Shown: positions 1-48,406 of the stretch, one piece after another
Numbering within the stretch: position 1 is the stretch's first letter
Layout of the letters: each line of letters starts with the position of its first letter
Assembly: GCA_934295165.1 (NCBI GenBank)
Contig: CAKRAT010000008.1
Span: forward strand, 1-48,406
Direction: 5' to 3'
Origin: an uncultured Dorea sp.
Lineage (GTDB): Bacteria > Bacillota > Clostridia > Lachnospirales > Lachnospiraceae
DNA length: 48,406 bases
Position numbers and translations under genes: made by a program
Notes under the pieces: model-generated
What the model saw: only the letters and a program-made list of their open reading frames with translations
The model's database searches: none
What the model was told of the DNA's origin: nothing

Positions 1-89
1 TCAACCATAACCGTCTCTTTTGTCTCTTCGTTGATCACCAGATAACAATTCGTACCAATCATTCCAACCACGTATTTTTTTATCTTCAT
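1..89 (-). CDS. MBL-fold metallo-hydrolase, N-terminal fragment (cut by window edge)
   Basis: Only the first 29 codons are in the window; the gene continues past the left edge. The peptide begins MKIKKYVVGMIGTNCYLV, which resembles the first beta strands of small metallo-beta-lactamase-fold hydrolases of the glyoxalase II-like group, where a conserved 'G.x.TNCYLV' segment opens the domain. The metal-binding HxHxDH motif would lie outside the window, so the catalytic claim is inference. It sits 4 bases after the rel stop on the same strand, and genes of this type often follow rel in Clostridia, which supports a shared operon. Confidence 0.6.
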   Translation of the reverse strand, partial: MKIKKYVVGMIGTNCYLVINEETKETVMV

Positions 90-93
90 ACTT

Positions 94-2439
94 TTATCCT
101 GTTGCCCTTTCTATATCAATGATTCCGGAAAGCTGCTGCAATTTCTTCACGATACGCTCCAGTTCTTCACGGCCGTGAACGATGAATCCCATCTCAATTG
201 TTGCTGTTCCTTTCTTGCTGGTACGGACATTCATAGATTTGACATCCACATTTTCTTCTGTGAAAATTCTGGAAATCTCCATCAGAAGTCCCTGCTGGTC
301 ATTGGCATACATCTTGATCTCGGCAAGATACTGACCCCCTGATTTTTCTGTCACTTCCGTCTCCCACTCTGCCGGAATCAGTCTTGCGCGTTCCGCTTCG
401 GACAGATGTATCATATTGATACAGTCTGTACGGTGAATGGACAGACCTCTTCCACGGGTAACGAATCCGACAATCTCATCTCCCGGTACCGGATTACAGC
501 ATCTGGAAAAACGGACCGCCATATCATCAATCCCCTTGACTACAATACCGCTCTTGGACTTGGCAATATGCACCTTATTCTTTGCAGCCTCAGCCACTCT
601 CTCCAGAACAACTTCATCCGTAATTGCCTGTCTGTGATCTTTTCCATACTCTTCTGCAAGCCGGTTTACTACCTGTCCTTCTTTTAATCCTCCGTGACCG
701 ATTGCCGCCAGCACAGATTCCCAGTCTTTGAATCCATATTTTTTCTGCACGATCTCCTGGTACTTCGGCTGAATAATATTGGTAAGATTGATACTCTTTG
801 CCTTGCAGTATGCAGCGATCATATCCTTTCCACGGATGATATTACTTTCTTTGAATTCTTTTTTAAACCACTGGTTGATCTTGTTCTTTGCCTGTGTACT
901 TTTTACAATATTCAGCCAGTCCCTGCTTGGCCCCTTGGAATTCTGTGAAGTCAGGATCTCAATTCGATCCCCGTTCTGAATTTTATAATCGATATTGACC
1001 AGTTTTCCGTTCACTCTGGCTCCAACCATCTTATTTCCAACTGCACTATGGATCGCATAAGCAAAGTCGATCGGCGTCGAACCATTCGGCAGGTTCTTGA
1101 CATCTCCCTGCGGTGTGAAGCAATAGACATCTTCCGCAAACAGATCCAGATCTCCTTTGATCAGGTTGAGGAATTCTCTGTTATCTGACATGTCTCTCTG
1201 CCATTCCAGAATCTGACGCAGCCAGCTTAACTTTTCTTCTTCCTGTGCTTCGACGCTCTTCTTTCCGTCATTAGATTCTTTGTATTTCCAGTGTGCCGCA
1301 ATACCATATTCTGCCGTCTTATGCATCTCTTCTGTACGAATCTGGATCTCAAACGGCTGTCCGACCGAACTCATCAGCGTTGTATGCAGAGACTGATACA
1401 TATTTGGCTTCGGCATCGCAATATAATCTTTAAAACGTCCCGGAATCGGTGTATACATCTCATGAATCACACCCAATGCCGCATAACAGTCCTTTACAGA
1501 TTCTACAATGATACGCACTGCAAATAGATCATAGATCTGATCAACCGTCTTATCCTGATTCACCATCTTCTTATAGATACTGAAGAAATGTTTAACCCGT
1601 CCATTGACTTCTGCTTTGATGTTCGCATTCTTCATATGTGTCGACACTTCTTCAACGATCTGTTCTACAAACTCTTCCCTCTCCGTCTTTCTTGCATTGA
1701 TCTGATTCACCAGATCGTAGAATACTTCCGGCTGGGAATACTTGAGTGCCAGGTCATCCAGTTCCGTCTTGATCTTGGATATACCAAGACGCTGCGCGAT
1801 CGGTGCATAGATGTCCATCGTCTCTTTTGCTTTTTCTTTTTGTTTTGCCGGTGTCATAAACTGCAGAGTACGCATATTATGCAGGCGGTCTGCCAGTTTG
1901 ATAATGATCACACGGATATCCTTTGCCATGGCAAGGAACATCTTTCTTAAGTTCTCTGCCTGTACCTCCAGCTTATCCGAAGAATAAGAAAGTCTTCCCA
2001 GTTTGGTAACACCGTCCACCAGAAGTGCCACTTCTCCTCCGAATTCTTTTCGGATGTCTTCTTCAGTAAACTCTGTATCTTCTACCACATCATGCAGCAT
2101 ACCTGCTGCGATCGTCTCTTTATCCATCTCCAGATCAGCCAGAATAATCGCTACCCATAATGGATGGATGATATAAGGCTCTCCGGATTTCCGCCGCTGA
2201 TCGCCATGTGCCTTTACTGCCAGCTGATACGCTTTCTCGATCATGGATACATCTGTGGACGGATGATACTTTCGGATACGGGCTATTAACATGTCATATA
2301 AGCGGTTCGGATCTTCGTAATCTTCCTGTGACTTTACCGCATGCCCGTCCACAACTTCCAGTCCTTTCGTATGATCTTCCGTCAGTGATTCCGGTGCAAT
2401 CTTGTTGTCCAGTGATTCATAGGTTGTCTTCTCAGACAT
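94..2439 (-). CDS. rel: Bifunctional (p)ppGpp synthetase/hydrolase (Rel)
   Basis: Makes and breaks the alarmone (p)ppGpp, controlling the stringent response. From the chosen start the protein is 781 residues. The HD hydrolase domain comes first, with His-Asp at about 116-117 (LHDVVEDT) and RLHNMR at about 185. The synthetase domain follows, ending with EIQIRTEEMHKTAEYG near 385. A TGS domain lies near 455-515, a Zn-finger/helical part around 'RFSRCCNPVPGDEI', and a C-terminal ACT domain. Both catalytic halves look intact, so a bifunctional enzyme is expected. The ATG at 2437-2439 is preferred because GGAGG lies 7 bases upstream; a longer reading would encode that ribosome site itself. It lies 31 bases downstream of apt, probably in one operon. 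Confidence 0.96.
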   Translation of the reverse strand: MSEKTTYESLDNKIAPESLTEDHTKGLEVVDGHAVKSQEDYEDPNRLYDMLIARIRKYHPSTDVSMIEKAYQLAVKAHGDQRRKSGEPYIIHPLWVAIILADLEMDKETIAAGMLHDVVEDTEFTEEDIRKEFGGEVALLVDGVTKLGRLSYSSDKLEVQAENLRKMFLAMAKDIRVIIIKLADRLHNMRTLQFMTPAKQKEKAKETMDIYAPIAQRLGISKIKTELDDLALKYSQPEVFYDLVNQINARKTEREEFVEQIVEEVSTHMKNANIKAEVNGRVKHFFSIYKKMVNQDKTVDQIYDLFAVRIIVESVKDCYAALGVIHEMYTPIPGRFKDYIAMPKPNMYQSLHTTLMSSVGQPFEIQIRTEEMHKTAEYGIAAHWKYKESNDGKKSVEAQEEEKLSWLRQILEWQRDMSDNREFLNLIKGDLDLFAEDVYCFTPQGDVKNLPNGSTPIDFAYAIHSAVGNKMVGARVNGKLVNIDYKIQNGDRIEILTSQNSKGPSRDWLNIVKSTQAKNKINQWFKKEFKESNIIRGKDMIAAYCKAKSINLTNIIQPKYQEIVQKKYGFKDWESVLAAIGHGGLKEGQVVNRLAEEYGKDHRQAITDEVVLERVAEAAKNKVHIAKSKSGIVVKGIDDMAVRFSRCCNPVPGDEIVGFVTRGRGLSIHRTDCINMIHLSEAERARLIPAEWETEVTEKSGGQYLAEIKMYANDQQGLLMEISRIFTEENVDVKSMNVRTSKKGTATIEMGFIVHGREELERIVKKLQQLSGIIDIERATG

Positions 2440-2470
2440 ATTAACGCCTCCTTCCCTCAATTTCTCTTTA

Positions 2471-2995
2471 TTATTTTCCAGGATATGTGATCACAGCGTC
2501 CACGTCATATCCTTCTAATCTGTCTCTTCCTTTTAATCCTGCAAGTTCTATCAGGAATACAGCTTTTACAACTTCTCCTCCAAGGCTTTCAATCATCTTT
2601 ACCATTGCCTCATTGGTTCCGCCTGTAGCGATCAGGTCATCGATAATAACCACTTTCTGTCCCGGTTTGATCGCATCTTTGTGTATCTCGATCGTAGCCG
2701 TACCATACTCCAGTTCATATTCTACAGAAACCGTCTTGCATGGAAGTTTTCCTTTTTTTCTGATTGGGATAAATGGCTTGTGCAGATTATATGCAATCGG
2801 CACACCGAAGATAAATCCTCTTGATTCCGGTCCTACAACCACATCAAAATCTACATCCTTTAATTTTTCCTGCATCAGGTCTATTGCCAGATGTAATCCA
2901 TCTGCATCCTGAAGGATACTTGTTACGTCTCTGAATATAATTCCCGGTTCTGGAAAATCCGGAATACTTCTTACATACTCTTCTATCGGTTTCAT
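2471..2995 (-). CDS. apt: Adenine phosphoribosyltransferase
   Basis: Salvages adenine by joining it to PRPP to give AMP; cytosolic. The 174-residue length is normal for the family. The PRPP-binding signature VVIIDDLIATGGT is at about 115-127, and the N-terminal part has the Apt-typical PDFPEPGIIFRD segment at 12-23. A GGAGAG ribosome site lies upstream of the ATG. It lies between recJ and rel, an arrangement (recJ-apt-rel) widely kept in Firmicutes, and is probably co-transcribed with rel. Confidence 0.97.
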   Translation of the reverse strand: MKPIEEYVRSIPDFPEPGIIFRDVTSILQDADGLHLAIDLMQEKLKDVDFDVVVGPESRGFIFGVPIAYNLHKPFIPIRKKGKLPCKTVSVEYELEYGTATIEIHKDAIKPGQKVVIIDDLIATGGTNEAMVKMIESLGGEVVKAVFLIELAGLKGRDRLEGYDVDAVITYPGK

Positions 2996-3069
2996 GATAC
3001 TCTCTCCATTTCTGTCTAAAATACAACCTTAAGTATACCATTACTTGTTCTGATTTTCAATCTATGGTT

Positions 3070-4830
3070 TTAACGGTAATGTGTGATCACAATCTGTGGG
3101 GTCTTCTTTCCCATATATTCATTGATACCCGGATAATAAGTGACCGCAATCTTTATATGACCTCCCCTGCCCTGCATGAGCGCATCCACTTCCATACGTC
3201 CATACGTTTCTTCCAGATTTTTCAGGAACCTTTCTATATTCTGGAACAGCATGGCCTCTATAACAGTTCCATTTCCATCCTGCGCTTTTATTTTCAGAAC
3301 ATTTCTGTTCTTTCCCAGTATCCTTGTTCCCAGAAGCGTGATACCACGGGCAGCAAATACCGGTTTTGTATTGCCTTTTCCAAACGGTTCCAGCAACTCC
3401 AGTTCTTTCACCAGTTCTTCCGTCACGCAGGAAAATGGCATCTCCATATCGATCGTAACTTTTTCTTTCATCTCTTCTTCCGTCAGCGTACAATTCTCAT
3501 TCAGCCGTCTCCGCAATCCGGCTATATTCTCTTTTTTCAGTGAAAATCCGGCTGCCAGACGGTGTCCGCCAAACTTATCCAGAAGATCTTTACATCTATT
3601 CAGTTCTTCATACATATGATAGCCGTCAATCGACCGTCCGGATCCTTTTGAGCCATCTTCTGCATCTGTCAGCACAAATACCGGCTTGTAATAGCATTCC
3701 CGGATTCTTCCTGCCACGATCCCTGCCAGGCTTTCATGACAGTCCGAAAGATAAATAACAAGCACTCTGTCTTCAGACAAATCTGTCAATTCCACCTGTT
3801 CTTTTGCAAGCCTTACAGCTTCCTCTGTCATATCTTTTCTGCTGTCATTTAAAGCCTTTAAATCCCCTGCAAGAATATCTGCTTCTTTCTGTGTTCTCAC
3901 TCTCAGAAGCTTCAATGCCCTCTTCGCCGTATCCAGCCTTCCGCTTGCATTAATACAAGGTCCCAGTACAAATCCAATATGATAGGAATTCAGATTATCC
4001 TTATCGATTCCGGTACATTCTATCAGCGCTTTCAGACCTGGATTCTTCGTTCTTCTAAGCATCTGCAGTCCTTCTTTGACAAAGATACGGTTCTCATCCT
4101 CCAGATCCATCACATCCCCGACCGTTGCGATCGCTACATTTTCGATCAGGTCATCCAGATCAGCCGAATCTTTTCCCATACTTTCCCATAACGCTTCCAT
4201 CATTTTATACGCAACGGCTGCACCACAGAGTCCCTTGAATGGATAATTACAGTCTGCCTGCTTCGGATCGATCACAGCATCTGCCGGTGGAAGCTGATAC
4301 TTTTTTTCTCCATTCTCCTCATCAAACGGAACCTCGTGATGATCCGTCACAATGACTGTCATGCCAAGTTCCTTCCCGTATGCAATCTCATTTGCCGCTG
4401 CAATCCCATTGTCACAGGTAATGACCGTATCGATTCCATCATCATATGCCCGGTCGATCAGATGCTGATTCAATCCATATCCGTCGCTTATACGGTCCGG
4501 AATATCACTGTCCACATATGCTCCCAGGCGTTCCAGCCCCTCCAGTAAAATATATGCCGCATTCACACCGTCAATATCATAATCCCCGATCACCCGGATC
4601 TTCTTCTCCTCCGCAATCTTTTCTTTCAGAATATCAATTGCTTTATCTGCATCTTTCATCAGCATCCCGTCATACAGATCACTGATCGTACCATTCAGAT
4701 AACGGTCGATTGCTTCTTCCCCGATCACATCACGGTTGCGGATCAGACATGCCAGTCTCGGACTGATCTGATACCTCTTTCCTATCGCTTCAAAGTCTGC
4801 ACCCTTACGCAGCAGAACCCATCGTTCCAT
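3070..4830 (-). CDS. recJ: Single-stranded-DNA-specific 5'-3' exonuclease RecJ
   Basis: Degrades single-stranded DNA 5' to 3' in recombination and mismatch/base-excision repair. The 586-residue protein has the DHH phosphoesterase motifs: GDYDIDG at 82-88, TCDNGI at 139-143 and VTDHHE at 161-166 supply the metal ligands. The DHHA1 domain includes NASGRLDTA and GGHRLAAGFSL, followed by an OB-fold-like C-terminus. The initiator ATG follows AAGAAGG very closely, so the ribosome site is not ideal, but no better start keeps the N-terminus. It is separated from secDF by a terminator at 4881-4916, so it may have its own promoter or rely on readthrough. Confidence 0.96.
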   Translation of the reverse strand: MERWVLLRKGADFEAIGKRYQISPRLACLIRNRDVIGEEAIDRYLNGTISDLYDGMLMKDADKAIDILKEKIAEEKKIRVIGDYDIDGVNAAYILLEGLERLGAYVDSDIPDRISDGYGLNQHLIDRAYDDGIDTVITCDNGIAAANEIAYGKELGMTVIVTDHHEVPFDEENGEKKYQLPPADAVIDPKQADCNYPFKGLCGAAVAYKMMEALWESMGKDSADLDDLIENVAIATVGDVMDLEDENRIFVKEGLQMLRRTKNPGLKALIECTGIDKDNLNSYHIGFVLGPCINASGRLDTAKRALKLLRVRTQKEADILAGDLKALNDSRKDMTEEAVRLAKEQVELTDLSEDRVLVIYLSDCHESLAGIVAGRIRECYYKPVFVLTDAEDGSKGSGRSIDGYHMYEELNRCKDLLDKFGGHRLAAGFSLKKENIAGLRRRLNENCTLTEEEMKEKVTIDMEMPFSCVTEELVKELELLEPFGKGNTKPVFAARGITLLGTRILGKNRNVLKIKAQDGNGTVIEAMLFQNIERFLKNLEETYGRMEVDALMQGRGGHIKIAVTYYPGINEYMGKKTPQIVITHYR

Positions 4831-4880
4831 CCTTCTTTACCCCTTTATCTTTTCTGTCAGAATATTATGTATCTATTTTA

Positions 4881-4916
4881 AAAAAGCAGTTATGCCCTGT
4901 CAATAGGCATAACTGC
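4881..4916 (-). terminator. Rho-independent terminator after secDF
   Basis: An 11-base-pair perfect stem (4886-4896 with 4906-4916, GCAGTTATGCC arms) is followed on the minus strand by a run of T. It lies between the secDF stop and the recJ start and should end secDF transcription. Confidence 0.85.
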
Positions 4917-4936
4917 TTCCCGAATCATTTTATGAT

Positions 4937-7117
4937 CTATTTTTTCTTTTTCTTTGGCTGTGCTTTCTTGCCGACTTTCGTCTTCATCACATACCACAAT
5001 GCACCTGTAATGCATACAGATGAATATCCTCCGCATACGATACCAACCATCAGCGGTGCCGCAAACTCACGGATAGAACTTACACCCATGATAAACAATA
5101 CTGCAACCATGATAAATGTGGTCAGTGAAGTATAGATACTTCTGGTCAGTGTCTGTGTAATACACTTATTTACAACCTCTGACAGATCTGTATTTCTCTT
5201 CATCAGCGGCAGTTCCTCACGGATACGGTCAAAGATAACGATTGTCGCATTGATTGAGTAACCTACAATTGTCAGCATACAAGCAATAAATGTACCTCCG
5301 ACAGAGATTCTGGACACTGCATAGAATGCAAGTACCACCAGAACGTCATGTAACAATGCCAGTACTGCACTTGTAGCAAAGCGGACATCTTTGAAACGGA
5401 ACCAGATATAAAGCAGCATAAAGATTGTTGCAACGATAACTGCGACAACTGCATCCTTACGCATCTCATTACTGATAGTAGAACTGATATTTTCTGCTGT
5501 AATATCAGATTCTTTCACACCAAAATTCTTTTTCAGCGCTTTATTTACCTTTTCACGTTCAGCCAGGCTCAATGTAACCGTCTTAATGACTACCTGTTTT
5601 GTTCCGGATACTTTCTGTGTCTGGATATTATGATCTCCTGTAACTTTTTCTACAACAGGAACGATCTCTTTGTCAATCTCATCAATAGAATAATTCTTGT
5701 CAAACTTCACATTCATAGAAGTTCCGCCCTTGAAGTCCAGGCTGTAAGCCAGTGCTCCGTTACCCTGGGCAGAATGTACTCCCATTACCACAAATCCTGC
5801 AAGAATCATTGCAATGGAGACACTGAAGAACACTTTCTTCTTTCCAAGGAAGTTGATCGGTGTTCTTTCTTTCATCTCATGGTAATACAGGCTGTCTTTG
5901 CGGATACCGATTCCATAGAATGCGAAAATAATCAGACGTGTGATCACCAGAGCTGTAAACATTGATACAACAATACCGATTGCCAGTGTCTGTGCGAATC
6001 CTTTAACTGTTCCGGAACCCTTGAACCACAGAACCGCTGCCGCGATCAGTGTTGTCACGTTACCGTCAACAATCGCAGACATCGCTTTCTGGAATCCGGA
6101 TTTTAATGACGTCTTGACACTTCTTCCCTTAGCCATCTCTTCACGCACACGGGCAAAGATGATAACGTTCGCATCTACCGCCATACCAATACTCAGGATA
6201 ATACCGGCAATACCCGGAAGGGTTAATGTCACATCAAATGCATTCAGTATCAAAAGTACAATCTCAGTATAGATAACTAACGCAAGACTGGATGCCAGGC
6301 CCGGAAGTCTGTATACAAAGATCATGAACAGGAATACAAGGATCAGACCGATAATACCTGCTTTTAAACTTGTATTTAACGCCTGTTCTCCAAGCTGTGC
6401 TCCTACTACATTAGAGCGCAGTTCTTCCAGCTCAAGTTTCAGGCCTCCGATACGGATTGTAGATGCCAGATTATCTGCTTCTTCATAAGTAAAATCACCT
6501 GTAATATAAGCCTGTCCACCAGTAATCGCTGACTGTACTGTCGGACTTGAGATTGTTTCCCCATCATAAATGATTGCAATCTGTTTTCCTATATTATTCT
6601 GTGTCGCTGTTGCAAATTTTTCTGTTCCTGATTTTGTCAGGTTCAATTCCACGGAATATTCTTTATTTCCCATATCGTCCTGACCAGTCTTTGCAGACGC
6701 ACTCTTTACATCTGTTCCTGTAAGAACAGTCTCGCCGTCTGTTGTCTGGAATGAAAGAGAACCCGGTTTTCCAAGTTCATCCAGAATCTTGTTGGCATCT
6801 GTAACACCAGGAATCTCGATGTTAATACGATCGTCCCCCTCCTGGTATACACTTGCCTCTGTACTGTACTGCTCTACACGCTTCTGCAGCTTGTAGATTG
6901 TATCACTCATCTCTTCTTTGGTTGGGTTCTTATCTTTTACCTGATAGGTGATACTGACACCACCGGCAAGATCCAGACCAAGCTTGATGTTTTCCATCGC
7001 ACCTGTTTTGGATTTACCGATTCCTGCAATTACAGTAAATCCCAGCCCTACGATGAGGATTACAGCCAGAAGCAGACTCAGTATGCTTTTTGACTTCTTC
7101 ATCTTTCTTTTGCACAT
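4937..7117 (-). CDS. secDF: Protein translocase subunit SecDF (fused SecD and SecF)
   Basis: Proton-motive-force-driven membrane partner of SecYEG that helps pull exported proteins across the membrane. At 726 residues it is a natural SecD-SecF fusion, as in Bacillus. The SecD half has an N-terminal membrane helix at about 11-32, LGLDLAGGVSITY near 47-59, the periplasmic P1 region, then several helices with the D1/D4 type motif 'GMAVDANVIIFARVREE'. The SecF half begins near residue 425, with LDFKGGTSM and 'GYSINATIVIFDRIREE'. The C-terminus is lysine-rich. The start could be this ATG or the in-frame ATG 15 bases later (MKKSKS); the AAAGGA site fits neither spacing well. It lies 12 bases after scfB, a neighbourhood typical of clostridial SCIFF loci. 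Confidence 0.95.
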   Translation of the reverse strand: MCKRKMKKSKSILSLLLAVILIVGLGFTVIAGIGKSKTGAMENIKLGLDLAGGVSITYQVKDKNPTKEEMSDTIYKLQKRVEQYSTEASVYQEGDDRINIEIPGVTDANKILDELGKPGSLSFQTTDGETVLTGTDVKSASAKTGQDDMGNKEYSVELNLTKSGTEKFATATQNNIGKQIAIIYDGETISSPTVQSAITGGQAYITGDFTYEEADNLASTIRIGGLKLELEELRSNVVGAQLGEQALNTSLKAGIIGLILVFLFMIFVYRLPGLASSLALVIYTEIVLLILNAFDVTLTLPGIAGIILSIGMAVDANVIIFARVREEMAKGRSVKTSLKSGFQKAMSAIVDGNVTTLIAAAVLWFKGSGTVKGFAQTLAIGIVVSMFTALVITRLIIFAFYGIGIRKDSLYYHEMKERTPINFLGKKKVFFSVSIAMILAGFVVMGVHSAQGNGALAYSLDFKGGTSMNVKFDKNYSIDEIDKEIVPVVEKVTGDHNIQTQKVSGTKQVVIKTVTLSLAEREKVNKALKKNFGVKESDITAENISSTISNEMRKDAVVAVIVATIFMLLYIWFRFKDVRFATSAVLALLHDVLVVLAFYAVSRISVGGTFIACMLTIVGYSINATIVIFDRIREELPLMKRNTDLSEVVNKCITQTLTRSIYTSLTTFIMVAVLFIMGVSSIREFAAPLMVGIVCGGYSSVCITGALWYVMKTKVGKKAQPKKKKK

Positions 7118-7129
7118 CCTTTCAAAATG

Positions 7130-8524
7130 TTATTCTTCTGCAAGCGCTGCCTTCATCATGATCGCACACTCTACACGTTTTCTCTGCATTTCACAGCCAA
7201 TCTCATATGTATCATGAATCGTGCCATGGAAATTGTAAGAGTTAGCCATACATCCGCCGCTGCAGTAAAATTTGGCGAAGCAGTTTCTGCATTTATCTTT
7301 CGAATATACATTACAGCTTCTGAAATCGTCCGCAATCTCCGGCTTTACGATTCCATCATCCACATTTCCCATCAGGAAATCGTCCTGTCCGACAAACTGA
7401 TGGCATGGATAGAGGTCCCCCCATGGCGTAACAGCCAGATATTCCGTACCGGATCCACAGCCGGATAAACGTTTCGCCACGCATGGTCCACCATTTAAAT
7501 CTATCATAAAATGGAAGAAATTGAACCCTTTTCCTTCTTTCTCGCGTTCGATCATCATCTTCGCAAGCTTGTCATATTCCTCCATGATCTTAGGAAGATC
7601 TTCCTCCCTGATTGCATACGGGTCGCTTTCATCTCCAACGACCGGTTCAATCGACATCTGTTTAAATCCAAGATCCGCAAAATGTATGATATCATTGGAA
7701 AAATCCAGATTGTTTCTTGTAAATGTTCCACGGATATAATATTTTTCCTGATTTCTGCTTTCTGCAAGCTTTTGGAACTTCGGAACAATCAGATCGTAGC
7801 TTCCTTTTCCATTTCTGAACGGGCGCATCTGGTCATTAATCTCTTTGCGTCCATCCAGACTTAACACTACGTTATCCATCTCTTTATTTACAAATTCCTG
7901 AACCTCATCATTTAAAAGCACGCCGTTGGTTGTGATTGTAAAACGGAAGTGTTTATTGTGAATCTTCTCCTGCTCTCTTCCGTAAGCAACCAGATCTTTT
8001 ACGACCTGCCAGTTCATCAGCGGCTCTCCACCGAAGAAATCTACTTCCAGATTATGACGGTTGCCCGAATTCTTAATCAGGAAGTCCAGTGCTTTCTTAC
8101 CGACTTCATAGCTCATAAGCGCACGTCTTCCGTGATATTCTCCTTCTTCTGCAAAGCAGTACTTGCAGGCAAGGTTACAGTCATGTGCAATATGCAGGCA
8201 CAATGCTTTTACGACTGTCTTTCTCTTCTTTACCTCTTCAATCATACATTCATATGTATCTTTTACAAATAACTGACCGCTTTCTGTCAGTTCGATCACA
8301 TCCGATAATGCATCTTCAATATCAGATGTTTCATATTTACTTCCAAGAGTCTGTAAAAGCTGCTCTTTCACACCCTCTTCTTTCAATGATCCGGCAGTTG
8401 GTTCTGTTTCTGACTTATTCACTTCCGCGATCACATCGTAACAGACATCATCTACCACATGTACAGACCCGCTATACACATCCATAACGATATTATATCC
8501 GTTATTACGGTACTGGTGAATCAT
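7130..8524 (-). CDS. scfB: Radical SAM maturase of the SCIFF peptide (thioether-forming)
   Basis: Radical S-adenosylmethionine enzyme expected to install sulfur-to-carbon (thioether) cross-links in the six-cysteine SCIFF peptide encoded just upstream. The 464-residue protein has an N-terminal peptide-recognition-like region (1-100), the CxxxCxxC cluster-binding motif at Cys116-Cys120-Cys123 (DCNLACKYC), and a cysteine-rich SPASM C-terminus (GGPC...GCGSG...YPCHQF...CRNCFAKFYCSGGC) for auxiliary iron-sulfur clusters. This domain order, the 464-residue length and the adjacent scfA strongly support the assignment. AAGGA precedes the ATG. Transcription probably comes from the scfA promoter by reading through the hairpins at 8635-8702. 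Confidence 0.94.
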   Translation of the reverse strand: MIHQYRNNGYNIVMDVYSGSVHVVDDVCYDVIAEVNKSETEPTAGSLKEEGVKEQLLQTLGSKYETSDIEDALSDVIELTESGQLFVKDTYECMIEEVKKRKTVVKALCLHIAHDCNLACKYCFAEEGEYHGRRALMSYEVGKKALDFLIKNSGNRHNLEVDFFGGEPLMNWQVVKDLVAYGREQEKIHNKHFRFTITTNGVLLNDEVQEFVNKEMDNVVLSLDGRKEINDQMRPFRNGKGSYDLIVPKFQKLAESRNQEKYYIRGTFTRNNLDFSNDIIHFADLGFKQMSIEPVVGDESDPYAIREEDLPKIMEEYDKLAKMMIEREKEGKGFNFFHFMIDLNGGPCVAKRLSGCGSGTEYLAVTPWGDLYPCHQFVGQDDFLMGNVDDGIVKPEIADDFRSCNVYSKDKCRNCFAKFYCSGGCMANSYNFHGTIHDTYEIGCEMQRKRVECAIMMKAALAEE

Positions 8525-8634
8525 ATTCCTTGGTACCCCTTTCTCATTTTTTCTTATTTCATATCGGGAAAAAACCCGTTATCTTTTTTGTTTATTCAAA
8601 CCTTATACCTTCAAATAATTCTACAGACAACTAA

Positions 8635-8655
8635 AAAAGGTCCACCGGACCTTTT
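8635..8655 (-). terminator. Terminator/attenuator between scfA and scfB
   Basis: A 9-base-pair perfect stem (AAAAGGTCC with GGACCTTTT) has a 3-base loop and is followed on the minus strand by further T residues. It lies after the scfA stop and 110 bases before the scfB start. Partial readthrough would give more peptide mRNA than maturase mRNA; that role is inference. Confidence 0.75.
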
Positions 8656-8677
8656 CGTCACACACATGGCAACAAGA

Positions 8678-8702
8678 GACAGCGACCCTAAAGACCGCTG
8701 TC
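8678..8702 (-). other. Stem-loop just upstream of the scfA terminator
   Basis: Arms GACAGCG (8678-8684) and CGCTGTC (8696-8702) form a 7-base-pair stem with an 11-base loop. It has no T run, so it is not a terminator by itself. It sits 24 bases after the scfA stop and may stabilise the short scfA transcript or act with the next hairpin. Confidence 0.55.
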
Positions 8703-8726
8703 CCGAGTATCCCATATCATTTTAAA

Positions 8727-8867
8727 TTATTTGCTCTGTTCACAAGTCTGATTTCCTACTGTGCAGGATGTCTTACATGCTGACTGGCATGATGTCTGGC
8801 ATTCGCCACATCCACTTTTTTTCAGATTGCTGTTCATAGGTTTATTCAATGATTTTACATGTTTCAT
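8727..8867 (-). CDS. scfA: SCIFF ribosomally made peptide (six cysteines in forty-five)
   Basis: Precursor of the SCIFF family of ribosomally synthesised, modified peptides, found almost throughout Clostridia. It encodes 46 residues with cysteines at 20, 23, 27, 31, 35 and 42; the core contains GCGECQTSCQSACKTSC. The lysine-rich leader (1-18) is the likely docking site for the radical SAM maturase encoded next. The ATG at 8865-8867 is 8 bases from GGAGGG; an in-frame ATG at 8871-8873 is too close to that site. It has its own good promoter at 8904-8932. The biological role of mature SCIFF is not established. Confidence 0.95.
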   Translation of the reverse strand: MKHVKSLNKPMNSNLKKSGCGECQTSCQSACKTSCTVGNQTCEQSK

Positions 8868-8903
8868 GTTCATATCCCTCCTTACTATTGCTTAACTTAT
8901 GTT

Positions 8904-8932
8904 ATTATAACATTTCGTCATAGCTTTCGCAA
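8904..8932 (-). promoter_or_regulatory. Sigma-A-type promoter of scfA
   Basis: On the minus strand TTGCGA (8927-8932) and TATAAT (8904-8909) are separated by exactly 17 bases, about 37 bases upstream of the scfA ATG. This suggests vegetative expression of the SCIFF peptide. Confidence 0.75.
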
Positions 8933-8961
8933 TCTTTTTCTTCGGATATCATCTGCTATAC

Positions 8962-9336
8962 TCAGGATATCATTCCCCCCGCCATACCACCACCAGCACA
9001 TAATGCAAATGTCACAAGAATTTCTGTTCCGCTTCCGTGCAGTGTCCGGTAAATCCCCCACGTAATCAGCAATAACAAGCCAAAATACAAACTCCCCGAC
9101 GCCATTCCCCAGAGAAAACGTCTTACTTTTGCAAGTTTCCCTGCCACGAGTCCGCCGGCAAACGAAGCCAGCAGATATACGGCCGTAATTCCCGCTGTCA
9201 CGGCCCCCTCATTCAGTTCAAATTTGTACAATGCCATTGCCAGCACCATCAGCAGAATCCCTGTCACCACATATGCCGTCAGAAGTGATTTCAATATCCA
9301 CATAATCCATGTTTCATTTTGTTCTTTTTTTCCCAT
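8962..9336 (-). CDS. Small polytopic membrane protein of the SCIFF/secDF neighbourhood (TIGR04086-like)
   Basis: Encodes 124 residues with about four hydrophobic helices (roughly 12-33, 42-63, 72-92 and 100-121) and GG-rich turns such as FAGGLVAGKLAKVRR. It resembles the uncharacterised family of small clostridial membrane proteins found beside scfA and yajC/secDF; that family name is my recollection, not a search result. The ATG at 9334-9336 is chosen because GGAGGG sits 6 bases upstream; the longer frame would translate this ribosome site. It ends upstream of the scfA promoter. No catalytic motif is visible. Confidence 0.75.
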   Translation of the reverse strand: MGKKEQNETWIMWILKSLLTAYVVTGILLMVLAMALYKFELNEGAVTAGITAVYLLASFAGGLVAGKLAKVRRFLWGMASGSLYFGLLLLITWGIYRTLHGSGTEILVTFALCAGGGMAGGMIS

Positions 9337-9401
9337 TTTCTCCCTCCTCATCTATCATAGATTATGAAGGGACTTTCTGTTTTATGCTCTTATTCTGTTC
9401 A

Positions 9402-9947
9402 TCATTCTTCCATCTGTTTTCCCAGAACTTTTGCCGTATATTCTGCCAGCCGTATCTCCGTATCTTTAAACAGGTCTTTTTCTTCCAGATTCAGCAGCAG
9501 CACAGCTCCTATCACATCCCCTGCGCATAGGATCGGGCTAATCACCTCCTGGCTGTACGGTTCTGCCTCACCTATCACCGATATATACCTTTTTTCCCCG
9601 GCTTTTGCATTCCTTGTTTTTCGTTCCTTCAGAAATTCCCCCAGTTCTGCAGTTATATCTTCATCCTGTATACCTTTCTTCCCGTTTCCTGCTGCCACAA
9701 CCACCTGATCCATATCACAGATTCCCACCAGGCATTCCAGAATCTGTGCCAGACTTTCCGCATATTGCTTTGCAAATGCAGAAAGTTCCCCGATCGGTGA
9801 ATATTTTTTTAAAATAATTTCCCCTTCTCTGTCCGTAAATATCTCCAGTGGATCACCTTCCCTGATTCTTAGCGTTCTTCTGATCTCTTTTGGCACAACC
9901 ACACGGCCAAGATCATCGATTCTTCTTACGATTCCTGTTGCTTTCAT
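9402..9947 (-). CDS. spoVT: Stage V sporulation transcription factor SpoVT
   Basis: AbrB-type DNA-binding regulator that tunes late forespore genes. From the chosen start it is 181 residues, the normal SpoVT size. The N-terminal swapped-hairpin domain (1-50) has the hallmark ATGIVRRIDDLGRVVVPKEI. The C-terminal part (about 55-180) is the GAF-like dimerisation domain. The start at 9945-9947 matches the family N-terminus MKATG; the longer frame adds 17 unrelated residues. AGGAGG lies 12 bases upstream, a longish spacing. A near-perfect sigma-G promoter lies upstream at 10004-10034, as expected for forespore expression. Confidence 0.95.
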   Translation of the reverse strand: MKATGIVRRIDDLGRVVVPKEIRRTLRIREGDPLEIFTDREGEIILKKYSPIGELSAFAKQYAESLAQILECLVGICDMDQVVVAAGNGKKGIQDEDITAELGEFLKERKTRNAKAGEKRYISVIGEAEPYSQEVISPILCAGDVIGAVLLLNLEEKDLFKDTEIRLAEYTAKVLGKQMEE

Positions 9948-10003
9948 AGCATTTATCTTCCTCCTGACTTTTTCTGTTTTTTCCATATTTTCTAACATAT
10001 GGC

Positions 10004-10034
10004 TAGTATGCTGAGAAAAACAGGGAATTATTCA
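10004..10034 (-). promoter_or_regulatory. Sigma-G-type promoter of spoVT
   Basis: On the minus strand TGAATA (10029-10034) and CATACTA (10004-10010) are separated by 18 bases. This matches the forespore sigma-G consensus at every position I know, and B. subtilis spoVT is a sigma-G gene. It is 57 bases upstream of the spoVT start. Confidence 0.8.
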
Positions 10035-10048
10035 TACTGATATTAGAC

Positions 10049-10077
10049 TGGATATTTTTCCGATAATTTTGTATAAT
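10049..10077 (+). promoter_or_regulatory. Putative sigma-A-type promoter of yqeY
   Basis: TGGATA (10049-10054), a 17-base spacer and a perfect TATAAT (10072-10077) lie 32 bases before the yqeY ATG. The -35 matches 4 of 6 consensus bases. Confidence 0.55.
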
Positions 10078-10108
10078 AGGTGGAAGAAAATAATAGGAGG
10101 AATGAATC

Positions 10109-10555
10109 ATGAGTAAAATTGATGAAGTACGTGCTGATATGGTCAAGGCCATGAAAGCAAAAGACAAAGAAACAAAGGAAACTTTATCCATGCTGCTTGC
10201 AGCTCTTAAGAATAAAGCAATCGACAAACGCGAAGATCTGACACCGGAAGAAGAGACACAGGTAATCTTAAAAGAGATCAAGCAGACAAAAGAAACCCTG
10301 GAGATGACTCCTGCAGACCGTACAGAGATCATCGAAGAATGCAACAAACGTCTCGCCGTTCTGGAACAGTATGCTCCTAAGATGATGGACGAGGCCGAAA
10401 TCAAAGAAGTGGTTGCTTCTGTTCTTTCCGAGATGGGATTGGATGCCCCTACAGCAAAAGATAAAGGTAAGATTATGAAAAACCTGATGCCTAAAGTAAA
10501 AGGTAAGGCTGATGGAAAGCTTGTAAATGAGATTGTCTCTACATTCATGAATTAA
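10109..10555 (+). CDS. yqeY: GatB/YqeY-domain protein
   Basis: Small soluble protein of the YqeY family, related to the C-terminal tRNA-binding domain of GatB/GatE amidotransferase subunits; its cellular role is not settled. At 148 residues it has the normal length. A helical N-terminal half (1-90) contains the family-typical 'RTLSMLLAALKN'-like stretch and 'ERTEIIEECNKRL'-like segment (here DRTEIIEECNKRL). The C-terminal half has AKDKGKIMKNLMPKVKGKADG and ends with the typical NEIVSTFM. An AGGAGG site precedes the ATG. It stands alone on the plus strand between two minus-strand blocks, with its own promoter and a bidirectional terminator after it. Confidence 0.93.
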   Translation: MSKIDEVRADMVKAMKAKDKETKETLSMLLAALKNKAIDKREDLTPEEETQVILKEIKQTKETLEMTPADRTEIIEECNKRLAVLEQYAPKMMDEAEIKEVVASVLSEMGLDAPTAKDKGKIMKNLMPKVKGKADGKLVNEIVSTFMN

Positions 10556-10567
10556 ACATCTACAGGC

Positions 10568-10587
10568 TCTGCCACTGGCAGCTTCTT
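10568..10587. repeat. Partial copy of the intergenic palindrome
   Basis: The segment TCTGCCACTGGCAGCTTCTT resembles the centre and right arm of the 38-nt palindrome 14 bases downstream. It suggests a degenerate tandem partner. Confidence 0.4.
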
Positions 10588-10600
10588 ACGAATGCATGGC

Positions 10601-10638
10601 AATACAGAGAAGTTGCCAACGGCAGCTTCTCTTGCATA
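10601..10638 (+). repeat. Dispersed 38-nt intergenic palindrome, copy 1
   Basis: A hairpin with arms AGAGAAGTTGCC and GGCAGCTTCTCT around AAC, flanked by AATAC and TGCATA. It matches the reverse complement of 21746-21783 at 34 of 38 positions. Both copies lie in intergenic regions downstream of genes, suggesting a REP/MITE-like small repeat family. Confidence 0.75.
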
Positions 10639-10650
10639 TTTTAATACACA

Positions 10651-10682
10651 AAAAGGAACCTGCCAATAACAAGGTTCCTTTT
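10651..10682. terminator. Bidirectional terminator between yqeY and prsA-like gene
   Basis: Perfect 10-base-pair stem AAAAGGAACC (10651-10660) with GGTTCCTTTT (10673-10682). It has A and T tracts on opposite sides, so it can serve the converging yqeY and prsA-like transcripts. Confidence 0.85.
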
Positions 10683-10691
10683 CTTTTGCAT

Positions 10692-11759
10692 TTAATTGCC
10701 GGAAGTGCTTGAGCTGCTGTCTGTACTTGAGCCACTCTGACTTGTACTTTTCACTTTCACACTCAATTTCGTAAAGTCAATCTTATCCCATGTTCCTTTA
10801 TGAACAGTAATCTTTTCGTCTTTTTTCCACTTCTTTAATATTTTTTTGTAATATTTATTCTGTTTTTCTGTAATCAGCGACTGCTTTTTCGTCTCTGTTG
10901 CTTCTTCATCCATAAGACTTGTTACTCTTGCCACATAGCACGCATCGCTGGTTTCAATGACACCTGTTGTCTCACCTTCTCCAAGCTGATCTGCTGCCTG
11001 TACAACATCCTGATTCGGACTTTCGGATTCTGAGTCAAAAGACGCATCTACTGCTTCTTTTCCCTGTTCCGTTGCATATGATGAAAAATCTCCGGCCGAC
11101 TTTGCACCTTCCGCAAATGCTTCTGCCTGTGCTCTTATCTGATTCTTCTCATCCTCAGAGACCTGTGTGTCAGTCGAATCCGTCGAATCGGTAGAATCGT
11201 TAGTTGTACTGTAGTCAAATTCTACATACTGCATATGTTTCTGTGCCGCTTCTTCATCTGTTACATTCACATCTGCTTTCGCTGTAATTGCCGTATACAT
11301 TTTCTGCTCGATCGTCATCAGCGTCATAACACGTTCTACATTTTCTTTTGATCCGGATATCTTGTCTTTTTTCTTCTGCGGATTTGCTTTGTCAAATTCA
11401 TCTGCCGCATCACTGATTGCCTTTTTTTCTTTCTTAGTAAGCTTTACATCGTAATCTTTCATATGTTCTTCCAGCAGTGCCATATTCTTCAGATCATTCA
11501 AAAGCGTCTTTTTGATCGAAGATTCGTAAGTCTTACCGTCCGAGCCCGTTGTCGTCCACATATCATCCCCTCCAAGATAGCTTGAAAAATATGTTTCGTA
11601 CTGAGCCTGTGTATATCTTGCATAGAAATTCGCAACACCTGCCGTAATCTCCTCGTCCCCTGCTTTTACAACCACGGCGTCATCTTTCAGTGATCCACAT
11701 CCAGTAAGTGATGCTGTCATAATTCCTGCCAGTGCTAATATTAATGTTCTTTTTCTCAT
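10692..11759 (-). CDS. PrsA/SurA-like foldase lipoprotein (peptidyl-prolyl isomerase type)
   Basis: Membrane-anchored extracytoplasmic chaperone, expected to help secreted proteins fold. The N-terminus is a lipoprotein signal: MRKR, a hydrophobic core, then the lipobox LTGC with the lipidated Cys near 21. A SurA_N-like helical segment (about 45-165) is followed by a degenerate parvulin-like region (about 170-300: AEAFAEGAKSAGDFSSYA, later VVQAADQLGEGETTGVIET). An STDSTDSTD repeat makes a low-complexity linker, and the C-terminus is Ser/Thr-rich. The ATG at 11757-11759 is preferred to an upstream TTG. The gene follows mfd by 16 bases. Isomerase activity is inferred; the domain is divergent. 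Confidence 0.85.
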   Translation of the reverse strand: MRKRTLILALAGIMTASLTGCGSLKDDAVVVKAGDEEITAGVANFYARYTQAQYETYFSSYLGGDDMWTTTGSDGKTYESSIKKTLLNDLKNMALLEEHMKDYDVKLTKKEKKAISDAADEFDKANPQKKKDKISGSKENVERVMTLMTIEQKMYTAITAKADVNVTDEEAAQKHMQYVEFDYSTTNDSTDSTDSTDTQVSEDEKNQIRAQAEAFAEGAKSAGDFSSYATEQGKEAVDASFDSESESPNQDVVQAADQLGEGETTGVIETSDACYVARVTSLMDEEATETKKQSLITEKQNKYYKKILKKWKKDEKITVHKGTWDKIDFTKLSVKVKSTSQSGSSTDSSSSTSGN

Positions 11760-11775
11760 GTATCCCAACCTGCCT

Positions 11776-14700
11776 TTATTTGCTTAATGAGTCAATTATA
11801 CCGCTTTTTTCTTCGCCTATCAATCCTTTCAACCCATTTAACACATTTTTCGTGATTTCCAGTGCATCCGTCTGTTTCTCTTTCATATTTCTTCTCTTCC
11901 TCTCATAGATAAAGCATGGCTGGGCTCCGTCTGCTTTGAATGTCAGTTCTCCGCGGAAATCTTCGATCAGTTTCGGAATCCGTTCCGGATGCACCTTCGC
12001 CTTCTCATACATGGTAAATGTGTAAACCTCGCCTTTCTGTTCGACAGCCGTCACATACAGCTGATGCGCCTGCGCTTTCAATGCCGCAACTTCCAGAAGT
12101 TTCTCCACCTTCTTCGGGATATCCCCGAACCGGTCGATCAATTCTTCTGTCATATCCTCCATCTCTTCTCTGTTTTCAATTGCAGCAATCCGCTTATAAA
12201 CATCCAGTTTCTGGTACTCATTCGGTATATAAGAAGATGGAATAAATGCATCCACATTCAAATCCATTGTTGTTGTAAACGTCTCATCTTCTTCCATCTC
12301 ACCTTTTAAATGCTTCACTGCTTCATTCAGCATTTTACAGTAAAGATCATATCCGACTGCTTCCATATGTCCATGCTGCTCTGCACCAAGCAGATTACCT
12401 GTACCACGGATCTCAAGATCTCGCATTGCGATCTTGAATCCAGAACCAAGATCGGTAAATTCCCGGATAGCAGCCAGCCTTTTTTCTGCCACTTCTTTTA
12501 ACATCTTATCTCTCCGGTAGAGAAGGAACGCATATGCCATGCGGTTAGAACGTCCGACACGACCACGCAGCTGATAGAGCTGTGAAAGTCCGAGCCTGTC
12601 TGCATCATGGATGATCATCGTATTCGCATTGGAGATATCCAGTCCGGTCTCTATGATCGTTGTGGACACCAGTACATCAATCTCTCCATTGATAAAGTCG
12701 TACATGATCCGCTCCAGTTCATGCTCCCGCATCTGTCCGTGTGCATAAGCAACCGTCAGATCCGGTACCAGCTTCTGCACATGTCCTGCCACTTCATCGA
12801 TATCCTCCACACGGTTATAGACATAGTATACCTGTCCCTGTCTTGCACATTCCCGTTCGATTGCCTCACGTACCATCTCGTCATTGTATTCCATAACATA
12901 CGTCTGAATCGGCATACGGTCATTCGGTGCTTCTTCCAGTACGCTCATGTCGCGGATTCCGATCAGACTCATGTGAAGCGTTCTCGGGATTGGAGTCGCC
13001 GTAAGCGTCAGTACATCTACATTTTCCTTTAATTTCTTGATCTTTTCTTTGTGCTGCACACCGAATCTCTGCTCTTCATCAATGATCAGAAGGCCAAGAT
13101 CCTTGAACTTCAGGTCTTCACTCAGCACCCGGTGTGTTCCGATGATGATATCTACCAGGCCCTTTTTCGCATCTTCGACCGTCTTCTTCTGCTGTGACGG
13201 CGTGCGGAATCTGCACATCAGGTCGATCCGCACCGGGAAGTCCTTCATACGTTGTACGAATGTCCGATAATGCTGCTGTGCAAGGATCGTTGTCGGGACC
13301 AGATAGACCACCTGCTTGCTCTCCTGTACCGCTTTGAATGCCGCACGGATTGCAACCTCTGTCTTGCCAAATCCAACATCCCCGCAGACCAGACGATCCA
13401 TGATCTTGTGACTTTCCATATCTTTTTTCACAGCCTCGATTGCCATCATCTGATCTTCCGTCTCCTCAAACGGGAACATCTCTTCGAATTCACGCTGCCA
13501 GACCGTATCTTCCCCGTAGACATAACCATCCTGTTCCTGTCTCGCCGCATACAGCTTCACCAGATCCCTTGCGATTTCTTTTACTGCACCGCGCACTTTC
13601 GTCTTGGTCCGGTTCCACTCCTGGGTTCCCAGCTTATTCAGCTTTGGTTTTTTTGCGTCGGCACTGGCATATTTCTGTATCAGATCAAGCTGCGTTGCCG
13701 GAATATAGAGATTGCCTCCCTGTGCATACGAAATCTTCATGTAATCCTTTGAAATCTTGTCGACAACAATCTTTTCGATTCCCTGATAGACACCGACACC
13801 ATGATTCTCATGAACGACATAATCTCCCGGCTTCAGTTCCGAAAAACTCTGGATCTTACGGCCTTCGTAAGTCTTTCTTTTTTTCTTCTTTTTTCTTTTT
13901 CCGAAAATATCCGACTCCGCAATCACTGTAAACTTGAGCATCGGATATTCATAACCTTCTGCAATATACCCATATGCCGTCATGATCTCTCCGGGCTTTA
14001 CTTCCCGGTCCAGATCTTCACTGTAATAACTGCTCAGGTTATAATCTCTCAGATCCTCCGCCAGACGCTTTGCACGTGTTCTCGATCCGGACAGCAGGAT
14101 CACCCTATATCCATTTCTTTTCAGTCTCTTCAAATCCTGAGTCAGCATCTCAAAGCTGTTATTATACGGATTCACTCCTGTTGCCTGGATCTCATAAGAC
14201 TCCCTTACTTCCAGTCCCTTACACTTCATCTCCAAAGCAAAAAAGCCGATACTGCTATAAGTATTGATCTTCTTCAGGATATCTGCAACCGGGAATATCT
14301 TCGCTTCTTCCTCTTCCAGCTCATAGCCGCTCTCCAACCGCTTTTTCTGCGCTTCCATGAATTCGTCTTCAATGTTCTGTCCACGTTCTACAAGACGCAC
14401 CGGTTCATCCAGGAAAAGGATGGTATCTTCTTTCGGAAAATAATCCAGAAACGAAACACCCTTTTCTTTTTCCTGCGGGAATTCCACCGCCGGATAGATT
14501 GTGATTTCCGTCAGATTTTCAATGGATCTCTGGCTCTCCACGTCAAAGGTCCGGATGGAATCCACCTCGTCCCCCCAGAGTTCAATTCTCACCGGAAGTT
14601 CTTCTGTCAGAGGATAAATGTCCAGTATTCCTCCCCGCACAGCAAACTGCCCCGGTCCTTCCACCTGCACTTCCCTGTCATATCCTACAGCCGCAAGTTT

Positions 14701-15156
14701 CTCTGCCATCTCGTCTAACTTCAGGACACTGTCATTTTGTATCTCCAGTACTTTCCCTTCAATACTTTCCTTCGGCGCAAGATGATCCATGAATCCATCC
14801 AGACTTGTCACAACCGTCACCGGTTCTCCCACAAGCACTGCCTGGATTCCCTCCATTCTCTGTTTCACCAGTTCTTTACTTCTGATATCCGCCTGATAGA
14901 ACAGAAAATCCTTCGCCGGATACAAATAGGTATTGCTGTCCAGAAAACGGTATTCTTCGTAGATTTGTTTTGCTTTTGTCTCACTGGAACAGGCGATGAC
15001 TTTATACTTACAGCCATCGCCAAGAGCATACATCATATGAGATTTCTGGGAATTCACGCATCCGCATACACGGATCATCCCGGCATCTTTTTTCTTATTC
15101 TTACAGAGTTTCCCGAACTCCGCCAGTTCCTTTAACGGCCCGATTAAGCCTTGCAT
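11776..15156 (-). CDS. mfd: Transcription-repair coupling factor Mfd
   Basis: DNA translocase that removes stalled RNA polymerase at lesions and recruits UvrA. The 1126-residue protein carries the UvrB-like N-terminal module (VQVEGPGQFAVRGGILDIYP, about 165-185). The RNA-polymerase-interaction (CarD-like) domain is marked by GDYVVHENHGVGVYQGIE. The RecG-like helicase core has Walker A CGDVGFGKTEVAIRAA, DEEQRFG (Walker B) and QLRGRVGRSNRMAYAFLLY. The C-terminal TRCF domain begins near 'DAFIPSSYIPNEYQKLDVYKRIA'. Length is normal. Only 3 bases separate its start from the pth stop, so pth-mfd-foldase look like an operon. ATG preceded by GGAGG. Confidence 0.97.
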   Translation of the reverse strand: MQGLIGPLKELAEFGKLCKNKKKDAGMIRVCGCVNSQKSHMMYALGDGCKYKVIACSSETKAKQIYEEYRFLDSNTYLYPAKDFLFYQADIRSKELVKQRMEGIQAVLVGEPVTVVTSLDGFMDHLAPKESIEGKVLEIQNDSVLKLDEMAEKLAAVGYDREVQVEGPGQFAVRGGILDIYPLTEELPVRIELWGDEVDSIRTFDVESQRSIENLTEITIYPAVEFPQEKEKGVSFLDYFPKEDTILFLDEPVRLVERGQNIEDEFMEAQKKRLESGYELEEEEAKIFPVADILKKINTYSSIGFFALEMKCKGLEVRESYEIQATGVNPYNNSFEMLTQDLKRLKRNGYRVILLSGSRTRAKRLAEDLRDYNLSSYYSEDLDREVKPGEIMTAYGYIAEGYEYPMLKFTVIAESDIFGKRKKKKKRKTYEGRKIQSFSELKPGDYVVHENHGVGVYQGIEKIVVDKISKDYMKISYAQGGNLYIPATQLDLIQKYASADAKKPKLNKLGTQEWNRTKTKVRGAVKEIARDLVKLYAARQEQDGYVYGEDTVWQREFEEMFPFEETEDQMMAIEAVKKDMESHKIMDRLVCGDVGFGKTEVAIRAAFKAVQESKQVVYLVPTTILAQQHYRTFVQRMKDFPVRIDLMCRFRTPSQQKKTVEDAKKGLVDIIIGTHRVLSEDLKFKDLGLLIIDEEQRFGVQHKEKIKKLKENVDVLTLTATPIPRTLHMSLIGIRDMSVLEEAPNDRMPIQTYVMEYNDEMVREAIERECARQGQVYYVYNRVEDIDEVAGHVQKLVPDLTVAYAHGQMREHELERIMYDFINGEIDVLVSTTIIETGLDISNANTMIIHDADRLGLSQLYQLRGRVGRSNRMAYAFLLYRRDKMLKEVAEKRLAAIREFTDLGSGFKIAMRDLEIRGTGNLLGAEQHGHMEAVGYDLYCKMLNEAVKHLKGEMEEDETFTTTMDLNVDAFIPSSYIPNEYQKLDVYKRIAAIENREEMEDMTEELIDRFGDIPKKVEKLLEVAALKAQAHQLYVTAVEQKGEVYTFTMYEKAKVHPERIPKLIEDFRGELTFKADGAQPCFIYERKRRNMKEKQTDALEITKNVLNGLKGLIGEEKSGIIDSLSK

Positions 15157-15159
15157 CTT

Positions 15160-15744
15160 TTATGCCTCCTTAGGCTTTACTTTCCTGTTATACTGATTCA
15201 TTGCGGCTTCGATTTCTCCGTTTAAGATCATTCCTACCGCATGATCCGCACGGTCATAACCCTCTTCCATCAATTCACGGTCTTCTTTCGAAAAATGTCC
15301 AAGCACATAGTCTGCCAGATCATATTTTTTCGGCTTCTCACCTACACCAATCTTAATTCTCGGGAATACATCCGTTCCAAGATTGGCAATGATGTTCTTA
15401 ATCCCATTGTGTCCTCCGGCACTTCCTTTTTTACGGATTCTTAACTGCCCCACATCCAGACTGATATCATCGTAAATGACAAGCAGTTCATGCTCTTCAT
15501 CAATCTTATAATAATTGACCAGTTCTCTTAAGCTTTCCCCACTGAGATTCATATAGGTCTGCGGTTTTACCAGAAGTACCTTCTGCCCGCCGATCATTCC
15601 TTTTCCGACCAGTGCTCTTCCTTTTCTTCCATCTACAGAGATATTATATCTGTCTGCCAGCATATCTATGACATCAAATCCTACGTTATGTCTGGTGCCC
15701 TCATACTGAAGTGTAGGATTCCCAAGTCCTGCAATAATAAACAT
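15160..15744 (-). CDS. pth: Peptidyl-tRNA hydrolase
   Basis: Releases peptides from prematurely dropped peptidyl-tRNA so the tRNA can be reused. From the selected start the protein is 194 residues, typical of bacterial Pth. The N-terminus MFIIAGLGNPTLQYEGTRHN carries the active-site Asn9 and catalytic His19. The family signatures KPQTYMNLSGESL and YDDISLDVG(QLRIRKKGSAGGHNG) follow. The start at 15742-15744 has AAGGTG 8 bases upstream; longer frames add 19 residues not seen in the family. It lies directly before mfd, the usual pth-mfd order of Firmicutes. Confidence 0.96.
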   Translation of the reverse strand: MFIIAGLGNPTLQYEGTRHNVGFDVIDMLADRYNISVDGRKGRALVGKGMIGGQKVLLVKPQTYMNLSGESLRELVNYYKIDEEHELLVIYDDISLDVGQLRIRKKGSAGGHNGIKNIIANLGTDVFPRIKIGVGEKPKKYDLADYVLGHFSKEDRELMEEGYDRADHAVGMILNGEIEAAMNQYNRKVKPKEA

Positions 15745-15890
15745 AAATTCTTCACCTTCCATTTCTTTTACCATTCTACAAGAACCTTTTCCATTTGTCA
15801 CGAAAAAATTAAACGAATAATTCTTCCACTTTTTTCATACATTATAGAAAATAAAACAATTCTTGAAATAAAATACCAGGAGGTCTCACT

Positions 15891-16325
15891 ATGAGTTCCA
15901 AAACCAAAATTGTTGTACTTCACATGAAAGAGATTATTTATACTGTTATTTTTGCAGTATTAGCCATTGTTCTGATTCTGCTCTTAATATTTATGTTCCG
16001 TCCGGGACACCATTCCGAAGCAACAGGTAAAATGATCTATACTCCGGGAATCTACACCTCTGACATTACACTAAATAATACCGCTTTAGAAGTCGAGGTC
16101 ACAGTAGATCAATCACGTATAAATTCTATCCGTTTTACGAATCTGAATGAATCAATCACAACCATGTATCCCTTCATTGAACCTGCGATTGAAGATATAG
16201 CTGAACAGGTCTATAATAAGCAATCCCTGGAAAATATCCAGTATTCATCAGACACACCTTATACTTCCCAGTTGATTGTTCAGGCCATTGGAACCGCATT
16301 AAAAAAAGCCGAAGCTACAAAGTAG
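15891..16325 (+). CDS. Membrane-anchored FMN-binding-domain-like protein
   Basis: I do not recognise a named family. The 144 residues start with a cytoplasmic segment, one strong membrane helix (about 14-33, ending FMFRPGHH), then an extracytoplasmic domain. That domain (YTPGIYTSDITLNNTALEVEVTVD...SIRFTNLNES...YTSQLIVQAIGTALKKA) follows the layout of FMN_bind domains, which contain a covalent flavin site of the type SGATxTS. Here the equivalent position reads SSDTPYTS, so the GAT core is lost and flavin attachment is doubtful. A clear ribosome site (CCAGGAGGTC) precedes the ATG. It stands alone on the plus strand, ending in a bidirectional terminator. Confidence 0.7.
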   Translation: MSSKTKIVVLHMKEIIYTVIFAVLAIVLILLLIFMFRPGHHSEATGKMIYTPGIYTSDITLNNTALEVEVTVDQSRINSIRFTNLNESITTMYPFIEPAIEDIAEQVYNKQSLENIQYSSDTPYTSQLIVQAIGTALKKAEATK

Positions 16326-16337
16326 TTCCGGCTTTTA
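16302..16337. terminator. Bidirectional terminator overlapping the end of the FMN_bind-like gene
   Basis: Outer arms AAAAGCCG and CGGCTTTT enclose a further imperfect stem around the TAG stop codon. The minus strand then has seven T residues, so it can also end the 16352 gene transcript. Confidence 0.7.
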
Positions 16338-16351
16338 CCGTCTTATTGCTT

Positions 16352-16615
16352 TTATCCTTCAACGATAAGATAACGACCATCTGAAAGTGCAAATACTTCA
16401 GACGCATCTTCAATCTCTTCGTTAGACATTCCGCTGACATCCATTCCTTCCTGATCCAGAAATTCTCTGACTTCTTCGATATTATCTACGACAGAAGCCA
16501 TGCAGTCCTCCAGAAAAGCCTCTGCCTCTTCCAAAGTCTCTGCAACTGGTTCATCAAACAGCTGTCCCTGGTTCATGATAAAAGTCTGCAGACATTCTTC
16601 ATCATACTCGTACAT
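16352..16615 (-). CDS. Small acidic conserved protein of Lachnospiraceae type, function unknown
   Basis: Encodes 87 residues, strongly acidic and helical, with no membrane segment or catalytic motif. The ending SEVFALSDGRYLIVEG and the stretch ETLEEAEAFLEDCMA look familiar from short conserved Lachnospiraceae proteins, some of which databases label 'glyoxalase' without support; I see no glyoxalase metal-ligand pattern. GGGAGG is 9 bases before the ATG. It lies 26 bases downstream of the HAD phosphatase gene on the same strand and is probably co-transcribed. Confidence 0.75.
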   Translation of the reverse strand: MYEYDEECLQTFIMNQGQLFDEPVAETLEEAEAFLEDCMASVVDNIEEVREFLDQEGMDVSGMSNEEIEDASEVFALSDGRYLIVEG

Positions 16616-16641
16616 ACATCTTAACCTCCCTTATCGTAATA

Positions 16642-17289
16642 TTACACAAACTGCAACAGTTCTTCTGGTTTTGTGATCAGATGATCTGCTCCCGCAGTTT
16701 CTAACGTTGTTCTGTCCCGGAAGCCCCACAGCACGCCTATCGTCTTAAGCCCCGCATTCTTCCCGGTTGCCGCATCTACTTCCGAATCCCCGATATACAG
16801 ACACTCTTCTTTTGACACCTGCATCTGTTCCATAAGATACCACACACCGTCCGGCTCCGGCTTTCTGCGGATACCTTCCTTCTGTCCCTGTACATAATCA
16901 AACAAGCCGTCTCCAAAAATCTCTTTTACAACCTTTACCGTCTGACGGTCCGGCTTGTTCGATAGAACAGCCAGATGCATTCCTTTTTCTTTTAATGCTT
17001 TTAACATCCCCGGAATCCCTTCATAAGGTGTTACATGATATGTACAGTTCTGATCAAATATGCGTCCGTAGACTTTCATTCCTTCTTCTATTCTTAAAGC
17101 CTTCGGATCCCCCGATACTTTCAGCGACTTTTCAATCAGAACTCTCGCTCCGTTTCCGACAAACATTCTGCACTGATCCTTTGTAATCCTGGAAAGGCCC
17201 ATCTCATCCAATGTCCGGTTCACAGAATATGTCATAGATTCCAATGTATTTGTTAATGTTCCATCCAGATCAAATATACAAGCTCTCAT
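16642..17289 (-). CDS. HAD-superfamily phosphatase, phosphoglycolate phosphatase-like
   Basis: Cytosolic phosphomonoesterase of HAD subfamily IA. The 215-residue protein begins MRACIFDLDGTLTNT, with catalytic Asp7 and Asp9. Motif II is LSNKPD; motif III/IV includes the Lys region of RRKPEPDGVWYLM and GDSEVDAATGKNAG. The cap domain lies between about 15 and 80. The exact substrate (phosphoglycolate, pyrophosphate or a sugar phosphate) cannot be read from the sequence. The ATG at 17287-17289 is chosen for its fit to the family start and GGAGGA 10 bases upstream. It follows sigG by 71 bases. Confidence 0.88.
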   Translation of the reverse strand: MRACIFDLDGTLTNTLESMTYSVNRTLDEMGLSRITKDQCRMFVGNGARVLIEKSLKVSGDPKALRIEEGMKVYGRIFDQNCTYHVTPYEGIPGMLKALKEKGMHLAVLSNKPDRQTVKVVKEIFGDGLFDYVQGQKEGIRRKPEPDGVWYLMEQMQVSKEECLYIGDSEVDAATGKNAGLKTIGVLWGFRDRTTLETAGADHLITKPEELLQFV

Positions 17290-17360
17290 TATACAAATTC
17301 CTCCTGCAAATATCATAGTATGAGACTGAAAAAAATGCAATACTAAAAATACGTCAGCCC

Positions 17361-18137
17361 TTAGATAAGGTACTGACGCATTGTCTTCAACGCATTCTTT
17401 TCCAGCCTGCTGACCTGTGCCTGAGAAATCTGTATCTCGTCCGCCACTTCCATCTGGGTTTTTCCCTGAAAAAACCTAAGCTTAATAATATATCTTTCCC
17501 GTTCTCCCAAATGCTTCATTGCTTCTTCCAGTGAAAGATCTTCCACCCATTTTTCCTCTTTATTCGTCTGATCACTCAGCTGATCCATCACATACAGTGC
17601 ATCCCCTCCGTCATTATATACCGGTTCCTGCAGGCTCATCGGTACCTGGATCGCATCCAGCGCAAACACAATATCTTCTTTTGAAATACCAATCTCTGCT
17701 GCAATTTCCTGCACTGTAGGCTCCTTCTGATTCTTCTTCATATAGTTTTCTTTTGCATAGATTGCCTTATATGCGGTATCCCTCAGCGACCGGCTGACAC
17801 GGATGGAATTGTTGTCACGCATATATCGTCTGATTTCGCCAATAATCATTGGTACCGCATAAGTGGAAAATTTTACCTCTAATTCTGTATTGAAATTATT
17901 GACCGCTTTGATCAGCCCAATACAGCCAATCTGAAACAGATCATCCGGATTCTCCCCGCTTGCTCCAAAGCGTCTTATCACACTTAAGACCAGCCTTAAA
18001 TTTCCTTTGATATATTCTTCTTTCGCTTCCTGATCCCCTTCTTTAATACGTACAAACAAAGCTTCCTTCTCCTCTTCATTCAGGATAGGAAGCTTTGCCG
18101 TATTCACACCACATATCTCTACTTTGCCTTGTGCCAT
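17361..18137 (-). CDS. sigG: Forespore sigma factor SigG
   Basis: RNA polymerase sigma factor for late forespore genes. Its 258 residues match the family length. The N-terminal KVEICGVNTAKLPIL is the SigG-specific segment that contacts anti-sigma factors. Region 2 is PDDLFQIGCIGLIKAVNNFN...KFSTYAVPMIIGEIRRYMRDNN; region 3 follows; region 4.2 is TQMEVADEIQISQAQVSRLEK. GCAGGAGG lies close before the ATG. It forms the sporulation block with spoIIGA and sigE, but here a metallo-hydrolase gene separates sigE and sigG. The 126-base upstream gap has no promoter that I can assign with confidence. Confidence 0.96.
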   Translation of the reverse strand: MAQGKVEICGVNTAKLPILNEEEKEALFVRIKEGDQEAKEEYIKGNLRLVLSVIRRFGASGENPDDLFQIGCIGLIKAVNNFNTELEVKFSTYAVPMIIGEIRRYMRDNNSIRVSRSLRDTAYKAIYAKENYMKKNQKEPTVQEIAAEIGISKEDIVFALDAIQVPMSLQEPVYNDGGDALYVMDQLSDQTNKEEKWVEDLSLEEAMKHLGERERYIIKLRFFQGKTQMEVADEIQISQAQVSRLEKNALKTMRQYLI

Positions 18138-18263
18138 TACAGACCTCCTGCCAGAATCTCATCCATTAGTTTCTAATAAGATGATGCTCCTTATTGCACA
18201 AGCTTATGCGGCTTCTTATAAAATAAAAAAACTTTTACGCCTTGACAGCTGACAGATTACGCA

Positions 18264-19871
18264 CTATCTGTCCCATTTATCTGCCAGGTTCTGTATCTGG
18301 GTTTCGAATTTCGCCATGTCTTTATTTGCCAGCCCTTCATTCTTGTAAACAACATTCAACAGACGTTTGGCTGCTGCCACAAGACGGTTAAATGCAGACG
18401 CACTCTTAAGCTTACTTGGTTTCTCTTCAGATTTCTTAGGTATCTTCTGTCCGATTGTAATAATCTCATTCGCCGCAAGATCCACAGATCCTCCGGAATA
18501 CGGTGCAAATGCCGGACATCCAAATGTATCCTCAACCAATTTTGCAAAATGATCCGTCACCGTATCTTCGCCATGTACAACCATTACACGATCCGGCACT
18601 TTTTCAAACCCTCTGAGCCAGTTCAAAAGTCCGTTCATATCGGCATGTCCACTGATTCCTTTTAACACCTCGATCTTGGCATTGACTGTGATATTTTCTC
18701 CGAATAACTTGACGCTCTCTGCGCCCTCGATCAGTTTTCTTCCAAGCGTTCCGACTGCCTGATATCCAACAAAGCAGATTGTACATTCCGGCCGCCACAG
18801 ATTATGTTTCAAATGATGTCTGATACGTCCAGCCTCACACATACCGGATGCTGACAGAATTACCTTTGGTTTTGTATCGAAGTTAATCTGTCTGGATTCG
18901 TCGCTGGTAATCGTTGTCTTCAACCCCTGGAACAGAAGCGGGTTAATTCCCTGTTCCACCAATGCCATTGCATCCTCATCAAAACATCCTTTGACGTTCT
19001 TATTAAATACATTCGTTGCTTCAATTGCAAGCGGACTATCTACGTAAACTTCAAAGCCCGGAAATTCCGAAAGCAGATTCTTTTCTTTGATCTCACGGAT
19101 AAAATACAGAATCTCCTGTGTACGTCCAACCGCAAACGACGGAATCACTACATTACCGCCCTTCCGAAAAGTTTCCCGTAAGATTCTCGTAAACTCTCCC
19201 ACATAATCCGGAATTTCATCCCCATGTGTCCGGTCTCCGTATGTAGATTCAATCACCACATAATCTGCCTCTTTTACCGGCTGTGGATCTTTGATGATCG
19301 GTTGGTTGACATTTCCTACATCTCCCGAGAACACAACTTTCTTTGAGATATCTCCTTCTGTTATCCATACTTCAATACTTGCTGATCCGAGCAGATGACC
19401 CACATCATTAAATCTCACTTCAATTCCATCACACAAAGTAATCTTCTGCCCGTAATCTACCGGTGCAAGCAATTTAGCCGCTGCATCTGCATCTGCAACC
19501 GTATAAATCGGCTCGTATTCCGGTTCCCCACTCCTTCTTGCCTTCCTGTTCCTCCATTCTGCCTCAAACTCCTGAATATGCGCACTGTCACGCAACATAA
19601 TGTTACACAGATCTGCCGTTGCAAATGTCGTGATAATCTCACCGGAAAATCCTTTCTTCACCAAAAGTGGAATATTTCCCGAATGATCAATATGCGCATG
19701 CGTCAGAAGAATATAATCTACCTCTCCCGGTGTAACAGGAAGTTCCTGATTCTCATAAAGATCCGGTCCCTGTTCCATTCCACAGTCAATCAGGATATTC
19801 TTTCCACATGCTTCAAGAAGATGGCAGCTTCCAGTCACTTCATGGGCTGCTCCAAAAAAGCTAAGTCTCAT
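18264..19871 (-). CDS. Beta-CASP-type metallo-beta-lactamase-fold RNA hydrolase
   Basis: Likely RNA-processing nuclease of the CPSF/YSH1-like branch of metallo-beta-lactamase enzymes. The 535-residue protein opens with MRLSFFGAAHEVTGSCHLLE and has the Zn motif THAHIDHSG (His58, His60, Asp62, His63). The beta-CASP part includes VVIESTYGDRTHG, PSFAVGRTQEILYFI and SASGMCEAGRIRHHL. The RMMBL-type end includes GISGHADMNGLLNWL and VVHGEDTVTDHFAKLV. About 80 extra C-terminal residues are Lys-rich and helical. It lies between sigE and sigG, an unusual place; co-expression with sporulation genes is possible but not shown. RNA substrate unknown. Confidence 0.88.
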   Translation of the reverse strand: MRLSFFGAAHEVTGSCHLLEACGKNILIDCGMEQGPDLYENQELPVTPGEVDYILLTHAHIDHSGNIPLLVKKGFSGEIITTFATADLCNIMLRDSAHIQEFEAEWRNRKARRSGEPEYEPIYTVADADAAAKLLAPVDYGQKITLCDGIEVRFNDVGHLLGSASIEVWITEGDISKKVVFSGDVGNVNQPIIKDPQPVKEADYVVIESTYGDRTHGDEIPDYVGEFTRILRETFRKGGNVVIPSFAVGRTQEILYFIREIKEKNLLSEFPGFEVYVDSPLAIEATNVFNKNVKGCFDEDAMALVEQGINPLLFQGLKTTITSDESRQINFDTKPKVILSASGMCEAGRIRHHLKHNLWRPECTICFVGYQAVGTLGRKLIEGAESVKLFGENITVNAKIEVLKGISGHADMNGLLNWLRGFEKVPDRVMVVHGEDTVTDHFAKLVEDTFGCPAFAPYSGGSVDLAANEIITIGQKIPKKSEEKPSKLKSASAFNRLVAAAKRLLNVVYKNEGLANKDMAKFETQIQNLADKWDR

Positions 19872-19908
19872 ATGACCAACCCCTTTTTCTTTTTATTGTA
19901 GCATATTT

Positions 19909-20649
19909 TTAAGAATACTTCACCATCTCCCGCCGCAATCTTTGCATAATTTTTTTCTCTAATCTGGATATATAGGACTGGGAAATCCCCAGCATATCGG
20001 CTACTTCTTTCTGTGTCTTTTCTTCTCCGTCAATCGTTCCCAGTCCAAATCTCATTCGGATAATCATCTGTTCTCTTCCAGATAAACGGCTGATTGCTTT
20101 GATCAGCACTTTTTTCTCTGCTTCATTTTCCAGATCCCTGTAAACCGCATCTTCCTCCGTTCCAAGAATATCCGATAACAGCAGTTCATTTCCATCCCAG
20201 TCAACATTTAACGGTTCATCAATCGATACTTCCATCTTTGTCTTATTATTTCTTCTCAGATACATCAGAATCTCATTTTCTATACATCTGGACGCATATG
20301 TCGCAAGCTTTATATTCTTATCCGGATTAAACGTATTAATTGCTTTTATTAATCCAATTGTACCTATAGAAATTAAATCCTCCACTCCCACTCCTGTATT
20401 GTCGAATTTCTTCGCAATATATACGACCAGACGCAGATTATGTTCGATCAGCATCTTTCTTGCATGTTCATCGTTCTCCGTTCCAAGTTCCTTTATGGCC
20501 TCTTTTTCGTCACCCGCCTCCAACGGAGCCGGAAGAATATCTGAACCTCCTATGTAATGGATATCTTTTCTGTCCGAAAAAAAGAGCGAACGGAAATCCG
20601 GAATTACTTTTAATTTAAACTGATGTGGAACTGCTACTTTTATCACCAT
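19909..20649 (-). CDS. sigE: Mother-cell sigma factor SigE (pro-sigma-E)
   Basis: First mother-cell sigma factor of sporulation, made as an inactive precursor. The 246-residue protein has a pro-sequence followed by [13 protein letters not shown] at 31-43, matching the site cut by SpoIIGA (mature protein starts around Tyr32). Region 2 is [42 protein letters not shown]; region 4 is [23 protein letters not shown]. The start overlaps the end of spoIIGA by 35 bases, so the two are translationally coupled; GGAGG lies 8 bases before the ATG. It is expressed from the spoIIGA promoter at 21505-21537. Confidence 0.97.
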
Positions 20650-21445
20650 TTTTCTTTCCTCCTGCCAATATATCTGGGTTGATAATCATCTGATAATTTT
20701 CTGAACCTAATTCTTCTTCACTTATTGCCACTAATGGATGCTCCACATAAGTTCTGTTTCCATCCTGTATAATCTGTATCTTATCCAGTCGGAATGCCGC
20801 CATAACACCTTCCTTTTTCCCGATTGAATGATAAGGAATATATCTGAATCGTTCTGGCCGTTTTCCTTCGGTCAGCTGCTTTACGGATACCTGATCTATA
20901 ACGCTGACCGGATCATTACTGATCTCGTCTTTTAATGTATTTCCCGTATCTATAAGAGCGCGAAGTCTACTGCTTCTTTCTCCAAAAAATACTTCCACTT
21001 CACAGTAACGATTTTCTTTCTCTGTAAAAAATAAAATGATCTTCCAGATTCCATTCACCACATAATAACAACAGACCGCCAGTACAAAGAACAGGCTTCC
21101 CCATCTCAGATACTGTGAAAAGAACTGAAATACCCCTCCCAACAGAAAGGACTCTATATACAGAATGATCCATCCTCTGAATAATTCCCGTCCCCACTTT
21201 AAACCGAGTCCGGTTTTTATCATCACTACATTAATGACTCCATGAAATACTACAAATCGTAATGCAGGTACTCTTCGAAAAATCATAATCGTAATGCATG
21301 TCAAAAACGCTCCGAGTGCTGCTCCCACCATAATACGTCCATATCTGACCGGACATACAAGTGCTTTCTTCAGTAAACTCAAAAGGATTGCATCCATTGT
21401 AAAATTCACCACAAAGAATACATCTACATACAATTCATAGTACAC
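20615..21445 (-). CDS. spoIIGA: Pro-sigma-E processing peptidase SpoIIGA
   Basis: Membrane aspartic protease that activates SigE after a signal from the forespore. The 276-residue protein has five hydrophobic segments in the first 145 residues, then a soluble domain with the catalytic motif LIDTGNTL (Asp166-Thr-Gly168). Pepsin-like SpoIIGA enzymes work as dimers with one such Asp each. The start codon is GTG (21443-21445), with AGAAGG 6 bases upstream. It heads the spoIIGA-sigE operon. The promoter has Spo0A-type boxes, giving control by the sporulation master regulator. Confidence 0.94.
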
Positions 21446-21504
21446 ATCAGGCCTTCTTTCTCTTTCCGTGCACAGAAATCAATTAGTTGTTTTAAACAAG
21501 TAAC

Positions 21505-21537
21505 ATTATATAAATTCTTTCGAAAGGATTTTGTCAG
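21505..21537 (-). promoter_or_regulatory. spoIIG-type promoter with unusual spacing
   Basis: On the minus strand CTGACA (21532-21537, 5 of 6 to the -35 consensus) and TATAAT (21505-21510) are 21 bases apart. B. subtilis spoIIG is famous for a stretched (22-base) spacer that makes it dependent on Spo0A, so the long spacing here is probably functional. Confidence 0.7.
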
Positions 21538-21569
21538 ATACTGTATGCTATTCCGGTTTTCGTTCGACA
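21529..21569. promoter_or_regulatory. Putative Spo0A boxes upstream of spoIIGA
   Basis: TTTTGTCAG at 21529-21537 overlaps the -35 element, and TTCGACA (reverse complement TGTCGAA) is at 21563-21569. Both resemble the Spo0A site TTTTGTCRAA. Their position over and just upstream of the -35 agrees with activation by Spo0A-P. Confidence 0.6.
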
Positions 21570-21684
21570 GCTCTCGTAATCCTGCGAACATATCAGTAAA
21601 ATTAAGAATAAGAAAGGAAAAATAAAAGAATAAACGTATGAATTCATCAAATCACAAAATTCTCGAACACATGGCATTCAACAA

Positions 21685-21734
21685 AAAAAGACCGTATACA
21701 AACCAGCTTCTGCCAATCTGTGTACGATCTTTTT
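21685..21734 (-). terminator. Terminator after ftsZ
   Basis: 16-base arms (21685-21700 and 21719-21734) pair with two G-T wobbles; the minus strand ends in seven T. It separates the dcw cluster from spoIIGA-sigE. Confidence 0.8.
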
Positions 21735-21745
21735 ATATACCTGAG

Positions 21746-21783
21746 TATGCAAGAGAAACTGCCGGTGGCAGATTCTCTGTATT
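21746..21783 (-). repeat. Dispersed 38-nt intergenic palindrome, copy 2
   Basis: Reverse complement matches 10601-10638 at 34 of 38 positions. Arms AGAGAAACTGCC and GGCAGATTCTCT surround GGT on the plus strand. It lies between the ftsZ stop and its terminator. Confidence 0.75.
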
Positions 21784-21808
21784 CTAAGTAATACAATCCT
21801 TTATGTGA

Positions 21809-23095
21809 TTATTTTTTAAAAAAATCAGGAATCTTGATAGACTGTTCCTTCACCTTGCTTGTAGGTGTTCTAGGTGTATCCAGTGTCGGTGTTGTTCCAC
21901 CGATAGGTCTTCTTGTATTCACAGTTCCTGTGCTTTCTCTCTGTGAAGTTGTTCCAAAATCAAGTCTTGGTGAAACCGGACGCTCTGCCTGCTGTGCACG
22001 TGCAGCCTGCTGTTGTCCATACATTGCATTACTCTGACGTACCGGTCTTTCATATGCAGATGCATGTCCCTGCTGGCCATGCGGCATAGCAGAAGTTCTT
22101 CCCTGATTTTCCAGTCTTGATTTTAATTTTGAAGCACTTCCTCCAACATTATGAAGTCCTGTAGCAATTACAGTGATTGTTGCTTCATCTGCTCTGGAAT
22201 CATCATACATTGCACCAAAGATGATATTTGCATCTTCTCCGGCAAGTTCCTGTACATATTCCGCAGCGTCAGCTGCATCCATAAGTGTAATATCTCCGGA
22301 TACGTTAATGATAACATGTGACGCTCCGGCAATCGTTGTCTCCAGAAGAGGGCTGGCAACTGCCTGTTTTACAGCTTCCAGAGCCTTGTCATCACCGCGT
22401 CCCTGACCGATACCAATATGAGCAATACCCTTATCTGTCATAACAGTCTGTACATCTGCGAAGTCAAGGTTAATCAGTGAAGGTACATTGATCAGGTCTG
22501 TGATTCCCTGAATACCCTGCTGTAATACTTCATCCGCTTTCTTTAACGCTTCCGGCATTGTTGTGCGTCTGTCAACAATCTCCAACAGTTTATCATTCGG
22601 GATTACAATCAGTGTGTCTACACTTTCTTTTAATTTTTCAATTCCTGCAAGAGCATTATTCATACGTGTCTTGGACTCAAAACGGAAAGGTTTTGTTACA
22701 ACACCTACCGTTAACGCTCCCTGTTCTTTTGCAATACGGGCAATCACTGGTGTAGCACCTGTTCCGGTACCACCACCCATACCGCATGTTACGAATACCA
22801 TGTCGGCACCTTTCAGTGCTGCTGATATTTCTTCTGCACTTTCTTCTGCAGCCTTCTCACCAATCTCCGGTCTTGCACCGGCTCCCAGACCTTTTGTGAT
22901 CTTATCACCGATCTGCATCAATGTCGGAGCTTTACACAGCTGAAGTGCCTGTTTATCTGTATTGATCGCTATAAATTCAACACCGGCAATCTGCTCATCA
23001 ATCATTCGGTTTACTGCGTTGTTACCGCCTCCACCGACTCCAACAACAATTATTTTTGCCGCTGCTTCTGATTCATTTGTTTTAATTTCTAGCAA
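21809..23095 (-). CDS. ftsZ: Cell division GTPase FtsZ
   Basis: Tubulin homologue that polymerises into the division ring. The 428-residue protein has [13 protein letters not shown] at 19-31 and the tubulin signature GGGTGTG at 107-113. The T7-loop segment is NLDFADV near 209-215. After about residue 320 there is a Gln/Ala-rich disordered linker, ending in the conserved tail IKIPDFFKK that binds FtsA/SepF-type partners. The start is TTG (23093-23095) behind a very strong AAAGGAGG site; no in-frame ATG is nearby. A -10-like TATAAT (23128-23133) lies in the gap before it, but no convincing -35 was found. Confidence 0.97.
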
Positions 23096-23232
23096 GGGTT
23101 TCTCCTCCTTTGTTATCCTTATTATATATTATACATCCCATTGATAAAGCAAGTGAGATGAACTCAGTTTGCTATATATAGTATATAATATAGACTTTCG
23201 TATAAAATATCAATAGAATTTCTCTAATTTTT

Positions 23233-24027
23233 CTAATTTTCTTGTGAAATTTCTTCCATCTCAAAAGTAATCGTAGTGTTATTCTCGGAATATGTCTCTA
23301 AATGTAAGATGCCTGCTTTATCTCCAAGCTTTTTCAGTATCGGCTTAATCTGTGCAATCTGTTCGTCTGAAACCCGGTTTCCCAGGCACACACTCACATT
23401 TCCAATCTCCATATAGATCTGATTCTCTTTTACTTCAATCTTTTCCGGTTGAATTCCATATTTCTGGCTGGCTGTACAGGCCTCTGTTATCATTTCGAAT
23501 TTCGTCTGTTTCGATGTCTTTATCTTCTTATACAATTCCACCTGTTTCATTTTCATGCCGGAAACTATTGGAATCGTACTTTCTTTCATAGCAGCTTTTC
23601 GTACCACCAATCCTTCCTGATCAAAAGAAAAATATTCTTTTCCGGATTTTACACATCCGACAATCGTCTTCTCTTTCACTGTAATCTTTATGGTCCATGG
23701 ATTCTTCATCTGTACACTGACCGATTCAAGACATGCCGGCTTTTCCCCTTTTCCGAGAGCATACTTGGCTGTTACATAGATAGAATTCGATGATAATTTA
23801 TCACTTTTCACACTGTTCACAATCTCCTGGCTGTCAGAATATGTATTTCCTTCCACCTGAATATCCTGAATATAAAATAATAACACAATTCCCAAAATTA
23901 TGATAGCTGCCGCCAGTACTAATACGATGACCGCATATGCATGGTGTTTTTTCTTTGTATTTTTTTTTCTCTTTTTCCCTTTTTCAGGATTCTGTTTTTC
24001 CATCTTCCCGTTCATACTTCCTTTCAT
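23233..24027 (-). CDS. ftsQ: Cell division protein FtsQ/DivIB
   Basis: Bitopic divisome protein linking early and late division proteins. The 264-residue sequence has a Lys-rich cytoplasmic tail, one membrane helix at about 31-53, then the POTRA domain that begins IQDIQVEGNTYSDSQEIVN. The beta domain follows (MKNPWTIKITVKEKTIVGCV...SFDQEGLVV). The ending is acidic. The start may be the ATG at 24025-24027 or the one four codons later; each has a poorly spaced AAGGA site. It lies 24 bases after ftsW and 137 bases before ftsZ, in the normal dcw order. Confidence 0.9.
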   Translation of the reverse strand: MKGSMNGKMEKQNPEKGKKRKKNTKKKHHAYAVIVLVLAAAIIILGIVLLFYIQDIQVEGNTYSDSQEIVNSVKSDKLSSNSIYVTAKYALGKGEKPACLESVSVQMKNPWTIKITVKEKTIVGCVKSGKEYFSFDQEGLVVRKAAMKESTIPIVSGMKMKQVELYKKIKTSKQTKFEMITEACTASQKYGIQPEKIEVKENQIYMEIGNVSVCLGNRVSDEQIAQIKPILKKLGDKAGILHLETYSENNTTITFEMEEISQEN

Positions 24028-24051
24028 CCTTGCATTTCATCCACATATATA

Positions 24052-25134
24052 TTATTTTACCAAAGATGATACATTCAGCACAAGTCCCATTTCAAAAAGC
24101 AGGAACATCACTGATGTACCACCATAACTGATAAACGGAAGTGTAATTCCTGTATTCGGAATCGTATTAGTCACAACCGCAATATTCAGAATCACCTGAA
24201 TCATCATATGCGCCATTACTCCTGCCGCAATCAGTGCTCCTTCCAGATCCGGTGCATGCTCAGCAATTACAAAAAAGCGCCATATCAAAGCCAGGAACAA
24301 CAAAAGAATGAATGCTGCCCCTACCAGTCCCAGTTCCTCACAGATAATAGAAAAAATCATATCATTCTGCGCTTCCGGAACAAATCCCAGTTTCTGAATA
24401 CTGCTTCCAAACCCTTTTCCAAATAATCCTCCGGAACCGATTGCATACAATCCCTGAAGGGTCTGATATCCTTTTTCGTATTTTTCCGGATGTCTCCAAA
24501 TCTGCAGACGTTCCAACCGATAACTTTCCATTGCCAGAAATATTCCCATGAATGCACACCCCAGAAATACCATCCATGCAAACTGCCCATACTTCGGACT
24601 TGCAACAAATACAAGGATCACAGCAATCCCAAGTATGATAATTGCTGTACTAAGATTACTTGCCCCTACCAGACCGACCACCGGCAATACGCTGATCACT
24701 ATTTTGCATACGACTCGGAATTGTCCTATCCTGCCTGCATTTCTGATAATAAAATATGTCAGGAATATAATCACCGCAACTTTGGCAAATTCTGATGGTT
24801 GAAAAGAAAACGGGCCCAAAGACAACCATCTTTTGGACCCATTATATTCATCTCCAAACAGCAGTACAGCAACTCCAAGAAGGATCGACAAAAGGTACAT
24901 CGGTACTGCCCATCTTTTCCAGCTATGATAATCAACTTTGGAGATCATCCACATACCCGCAATTCCAAGAAGCGTTGCAAATATCTGTTTTTTCAGATAG
25001 TAATACGAATCCTGAAATTTTACTTCTCCGTTATATGCACTCGTGCTATATAATATCACCAGTCCTGTCACAATAATAATTCCCAGTACACCAATCATTA
25101 TATAATCACTTGATCTTTGTTTCGAATGATCCAA
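24052..25134 (-). CDS. ftsW: SEDS-family peptidoglycan polymerase FtsW (or SpoVE)
   Basis: Ten-helix integral membrane glycosyltransferase that joins lipid II into glycan at the septum with a class B PBP. The 360-residue protein has the SEDS marks NGSKRWLSLGPFSFQPSEFAK, ERLQIWRHPEKY, YAIGSGGLFGKGFGSS and the end segment PNTGITLPFISYGGTSVM. A GTG three codons upstream abuts AAGGAG with no spacing; the TTG at 25132-25134 is 8 bases from that site and is preferred. It follows murD, where B. subtilis has spoVE, so naming versus SpoVE is uncertain. A second SEDS gene is at 34783. Confidence 0.92.
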   Translation of the reverse strand: MDHSKQRSSDYIMIGVLGIIIVTGLVILYSTSAYNGEVKFQDSYYYLKKQIFATLLGIAGMWMISKVDYHSWKRWAVPMYLLSILLGVAVLLFGDEYNGSKRWLSLGPFSFQPSEFAKVAVIIFLTYFIIRNAGRIGQFRVVCKIVISVLPVVGLVGASNLSTAIIILGIAVILVFVASPKYGQFAWMVFLGCAFMGIFLAMESYRLERLQIWRHPEKYEKGYQTLQGLYAIGSGGLFGKGFGSSIQKLGFVPEAQNDMIFSIICEELGLVGAAFILLLFLALIWRFFVIAEHAPDLEGALIAAGVMAHMMIQVILNIAVVTNTIPNTGITLPFISYGGTSVMFLLFEMGLVLNVSSLVK

Positions 25135-25146
25135 ACAGTTCACTCC

Positions 25147-26502
25147 TTATAAGGAATTTACAATCTCTTTGAACTTCTCTCCACGTACTTCATAGCTCGG
25201 GAACATATCCCAGCTTGCGCATGCAGGAGAAAGCAGCACAGCTTCTCCCGGCTCAGCAGTCTTTGCAGCTGTAAGAACAGCTTCTTCAAATGAATCCACA
25301 AACAGGTAGTCCGTAAACCCACATCTTTCTGCATCTTCTGCAATCTTCTCTTTTGTATCACCAAGAAGGATCAGTTTCTTCACTTTACCTTCAAAACTTT
25401 CTATCCACTCTGTATATTCCGAACCTTTGTCGTAACCTCCACCGATCAGAACCGTTGGACGTTTCATTGCCTGAATTCCCTTGATCGCCGCATCCGGATT
25501 GGTTCCCTTTGAGTCATTATAGTATGTAACACCATTCTTTTCTGTCACATATTCAATACGATGTTCTACTCCTTTAAATGCTTTCACACTCTCACAGATT
25601 ACATCCACAGGTACACCATAGACTAATGCCATTGCACATGCTGCCATTACATTTTCATGATTATGTGTTCCAAGGATCTGCAGCTCATCTACATGACAGA
25701 TTGTCTCTTTGACACCGGCATAATTATAGATAATGTTGCCTTCTTCCAGATAAATTCCCTCTTCTAGTTTACGCTGACTGCTGAAATATAGAACCTTTGC
25801 CTTTACTTCTGTTCCAAATTCTCTGGTCAGCCTGTCCTCGTAATTCAGGATACAGTAATCTTCTTCTGTCTGATTCTTTGCAATATTCTTCTTTGCATTC
25901 ACATATGCTTCCATCGTATGATGACGGTTCAGATGATCCGGTGTAAAGTTCAGTATCGCACTTACTTTCGGACAGAACTCTACAATACTTTCCAACTGGA
26001 AACTACTCATCTCTGCAACAGTGATCGTGTCGTCTGTCATATGTTCTACCGCTGTTGTATACGGGGTTCCGATATTTCCAACAACGAATACATTTTCCTG
26101 ATAATTCTTCATAATTTCACCCAGAAGCGTAGTCGTTGTTGTCTTACCATTCGTTCCTGTAATTGCAAGAACATCTCCTTTGCCAAACTGATAGGCAAGC
26201 TCCACTTCTCCAATCACAGTTACCCCCTGTGCACGCATCTTCTCAATCACCGGAAGGTCTGTCGGAACTCCCGGACTTAATACTGTCATATCCAGGCCGT
26301 CAAGAACTTCTTTCGGAAATTCTCCTATCACAATTCTTGCACGACTTTCTTCTCCGAGCTGTTTTCTTATTTTTTCTTCTGACAGCTTCTGATTCCCATC
26401 ATACAGGACAACATCTGCTCCCTGTTTTTCCAGAATCTTTCCTGCTCCGATCCCACTGATTCCCAGACCAAATACAAGTACCTTTTTATCTTTTACTTCC
26501 AT
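25147..26502 (-). CDS. murD: UDP-N-acetylmuramoyl-L-alanine--D-glutamate ligase
   Basis: Adds D-glutamate to the peptidoglycan precursor in the cytosol, using ATP. The 451-residue length is typical. The N-terminal UDP-binding domain includes VLVFGLGISGIGAGK. The ATP loop AITGTNGKTTTTTLLGEI is at about 113-130. The Mur-ligase centre includes NFTPDHLNRH, HNHENVMAACA and GVEHRIEYV, followed by NDSKGTNPDAA and the C-terminal LLSPACASWDMFPSYEVRGEKF pieces. AGGAGG precedes the ATG. It lies 9 bases after mraY in the dcw operon. Confidence 0.97.
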   Translation of the reverse strand: MEVKDKKVLVFGLGISGIGAGKILEKQGADVVLYDGNQKLSEEKIRKQLGEESRARIVIGEFPKEVLDGLDMTVLSPGVPTDLPVIEKMRAQGVTVIGEVELAYQFGKGDVLAITGTNGKTTTTTLLGEIMKNYQENVFVVGNIGTPYTTAVEHMTDDTITVAEMSSFQLESIVEFCPKVSAILNFTPDHLNRHHTMEAYVNAKKNIAKNQTEEDYCILNYEDRLTREFGTEVKAKVLYFSSQRKLEEGIYLEEGNIIYNYAGVKETICHVDELQILGTHNHENVMAACAMALVYGVPVDVICESVKAFKGVEHRIEYVTEKNGVTYYNDSKGTNPDAAIKGIQAMKRPTVLIGGGYDKGSEYTEWIESFEGKVKKLILLGDTKEKIAEDAERCGFTDYLFVDSFEEAVLTAAKTAEPGEAVLLSPACASWDMFPSYEVRGEKFKEIVNSL

Positions 26503-26511
26503 GATATCCTC

Positions 26512-27468
26512 CTACATAGCCATCAGGGCAATCAGGCACAAGATTGCAGTGATAATCGAAAATACTGCAACAACTCTCGTCTCTGACCATCCACAAAGTT
26601 CAAAATGATGATGTATCGGCGCCATCTTAAAGATTCTCTTCCCGCCGGTCTTTTTAAAATATGTTACCTGTATCATAACTGATAACACTTCTACCAGATA
26701 GATAAATCCAACAATAATAATAAAGATAGGCATCTGAAGCATATATGCCGTAGAAGCCACAAATCCTCCGAGCGCCAGAGAACCTGTATCCCCCATAAAT
26801 ACACTTGCCGGATATACATTGAACAGCAGAAATCCGAGAAGTGCTCCCACTACTGCACATGTGACCGGCTCAATACCACTCTTCGTTCCGATTGCAACAA
26901 CTGTAAAAAATGTTGCTACCAGAACGGTAACACTGGACGCCAGTCCGTCAAGACCATCCGTAAAGTTTACACCATTCACCGTTCCGATTACAACAAAGAA
27001 CATCAACGGAATCGCAACCCATCCAATATTCAGATATTTACCTCCTGTAAACGGAATCAGCATCGTAAGCGGAACTCCTGCAAACTTTACCATATAAAAT
27101 GCAAATATTGCAGTTACTACAATCTGAAGCGCCATCTTCTGTTTTGGATACAGACCGTCCGAACGTTTCATAACCACTTTCAGATAATCATCCAGAAAAC
27201 CAATCAGTCCAAACCCAAGTGTCAAAAACAGAATTGGAATAATCTTCGGATAACGTCCAATATAAATGACAGAAGTGATCACAACAGCCAGCAGGATCAT
27301 TACACCTCCCATTGTCGGAGTTCCTGCTTTCTTCAGATGAGACTTTACACCATCTTCTCTCTCTGTCTGATCCATCTTTAGTCTTCTGAGTACAGGGATC
27401 ACAAGAGGACCAAGAATCACACTTAATACAAATGAAATCAATACCGGAATAAACACCTTATAATCCAT
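26512..27468 (-). CDS. mraY: Phospho-N-acetylmuramoyl-pentapeptide-transferase
   Basis: Makes lipid I by moving phospho-MurNAc-pentapeptide onto undecaprenyl phosphate in the membrane. It has 318 residues and about ten helices. The conserved parts are KKAGTPTMGGVMIL, FLDDYLKV (the DDxxK catalytic region), NFTDGLDGLA, FMGDTGSLALGG and the C-terminal MAPIHHHFELCGW with the HHH loop. GAGGTGG precedes the ATG. It is between the second PBP gene and murD, the usual dcw order apart from missing murE/murF. Confidence 0.97.
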   Translation of the reverse strand: MDYKVFIPVLISFVLSVILGPLVIPVLRRLKMDQTEREDGVKSHLKKAGTPTMGGVMILLAVVITSVIYIGRYPKIIPILFLTLGFGLIGFLDDYLKVVMKRSDGLYPKQKMALQIVVTAIFAFYMVKFAGVPLTMLIPFTGGKYLNIGWVAIPLMFFVVIGTVNGVNFTDGLDGLASSVTVLVATFFTVVAIGTKSGIEPVTCAVVGALLGFLLFNVYPASVFMGDTGSLALGGFVASTAYMLQMPIFIIIVGFIYLVEVLSVMIQVTYFKKTGGKRIFKMAPIHHHFELCGWSETRVVAVFSIITAILCLIALMAM

Positions 27469-27512
27469 AATCCACCTCTTTAATTCTTTTGTTATTCAGT
27501 TAATCTCTAACT

Positions 27513-29261
27513 TTACCTAGTATACTGCATTTCCTGCTGTTTTTCAATGCCAAGATACGGCAATATATTTTCAAAAATATTACCAATTACTGGTGCAGCA
27601 ATTGTTCCACCGTAATATACCCCTTGCGGATCATAAATCACACACATTCCAAGGATTTCCGGATCATTAGCCGGAGCGAATCCGACAAAAGAAGAGATAT
27701 ACTTGTTGGCACTTCGAGGAAGCGTCTGAGAAGTTGCCGTCTTACCACCGATCCTGTATCCTTCTACATAAGCATTTTTTCCAGACCCCTCTGAAACCAC
27801 ACTTTCAAGAAGTGTCCGCATAGTTTCTGAAGTCTGTTCCGACACAATATGTTTTTTCTCGTTGTAATAAAATTTTTTCGTTGTCTTTCCCTCTTCATTC
27901 TGTATTTCCATTCCAAAATGAGGTGTTACTCTTCTTCCTCCGTTTACCAGTGCACTCACTGTTGTTGCAAGTTGGATCGGTGTAATCTGAAATGACTGTC
28001 CAAAGCTGATCGTTGCCAGTTCCACCTGTCCTATGTTCTCTTTTTTATGCATAATTGTTCCTGCCTCTCCCGGAATATCCACTCCTGTCAGATCCATCAG
28101 ACCAAACTGACGAAAATAGTCACAGAACCGGTCGACTCCAATTCTTAATCCCACCTCAATAAATACCGGGTTACATGAATTCTGTATCCCCTGTACGAAA
28201 TTTTCTGCTCCGTGTCCCCCCACTTTATGACACCGTATCCTGCGGTCTTCTACTACCTTATATCCCGGACAGCTGAACTGATCTGTAAGATGTACTACAC
28301 CTTCCTCCAGTCCCGCAGATGCTGTAATAATCTTAAACGTACTTCCCGGCTCATAAGTATCATTAATACATCCATTTCTCCACATCTGATTCAGCGCATC
28401 CTGTTTCTGTTCATCTGTCATATTCTCATCAAAAACTTTTTCTTCATTCAGTTCAAACGGCTGATTCAGATTAAATTCCGGCACATTTACCATCGCATAG
28501 ATTTCACCGTTCTGAGGGTTCATAAGCAGCACTGCCACTTTTTCTGCCTGTTTTTCCACTCTTACTTTTTCCGCCATCTGCATGGCATATTTCTGCATAT
28601 TATAATCCAGGCTGATTTTTAAAATATTTCCTGCTACCGGCTCTTTCCTGTCTTCCGCTACACTTTCGAGCTCAATTCCTCTTGCATCTGTCGTTGTCAG
28701 AATCTTCCCGTCAATTCCTTTCAGATATTTTTCATATTTTACTTCCAAACCTATAATTCCCTGATTATCTCCGCCCGTAAACCCCAGAACCTTGGAAGCC
28801 AGATCATCATACGGATAATACCGTTTAAAATCTTCGTCTACTTTTACACCTTCCAGTCCGAGATTTCTGATTTTATCTCCTGTCTTTTTATCTACATTCG
28901 ATTTAATCCTTTCAATAGAAGATATTTTTTCCACACGTTTTCTCACCTGTTCTTCATCCATTTCCAGTAATCCGCTTAATTTCGCAATTACAGTTTCTTT
29001 ATTCTGTATCTGACTGTGAATCACAGAAATAGTACATACTGTGCGGTTGGTTGCCAGCACAACTCCGTTCCGATCCACAATCCCTCCCCTTGCAGCCTTG
29101 ATATCCCTTTCTCTTTCATGTAGATCTTCCGCTTTTTTCTGATAATATTCTGCATCAAATACCATCAGATACACCAGCCTGCCAATTAGATACAGGATCA
29201 ATACAAATGCACTTACAAAAACAAACAATATTTTCTTTTTATGAAATGTCTTATTTTTCAC
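27513..29261 (-). CDS. Class B penicillin-binding protein (transpeptidase), KTA variant
   Basis: Cell-wall D,D-transpeptidase that cross-links glycan strands during division or spore cortex formation (FtsI/SpoVD group). The 582-residue protein has a membrane helix at about 10-35, a dimerisation region starting ARGGIVDRNG (57-66), and a transpeptidase domain. That domain has STFK with nucleophile Ser307, SCN at 362-364, and the third motif as KTA (507-509) where the family usually has KTG. No PASTA domains. The start is GTG at 29259-29261. Its weak site GGGGA lies in the 3' arm of a 15-base-pair hairpin (29270-29312). It lies downstream of a second class B PBP gene. Confidence 0.9.
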   Translation of the reverse strand: MKNKTFHKKKILFVFVSAFVLILYLIGRLVYLMVFDAEYYQKKAEDLHERERDIKAARGGIVDRNGVVLATNRTVCTISVIHSQIQNKETVIAKLSGLLEMDEEQVRKRVEKISSIERIKSNVDKKTGDKIRNLGLEGVKVDEDFKRYYPYDDLASKVLGFTGGDNQGIIGLEVKYEKYLKGIDGKILTTTDARGIELESVAEDRKEPVAGNILKISLDYNMQKYAMQMAEKVRVEKQAEKVAVLLMNPQNGEIYAMVNVPEFNLNQPFELNEEKVFDENMTDEQKQDALNQMWRNGCINDTYEPGSTFKIITASAGLEEGVVHLTDQFSCPGYKVVEDRRIRCHKVGGHGAENFVQGIQNSCNPVFIEVGLRIGVDRFCDYFRQFGLMDLTGVDIPGEAGTIMHKKENIGQVELATISFGQSFQITPIQLATTVSALVNGGRRVTPHFGMEIQNEEGKTTKKFYYNEKKHIVSEQTSETMRTLLESVVSEGSGKNAYVEGYRIGGKTATSQTLPRSANKYISSFVGFAPANDPEILGMCVIYDPQGVYYGGTIAAPVIGNIFENILPYLGIEKQQEMQYTR

Positions 29262-29269
29262 GCAAAAAT

Positions 29270-29312
29270 CCCCATAGAAGCTTTTTAATAATCTATGAAA
29301 GCTTCTATGGGG
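29270..29312 (-). promoter_or_regulatory. Long hairpin covering the ribosome site of the second PBP gene
   Basis: A perfect 15-base-pair stem (29270-29284 with 29298-29312, arms CCCCATAGAAGCTTT) has a 13-base loop. On the minus strand the 3' arm ends ATGGGG followed by ATTTTT and then the GTG start. It could be an attenuator (stem plus short T run) and it also hides the only visible ribosome site. Confidence 0.7.
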
Positions 29313-29336
29313 TTATGATTCCAGGTATCTCTTCTA

Positions 29337-31247
29337 TTACTGTTGCGTTATCTGAGTGTTTCCTTCTGAAGTTGTCCCAGTCTTTGTTGTTGTACCCGTT
29401 GTATTTGTATCGCTGTCTGTTTTTTTCTCTATTCCGAGATATGGGAAAATATCCGTCATAATCTGCGATGCAAGCTGTGTTGCATAGCCACTGTTCGCCT
29501 GTACGTCCGAATTTGGTTCATCAATTACAACATATACCATAACCTGCGGATTCTCCTGCGGCGCATATCCGATAAATGAAACAAGATATTTACCATTTCC
29601 ACGTGGAAGTTTTTCTGCTGTACCAGTCTTCCCACCTACCGCATATCCTTCTACTGCTGCGCTGGCACCGGTTCCTTCTTCTACAACACCCAGCATATAA
29701 TCTTTGATAATGTCACTCGTTTCTTTGGAAATTGTCTTTTTAACCAGTACTGAATCTTTATTTTCCGATACATTTCCATTCTCATCCCGAATCTGTTTTA
29801 CTACATGAGGCTTATAATAATTACCGCCATTGATCAGCGAACAGAAAGATGCCGCCATCTGTGTCATTGTAACATTAAAGTTCTGACCAAATGCATTGGT
29901 TGCCAGACTGGCAGGATCCATTGTTGCCGGTGTATATAAAAGTCCACTCGTTTCCCCTTCTCCCGGAAGATCGATCCCTGTATATTCTCCAAATCCGAAT
30001 AATCTCTGATATCTGCAGAATTCTTCTGTTCCAATACTTGCACCGATCTGCATCAGTGCTACGTTACAGGAATTTTCCAGTGCCTGTTTCAGTGTCTCTG
30101 GTCCATGTCCAGCTCTGTTACTGCAATGAATATCATGATCTCCGACATGCATCACTCCGCCGCAGACATAATTCTCATCCCCCTTCAGATCTCCTAATTC
30201 AAGTCCCGCAGATATTGTAAACGGTTTGAATGTAGAGCCTGGCTCATAGGTATTACTTACACAATAATTATTCCAGAGATCATTTAATATATCCAGTTTT
30301 TCCTGATCCGTCATTTCTTTCAACTGATCTTCCGTATAATATTTCGTCAGATCTCTCGGATTATTCAGGTCATAATTCGGATACGATGCTTCTGCAAGAA
30401 TCTCTCCATTCTGCGGATTCATGACAATTACCCCTGTATTTTTGCTACCTTCTCCTTCTTCCGCCTCATTTTTGTGTTCTTCGTTAAATGCGAGCACATG
30501 CTGTTCCACAATACTCTGTACCTGAAGGTCAATCGTTGAAACAACTGTGCTTCCATTGTCCGGCTCTTTAACAGTTCTCTCATATCCGGAATCTTCATCC
30601 AGATATCCATATTCTCTTCCATCCGTACCATTTAAAATCGAATTATACGATGCTTCTATTCCGTTACTTCCCACGTTTCCGTTCGTAGTAAAACCAATCA
30701 CATCACTTGCAAGTGTATTGTATGGATATTTTCTCGTATAATCTTCTTCCAGCCATACTCCCTGTACATTCGGATTCTTTTTTGTATCTGCCGTGATTTT
30801 TTCAAATTTTTGTGCTTCCTGGTAACTCACACCTTTTTTCAATACCAGATACCTGCTGTTCGGATTTTTTTTCACCTGTCTGCGTATAGATTTTTTTTTC
30901 AGTCCAAAACTATTTGCCAACGCTTTTACTGTAGGATTCATATACTTTGTATTGCCCGTCAACGTCTTTGCATCAACCACTACATTATAAACTCTTTCAC
31001 TAATCGCAAGCTTTGTTCCATTCCGGTCTACAATATCCCCTCTTTTAAACGGAATCGTCCGATTATTATATTGTTGCTGATCCAAAACAACTTTTGTATA
31101 CTTATCGCCTTTCGAAGCATTAATATATGTAATCCATCCAATTAAGAAAATAAAAGCTAGTATAATTGCCACAAAGAGCATTACTAGCTTTTTCTGCATG
31201 AGAGCCGAAATTTTTTTCTTAAAAAAATTTGTTTTCTTTCTTGCCAT
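29337..31247 (-). CDS. Class B penicillin-binding protein (FtsI/SpoVD type)
   Basis: Membrane-anchored peptidoglycan transpeptidase. The 636-residue protein has a membrane helix at about 20-42 and a dimerisation region with FKRGDIVDRNGTKLA (67-81). The transpeptidase motifs are all standard: STFK with Ser338, SCN at 393-395, and KTG at 540-542. A Thr-rich tail follows YLGIEKK; no PASTA domain. It is the first of two tandem class B PBPs directly after ftsL, so it is the better candidate for the vegetative septal enzyme (FtsI/PBP2B), with the second for sporulation. That division of labour is inference. A GGTGGG site precedes the ATG. Confidence 0.92.
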   Translation of the reverse strand: MARKKTNFFKKKISALMQKKLVMLFVAIILAFIFLIGWITYINASKGDKYTKVVLDQQQYNNRTIPFKRGDIVDRNGTKLAISERVYNVVVDAKTLTGNTKYMNPTVKALANSFGLKKKSIRRQVKKNPNSRYLVLKKGVSYQEAQKFEKITADTKKNPNVQGVWLEEDYTRKYPYNTLASDVIGFTTNGNVGSNGIEASYNSILNGTDGREYGYLDEDSGYERTVKEPDNGSTVVSTIDLQVQSIVEQHVLAFNEEHKNEAEEGEGSKNTGVIVMNPQNGEILAEASYPNYDLNNPRDLTKYYTEDQLKEMTDQEKLDILNDLWNNYCVSNTYEPGSTFKPFTISAGLELGDLKGDENYVCGGVMHVGDHDIHCSNRAGHGPETLKQALENSCNVALMQIGASIGTEEFCRYQRLFGFGEYTGIDLPGEGETSGLLYTPATMDPASLATNAFGQNFNVTMTQMAASFCSLINGGNYYKPHVVKQIRDENGNVSENKDSVLVKKTISKETSDIIKDYMLGVVEEGTGASAAVEGYAVGGKTGTAEKLPRGNGKYLVSFIGYAPQENPQVMVYVVIDEPNSDVQANSGYATQLASQIMTDIFPYLGIEKKTDSDTNTTGTTTKTGTTSEGNTQITQQ

Positions 31248-31255
31248 AATCCCAC

Positions 31256-31807
31256 CTATTTCTTATTCTTGTCTGACTGTGCAAGCACACCACTTTCCGG
31301 GATATTATCATATTGTTTTACATAATCTGCTGCCGGATTATCGTATTCTACAATCTGATCTGATGTAGCATATGTCATCCCGAGCTGATTGATTGCTTTT
31401 TCCCTGATTTCATCCAAATTAACCGAATTTACCACTGCATTATATTTTGTCGTATTTTCCTCTTTCAAATTTGCAAGCTGCTCCTGTAAAGCAGTTACAC
31501 TCTTGGAATTCTTGGTTAATTCAGACTGCAAGCGTACATAATTAACGCACAAAAGTAACACAATTGTTGCGGCAATTGCAAGAAATACAACATATGCCGC
31601 ATTCATATGAAGTGCCCGGTTTCTATTTTTCTGAACTTGCCTGCTTACTCTTTTTTTAGGTTTTGTGGATACTCTTTTCTTTCCCGGTCTATACTCCGGC
31701 TTTGTAACCACATTGCCATACATATAAGCCTGTCCTGTTTTAGAATAAGCGGAATGATATCCGCCGGACTGGCGTCTTTCGCTCGCATAGTCTCTTCTTG
31801 CTGCCAT
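31256..31807 (-). CDS. ftsL: FtsL-like cell division protein
   Basis: Small bitopic divisome component. The 183-residue protein has a long basic cytoplasmic part (1-67), one membrane helix at about 69-87, then a coiled coil (about 90-125: SELTKNSKSVTALQEQLANLKEEN). It ends in an extracytoplasmic tail whose DEIREKAINQLGMTYA segment is typical of FtsL/DivIC proteins. Sequence is poorly conserved, so the call rests on topology and position between rsmH and the PBP gene. GGAGTGG lies before the ATG. It is 8 bases before the PBP gene. Confidence 0.82.
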   Translation of the reverse strand: MAARRDYASERRQSGGYHSAYSKTGQAYMYGNVVTKPEYRPGKKRVSTKPKKRVSRQVQKNRNRALHMNAAYVVFLAIAATIVLLLCVNYVRLQSELTKNSKSVTALQEQLANLKEENTTKYNAVVNSVNLDEIREKAINQLGMTYATSDQIVEYDNPAADYVKQYDNIPESGVLAQSDKNKK

Positions 31808-31846
31808 CTACGCCACTCCTTTCTAAACTGATGCCTGGTCTGTCCC

Positions 31847-32782
31847 TTAGCAATGCTCAAAGATTCTTAATTTTGCACTTTTAGACCGGCTATTATATTC
31901 TAATTCTTCTTCACCTGGAAGAATCGGCTTTCTGGTAACAACATGCCCCTTCGAAACATTGCCACATACACACACAGGGAAATCCGATGGACAAGTGCAT
32001 GGATTCTCATTTTTCTTAAATGCACTTTTCACAATCCGATCCTCCAGTGAATGGAATGTGATAATACACAATCTTCCTCCCGGGTTTAACATTTCAATCA
32101 TATCATCCAGAGAATTTTTCAGTACTTCCAATTCTCTGTTTAATTCAATTCGAATAGCCTGGAACGTCCTTTTTGCAGGATGCCCAGACTTCTTCTGGTA
32201 TTTCATTGGTATAGAGGCTCTGATAATCTCTGTTAACTGCCCCGTAGTTTCAATCGGACTTTTACCACGTGCGGCCACGATATGCTTTGCAATATTCTTT
32301 GCAAACTTATCCTCCCCGTAGTCTCTGATCACGCGGTATAAATCCATCTCCGAATAGTCATTGACAATATCTCTGGCTGTCATCTTCTGACGTCTGTCCA
32401 TTCTCATATCCAGAGGCGCATCTTCCCGATAGGAAAAACCTCGCTCTGCCGTATCTAACTGATAAGATGATACGCCCAGATCAAGTACAATCCCATCAAC
32501 TTTGTCAATTCCTAATTCATGAAGCTTTGACTTCATATCACAATAATTGCTCCGAATTATTGTAACTTTCTCCCCGAAGTCTTTTAAGCGAATCCCAGCA
32601 GCTTCAATTGCTGCCGCATCCTGGTCTATTCCTATAATACTCCCTTTTTCACCGAGGTGTCTGCATACTTCATATGCATGTCCTCCTCCACCAAGCGTTC
32701 CGTCCACGTATATGCCGTCCGGCTTGATGTTTAATCCTTCAATTGTCTCATTCAGTAATACTGATTTGTGTTCGAATCCCAT
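31847..32782 (-). CDS. rsmH: 16S rRNA (cytosine1402-N4)-methyltransferase RsmH
   Basis: Methylates C1402 in the 16S rRNA decoding centre using S-adenosylmethionine. The 311-residue protein has [13 protein letters not shown], the SAM-binding motif [41 protein letters not shown] and the end region [18 protein letters not shown]. It also carries the usual Cys-containing insert ([15 protein letters not shown]) near the C-terminus. Length is normal. It lies 11 bases after mraZ in the dcw operon and has GAGGGAG before the ATG. Confidence 0.97.
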
Positions 32783-32793
32783 ATCTTCTCCCT

Positions 32794-33234
32794 CTAGATA
32801 CTGAATCCGCTTTCTTCCATATCAGATGCAATATCTTCAATGTTAAGTTCCACCTCAGCATTCTTTTCATCCCATCTTACTTTATCCCAGATCTCGGCAC
32901 GCTTTCCCATGCCGATAAATACAACTTCTTTATCCAGATGTGCAAATGTACGAAGCACAGAAGGGATTAGAGTTCTGCCTTGTTTATCAAGGTCGCCGTC
33001 CGCTGCACTTCCTTGAAAGAAATATGCAAACGCACGTGCTTTTTTATCAGTGGTGGTTGGTAATGCATTAAGTTTTTCTTCAAAAGCCTTCCATTCTGCT
33101 TCCGGATACACGTACAGACAATTCTCCATTCCCTTTGTGATGACGAAATGCTCCCCTAGATCGTCACGAAACTTAGCCGGAATGATCAGACGTCCTTTTG
33201 CATCAATATTATGACTGTACTCTCCTTTCAACAT
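32794..33234 (-). CDS. mraZ: Transcriptional regulator MraZ
   Basis: AbrB-like ring-forming DNA-binding protein that controls its own dcw operon. The 146-residue protein contains two SpoVT/AbrB repeats: [20 protein letters not shown] near 8-27 and [22 protein letters not shown] near 82-103. The ribosome site AAAGGAG precedes the ATG. It is the first gene of the cluster, preceded by a sigma-A promoter and five AGTGG direct repeats (33316-33361) that look like its own binding sites, implying autoregulation. Confidence 0.96.
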
Positions 33235-33315
33235 AGAATTCTCCTTTTCTCAGTGATATATTCTGAAATTCAACCGGGATGAACCAAAATCCTTCCTTGG
33301 TCTCTCCGTCTTCAT

Positions 33316-33361
33316 CCACTTTTCTACCACTTCGTTCCACTTTTCACCACTTTCTACCACT
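33316..33361 (-). promoter_or_regulatory. Five MraZ-type direct repeats
   Basis: On the minus strand AGTGG occurs five times (plus-strand CCACT at 33316, 33327, 33337, 33347 and 33357), with spacings of 11, 10, 10 and 10 bases. One-turn repeats of GTGG or AAGTG type are the known target of the MraZ ring. They begin just after the -10 element, so binding should block or modulate initiation. Confidence 0.8.
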
Positions 33362-33368
33362 TGAACCC

Positions 33369-33397
33369 ATTGTAAACTACTTTTTTATGCTTTTCAA
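33369..33397 (-). promoter_or_regulatory. Sigma-A-type promoter of the mraZ/dcw operon
   Basis: Minus-strand TTGAAA (33392-33397) and TACAAT (33369-33374) are separated by exactly 17 bases. The mraZ ATG is about 135 bases downstream, leaving a long leader that contains the MraZ repeats. Confidence 0.75.
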
Positions 33398-33438
33398 GAC
33401 CTTTTAGGAAATTAAGATAATTTTAAGGCAAAAAAATA

Positions 33439-33461
33439 GTGAACAGGAAATTCCTGTTCAC
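33439..33461. terminator. Terminator between the small membrane protein gene and mraZ promoter
   Basis: Perfect 9-base-pair stem GTGAACAGG/CCTGTTCAC with a 5-base loop, followed on the minus strand by TATTTTTTT. It insulates the dcw promoter from upstream transcription. Confidence 0.85.
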
Positions 33462-33485
33462 TCATATTTTTTCTTAATTATTCTC

Positions 33486-33740
33486 TTAATCTGTAGTCGT
33501 GCTACTTCCGGTTAAAGACTGACTATAACTGGTAACTGCAGAATAGTCAACTGTTACTTTTTGTTTTGGACGCTTGGACTCATATATATTATATACAGAA
33601 ACTCCTGCCATGCCAATCAATGCTGCTGCTACAATACATGCCACACCTCTTCGTAAATAGCGCTCTATCTTTTCTTTTTTCATCTGTTTTTTTCGATTTT
33701 TCTTTTCTTCTTTATATTTATCTACTTTTGCCTGGCTCAT
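33486..33740 (-). CDS. Small single-pass membrane protein, unknown function
   Basis: I do not recognise this 84-residue protein. A very basic N-terminal part (1-31, many Lys/Arg/Glu) precedes one membrane helix at about 32-51, then a short Ser/Thr-rich outer tail. The basic side should stay in the cytoplasm. AAAGGAG is well placed before the ATG, and a clear terminator follows, so it is probably a real gene. It lies between degV and the dcw promoter on the same strand; 60 bases separate it from degV. Confidence 0.65.
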   Translation of the reverse strand: MSQAKVDKYKEEKKNRKKQMKKEKIERYLRRGVACIVAAALIGMAGVSVYNIYESKRPKQKVTVDYSAVTSYSQSLTGSSTTTD

Positions 33741-33800
33741 AGTCTTCTTGCTCCTTTTTCATCCGATTTCAATGTATTCATTTTAACACATCCTTCCGGA

Positions 33801-34640
33801 TTATACAACTACAATCACACCTCCATCAGCTGCATACATACTGCTGATTCCTGCAGTATCCACAATAATAATGTCTTTATATTTGGCTTTCCCGAGAAGC
33901 ATGTTCTTTACCGATTCTGCACGTTCTCTACAGTTACAATGTGCAATCGCCAATATCTTTTCTTCTGGATTTTTTAAGTCAGACGCCACTTCTTCTACCA
34001 TTCTGGCCAGTCCCTTTTTCATTCCTCTTGCATTTGCAAGCTGCTGGATACTTCCTTCCGGCGTAGATCCCATTACCGGCTTAATATTTAACGCTGTGGC
34101 AACAACTGCTTTTAATCCTTTCAATCTTCCGTTCTTTTTCAGAATATCCAACGTTTCTAACAGGAAATATGTGTGCTGTTCTTCAATATAAGCCTCTACC
34201 GTTTCAATCACTTCCTGAAAACCAAGTCCTTTTTCTTCACATTCTGCAATCTTCAGACCAATTAAAGTCTCTCCCACCGATGCAGATCTGGAATTGAATA
34301 CATAAATATCTTTCTCTCCATATTCTTCTTCGTATAGACTCTTTCCAAGCACTGCACTATTATAAGAACCGCTGAGCTCCGATGATAATGTCACTGCATA
34401 TACGTGCTCTTCATCACAATGATATTCTTCCATATACCGTTCTGGTGACGGACATGATGACTTTGGACACACGCTTGTCTCTCGGATCCGTTTTAAGAAA
34501 TCAGCCTGATCAAATGTCTCATCATCTATGATATGATATCCATCTACATCAATCTGTAGGGAAGCCGTCTGAAAATGTCCCGTTTTTTTCATCTCTTCTG
34601 TTAATTCCCCACAACTATCTATGATAATTTTGTAACTCAT
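33801..34640 (-). CDS. DegV-family fatty-acid-binding protein
   Basis: DegV proteins bind long-chain fatty acids, and some act as the FakB subunit that presents fatty acids to a kinase. The 279-residue protein begins MSYKIIIDSCGELTEEM, with the usual C-P-x-S region SVCPKSSCPSPERYMEEY. Other matches are VYAVTLSSELSGSYNSA and LETLDILKKNGRLKG. AGGAGGA lies 6 bases before the ATG at 34638-34640; the longer frame adds 11 unrelated residues. No fakA-like gene is in view, so the partner is unknown. It has its own promoter at 34676-34704. Confidence 0.9.
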   Translation of the reverse strand: MSYKIIIDSCGELTEEMKKTGHFQTASLQIDVDGYHIIDDETFDQADFLKRIRETSVCPKSSCPSPERYMEEYHCDEEHVYAVTLSSELSGSYNSAVLGKSLYEEEYGEKDIYVFNSRSASVGETLIGLKIAECEEKGLGFQEVIETVEAYIEEQHTYFLLETLDILKKNGRLKGLKAVVATALNIKPVMGSTPEGSIQQLANARGMKKGLARMVEEVASDLKNPEEKILAIAHCNCRERAESVKNMLLGKAKYKDIIIVDTAGISSMYAADGGVIVVV

Positions 34641-34675
34641 ATTCTTCCTCCTAATGTGGCTTTTTGTAAACACCC

Positions 34676-34704
34676 TATATAATTGATATTAAAACTCTTT
34701 TCAA
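34676..34704 (-). promoter_or_regulatory. Sigma-A-type promoter of the degV-like gene
   Basis: Minus-strand TTGAAA (34699-34704) and TATATA (34676-34681) are 17 bases apart, 36 bases before the ATG. Confidence 0.6.
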
Positions 34705-34782
34705 ACCACTCATTTCTATTAGAAGTAGTTTTTAATACTACATTATTCATCATAGCATATTTATACCAGAAATGAAAGTCTT

Positions 34783-35970
34783 TTATTCAGCAATTTTAAT
34801 CTTGGCCGAAACTCCCAGAGCCAGTCCCATCTCTGCCATTAAAAATAAAACCGATGTACCTCCATAACTAATAAACGGAAGTGTAATTCCAGTTGTCGGA
34901 ATGCAGTTAATAACTACCATCACGTTCAAAATAACCTGTAGTGCAATGTGTGCGAATATTCCAGTTACTACCAAAGACCCATACAGATCCGGCGCATTCT
35001 GTGCAATAAACAAAAGTCTGTATAATAGCATTCCAAATAAAACCAGTACCATGATTGCACCAAATACCCCTAACTCCTCACATATAATAGAAAGAATCAT
35101 ATCATTCTGTACTTCTGGAATAATCATTTTCTGTGCACTGTTGCCCAGTCCTTTTCCAAAAAAACCACCTGAGCCAATTGCATATAATGCCTGCATGATC
35201 TGATATCCACCTTCAGATGCATATTTCTCCGGATTCACCCAGACAAGAATACGTCTAAGACGGAAGTTCCCACTGGTATCCATTGCCATTCCCAGAAGTC
35301 TTGCACCAATGATCCCCAGCACTATACCTCCTACTGCCACTACAATAAATATCCTTGTCTTCGGATGTACTACAAAAATCGTAATACAGGTAATTCCCAT
35401 AACAATGATCGCAGTACTTAAGTTATCTGTGATCAAAAATACGACTGCCGCCGAAAAGCCGCCCCATGCCAGAACTTTTGCAATTCCTTTCAATGTCCTG
35501 ATTTCTTTTCCCATTGTACAGATCAATGCAGGAATAAACAATATGATTGCAATCTTCGCAATCTCCGCCGGCTGCAACTGCTGGCCAAACGGAAGTTTTA
35601 TCCATCTTTTTGCTCCATTTACTTCTTTTCCGAGCGGCGTCTTTACCAGAAACATCATAAAAATAGAAATGAAATAAAACAATTTTGATTTATCTATATA
35701 CCAGTGATAATCAATCTTACTTACAATCCACATTCCGGCAAATCCGGCAATACAGAACACAAGCTGTCTTTTAAAATAGAACAGACTGTCTCCCTCCTGC
35801 TTCATCATCGCACCGTAGGAACTTGTACTGTATAACATAACCAGTCCAAAACAAACCAGACAGATTAAAACCGCCAGCAGACTATAATCAAAATATACAA
35901 TGCTTTTTCCTTTTTTTCTTATTTTTTTCTTTTCTTTTACTCTTGTATTTACTGTTTGATAATTTGCCAT
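34783..35970 (-). CDS. Second SEDS-family peptidoglycan polymerase (FtsW/RodA/SpoVE)
   Basis: Integral membrane lipid II polymerase related to the 24052 gene. The 395-residue protein has a basic 25-residue N-terminus and about ten helices. It shows the SEDS marks NGAKRWIKLPFGQQLQPAEIAK, RRILVWVNPEKY, YAIGSGGFFGKGLGNSAQK and PTTGITLPFISYGGTSVLF. Having two near-complete FtsW-like proteins suggests one serves vegetative division and one sporulation. This one starts near a possible sigma-E -10 box (36022-36029) and a sigma-A promoter (35994-36022). The ATG at 35968-35970 has GGAG 9 bases upstream; the longer reading uses a TTG with no ribosome site. Confidence 0.9.
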   Translation of the reverse strand: MANYQTVNTRVKEKKKIRKKGKSIVYFDYSLLAVLICLVCFGLVMLYSTSSYGAMMKQEGDSLFYFKRQLVFCIAGFAGMWIVSKIDYHWYIDKSKLFYFISIFMMFLVKTPLGKEVNGAKRWIKLPFGQQLQPAEIAKIAIILFIPALICTMGKEIRTLKGIAKVLAWGGFSAAVVFLITDNLSTAIIVMGITCITIFVVHPKTRIFIVVAVGGIVLGIIGARLLGMAMDTSGNFRLRRILVWVNPEKYASEGGYQIMQALYAIGSGGFFGKGLGNSAQKMIIPEVQNDMILSIICEELGVFGAIMVLVLFGMLLYRLLFIAQNAPDLYGSLVVTGIFAHIALQVILNVMVVINCIPTTGITLPFISYGGTSVLFLMAEMGLALGVSAKIKIAE

Positions 35971-35993
35971 ATTTCTACTCTCCAATCGTATCT

Positions 35994-36022
35994 ATTATAC
36001 TCAGATATGTCATCAAAAACAA
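35994..36022 (-). promoter_or_regulatory. Putative sigma-A-type promoter of the second SEDS gene
   Basis: Minus-strand TTGTTT (36017-36022) and perfect TATAAT (35994-35999) are 17 bases apart, 23 bases from the ATG. Confidence 0.55.
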
Positions 36023-36029
36023 CTGTATG
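36022..36029 (-). promoter_or_regulatory. Possible sigma-E -10 element facing the second SEDS gene
   Basis: Minus-strand CATACAGT matches the sigma-E -10 consensus CATACANT fully. No strong -35 partner could be named, so the call is tentative. Confidence 0.4.
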
Positions 36030-36051
36030 ATTCACAACTTTCTCTTAATTT

Positions 36052-36059
36052 CATACAAT
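36052..36059 (+). promoter_or_regulatory. Sigma-E -10 element of the cotJ operon
   Basis: CATACAAT matches the sigma-E consensus CATACANT fully, 35 bases before the cotJA ATG. The cotJ operon of B. subtilis is sigma-E-driven, which supports it; the -35 is weak. Confidence 0.6.
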
Positions 36060-36094
36060 ATTATTGCATAACCTTACTGAAAGGAGTATATGAA

Positions 36095-36388
36095 ATGCCA
36101 AATTATCGTTATAATACACCGGATTATATGCGTCAGAATCATTCCAACGGATGTCATGTCGGTGGAAGCAGCCGGACAATTCCGGCCTCTGTATCACCTT
36201 CTGTCCCATCCCGCCCTTGCTGTAATATTCATGACCATGACAAATTAGCCGGACTTTCGGTTGCAATGGCCTATGTTCCGTGGCAGGAATGGCGTTCCCT
36301 CTATGAAGTTGAAAAAGGATTCCGGTGTGGAACTATTTTTGCCGAATTGAATCTTCCATTCTGCTGGAAAGGTGGTGGTTCACGATGA
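36095..36388 (+). CDS. cotJA: Spore coat associated protein CotJA
   Basis: Small component of the CotJ spore-coat complex, made in the mother cell. The 97-residue protein has a low-complexity N-terminus (about 1-45) and the conserved CotJA core from about residue 50: LAGLSVAMAYVPWQEWRSLYEVEKGFRCGTIFAELNLPF. AAGGAG lies 8 bases before the ATG. Its TGA overlaps the cotJB start (ATGA), as expected for a tightly coupled operon. Confidence 0.93.
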   Translation: MPNYRYNTPDYMRQNHSNGCHVGGSSRTIPASVSPSVPSRPCCNIHDHDKLAGLSVAMAYVPWQEWRSLYEVEKGFRCGTIFAELNLPFCWKGGGSR

Positions 36389-36654
36389 ACGAAAACAAAC
36401 CTTGTAAAAAAGATCTTCTAGAATGGATCAATGTTGTAAGTTTTGCTGTTGATGATGTGAAATTGTTTCTTGATACGCACCCAAACTGCCCTGAAGCACT
36501 TGAGTTTTTTGATGAATTCAAAAAGCAGCGTGTGCAGGCATTAAAAGAATATGCAAAATATTACGGACCACTTACACTGGATACTGCAAATACCCTTATG
36601 GATTACTGGAAATGGATCAATGAACCGTGGCCATGGCAGGAAGGAGGATGTTAA
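36385..36654 (+). CDS. cotJB: Spore coat protein CotJB
   Basis: Second gene of the cotJ operon. The 89-residue protein carries the family segments LLEWINVVSFAVDDVKLFLDTHPNCPEAL and the end WKWINEPWPWQEGGC, with a typical CotJB length. The ATG at 36385 overlaps the cotJA stop and is chosen for the family start MNENKPCKKDLL; a longer frame would overlap cotJA by 60 bases. It is 3 bases before cotJC. Confidence 0.93.
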   Translation: MNENKPCKKDLLEWINVVSFAVDDVKLFLDTHPNCPEALEFFDEFKKQRVQALKEYAKYYGPLTLDTANTLMDYWKWINEPWPWQEGGC

Positions 36655-36657
36655 TTT

Positions 36658-37080
36658 ATGTGGAATTATGAAAAGAGACTGCAATATCCGGTTAAGATTA
36701 CGCAGACCAATCCGAAGATTGCACAGATTATTCTTACGCAATTTGGTGGACCTGACGGAGAGCTTGGTGCTGCGATGCGCTATCTTGCACAGCGGTATAC
36801 TATGCCTTATAAGGAAGTTACCGGAATCCTGACAGACATCGGCACAGAAGAACTGGCACATCTCGAGATCATCTGTGCCATTGTACATCAGCTCACCCGT
36901 AACCTGACTCCGGAACAACTTGAAAAATCCGGCTTTGACAAATATTATGTTGATCATACACTTGCACTGTGGCCGCAGGCAGCCAGTGGAACGCCTTGGA
37001 GTGCTACAACATTTCAGTCTAAAGGCGATCCGATTACGGATCTGCATGAAGACATGGCCGCAGATGGTGCGATTGTGTAA
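36658..37080 (+). pseudogene. cotJC: cotJC, spore-coat manganese-catalase-like protein, split by the ICE
   Basis: CotJC is a ferritin-like manganese-catalase-family protein of about 190 residues. Here only the first part is present: 140 codons starting MWNYEKRLQYPVKIT, with GELGAAMRYLAQRYTMPYKEV and the Glu/His segment GTEELAHLEIICAIVHQL. The sequence follows the family up to DLHEDMAA(D), where the usual AAEQKAR continuation is replaced by DGAIV and a stop. The missing end normally holds the second metal-ligand helix pair. The switch falls at about 37063-37064 (a GA dinucleotide), next to a large serine recombinase gene, so I read it as the left junction of an inserted element. The rest should lie beyond the right edge. 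Confidence 0.85.
37055..37070. mobile_element. Predicted left attachment junction (attL) of the ICE
   Basis: The cotJC reading frame stops matching its family at the GA of 37063-37064. TndX/TnpX recombinases are known to exchange strands at a GA dinucleotide, so this is the predicted crossover. The exact base cannot be proved without the right junction. Confidence 0.6.
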
Positions 37081-37114
37081 AGACAACATTTAATGTTTTA
37101 AAGATAGTTCCCGA

Positions 37115-37141
37115 ACATCTGGCATACTAGTTGCCAGATGT
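37115..37141. other. Strong palindrome near the left ICE end
   Basis: Arms ACATCTGGCA (37115-37124) and TGCCAGATGT (37132-37141) pair over 10 bases, with GTTC/GAAC able to extend the stem. There is no T run, so it is a poor terminator. It lies between the junction and the recombinase stop and might be a recombinase- or accessory-protein site. Confidence 0.5.
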
Positions 37142-37148
37142 GAGAACC

Positions 37149-38720
37149 TTAGAAATTCCAATGTATTTCAATAGGTACATTTTTTGTTACAGGGTCTTTT
37201 TTTCCAACCAATATGTAATCAATCAGTTTATCAACAATTTCCCTGTCTAAATGTTCAAGATTTGTATATTGCTCAATTAACTGGCGTCGATTATCACCAG
37301 CTTGAATTTTTCTTTCAATAACATCAAGCTTTTTCTGCGAATCAATTACCAGTTTTTCAAGCCTTTCTTTTTCTGTCGAGAAGTCTTTGGATAATTCTAA
37401 GAAGTCGGTTTCGGATAATATTCCCTTTACTTTGTCTAAATACAACTCACGGATTCCTTTTGTATATTCAGAAATCTTTTTTTGATAGGCAACTATTTCC
37501 ATATTTACTTCTTCTTGCTGTTCCCGTAAATTATTATTAAACTGAACATTTTCTATAAGTTCGTCTTTATTAAGGTACTCAGCAGATAATTTATTGATTT
37601 CATCAATTACTGCTTTTTCCAATTTGGGAACAGAAATAAATGAACCAATACAGGAATCTTTTGCAACGTGTCTGGTTGGACACTGTAAATAACGTCGTCC
37701 ATCTCGTTGCTTATTTGTGCGTAACGTATAACCACAATTCATGCACCGAGCTTTTCTGGCGAATAAACCTATTTGTCCAACTGTAAACGGTTTGGCTTTT
37801 TGAGCTATCAATGCCTGCACATTATCCCATAATTCTCTATCTATAATAGGTTCATGTGTTCCCTCTACTCTATACCATTGGTCTTTAGGTCTTGGCTTAT
37901 TTTGTTTAGTTTTGTATGAAACACTTCCATATTTTCCTTGAACCATATTACCAATATATATTTCGTTGATGAGCATATCTGATATAGCAAAATACTTCCA
38001 TAAGGTACTGTTTTGAGTCCTAGGTTGCTTATATCGTAAATCATGAAGTCGTTTATATTCTGTTGGATTGGGAATTCCTCTGTCATTCAATATACGTGCA
38101 ATTGCTGTCTTTCCATATCCCTGTGAAAATAATGTAAAAACTTCTCTGACGACTTTGGCGGCTTCTTCATCAATAATCAAATGTCCCTTTTGATCGGGGT
38201 CTTTCTTGTATCCATATAAAGCAAATGCCCCGATATGATATCCATTTTTTCTCCTGTCAGTCAGAACACTTTTTATATTCTCTGACATATCCTCTAAATA
38301 CCATTCATTCACCAGACCGTTAATCTGTCTTGATTTTTTATTTCCCTTATTAGCAGTGTCCGCATTATCTACAATACTGATAAACCGAATCCCCCACACA
38401 GGGAAAAGACCGTGGATATATTTTTCCACCAATTCAAGCTCTCTGGTAAATCTTGATTGTGTCTTACAAAGGACTATATCAAATTTATGATTTTCAGCGT
38501 CATTTAACAGTCGATTAAATTCCGGACGCCGTCTATCAGAGCCGGTGTAATCATCATCACTATATATATTGTAGACTTCCCAGCCTTGCTCTAATGAGTA
38601 TTGGAGTAACATTGATTTTTGATTCTGAATACTGTTACTGTCGTCTGTTTCTGATTGTTTGTTTCTATCTTCTTCTGATAATCGGCAATAAATAGCAACT
38701 CTTAATTTTGATGTTGTCAT
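37149..38720 (-). CDS. Large serine recombinase, TndX/TnpX type
   Basis: Site-specific recombinase expected to integrate and excise the element. The 523-residue protein has the resolvase catalytic domain (about 6-150) with Ser15 in YCRLSEEDR and the Arg-rich SRFTRELE near 89-96. A recombinase domain (about 165-270) contains GAFALYGYKKDP and ARILNDRGIPNP. A zinc ribbon (ARCMNCGYTL...LQCPTRHVAKDSC) and a coiled coil (about 400-475) follow. Length is close to TndX of Tn5397 (533). The ATG at 38718-38720 has AAGGAG 8 bases upstream. The gene ends 85 bases from the cotJC junction, the usual position for this type. Its promoter lies in a palindrome at 38752-38804. Confidence 0.92.
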   Translation of the reverse strand: MTTSKLRVAIYCRLSEEDRNKQSETDDSNSIQNQKSMLLQYSLEQGWEVYNIYSDDDYTGSDRRRPEFNRLLNDAENHKFDIVLCKTQSRFTRELELVEKYIHGLFPVWGIRFISIVDNADTANKGNKKSRQINGLVNEWYLEDMSENIKSVLTDRRKNGYHIGAFALYGYKKDPDQKGHLIIDEEAAKVVREVFTLFSQGYGKTAIARILNDRGIPNPTEYKRLHDLRYKQPRTQNSTLWKYFAISDMLINEIYIGNMVQGKYGSVSYKTKQNKPRPKDQWYRVEGTHEPIIDRELWDNVQALIAQKAKPFTVGQIGLFARKARCMNCGYTLRTNKQRDGRRYLQCPTRHVAKDSCIGSFISVPKLEKAVIDEINKLSAEYLNKDELIENVQFNNNLREQQEEVNMEIVAYQKKISEYTKGIRELYLDKVKGILSETDFLELSKDFSTEKERLEKLVIDSQKKLDVIERKIQAGDNRRQLIEQYTNLEHLDREIVDKLIDYILVGKKDPVTKNVPIEIHWNF

Positions 38721-38751
38721 AAGTCTTTCTCCTTTTTCCAGAGAAGACAAA

Positions 38752-38804
38752 ACAAACTATCTCTACATGATGTCATTATAACATCTAGCAGGATAGTTTG
38801 TCTA
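38752..38804 (-). promoter_or_regulatory. Recombinase promoter embedded in an inverted repeat
   Basis: Minus-strand TAGACA (38799-38804) and TATAAT (38775-38780) are 18 bases apart. Ten-base arms ACAAACTATC (38752-38761) and GATAGTTTGT (38792-38801) flank the -10 and overlap the -35. An inner GATGT/ACATC stem lies around the -10. This looks like an operator for a dimeric regulator or a structured site. Confidence 0.6.
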
Positions 38805-38948
38805 TTATCTGGCAGGTGTTGCCTTTCTGTTGCTTTTTTCATATTGGTTGATAAGTTCAACCCATTTCAAAGTAAATGCTGTTGCTAATGCCGTCTTATC
38901 ACAATTTTTAAAAACATTTTTGCAAACTATATTTGTGTCATTCGCCAT
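38805..38948 (-). CDS. 47-residue protein upstream of the recombinase, unknown function
   Basis: I do not recognise this short gene. It encodes 47 residues starting MANDTNIVCKNVFKN and ending KSNRKATPAR; it is basic with two cysteines (Cys9, Cys16) and a helical middle. A good GAGGTGA site lies 5 bases before the ATG. The stop codon overlaps the -35 region of the recombinase promoter. Its small size, basic charge and place directly before the recombinase make it a candidate accessory factor such as a recombination directionality factor; that is only inference. Confidence 0.6.
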   Translation of the reverse strand: MANDTNIVCKNVFKNCDKTALATAFTLKWVELINQYEKSNRKATPAR

Positions 38949-39286
38949 TGAATCACCTCACTTGCGTATATTTAAGACTATGCAAAAATGCTTGTTCGTT
39001 ATGAAAGATTGTTTATATATAATAAGGTAACAATCAGATGGCTCTGGCAAGCTCCACTGGTGTTTCAACCATTCCCATTCCGATGGGCGAACCGTACTTC
39101 TACGGGTGTATCATTATTCAGATATACAGGTCTTGGCAATAGCTTTTCCACAAGCTATCCGTGGGACATTGAAATAATCGCTCATCAAATCACCCCTTTC
39201 ACCGTCATGGCGGTTCAATCCACTGGCTCGTTGTATATCAAACGTATCTGATTGTTATATTCAATTTTCAAGGTGCGATTTTTGCC
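38949..39286. other. Region between the orf8-like gene and the 47-residue gene
   Basis: No gene of normal size is visible in these 338 bases. On the minus strand an AAAGGGGTG site precedes an ATG (39187-39189) that opens a 23-codon frame, MSDYFNVPRIACGKAIAK and a few more residues, then stops. A GC-rich stretch follows (39040-39110) that looks once coding or structured. It may be the remains of the orf10/xis region of Tn916-type elements; I cannot prove this. Confidence 0.4.
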
Positions 39287-39526
39287 TTAAACTACCTCAA
39301 CTTCAAATTTCAAAATCATTTCCATAAGAGCGGTTCTGATTCTGCCTTTGAGTTCTGTGTCTACTGCTATGTAAATATTCCCGTATTCGTCATACAATGG
39401 ACGTAAGCTGGCTTTTGAAATGTATGCGTCATAATGTTTCAGCACTTTTTCTATTGCCTGTACATCACCATCTGCCGAAAGAGATATAACAGTAAAAGAC
39501 GGGCATTTGTCTGCGGATTTCATCAT
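39287..39526 (-). CDS. Tn916 Orf8-like conjugative transposon protein
   Basis: 79 residues resembling Orf8 of Tn916, a small protein with a helix-turn-helix-like fold that is co-transcribed with orf7 in the regulatory region. The sequence begins MMKSADKCPSFTVISLSADGD and has one acidic/hydrophobic helix near the end (LMEMILKFEVEVV). Its ATG overlaps the stop of the orf7-like gene (ATGA), and GGAGGAC lies before it. No enzymatic motif. In Tn916, transcription through orf7-orf8 runs on toward the recombination genes; here the next large gene is the serine recombinase. Confidence 0.8.
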   Translation of the reverse strand: MMKSADKCPSFTVISLSADGDVQAIEKVLKHYDAYISKASLRPLYDEYGNIYIAVDTELKGRIRTALMEMILKFEVEVV

Positions 39527-39942
39527 TCGTCCTCCTGTAAATACTTTTTGATTTCTTCCAATGAACTTCTACGGTTGCGGAAAGAAGTGCTACGGTCAAT
39601 CTGTAACAAATCGGCAATTTCAGCGTCCGACATTTCCAGAAAATAAAACATCAGTAAAATATCTAGTTTCTTTTCTGGTAAAATCTTCAATGCGTCTGCC
39701 AACTGTTCATTATTAACCTTTACCTTTGTTCCCAATACCTCGAAACAAGAATAATCGCTGTCGTAATCGTCTGTAATACCTACATGATTTAATTCCTGCT
39801 CCGGCAATTCAGAGAAAGCTATCTCGTGTGTTGCCCGTCTGGACAGCTCTCTTTGATAATCTTTTACTGTCGTGTCAATAACACGCTTTACAAGACAATC
39901 AAATTGAAGTCGAATAGCTGTCTGGAAAGAAGAGGGTTTCAT
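39523..39942 (-). CDS. Sigma-70-like regulator (Tn916 Orf7-like)
   Basis: 139-residue sigma-factor-like protein. The C-terminal half (about 85-135) is a region 4 domain: LKILPEKKLDILLMFYFLEMSDAEIADLLQIDRSTSFRNRRSSLEEIKKYL, with the helix-turn-helix near 106-128. The N-terminal half resembles sigma region 2 only weakly. It matches Orf7 of Tn916, which takes part in activating transfer genes. The GGGGGTGAG site precedes the ATG. It lies downstream of two minus-strand terminators, so transcription probably needs readthrough or antitermination from upstream. Confidence 0.85.
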   Translation of the reverse strand: MKPSSFQTAIRLQFDCLVKRVIDTTVKDYQRELSRRATHEIAFSELPEQELNHVGITDDYDSDYSCFEVLGTKVKVNNEQLADALKILPEKKLDILLMFYFLEMSDAEIADLLQIDRSTSFRNRRSSLEEIKKYLQEDE

Positions 39943-40482
39943 GTTCTCACCCCCTTTCTGGCTAAATTGAAAGGGGATAAGAACTCCTTGTCCCTTTTCG
40001 CACTAACACTCGTCTGGCGATTGCGATTTGTTGCACGAAAAGCAAAGAATTTACAAACTTCTTTTAAATAGAAAAAAAGCACTAAGGCAATACAGATGTT
40101 GTACTGACTTTGTGCTTTCTGAATATTTCCTATTGTGTGATGTGAAAAACCACATTCAAGGGTGTAATTCGTTACTGCATAAGCTGGAATTTTTTTAGCT
40201 GTAAGATAAATAGATATTTACAGTTTTGTTGCAATGCAGTTACCTCCGAGAACCGCAAAACAAAACCTTTTGTTGGAAATAAAAAAGCGGTTTTGATCGC
40301 TAAGAAATGAATAAATATTGAGACATTTAAAAAGAACACTACTCATAGCGGTTTTTTTATTAACCTCACAAGTAGTATTTTGTTTTAAAATGCAAAATAT
40401 GAACTCACGAACCTACATATACGTTTTTCAATACCTGTTGATTTACCAACAGGAACTGTAAAATGTAGTGAGGTGATTACAT
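39943..40482. other. Regulatory intergenic region between orf7-like and orf9-like genes
   Basis: No normal gene is visible in 540 bases. The region holds two minus-strand terminator-like hairpins (40072-40118, and a weak 4-bp stem near 40287-40302 followed by six T). It also holds a palindrome CCTGTTG/CAACAGG (40435-40454) just upstream of orf9, and possibly a leader frame of about 20 codons on the minus strand (40172-40234, TTG start behind GGAGG). In Tn916 the matching region controls transcription leaving the resistance gene toward orf7-orf8. Confidence 0.55.
40072..40118 (-). terminator. Minus-strand terminator upstream of the orf7-like gene
   Basis: Outer arms AAAGCAC (40076-40082) and GTGCTTT (40112-40118) close a larger stem with an inner TACA/TGTA pair. 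The minus strand ends with seven T. It would stop transcription entering orf7-orf8 unless conditions allow readthrough. Confidence 0.65.
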
Positions 40483-40839
40483 ATGCGTAAAAAAGAAGAT
40501 AAATACGATTTTAGAGCGTTTGGTCTGGCAATCAAACAAGCTCGGATAAAGCAGGGTCTTACCCGTGAGCAGGTGGGAGCTATGATTGAAATTGACCCAC
40601 GCTATTTAACAAACATCGAGAACAAAGGACAGCACCCAAGTTTACAGGTGCTTTATGACCTTGTTCATTTACTTAATATATCTGCTGATGAATTTTTCTT
40701 ACCTGCCTCTGATCTGGTAAAAAGCACCAGAAGACGGCAGTTAGAAAAGCAACTTGATACTATGTCCGAAAAGGACTTAATCATCATTGAAAGTGTTGCT
40801 GATGGAATTATTAAGTCAAAGGAAGTGGAGGACGAGTAA
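40483..40839 (+). CDS. Helix-turn-helix repressor (Tn916 Orf9-like)
   Basis: 118-residue cI/Xre-type DNA-binding protein. The helix-turn-helix is at about 14-68: [57 protein letters not shown]. The C-terminal part (70-118) is Lys/Glu-rich and helical. It matches Orf9 of Tn916, a proposed negative regulator of transfer genes. It is the only plus-strand gene of the element in the window. GAGGTGA lies 8 bases before the ATG. The palindrome just upstream could be its own operator. Confidence 0.9.
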
Positions 40840-40866
40840 TCCTCCACCTTGCATATTCAATAAAAT

Positions 40867-40916
40867 AAGCCGATAACCCAAGAAATTCTTAATCTGCGGT
40901 GGTCGGGCTTTTTTTT
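40867..40916 (+). terminator. Terminator after the orf9-like repressor
   Basis: AAGC-CGA pairs with TCGGGCTT (one bulge) around an inner ACC/GGT pair, then eight T on the plus strand. Confidence 0.7.
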
Positions 40917-41132
40917 GATAAGCTGAAATGTGTCGTACTTTGTCGATACGCTATATATATCATGGCAACTACCTCCATTAGTCGTCGAAATTTAGGAATG
41001 GCGCGTGAAAATACCTCTGCTCTGCGACGGCTTCTTTTCTTTTGTCGTTGTCCGGCAGAATGTAGTTATATTCTTTACCTATATGCTATATGGAAAGTTT
41101 GTAGATTTCATAAAGATTTGAAAAAATAATGA

Positions 41133-41150
41133 GCGATACCGCAGTATCGC
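41133..41150 (-). terminator. Terminator of the lantibiotic-immunity operon
   Basis: Perfect 7-base-pair stem GCGATAC/GTATCGC with loop CGCA; the minus strand then has TCATTATTTTTTC. It lies just after the histidine kinase stop. Confidence 0.75.
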
Positions 41151-41161
41151 CCACTAACTTT

Positions 41162-42520
41162 TTAATATGGAATTTTAATTATAACCTGTGCGCCGCCAGT
41201 CTTTTTAGAATTGCTTAAAATAAGCTGACCGTCATGTTGTTTGATAATGCTGCTCGTGATATAAAGTCCCATACCAAAGTGCATATTAGAAGTTCTGCTT
41301 TTGTCGCCCATGAAAAACTGTTCTTGTGCATGGTGTAGGGTCTCTGGCGTGAAGCCGCTTCCCTCGTCTGTTATGGATATGTGCAAAAAGCAGTCTGTCA
41401 TTTGCGCTGTTACATAAATTGTCCCCTGTGTTGGAGAGTAGTCTAACGCATTGCTTATCACATTCATAATTGCCCGTTCCAACAGCAACTTATCCGCTTT
41501 GAGTGCGCCCAGGTCAGCTCCCGTTTCCATGTGCAGACAAATTCCTTTAGTAAGGCATAAAGAGCTTGCCTGCGTTTCAATCCGTCTCATGTAATCAGCT
41601 ATATCAAATTTTTCTAAATGAAGCTGATACCCGGCGACTGTCCGGGAAATGTCAATTAACGTCTTAATATAAATGCCTATCTGCTCGGAACTTTCAGTGA
41701 TGTAACCCGCATATAGACGTTGCTCGTCGTCAAGCTCTGTTTCACTTATCAAATCAATATTTCCTTGAATGACGGTCAAAGGTGTTTTCAAATCATGAGC
41801 GAGTGCTGCAATCTGTTCTCTTTGTAATTGTTCCGCGTGCCATTGCTTCTCTAAAGATATTTTCAGATTATCTTTCATATTAGCAAAAGAACAAAGTACA
41901 TCCTCAAATTCTTTGATTTTTGAATGTCCCACTTCAAAATCAAGATTTTGTCCGGCAACCTGCCTTGTTGCTTCAAAAAGCGGGGAGAGCTGCGCCCGCA
42001 TATTTTTTGCAAACTTCGCTATCAATATCACGCATACCGCAATACAATTGATTGCTATGAGAATATAAAGCAGAATTTCCGGTGAGGGAAAATGTTCATA
42101 AAGCCATTCATTTGTAAATTGTGAGCCGATGTAATATTGTAGCACCACATATTCATTTTCGCGGGTCACAAGCAAATACTGTTTGTTGAGGTTTGTATTT
42201 ATCTTCCCAGATATTGCGTATTCCATAGCCCGGTCTAAATCGTCGCCCTCTAAGGTCGTTTCTGTCACTTGATAATTCTTATCCAGCACCAAATACTTGC
42301 AACCCATAGGAAGTTGCACATCTGTCAAATCCGGCGTTGCAGCAATAACAGGAACAAGTTTTTTTGCACTGCGTTCTGAATAATCCGCATAGGTAATAAG
42401 TCCCGTACTGGTTCCGGCTAAAATAAGACTGAATGGTATCACCACCGCACCTATTAGCCCAATCAGAATCATACATAAGAATTTCCAAAAAGACGCTTTC
42501 AGTGATGTTGTTTTCTTCAT
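41162..42520 (-). CDS. Sensor histidine kinase of the immunity module (NisK/SpaK/CprK-like position)
   Basis: Membrane sensor kinase that probably detects a lantibiotic or cell-wall stress and phosphorylates the adjacent regulator. From the ATG at 42518-42520 it is 452 residues. There are two membrane helices (about 13-38 and 150-170), an extracytoplasmic sensor of about 110 residues between them, and a HAMP-like linker. The phosphoacceptor His242 lies in AALAHDLKTPLTVIQGN; the N box is VISNALDYSP and the G boxes are DEGSGF and FGMGLYI. The start overlaps the regulator stop (ATGA); an ATG two codons earlier is also possible. Ligand specificity cannot be read from sequence. Confidence 0.9.
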   Translation of the reverse strand: MKKTTSLKASFWKFLCMILIGLIGAVVIPFSLILAGTSTGLITYADYSERSAKKLVPVIAATPDLTDVQLPMGCKYLVLDKNYQVTETTLEGDDLDRAMEYAISGKINTNLNKQYLLVTRENEYVVLQYYIGSQFTNEWLYEHFPSPEILLYILIAINCIAVCVILIAKFAKNMRAQLSPLFEATRQVAGQNLDFEVGHSKIKEFEDVLCSFANMKDNLKISLEKQWHAEQLQREQIAALAHDLKTPLTVIQGNIDLISETELDDEQRLYAGYITESSEQIGIYIKTLIDISRTVAGYQLHLEKFDIADYMRRIETQASSLCLTKGICLHMETGADLGALKADKLLLERAIMNVISNALDYSPTQGTIYVTAQMTDCFLHISITDEGSGFTPETLHHAQEQFFMGDKSRTSNMHFGMGLYITSSIIKQHDGQLILSNSKKTGGAQVIIKIPY

Positions 42521-43176
42521 TCCCATTTATACCCAATCCCCCAGACTGTCGCTATCGGCTGAATATCCAGTTTGTTTAATTTTGCCCGGATATTTTTGAT
42601 ATGAGTAGAAATTGTAGAATTATCACTGTCGCCCTCTAAGCTGAAAACCGCTTCGTAAATCTGTTCTTTTGAAAATACCTGTCCTTTGTTCCTTGCAAGA
42701 TATTCACAAATCAGATATTCGCTTTTGGTTAAGATAACGGGCATGTTATCTACCCGTAATTCTTTTGCAGATAAATCAATTTTTATTCGGTCAAAGGTAA
42801 GTGCGGTATGGCGTTCCCTGTGTTCACGCCGTAAGTGGGCGTTTACCCTCGCCCGTAATTCTGCAATTCGGAAAGGTTTTGTCAGATAGTCGTCTGCTCC
42901 CAGACCAAGCCCAAATGTGATGTCATGTTCCATTGTCTTTGCAGTCAGAAAAAGAATAGGGTAGTCCACAAGGGAACGGATTTTATCACAATAAGAAAAA
43001 CCATCTATATCCGGCATCATAATATCCAGTATAATCAAATCGTACCTATTCAGTTTATCAAGCGGCACCTGTGCAGCAGAGGTATAGGCAGTTACAAAAT
43101 GCCCGTCCTTTTGCAGTCCATTTTTCACAAGCTCTAAAATAGCCTGTTCATCATCAATCATAAGGATCGCTGCCAT
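42517..43176 (-). CDS. OmpR-family response regulator of the immunity module
   Basis: DNA-binding partner of the kinase, expected to switch on the LanFEG operon. The 219-residue protein has the receiver domain (1-115) with MIDDE at 6-10 and phosphoacceptor Asp51 in LIILDIMMPDIDGF, and Lys80 in LTAK. A winged-helix effector domain (about 125-219) contains LTKSEYLICEYLARNKGQVFSKEQI and ends VWGIGYKWE. AAAGGAGG is 7 bases before the ATG at 43174-43176; a longer frame would overlap the upstream lipoprotein gene end. It is followed by the kinase with a 4-base overlap. Confidence 0.92.
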   Translation of the reverse strand: MAAILMIDDEQAILELVKNGLQKDGHFVTAYTSAAQVPLDKLNRYDLIILDIMMPDIDGFSYCDKIRSLVDYPILFLTAKTMEHDITFGLGLGADDYLTKPFRIAELRARVNAHLRREHRERHTALTFDRIKIDLSAKELRVDNMPVILTKSEYLICEYLARNKGQVFSKEQIYEAVFSLEGDSDNSTISTHIKNIRAKLNKLDIQPIATVWGIGYKWE

Positions 43177-43237
43177 ATTGTTGCCTCCTTTCGTTGTCGT
43201 TTTCAGTATAGCACAAGCTACAAGGGCAGGAAAGCTG

Positions 43238-44047
43238 TCATTGTCGCTTTGCAATATAGTAGTTATCATTTACATTGACCGCAACCGCTTCAGCTTTATC
43301 GGTTCCGTAAATCTCATAAATATCTGTGTAAAACCAATTCTCCCGCCCTTGTCCAGCATTTTCCCCGTACCAATCAATCTTGCTTAAATCTTCCTTTGAC
43401 AAAGGGATTTTCGTTTCTGTATCGAATGTAACACTTTCTGCAAGAATATCAATGTAGCTGCCTAATTCATCATCCGATACCATATCAGACGTTACTTGAT
43501 AAATCGTCCCCCCACAAAGGAGTTGTGTTGCATTTTCTGGATTGACTTCAAAGCTGCCGTTTATAGATTTTTCTGTTTTCTTAAAATCAAAAACCATATC
43601 GTTATCCTTGACATTCTCGCTGATAACAGCTTTATGATACCCACCATTTATATCTACAATCAGATAAGCATCTGCGTTAGGAGCTGCATATACATTGAGG
43701 AAAGGAATAATGTAAGCGGCTTCTGGTGCTTTCTCTGCCAAATCCGCTAAAGAATGAAAGGTAGCCGTTTCAACATTTTCTTGCAGCAATATTTTCCCTT
43801 TTTCATCTATGGCTGCCAGTTGCCGGATATATCCAATCCATTCTCCAAGCCCACCATTCGATACGGTATCTGCCAAAATCGTGTAATTGTTGCCCTTATA
43901 GGAAAATCGTGTTACGTTTTCCGTATCCAGATAACATTGTTCTTTGTCACTGGAATATTCTTTGATTTTATCCTGTAAAGAGCAGCCGGCAAGAGCGGCA
44001 CAAACAATAAAAGCAAACAGCACAAACATAATCCGTTTTTTATTCAT
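43238..44047 (-). CDS. NisI/SpaI-like lantibiotic immunity lipoprotein
   Basis: Lipoprotein expected to sit on the outer face of the membrane and bind a lantibiotic, sparing lipid II. The 269-residue protein has a signal peptide with lipobox ALAGC (Cys22). Two related units follow: about 45-70 reads FSYKGNNYTILADTVSNGGLGEWIGYI and about 180-210 reads CGGTIYQVTSDMVSDDELGSYIDIL. NisI of the nisin system is also built from two SpaI-like units. The start overlaps the upstream permease stop by 8 bases, so it belongs to the transporter operon. The peptide it recognises is unknown. Confidence 0.82.
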   Translation of the reverse strand: MNKKRIMFVLFAFIVCAALAGCSLQDKIKEYSSDKEQCYLDTENVTRFSYKGNNYTILADTVSNGGLGEWIGYIRQLAAIDEKGKILLQENVETATFHSLADLAEKAPEAAYIIPFLNVYAAPNADAYLIVDINGGYHKAVISENVKDNDMVFDFKKTEKSINGSFEVNPENATQLLCGGTIYQVTSDMVSDDELGSYIDILAESVTFDTETKIPLSKEDLSKIDWYGENAGQGRENWFYTDIYEIYGTDKAEAVAVNVNDNYYIAKRQ

Positions 44048-44771
44048 AATTTTTTCGCCCCTCCCAATGAGAAAACCATAGTAAAGTCAATAACACGCCG
44101 CCTATTGTTAATGCAGCAATCCATATCCATTCTGTTACATGAACAGAAAGCCCATTGTTCAAAACATCATGCACCCAGTTCATAGACCATGCAAAGGGGA
44201 TATACCGCCATATTCCTTTTAACTCAATATTACTGTATAGAATACATTGCAGGCTTTCAAATACACCCAAAAACAATGAGATACCCAGTCCAAACCGAAA
44301 GCTAAAGAATAAATGCAGAGCATAAATAATTAAATTGTAAAATGCCATTCCTGCGGCTGCTTTAACTAACATACTCAGTTGTACGGTATCAGCTATTTTT
44401 AAAAAATGAACGCCAAGCAGAAAGACAAGAAACAGATAAAACAGCGCAGCTATTCCTGCTCCATATAAAACGACCAATTTTGTCAGCATAACTTTATATC
44501 GGTTAGGTACTTCAAGCAATATTTGAAAGTGTGAAGCCTTTTCTTCTAATAAGACATTCAGGCTAACGATAACACTTATCAGCAAAGGAAAAACGGTTGC
44601 TGTAATCTCCAATATCATTTTTAACTTTTTGTAATCCGCTGTGCTTCCATATAAGACATAGTAAACAATAAACAGCAATGCCCCAACAACAGGCAGACAT
44701 AAATGCATCGTCCAAAACGGCGTATGCTTCACTTTTACCAGTTCAGAATGAACCGCTCCAAGAAAGCCCAT
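44040..44771 (-). CDS. Lantibiotic-immunity ABC transporter permease (LanG/MutG-like)
   Basis: Integral membrane subunit of a LanFEG-type exporter that removes lantibiotics from the membrane. The 243-residue protein has about six helices and the family-like start MGFLGAVHSELVKVKHTPFWTMHL, where a short amphipathic 'SELxKxK..' element precedes the first helix (about 26-45). The last helix ends near 233 and is followed by WFSHWEGRKNYE. It is 5 bases after the other permease gene. Assignment as LanG rather than LanE is by order and resemblance only. Confidence 0.85.
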   Translation of the reverse strand: MGFLGAVHSELVKVKHTPFWTMHLCLPVVGALLFIVYYVLYGSTADYKKLKMILEITATVFPLLISVIVSLNVLLEEKASHFQILLEVPNRYKVMLTKLVVLYGAGIAALFYLFLVFLLGVHFLKIADTVQLSMLVKAAAGMAFYNLIIYALHLFFSFRFGLGISLFLGVFESLQCILYSNIELKGIWRYIPFAWSMNWVHDVLNNGLSVHVTEWIWIAALTIGGVLLTLLWFSHWEGRKNYE

Positions 44772-44776
44772 ACTGT

Positions 44777-45496
44777 TTACCTCCTTTTTGAAAAATCCTT
44801 TGCGTCCACAAAAGATAATACAACGAATAAGAATATTGATAGTGCAATAGAGATAAAAACGGTTGTGGAAAAGCCGGGATTTCCTGCAAAAGTTCCGTTT
44901 AGGTCAATCCCCATAAGCGGCTCTGCCAGTTTCGCCGCCCAACAATACGGCATGAGCCACCAAACGGCTGTGTTTCCCAACGAGACAGGAAGAAGTATTC
45001 CAGGTACGGTATTTAGTATTATCGGCACAAACAGCCCTGTTTTACGCGCAAGATACAAGCATAACGGGATTTGCCAGACGGACGCGAGAGCAATCGCTAT
45101 GCAACCTGCTATACTCTGTGGGACAGAATATACCGCCGTTTCCGGGGAAATGATATTGCTGCTTGAGATAAGTAATGCTAAAAATATTCCTGCTACAAGC
45201 AGCTTTTCAATCAGAATAATTCCTTTTGCCATTTCAAATTTTGAAAGGTTCAAGGGCATAGAAAATACAGAATAATATTTCCCTGCGCTTTCTTCTTTCC
45301 GGTGTGATAAGGAACATAAAATTGCGATTGCTCCCGGAAGCAGGAACTCATACCACCAGTAAAGCGTCATATATTGAAAACCGATGAAGCCGCCCACTAT
45401 CCATGCAAAAATAGCTGTGATAAGTGGAATGATGAAAAGCAGCTTGTTTGATATTGTCCTTTTGAATTTCAAATGTTCTGATTTTAAGTAGTTCAT
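44777..45496 (-). CDS. Lantibiotic-immunity ABC transporter permease (LanE/MutE-like)
   Basis: First permease of the LanFEG exporter. The 239-residue protein begins MNYLKSEHLKFKRTISNKLLF, the same 'SEHLKFKRT' type lead-in as MutE/EpiE permeases. It has about six helices spread over 20-235, with the polar stretch CSLSHRKEESAGKYYSVFSMPL between helices. It follows the ATPase gene by 3 bases and precedes the second permease, so both permeases probably form a heterodimer. Confidence 0.87.
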   Translation of the reverse strand: MNYLKSEHLKFKRTISNKLLFIIPLITAIFAWIVGGFIGFQYMTLYWWYEFLLPGAIAILCSLSHRKEESAGKYYSVFSMPLNLSKFEMAKGIILIEKLLVAGIFLALLISSSNIISPETAVYSVPQSIAGCIAIALASVWQIPLCLYLARKTGLFVPIILNTVPGILLPVSLGNTAVWWLMPYCWAAKLAEPLMGIDLNGTFAGNPGFSTTVFISIALSIFLFVVLSFVDAKDFSKRR

Positions 45497-45499
45497 GCC

Positions 45500-46201
45500 T
45501 TACCCCTCCCTGTGGTTATTTTTTACAACGTCCATAAAAAGCTGTTCCAAATTTTCATTCGCATTAAGTTTCCCCTCATAGCCTAAGACACCGCCCGCAA
45601 TAATGCCGATATGGTCTGCTGTCTGCTGCACCTCGGAAAGAATATGACTGGATAAAATAACGGTAATTCCCTTTGCCGGAAAGGAACGGATAAGCTCCCT
45701 AAGTTTTTCAATCCCCACCGGGTCAAGACCGTTTGTAGGCTCGTCAAGAATAAGCAGCTTCGGACTATTTAATAATGCAATCGCAATTCCAAGCCGTTGC
45801 TTCATTCCAAGAGAAAACTGTCCGGCTCTTTTTCTGCCTGTTTCTGTCAGCCGGACGATTTGGAGCACTTCCTCAATCTTTTTGTCTGTCAGCCCTAAAA
45901 GGGTTGACCTAACTTTCAGATTTTCATAGGCGGTTAAATTCTCATAAAGCGGCGGCATTTCAATCAATGCCCCGATGTGGTTTAAGTCGCTTCTCTGCCA
46001 TGTGTGACCGTCAAACTCAATGCTTCCAGATGTCGGCTTCAAAATGCCTGTTATCATTTTGAGTGTTGTGGACTTTCCGGCTCCGTTTGCTCCTAACAAT
46101 CCATAGACAGAGTTTTTTTCAATGTTCAGCGATATGTTATTTACGGCTGTCTGCCCACTGAATGATTTGCAGAGATTTGTTGTTTTCAAAATTATACTCA
46201 T
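45500..46201 (-). CDS. Lantibiotic-immunity ABC transporter ATPase (LanF/MutF-like)
   Basis: ATP-hydrolysing subunit of the LanFEG exporter. The 233-residue protein has Walker A GANGAGKST at 37-45, signature FSLGMKQ at 129-135 and Walker B LLILDEPTNGLD at 149-160. The Q-loop position is occupied by Glu (IGALIEMPPLYENLTAYENL, Glu81), the 'E-loop' described for lantibiotic-immunity ATPases. It is the first gene of the operon lanF-lanE-lanG-lanI-lanR-lanK. Its ribosome site AAAGGA is held in the 3' arm of a hairpin (46210-46242). The promoter at 46414-46442 lies 212 bases upstream. Confidence 0.93.
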   Translation of the reverse strand: MSIILKTTNLCKSFSGQTAVNNISLNIEKNSVYGLLGANGAGKSTTLKMITGILKPTSGSIEFDGHTWQRSDLNHIGALIEMPPLYENLTAYENLKVRSTLLGLTDKKIEEVLQIVRLTETGRKRAGQFSLGMKQRLGIAIALLNSPKLLILDEPTNGLDPVGIEKLRELIRSFPAKGITVILSSHILSEVQQTADHIGIIAGGVLGYEGKLNANENLEQLFMDVVKNNHREG

Positions 46202-46209
46202 ATTTTGTA

Positions 46210-46242
46210 CTATCCTTTCTTTTGATTATGCTAAAAGGATAG
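46210..46242 (-). promoter_or_regulatory. Hairpin covering the lanF ribosome site
   Basis: Perfect 9-base arms CTATCCTTT (46210-46218) and AAAGGATAG (46234-46242) on the plus strand mirror on the transcript. The AAAGGA ribosome site lies in the 3' arm, 11 bases before the ATG. It could limit translation until opened. Confidence 0.6.
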
Positions 46243-46413
46243 CTGTAAATTTTGAAGATTTCATAAAGAAAATAGAATTTCCCAGAATAATATAATATCC
46301 CTTTCTATAAGGTAGAACGATTGAGAGCCACAAAAAGATAATGCATAAACAAAATTTTTTCAAAAAACATAATGACAAACTGTCTAATTTATTTCTCTCA
46401 TAAGATAAAAACA

Positions 46414-46442
46414 ATTATAACGCGCTAAAAGTATTACTGCAA
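46414..46442 (-). promoter_or_regulatory. Sigma-A-type promoter of the immunity operon
   Basis: Minus-strand TTGCAG (46437-46442) and TATAAT (46414-46419) are 17 bases apart. About 210 bases of leader precede lanF; one 62-codon frame in the leader (46226-46414) lacks a ribosome site. The place equals the tet(M) promoter/leader locus of Tn916. Confidence 0.7.
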
Positions 46443-46463
46443 AATATCCGGCAAAAAATAAAT

Positions 46464-46491
46464 AGGACTTACACTTCAAAATGCAAGCCCT
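46464..46491 (-). terminator. Terminator after the orf13-like gene
   Basis: Arms 46464-46473 and 46482-46491 pair over 10 bases with two G-T wobbles; the minus strand ends ATTTATTTTTTG. It begins 9 bases after the orf13-like stop and insulates the immunity promoter. Confidence 0.7.
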
Positions 46492-46500
46492 AATCTTATG

Positions 46501-47403
46501 CTATCCTACAATCTTCCAGTTATCGTCCTTATGAAGCACAAGCTCATACTGCGAAATTTGCGTCATTTTCGACTTGTTATCCAGATATTTCACAGACACA
46601 CTGACCTTGAGGTTATCGCCATCTTTGGTAAAGACAGGATTTACCAGTTCTGAAAATACATAATCGCCGGATACAGGAGCAAGCACACCGTCTTTGACAT
46701 AGTAGGCAAGTTCTTTCTCCGTAGCGGTAGGGTACAGTTTGAAGAATGTTTCCAAGAAAGCGGTAGCGTCCTTAACTGTGTCAGAGCTAACACTGACATC
46801 TGCTTCCTGTGCTTTTGGCTCATACTTTGATTTCTGTACTGCCGGAGCAAGGGTGGGATTTTGGGTAATGACCATTGCACCGTCCTTATCCACATGAACC
46901 GTCACCGTGTAGTTTTCTACAACTGCCTGTGTCTGTTCTCCCTCTTTTACCTGCTGATCTACTTCGTAGTCAACGGTAAAATCGTCCGTACCAGACTGTT
47001 CCACATTCCAGACCAGCACATTTGTAACAGTGGCACTGGTTGGTATATCTGTTCGGATAGTATCGGCGTTCAAATCCTGCAATTCTTTGGTCAGATATTT
47101 ACTGATTTCTGTTGTCCTTGCTTCAATCGCTTCCTTGCTGGTATCCCATGTGTAGTAGGCTTTCGCAAAGTTCTTGACAAAATTTTCAATCCCGTTGGTG
47201 TCGTTCAACTTTAACTGAATGATTTCTTTTTCGTGCACTGTGTGGGTATCAATGGCGGTAAAGTTCTTGTACATGCCAAAACTGGTGCTTGCAAGAAGTA
47301 CCGCCCACAAAAGCAGGACAGATTTCTTGTGTGTCCCGACTTTCATGGTACGCACTTTCTTTTCTTTGGGTTCTTTCATTGTTTTTTCTTTCTTCTTAAA
47401 CAT
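46501..47403 (-). CDS. Conjugal transfer protein TcpC-like (Tn916 Orf13-like)
   Basis: Bitopic protein of the conjugation channel. The 300-residue protein has a very basic cytoplasmic tail (1-27), one membrane helix at about 28-45, and two NTF2-like outer domains (about 70-185 and 205-300), the layout of TcpC/Orf13 proteins. The second domain includes DATAFLETFFKLYPTATEKELAYYVKDG and ends HKDDNWKIVG. AAAGGA lies 8 bases before the ATG. It follows the orf14-like gene by 14 bases, as in Tn916. Expected partners (VirB4- and VirD4-like) lie outside the window. Confidence 0.9.
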   Translation of the reverse strand: MFKKKEKTMKEPKEKKVRTMKVGTHKKSVLLLWAVLLASTSFGMYKNFTAIDTHTVHEKEIIQLKLNDTNGIENFVKNFAKAYYTWDTSKEAIEARTTEISKYLTKELQDLNADTIRTDIPTSATVTNVLVWNVEQSGTDDFTVDYEVDQQVKEGEQTQAVVENYTVTVHVDKDGAMVITQNPTLAPAVQKSKYEPKAQEADVSVSSDTVKDATAFLETFFKLYPTATEKELAYYVKDGVLAPVSGDYVFSELVNPVFTKDGDNLKVSVSVKYLDNKSKMTQISQYELVLHKDDNWKIVG

Positions 47404-47417
47404 ATTTCAAGTCCTTT

Positions 47418-48406
47418 CTATTGCTTAATTCTTCCGGCACAAATGATGTGCTGTTGCCAGTAGGCAGAGGTCAAATCGGTATAACCAATGGGATTTCCGG
47501 CATGGTACATCTGATTATTTCCAGCATAAATACCCACATGGGTAACATAGTCACTGGTATTGTAAGTGGAATGGAAAAATACCAAATCGCCAGCCTGTGC
47601 CTGTGACAATGGGATATGCTGTGTTGCGTCATACTGTGCCTGTGCAGTTCGTGGCAAACTAATTCCGGCTTTTCCGTAGCACCACTGGGTAAGACCAGAA
47701 CAGTCAAAAGAGGTGTTCGGATTACTGCCACCATAGACATATTTCCAGCCTTGATATTTCAATGCTTCATTCATAACCGCCTGTACGGTTGCGTTGCTGA
47801 ACTGCTTTACAGTCAGATATTGATTGACCAGCTCCACATAAAACATATTTCCGTAGTTATAACGCCAGCCACCATTTTTACTGACAGCTATCGGAGTGGT
47901 ATAGGTTACTTTTGTACCGCCGGATTTGTTTTTTGCGAAATTCTCTGCAAGATTGAAACTGTGCTTTTTCCCATTTTTTGCCACATAGTCTGCATAGCCA
48001 CCACCATAGTTATAGGACTGAATGACCACGTTAATGTCTGTCATACCTTTCCCTTTACAGGAAGAAAGCAGGGACGCAAAATATTTACACCCCTGCTTGA
48101 TAGAATCCTCTGTACTTAATGAGTTCGGCGGTAACCCCAGACTTTCACTGGACTGCATGACATCGGTAGCTGTACCGCCACTTTCCACCTGTATGATAGC
48201 AAGCAAGACATTCACATACTCCGAAATACCGTTTTCTCTGGCGTATTTTTCTACCATTGGCTGATGTTTGAGAACATCTGCTGACAGGTTCATGCCGGAG
48301 TAGACCGCCGAATAGCTGTTAGAGTTGTCATCATCTTCGCCGGAAATCAGTATCCCGAAAAAGAGGACGATGGAGAAAAGGACAGGAAATATCGTACCTA
48401 TGATAA
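47418..48406 (-). CDS. Bifunctional lysozyme / NlpC-P60 cell-wall hydrolase (Tn916 Orf14-like, CwlT type), partial
   Basis: Wall-cutting enzyme that opens peptidoglycan for the conjugation channel. The frame runs open through the right edge, so the 5' end is missing; an internal ATG at 48291-48293 is not the true start. The visible N-terminal part is a hydrophobic membrane segment and SGEDDDNSNSYSAVYSG linker. A lysozyme-like domain follows (about 40-180; LLAIIQVESGG, with catalytic Glu, and QSYNYGGGYADYV). The C-terminal NlpC/P60 domain has FDCSGLTQWCYGKAG (catalytic Cys), THVGIYAG (His) and YHAG. This two-enzyme layout matches Orf14 of Tn916 and CwlT of ICEBs1. Confidence 0.92.
   Translation of the reverse strand, partial: IIGTIFPVLFSIVLFFGILISGEDDDNSNSYSAVYSGMNLSADVLKHQPMVEKYARENGISEYVNVLLAIIQVESGGTATDVMQSSESLGLPPNSLSTEDSIKQGCKYFASLLSSCKGKGMTDINVVIQSYNYGGGYADYVAKNGKKHSFNLAENFAKNKSGGTKVTYTTPIAVSKNGGWRYNYGNMFYVELVNQYLTVKQFSNATVQAVMNEALKYQGWKYVYGGSNPNTSFDCSGLTQWCYGKAGISLPRTAQAQYDATQHIPLSQAQAGDLVFFHSTYNTSDYVTHVGIYAGNNQMYHAGNPIGYTDLTSAYWQQHIICAGRIKQ

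What the first reader, a model, noticed from the sequence alone, without database searches (positions are those of the whole stretch)
36658..38720. A conjugative element has split the spore-coat gene cotJC at a GA dinucleotide
cotJC follows its family up to DLHEDMAA and then diverges within two codons, stopping after 140 of about 190 codons. The divergence lies at GA (37063-37064), the dinucleotide used by TndX/TnpX recombinases, 85 bases from a recombinase of that type. The lost part carries half of the expected manganese ligands. If the recombinase excises the element, cotJC would be exactly restored, which parallels sporulation-timed excision of the skin element (SpoIVCA). A conserved sporulation gene as integration target would be notable.
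Basis: partly seen in the sequence, partly recalled or inferred. Interest (0 to 1): 0.8.

Follow-up and report, generated by a model that had tools for sequence, protein, structure and literature searches.

The report
Mobile elements split spore gene cotJC
A gene-transfer element sits in the middle of a spore-coat gene in a gut bacterium, and relatives show that a whole family of such elements aims at exactly this spot, with signs that the element is cut out again in the cell that builds the spore so that the gene becomes whole.

Summary
The split of cotJC at GA 37063-37064 is real: the gene stops after 140 codons (intact relatives: mostly 197-208) beside a large serine recombinase. The window ends inside the element and no genome of its own is held, so its far end is unseen. 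Relatives supply it. Of the 80 best cotJC loci kept, 7 have the same cut, and all 7 genomes hold the missing 3' part. In 19 genomes with both ends these rejoin at GA; in G293 the shared sequence is exactly GA. The cut codon is Glu136, aligned with a manganese ligand of known catalases. Of 22 family-level recombinases at least 58% identical, 21 lie inside a split cotJC. A nearly identical ~20 kb Tn916-type element occurs in two distant hosts. In one sister-species pair the split gene shows 19 synonymous and 0 amino-acid changes. A 47-residue ORF before the recombinase has a sigmaE-type (mother-cell) promoter-like site in 24 of 32 loci, against 13 of 819 long ORFs; a sigmaA-type promoter precedes the recombinase. 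The layout resembles C. difficile skin and gin. Excision itself was not observed, and some hosts have a second cotJC-like gene. A new, conjugative, site-bound variant of sporulation-gene intervening elements.

The parts
36033..36062 (+). Promoter-like site of the cotJ operon (sigmaK type: AC, 16 nt, CATACAATA)
   Evidence: CATANNNT lies within 110 nt before cotJA in 55 of 57 loci; the AC 16 nt upstream was read by eye and the sigmaK consensus is recalled
36095..36388 (+). cotJA
   Evidence: PF11007, E 5.5e-18
36385..36654 (+). cotJB
   Evidence: PF12652, E 2e-29
36658..37080 (+). 5' part of cotJC (codons 1-135 native) plus an element-encoded tail, 140 codons
   Evidence: PF05067; compared with 80 loci
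37063..37064 (+). Core dinucleotide GA of attL = first two bases of Glu codon 136 (now GAT)
   Evidence: shared core holds GA in 19 of 19 genomes with both ends, exactly GA in G293
37065..37086 (+). Element half-site of attL (N12 + GTAAAGACAA), partner of the TTGTnCTTAC arm at attR in relatives
   Evidence: arms match at 14-19 of 22 positions around GA
37149..38720 (-). Large serine recombinase (TndX/TnpX type, DUF4368), ATG start 38720
   Evidence: PF00239, PF07508, PF13408, PF14287; 79-89% identity beside split cotJC in 6 genomes
38775..38804 (-). sigmaA-type promoter of the recombinase: TAGACA, 18 nt, TATAAT
   Evidence: at most 2 of 12 mismatches in 21 of 30 loci, 2.3 expected by shuffle
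38805..38948 (-). Conserved 47-aa ORF, candidate recombination directionality factor
   Evidence: profile finds it before 35 of 35 recombinases of the clade (25 of these were in the profile), 0 of 16 others; no Pfam or NCBIfam hit
38974..39004 (-). sigmaE-type promoter-like site: TCATAAC ... GCATAGTCTT, 17 nt between ATA and CATA
   Evidence: 11.57 bits with a model trained on host spoIVA promoters; 24 of 32 loci >= 11.5 vs 13 of 819 long ORFs
39054..39117 (-). pemK RNA motif
   Evidence: Rfam RF02913, 41.2 bits, over gathering 34.8
39287..39526 (-). HTH_16 regulator (Tn916 orf8-like; name recalled)
   Evidence: PF12645 E 1.2e-24
39523..39942 (-). Sigma-70 region-4 protein (Tn916 orf7-like; name recalled)
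   Evidence: PF08281 E 1.1e-6
40268..40495 (-). SQ2397 RNA, cis-regulator of an HTH factor
   Evidence: Rfam RF03532, 127.8 bits
40483..40839 (+). HTH_3 regulator conserved among the ICEs
   Evidence: PF01381; 78-88% identity to G002, G004, G006, G234 and G293 elements
41162..43269 (-). Cargo: histidine kinase and response regulator
   Evidence: PF00512, PF02518, PF00072, PF00486
43238..46201 (-). Cargo: lantibiotic-immunity protein (Spa1_C), a 243-aa ORF without a Pfam hit, a 239-aa ORF with a sub-threshold ABC2_membrane_4 match, ABC ATPase
   Evidence: PF18218 E 6.3e-62, PF00005 E 7e-34; PF12730 E 1.2e-5, 25.8 bits against a cut-off of 27
46501..47403 (-). TcpC conjugation protein (Tn916 orf13-like; name recalled)
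   Evidence: PF12642 E 4e-54
47418..48404 (-). NlpC/P60 + lysozyme-like conjugation hydrolase (Tn916 orf14-like; name recalled); runs off the window
   Evidence: PF13702, PF00877

Best explanation
The window shows the left end of a Tn916/Tn5397-type integrative conjugative element whose TndX-like recombinase integrates specifically at the GA of Glu codon 136 of cotJC. SHOWN in relatives: the missing 3' part of cotJC lies at the other end, and recombination at GA would restore the reading frame exactly. INFERRED: during growth a sigmaA promoter makes recombinase alone, which keeps the element in place and lets it integrate after transfer. In the mother cell a sigmaE promoter makes a 47-residue partner protein together with recombinase; the partner turns the reaction to excision, and cotJC, itself under a sigmaK-type promoter, becomes whole in time to be expressed. 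The spore genome keeps the element, so the element can target a spore gene at little cost.
For: Same cut in 7 of the 80 loci kept; 3' remainder found in 7 of 7 of those genomes. Of 22 genomes given to, 19 had both ends and all 19 rejoin at GA; the joined frame, printed for 18, reads MAAEQKAR in all 18. attP arms are mirror images around GA, 14-19 of 22 positions. Recombinases >=58% identical: 21 of 22 family-level matches inside a split cotJC, 7 of 9 class-level. One clade, support 100/98, holds all 34 cotJC-sited rows of the tree. Recent transfer: G006, G132 and G234 recombinases differ at dS 0-0.003 while their cotJC N parts are 61-68% identical in DNA; the G006 and G234 elements are mostly 97-100% alike per protein. 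Function kept while split: sister species G348/G025, with no second cotJC match, have 19 synonymous and 0 non-synonymous changes in 194 codons against 24 and 14 in the recombinase (Fisher p 0.002). sigmaE-type site before the small ORF in 24 of 32 loci vs 13 of 819 long ORFs; the model also finds spoIIID upstream regions in 23 of 25. The same division of labour is published for skin of C. difficile (PMC5025042, passages) and gin (GirX, 42 aa; PMC5595907, passages).
Against: The window's own right end is unseen. Another full-length cotJC-like match exists in 3 of the 7 first-scan split genomes (G003, G006, G007) and in 4 of the 17 genomes (G132, G145, G294, G334), so loss of the split copy could be tolerated there. 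No attP circle was found: 23 pattern matches in viral contigs, none with the second arm (the pattern covered one form of the arm). The window's sigmaE score (11.57) is just over the threshold, and the element sites mostly use spacing 17 where spoIIID promoters mostly use 16. The training sites were picked with a pattern shaped by the recalled sigmaE consensus. Other DUF4368 recombinases also exceed the shuffled 95th percentile in 5 of 14, at scattered places. TndX of Tn5397 is described as sufficient for excision (title of a paper cited in PMC4430133), so a partner may be unnecessary. An unmatched test gave split genes more amino-acid change than intact ones (26 vs 95, p 4e-6), confounded by distance; for the 9 split and 81 intact genes at similar distance there was no difference (p 0.37). 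Two class-level relatives (L250, L252) and one family-level (L149) are not at cotJC.
Confidence: 0.72

Rival explanations
1. Ordinary site-specific ICE with no link to sporulation: cotJC is merely a dispensable, conserved safe harbour; the element excises at low frequency in growing cells to conjugate, and CotJC is lost in most spores.
For: Recent horizontal spread; sigmaA-type promoter on the recombinase in 21 of 30 loci. A further full-length cotJC-like match exists in G003, G006 and G007 of 7 and in G132, G145, G294 and G334 of 17.
Against: Zero amino-acid changes in the split gene of G348/G025, which have no second match; sigmaE-type site at a near-fixed place before the small ORF; 7 of 7 remainders without stops; in G001, G002 and G004 the two pieces were the only matches.
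Confidence: 0.22
2. The element in the window has killed cotJC for good: it is immobile here or the 3' part is lost.
For: The right end is not in the window and cannot be reached.
Against: Recombinase frame intact, 523 aa from ATG 38720; attL intact and like that of complete relatives; conjugation genes intact as far as visible.
Confidence: 0.05
3. Assembly or chimera artefact.
For: The window may be a metagenome contig; the protein search shows several suspicious CotJC hybrids.
Against: Same junction in genomes titled as strains, such as Sporofaciens musculi (one 5.4 Mb contig) and Diplocloster modestus, with both ends on one contig.
Confidence: 0.01

Closest known systems
skin element in sigK (C. 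difficile: recombinase CD1231, RDF CD1234)
   Same: Splits a mother-cell gene; large serine recombinase from a sigmaA promoter; separate small protein under sigmaE and SpoIIID needed for excision (PMC5025042, passages)
   Different: skin is described as prophage-like and splits a sigma factor gene; here conjugative or cargo elements in a coat/catalase gene, recently transferred between hosts, recombinase of the DUF4368 type
gin in gerE of Bacillus cereus (GirC + GirX)
   Same: Non-phage intervening element, site-specific recombinase plus a 42-aa RDF, sporulation timing (PMC5595907, passages)
   Different: gin carries no structural genes for conjugation and sits in gerE; the sequence of GirX was not compared here
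SPbeta in spsM, vfbin in spoVFB, yin in yabG
   Same: Mobile elements inside sporulation genes (PMC4191935, PMC10747680, passages)
   Different: Prophages or prophage-like; other genes
Tn5397 (Tn916 family with TndX)
   Same: Tn916-like element with a large serine recombinase and a GA in the target; 21 kb (PMC4430133, passages)
   Different: Tn5397 prefers Fic-domain DNA and TndX is described as sufficient for excision; here the target is cotJC and a 47-aa ORF accompanies the recombinase. No direct sequence comparison with TndX was made

Membership tests
Large serine recombinase of the TndX/TnpX (DUF4368) type | Resolvase + Recombinase + zinc ribbon + DUF4368 | tested here: met
   four Pfam domains over cut-off
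Large serine recombinase of the TndX/TnpX (DUF4368) type | Central GA dinucleotide at the exchange site | tested here: met
   shared core contains GA in 19 of 19, exactly GA in G293; published for TndX (PMC4430133, passages)
Large serine recombinase of the TndX/TnpX (DUF4368) type | Multi-targeting insertion, reported for many members of a clade in which 63% carry DUF4368 (PMC10083194, passages) | tested here: not met
   21 of 22 inside cotJC; this subclade is site-specific. Not a feature of every member, so no bar to membership
Tn916-family ICE | Tn916-type conjugation gene set | tested here: inconclusive
   Window shows TcpC and NlpC/P60 only before it ends; the related G006 element adds AAA_10 ATPase, TcpE, ArdA, Rep_trans relaxase-type protein, FtsK-type ATPase and two DUF961 proteins (10 of its proteins scanned)
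Tn916-family ICE | Demonstrated conjugative transfer | not testable with these tools
   Only indirect: near-identical elements in distant hosts
Sporulation-gene intervening element | Splits a sporulation gene whose other part lies at the far end, in frame on rejoining | tested here: met
   In relatives 19 of 19 with both ends, of 22 given; for the window itself not testable
Sporulation-gene intervening element | Excision timed to the mother cell | tested here: inconclusive
   sigmaE-type site 24 of 32 vs 13 of 819; no expression or excision data
Sporulation-gene intervening element | Recombination directionality factor | not testable with these tools
   47-aa ORF is a candidate by place and conservation only

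The most novel reading that the evidence does not exclude
Conjugative elements serve as transferable developmental introns: one recombinase clade spread across Lachnospiraceae and other Clostridia is dedicated to the active-site Glu codon of cotJC, carries a matched sigmaE-driven small partner, and is removed in each mother cell. cotJC is an exon-intron-like gene there, cut at up to four places by distantly related recombinase lineages and sometimes in three pieces at once, while spoIIID, by match scores, looks split in about a tenth of the same genomes.
Probability: 0.6. Interest if true: 0.88.

Novelty: new variant of a known kind. Interest (0 to 1): 0.75.

Why it matters
The intervening elements in sporulation genes that I found in print are a handful of Bacillus and Clostridium cases, mostly prophages or prophage remnants. 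Here a gut-bacterial family shows mobile, conjugative versions caught in recent spread, at one site, with a candidate regulatory switch visible in sequence. That makes a long-standing question testable: how a mobile element gains by living inside a developmental gene, and whether programmed DNA excision is routine in gut spore formers. It also warns annotators that short CotJC or half SpoIIID genes need not be pseudogenes, and it gives genome engineers a site-specific recombinase family with a defined target.

Tried and rejected
Own-genome search for the cotJC remainder: no genome held. attP of an excised circle in viral contigs: 23 exact pattern matches, none with the mirror arm, taken as chance; the pattern covered one form of the arm only. 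Pooled dN test of split against intact genes (26 split and 95 intact) pointed to more amino-acid change in split genes but compares remote with near relatives; for those with at most 0.245 nucleotide difference from the nearest intact gene (9 of 26 and 81 of 95) there is no difference, so neither supports the model strongly. SpoIIID-box search before the small ORF: perfect matches 7 of 31 against 53 of 819 background, matches with at most one mismatch 17 of 31 against 418 of 819; too weak to use, and the consensus is recalled, since the paper passages did not print it. First sigmaE scan with a recalled B. subtilis consensus was unimpressive; the host-trained model replaced it. Pfam and NCBIfam names for the small ORF: none. 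Literature: searches and the passages seen showed no report of elements inside cotJC or of a split spoIIID (spoIIID was a term only, 12 of 32 papers listed); one search listed 40 of 48 papers with cotJC, no paper was read whole, and subscription papers are mostly not held, so this is no proof of absence. Two papers place phage phi027 next to a cotJC homologue in C. difficile (PMC11222575, PMC12122855, passages), beside rather than inside it as described there.
Full report
OBSERVATION. The cotJ operon (cotJA, cotJB, cotJC) lies at 36095-37080. cotJC matches PF05067 over profile positions 1-150 of 284 and stops after 140 codons. The last native residues are DLHEDMAA; the next codon, at 37063, reads GAT where relatives have GAG/GAA. 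The recombinase begins 85 bases on, reading towards cotJC, with the Resolvase, Recombinase, zinc-ribbon and DUF4368 domains. The tract to the window's right edge holds HTH and sigma-like regulators, a two-component system, a Spa1_C lantibiotic-immunity protein, an ABC ATPase, TcpC and an NlpC/P60-lysozyme protein.

RELATIVES. In 7 of 80 (L001, L002, L030, L040, L043, L049, L055) the gene is cut at the same base and ends after 140 codons. Six of the 7 have a recombinase 79-89% identical to that of the window directly beside the cut; the seventh contig ends there. The missing part was then sought in those genomes: 7 of 7 hold it, in frame and without stops in the matched part. In Sporofaciens musculi the two halves are about 5.6 kb apart and in Diplocloster modestus about 20.3 kb apart, each on one contig; in the other five they are on separate contigs. 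Three of the 7 (G003, G006, G007) also hold a second, full-length cotJC-like match. Of 120 listed homologous proteins (7,998 scored), 11 are 140 residues long; all 11 were read and end just after MAA(D/E).

JUNCTIONS. Of 22 split genomes given to, 19 had both ends. The shared sequence always contains GA and in G293 is GA alone, which fixes the exchange point. Joining the two flanks restores MAA-E-QKAR in the 18 whose joined frame was printed; the print for G111 was empty because its contig starts inside the gene, but its two junctions show the same GA. The stop counts printed for G294 and G111 are artefacts of a fixed-length stretch running into a second element or past the contig start. In G007 and G285 the rejoined gene is itself cut again further on. 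The element arms form a mirror-image attP, about TTGTnCTTAC-N12-GA-N12-GTAAGnACAA, with 14-19 of 22 positions matching between the arms. Codon 136 aligns with E148 of L. plantarum manganese catalase (1jku; alignment; ligand role recalled), so the target is the codon of an active-site residue.

SPECIFICITY AND SPREAD. In 397 family genomes, cotJC (E <= 0.001) is found in 243 and a recombinase at E <= 1e-120 in 23, with 24 matches. Of the 22 matches with at least 58% identity, 20 lie directly beside a cotJC half and one more (L151) in tandem inside the same split gene; the exception is L149. In 391 class genomes, 7 of 9 new matches at that level lie beside cotJC and none of the 16 below it. In viral contigs 6 of 9 do; two more end at the contig edge and one (46%) is elsewhere. 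A tree of 54 recombinases puts all 34 cotJC-sited rows in one clade of 39 (support 100/98); the recombinase sits at the left end in 20 and the right end in 14 of these, with several switches. Element sizes where both halves share a contig run from about 5.6 to 74 kb. G006 and G234 carry a nearly identical ~20 kb element (most proteins 97-100% identical) whose G006 copy has a Tn916-type gene set: AAA_10 ATPase, TcpE, TcpC, NlpC/P60-lysozyme, ArdA, Rep_trans, FtsK-type ATPase and DUF961 proteins. G006, G132 and G234 recombinases differ at dS 0-0.003 although the host genes differ widely. Other elements at the site, such as those of G001, G111, G285 and G377, share little with the window beyond the recombinase. 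So this is a living, transferring family, not one old fixed insertion.

IS THE SPLIT GENE KEPT? G348 and G025, the only two genomes held of their genus, share the insertion and have no second cotJC match. Their cotJC halves differ by 19 synonymous and 0 non-synonymous changes in 194 codons; the recombinase by 24 and 14 in 515 (Fisher p 0.002). Flanking chromosomal genes have dS 0.03-0.30 and matched element-end genes 0.03-0.10, while most ORFs of the compared element interior of G348 had no match in the G025 stretch. Common descent of the insertion is likely, but a later transfer is not excluded. A wider comparison did not help: raw, split genes look faster; at similar distance, 9 split and 81 intact genes do not differ (p 0.37).

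REGULATION. Before the recombinase lies a 47-aa ORF (38805-38948). A profile finds it before 35 of 35 recombinases of the clade, ten of which were not in the profile, and 0 of 16 other DUF4368 recombinases. Just upstream of the recombinase, at the end of that ORF, is a sigmaA-type promoter: 21 of 30 loci with at most 2 of 12 mismatches, 2.3 expected. To test for a mother-cell promoter I trained a model on 24 upstream sites of spoIVA from 30 host genomes; the sites were picked with a pattern shaped by the recalled sigmaE consensus, and spoIVA and spoIIID are named as sigmaE targets in PMC5025042 (passage). The model scores spoIIID upstream regions above the shuffled 95th percentile in 23 of 25, and the regions before the small ORF in 19 of 25. 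Looking only 20-65 nt before start codons, it finds a site of at least 11.5 bits before the small ORF in 24 of 32 loci, all 30-46 nt from the start, against 13 of 819 long ORFs of the first 80 loci under the same restriction; at 14.5 bits 18 of 32 against 1 of 819. The loci are related, so they are not 32 independent events, but at least three sequence forms of the site occur. The window's own site scores 11.57, near the threshold. In 14 other DUF4368 recombinases the median (6.04) is close to the shuffled median (5.90), though 5 exceed the 95th percentile at scattered places. The cotJ operon itself has CATANNNT within 110 nt before cotJA in 55 of 57 loci, with AC about 16 nt upstream read by eye, a sigmaK-type arrangement (consensus recalled).

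MODEL. sigmaA gives recombinase alone, integration and maintenance; sigmaE gives the small protein plus recombinase, excision in the mother cell; sigmaK then transcribes a whole cotJC. Shown: anatomy, specificity, rejoinability, transfer, constraint in one pair, promoter-like sites. Inferred: that the small protein is a directionality factor and that excision occurs and is timed. The same logic is published for C. difficile skin, where CD1231 is expressed from a sigmaA promoter and CD1234 under sigmaE and SpoIIID (PMC5025042, passages), and for gin, where the RDF GirX has 42 residues (PMC5595907, passages). Cautions are Tn5397, whose TndX is described as sufficient for excision (PMC4430133, passages), and the hosts with a second cotJC-like gene.

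WIDER PICTURE. cotJC is cut at other places too: near codons 29-33 (G072, G132), 58-66 (G294) and 173-176 (G008, G009, G013, G285), and the five recombinases scanned at the last two sites are again serine recombinases. G072, G285 and G294 have the gene in three pieces. While using spoIIID as a control I found it split in 4 of 30 genomes, with both sides read for all 4. In 397 family genomes, 250 have a spoIIID match, and I count 29 whose best match has only a half-gene score (E 6e-24 to 3e-14), 22 of them with two or more matches; apart from G001, G234 and G244 these were not examined.

VERDICT. It is a new, conjugative and highly target-bound variant of a known kind, the sporulation-gene intervening element.

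Noticed in passing
G001 C2:4724945-4756289 (L339, L340), G234 C22:153842-161351 (L341), G244 C1:136680-154609 (L342), G002 C96/C36 (L343, L344): spoIIID, a mother-cell regulator, is split near codon 37 in 4 of 30 genomes, the halves about 7, 18 and 31 kb apart in three and on separate contigs in the fourth; by score 29 of 250 family genomes with a match look half-length.
   Followed up: partly
L208, L209, L210, L204 (codon ~173-176); L206 (codon ~58-66); L211/L212 and L145 (codon ~29-33): Three further break sites in cotJC; the recombinases scanned at two of them are serine recombinases only 21-28% identical to the window's type in the two compared; some genes are in three pieces.
   Followed up: partly
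window 38805-38948 (-): Conserved 47-aa ORF without a Pfam or NCBIfam match, found with the cotJC-clade recombinases tested and with none of 16 others.
   Followed up: partly
window 39054-39117 (-) and 40268-40495 (-): Rfam matches pemK RNA and SQ2397 RNA inside the element, both over the gathering score.
   Followed up: no
window 41162-46201 (-): Cargo looks like a lantibiotic immunity cassette: two-component system, Spa1_C protein, ABC ATPase and a sub-threshold ABC-2 permease match.
   Followed up: partly
L148, L150, L154-L157, L159, L160, L164 against L141-L147: The recombinase lies at the right or the left end of the element in otherwise like junctions, with several switches on the tree: apparently the element can be turned round relative to the target.
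   Followed up: partly
L215, L217 (viral contigs): Contigs filed as viral hold cotJC codons 63-136 between two serine recombinases, suggesting two elements in one gene.
   Followed up: partly
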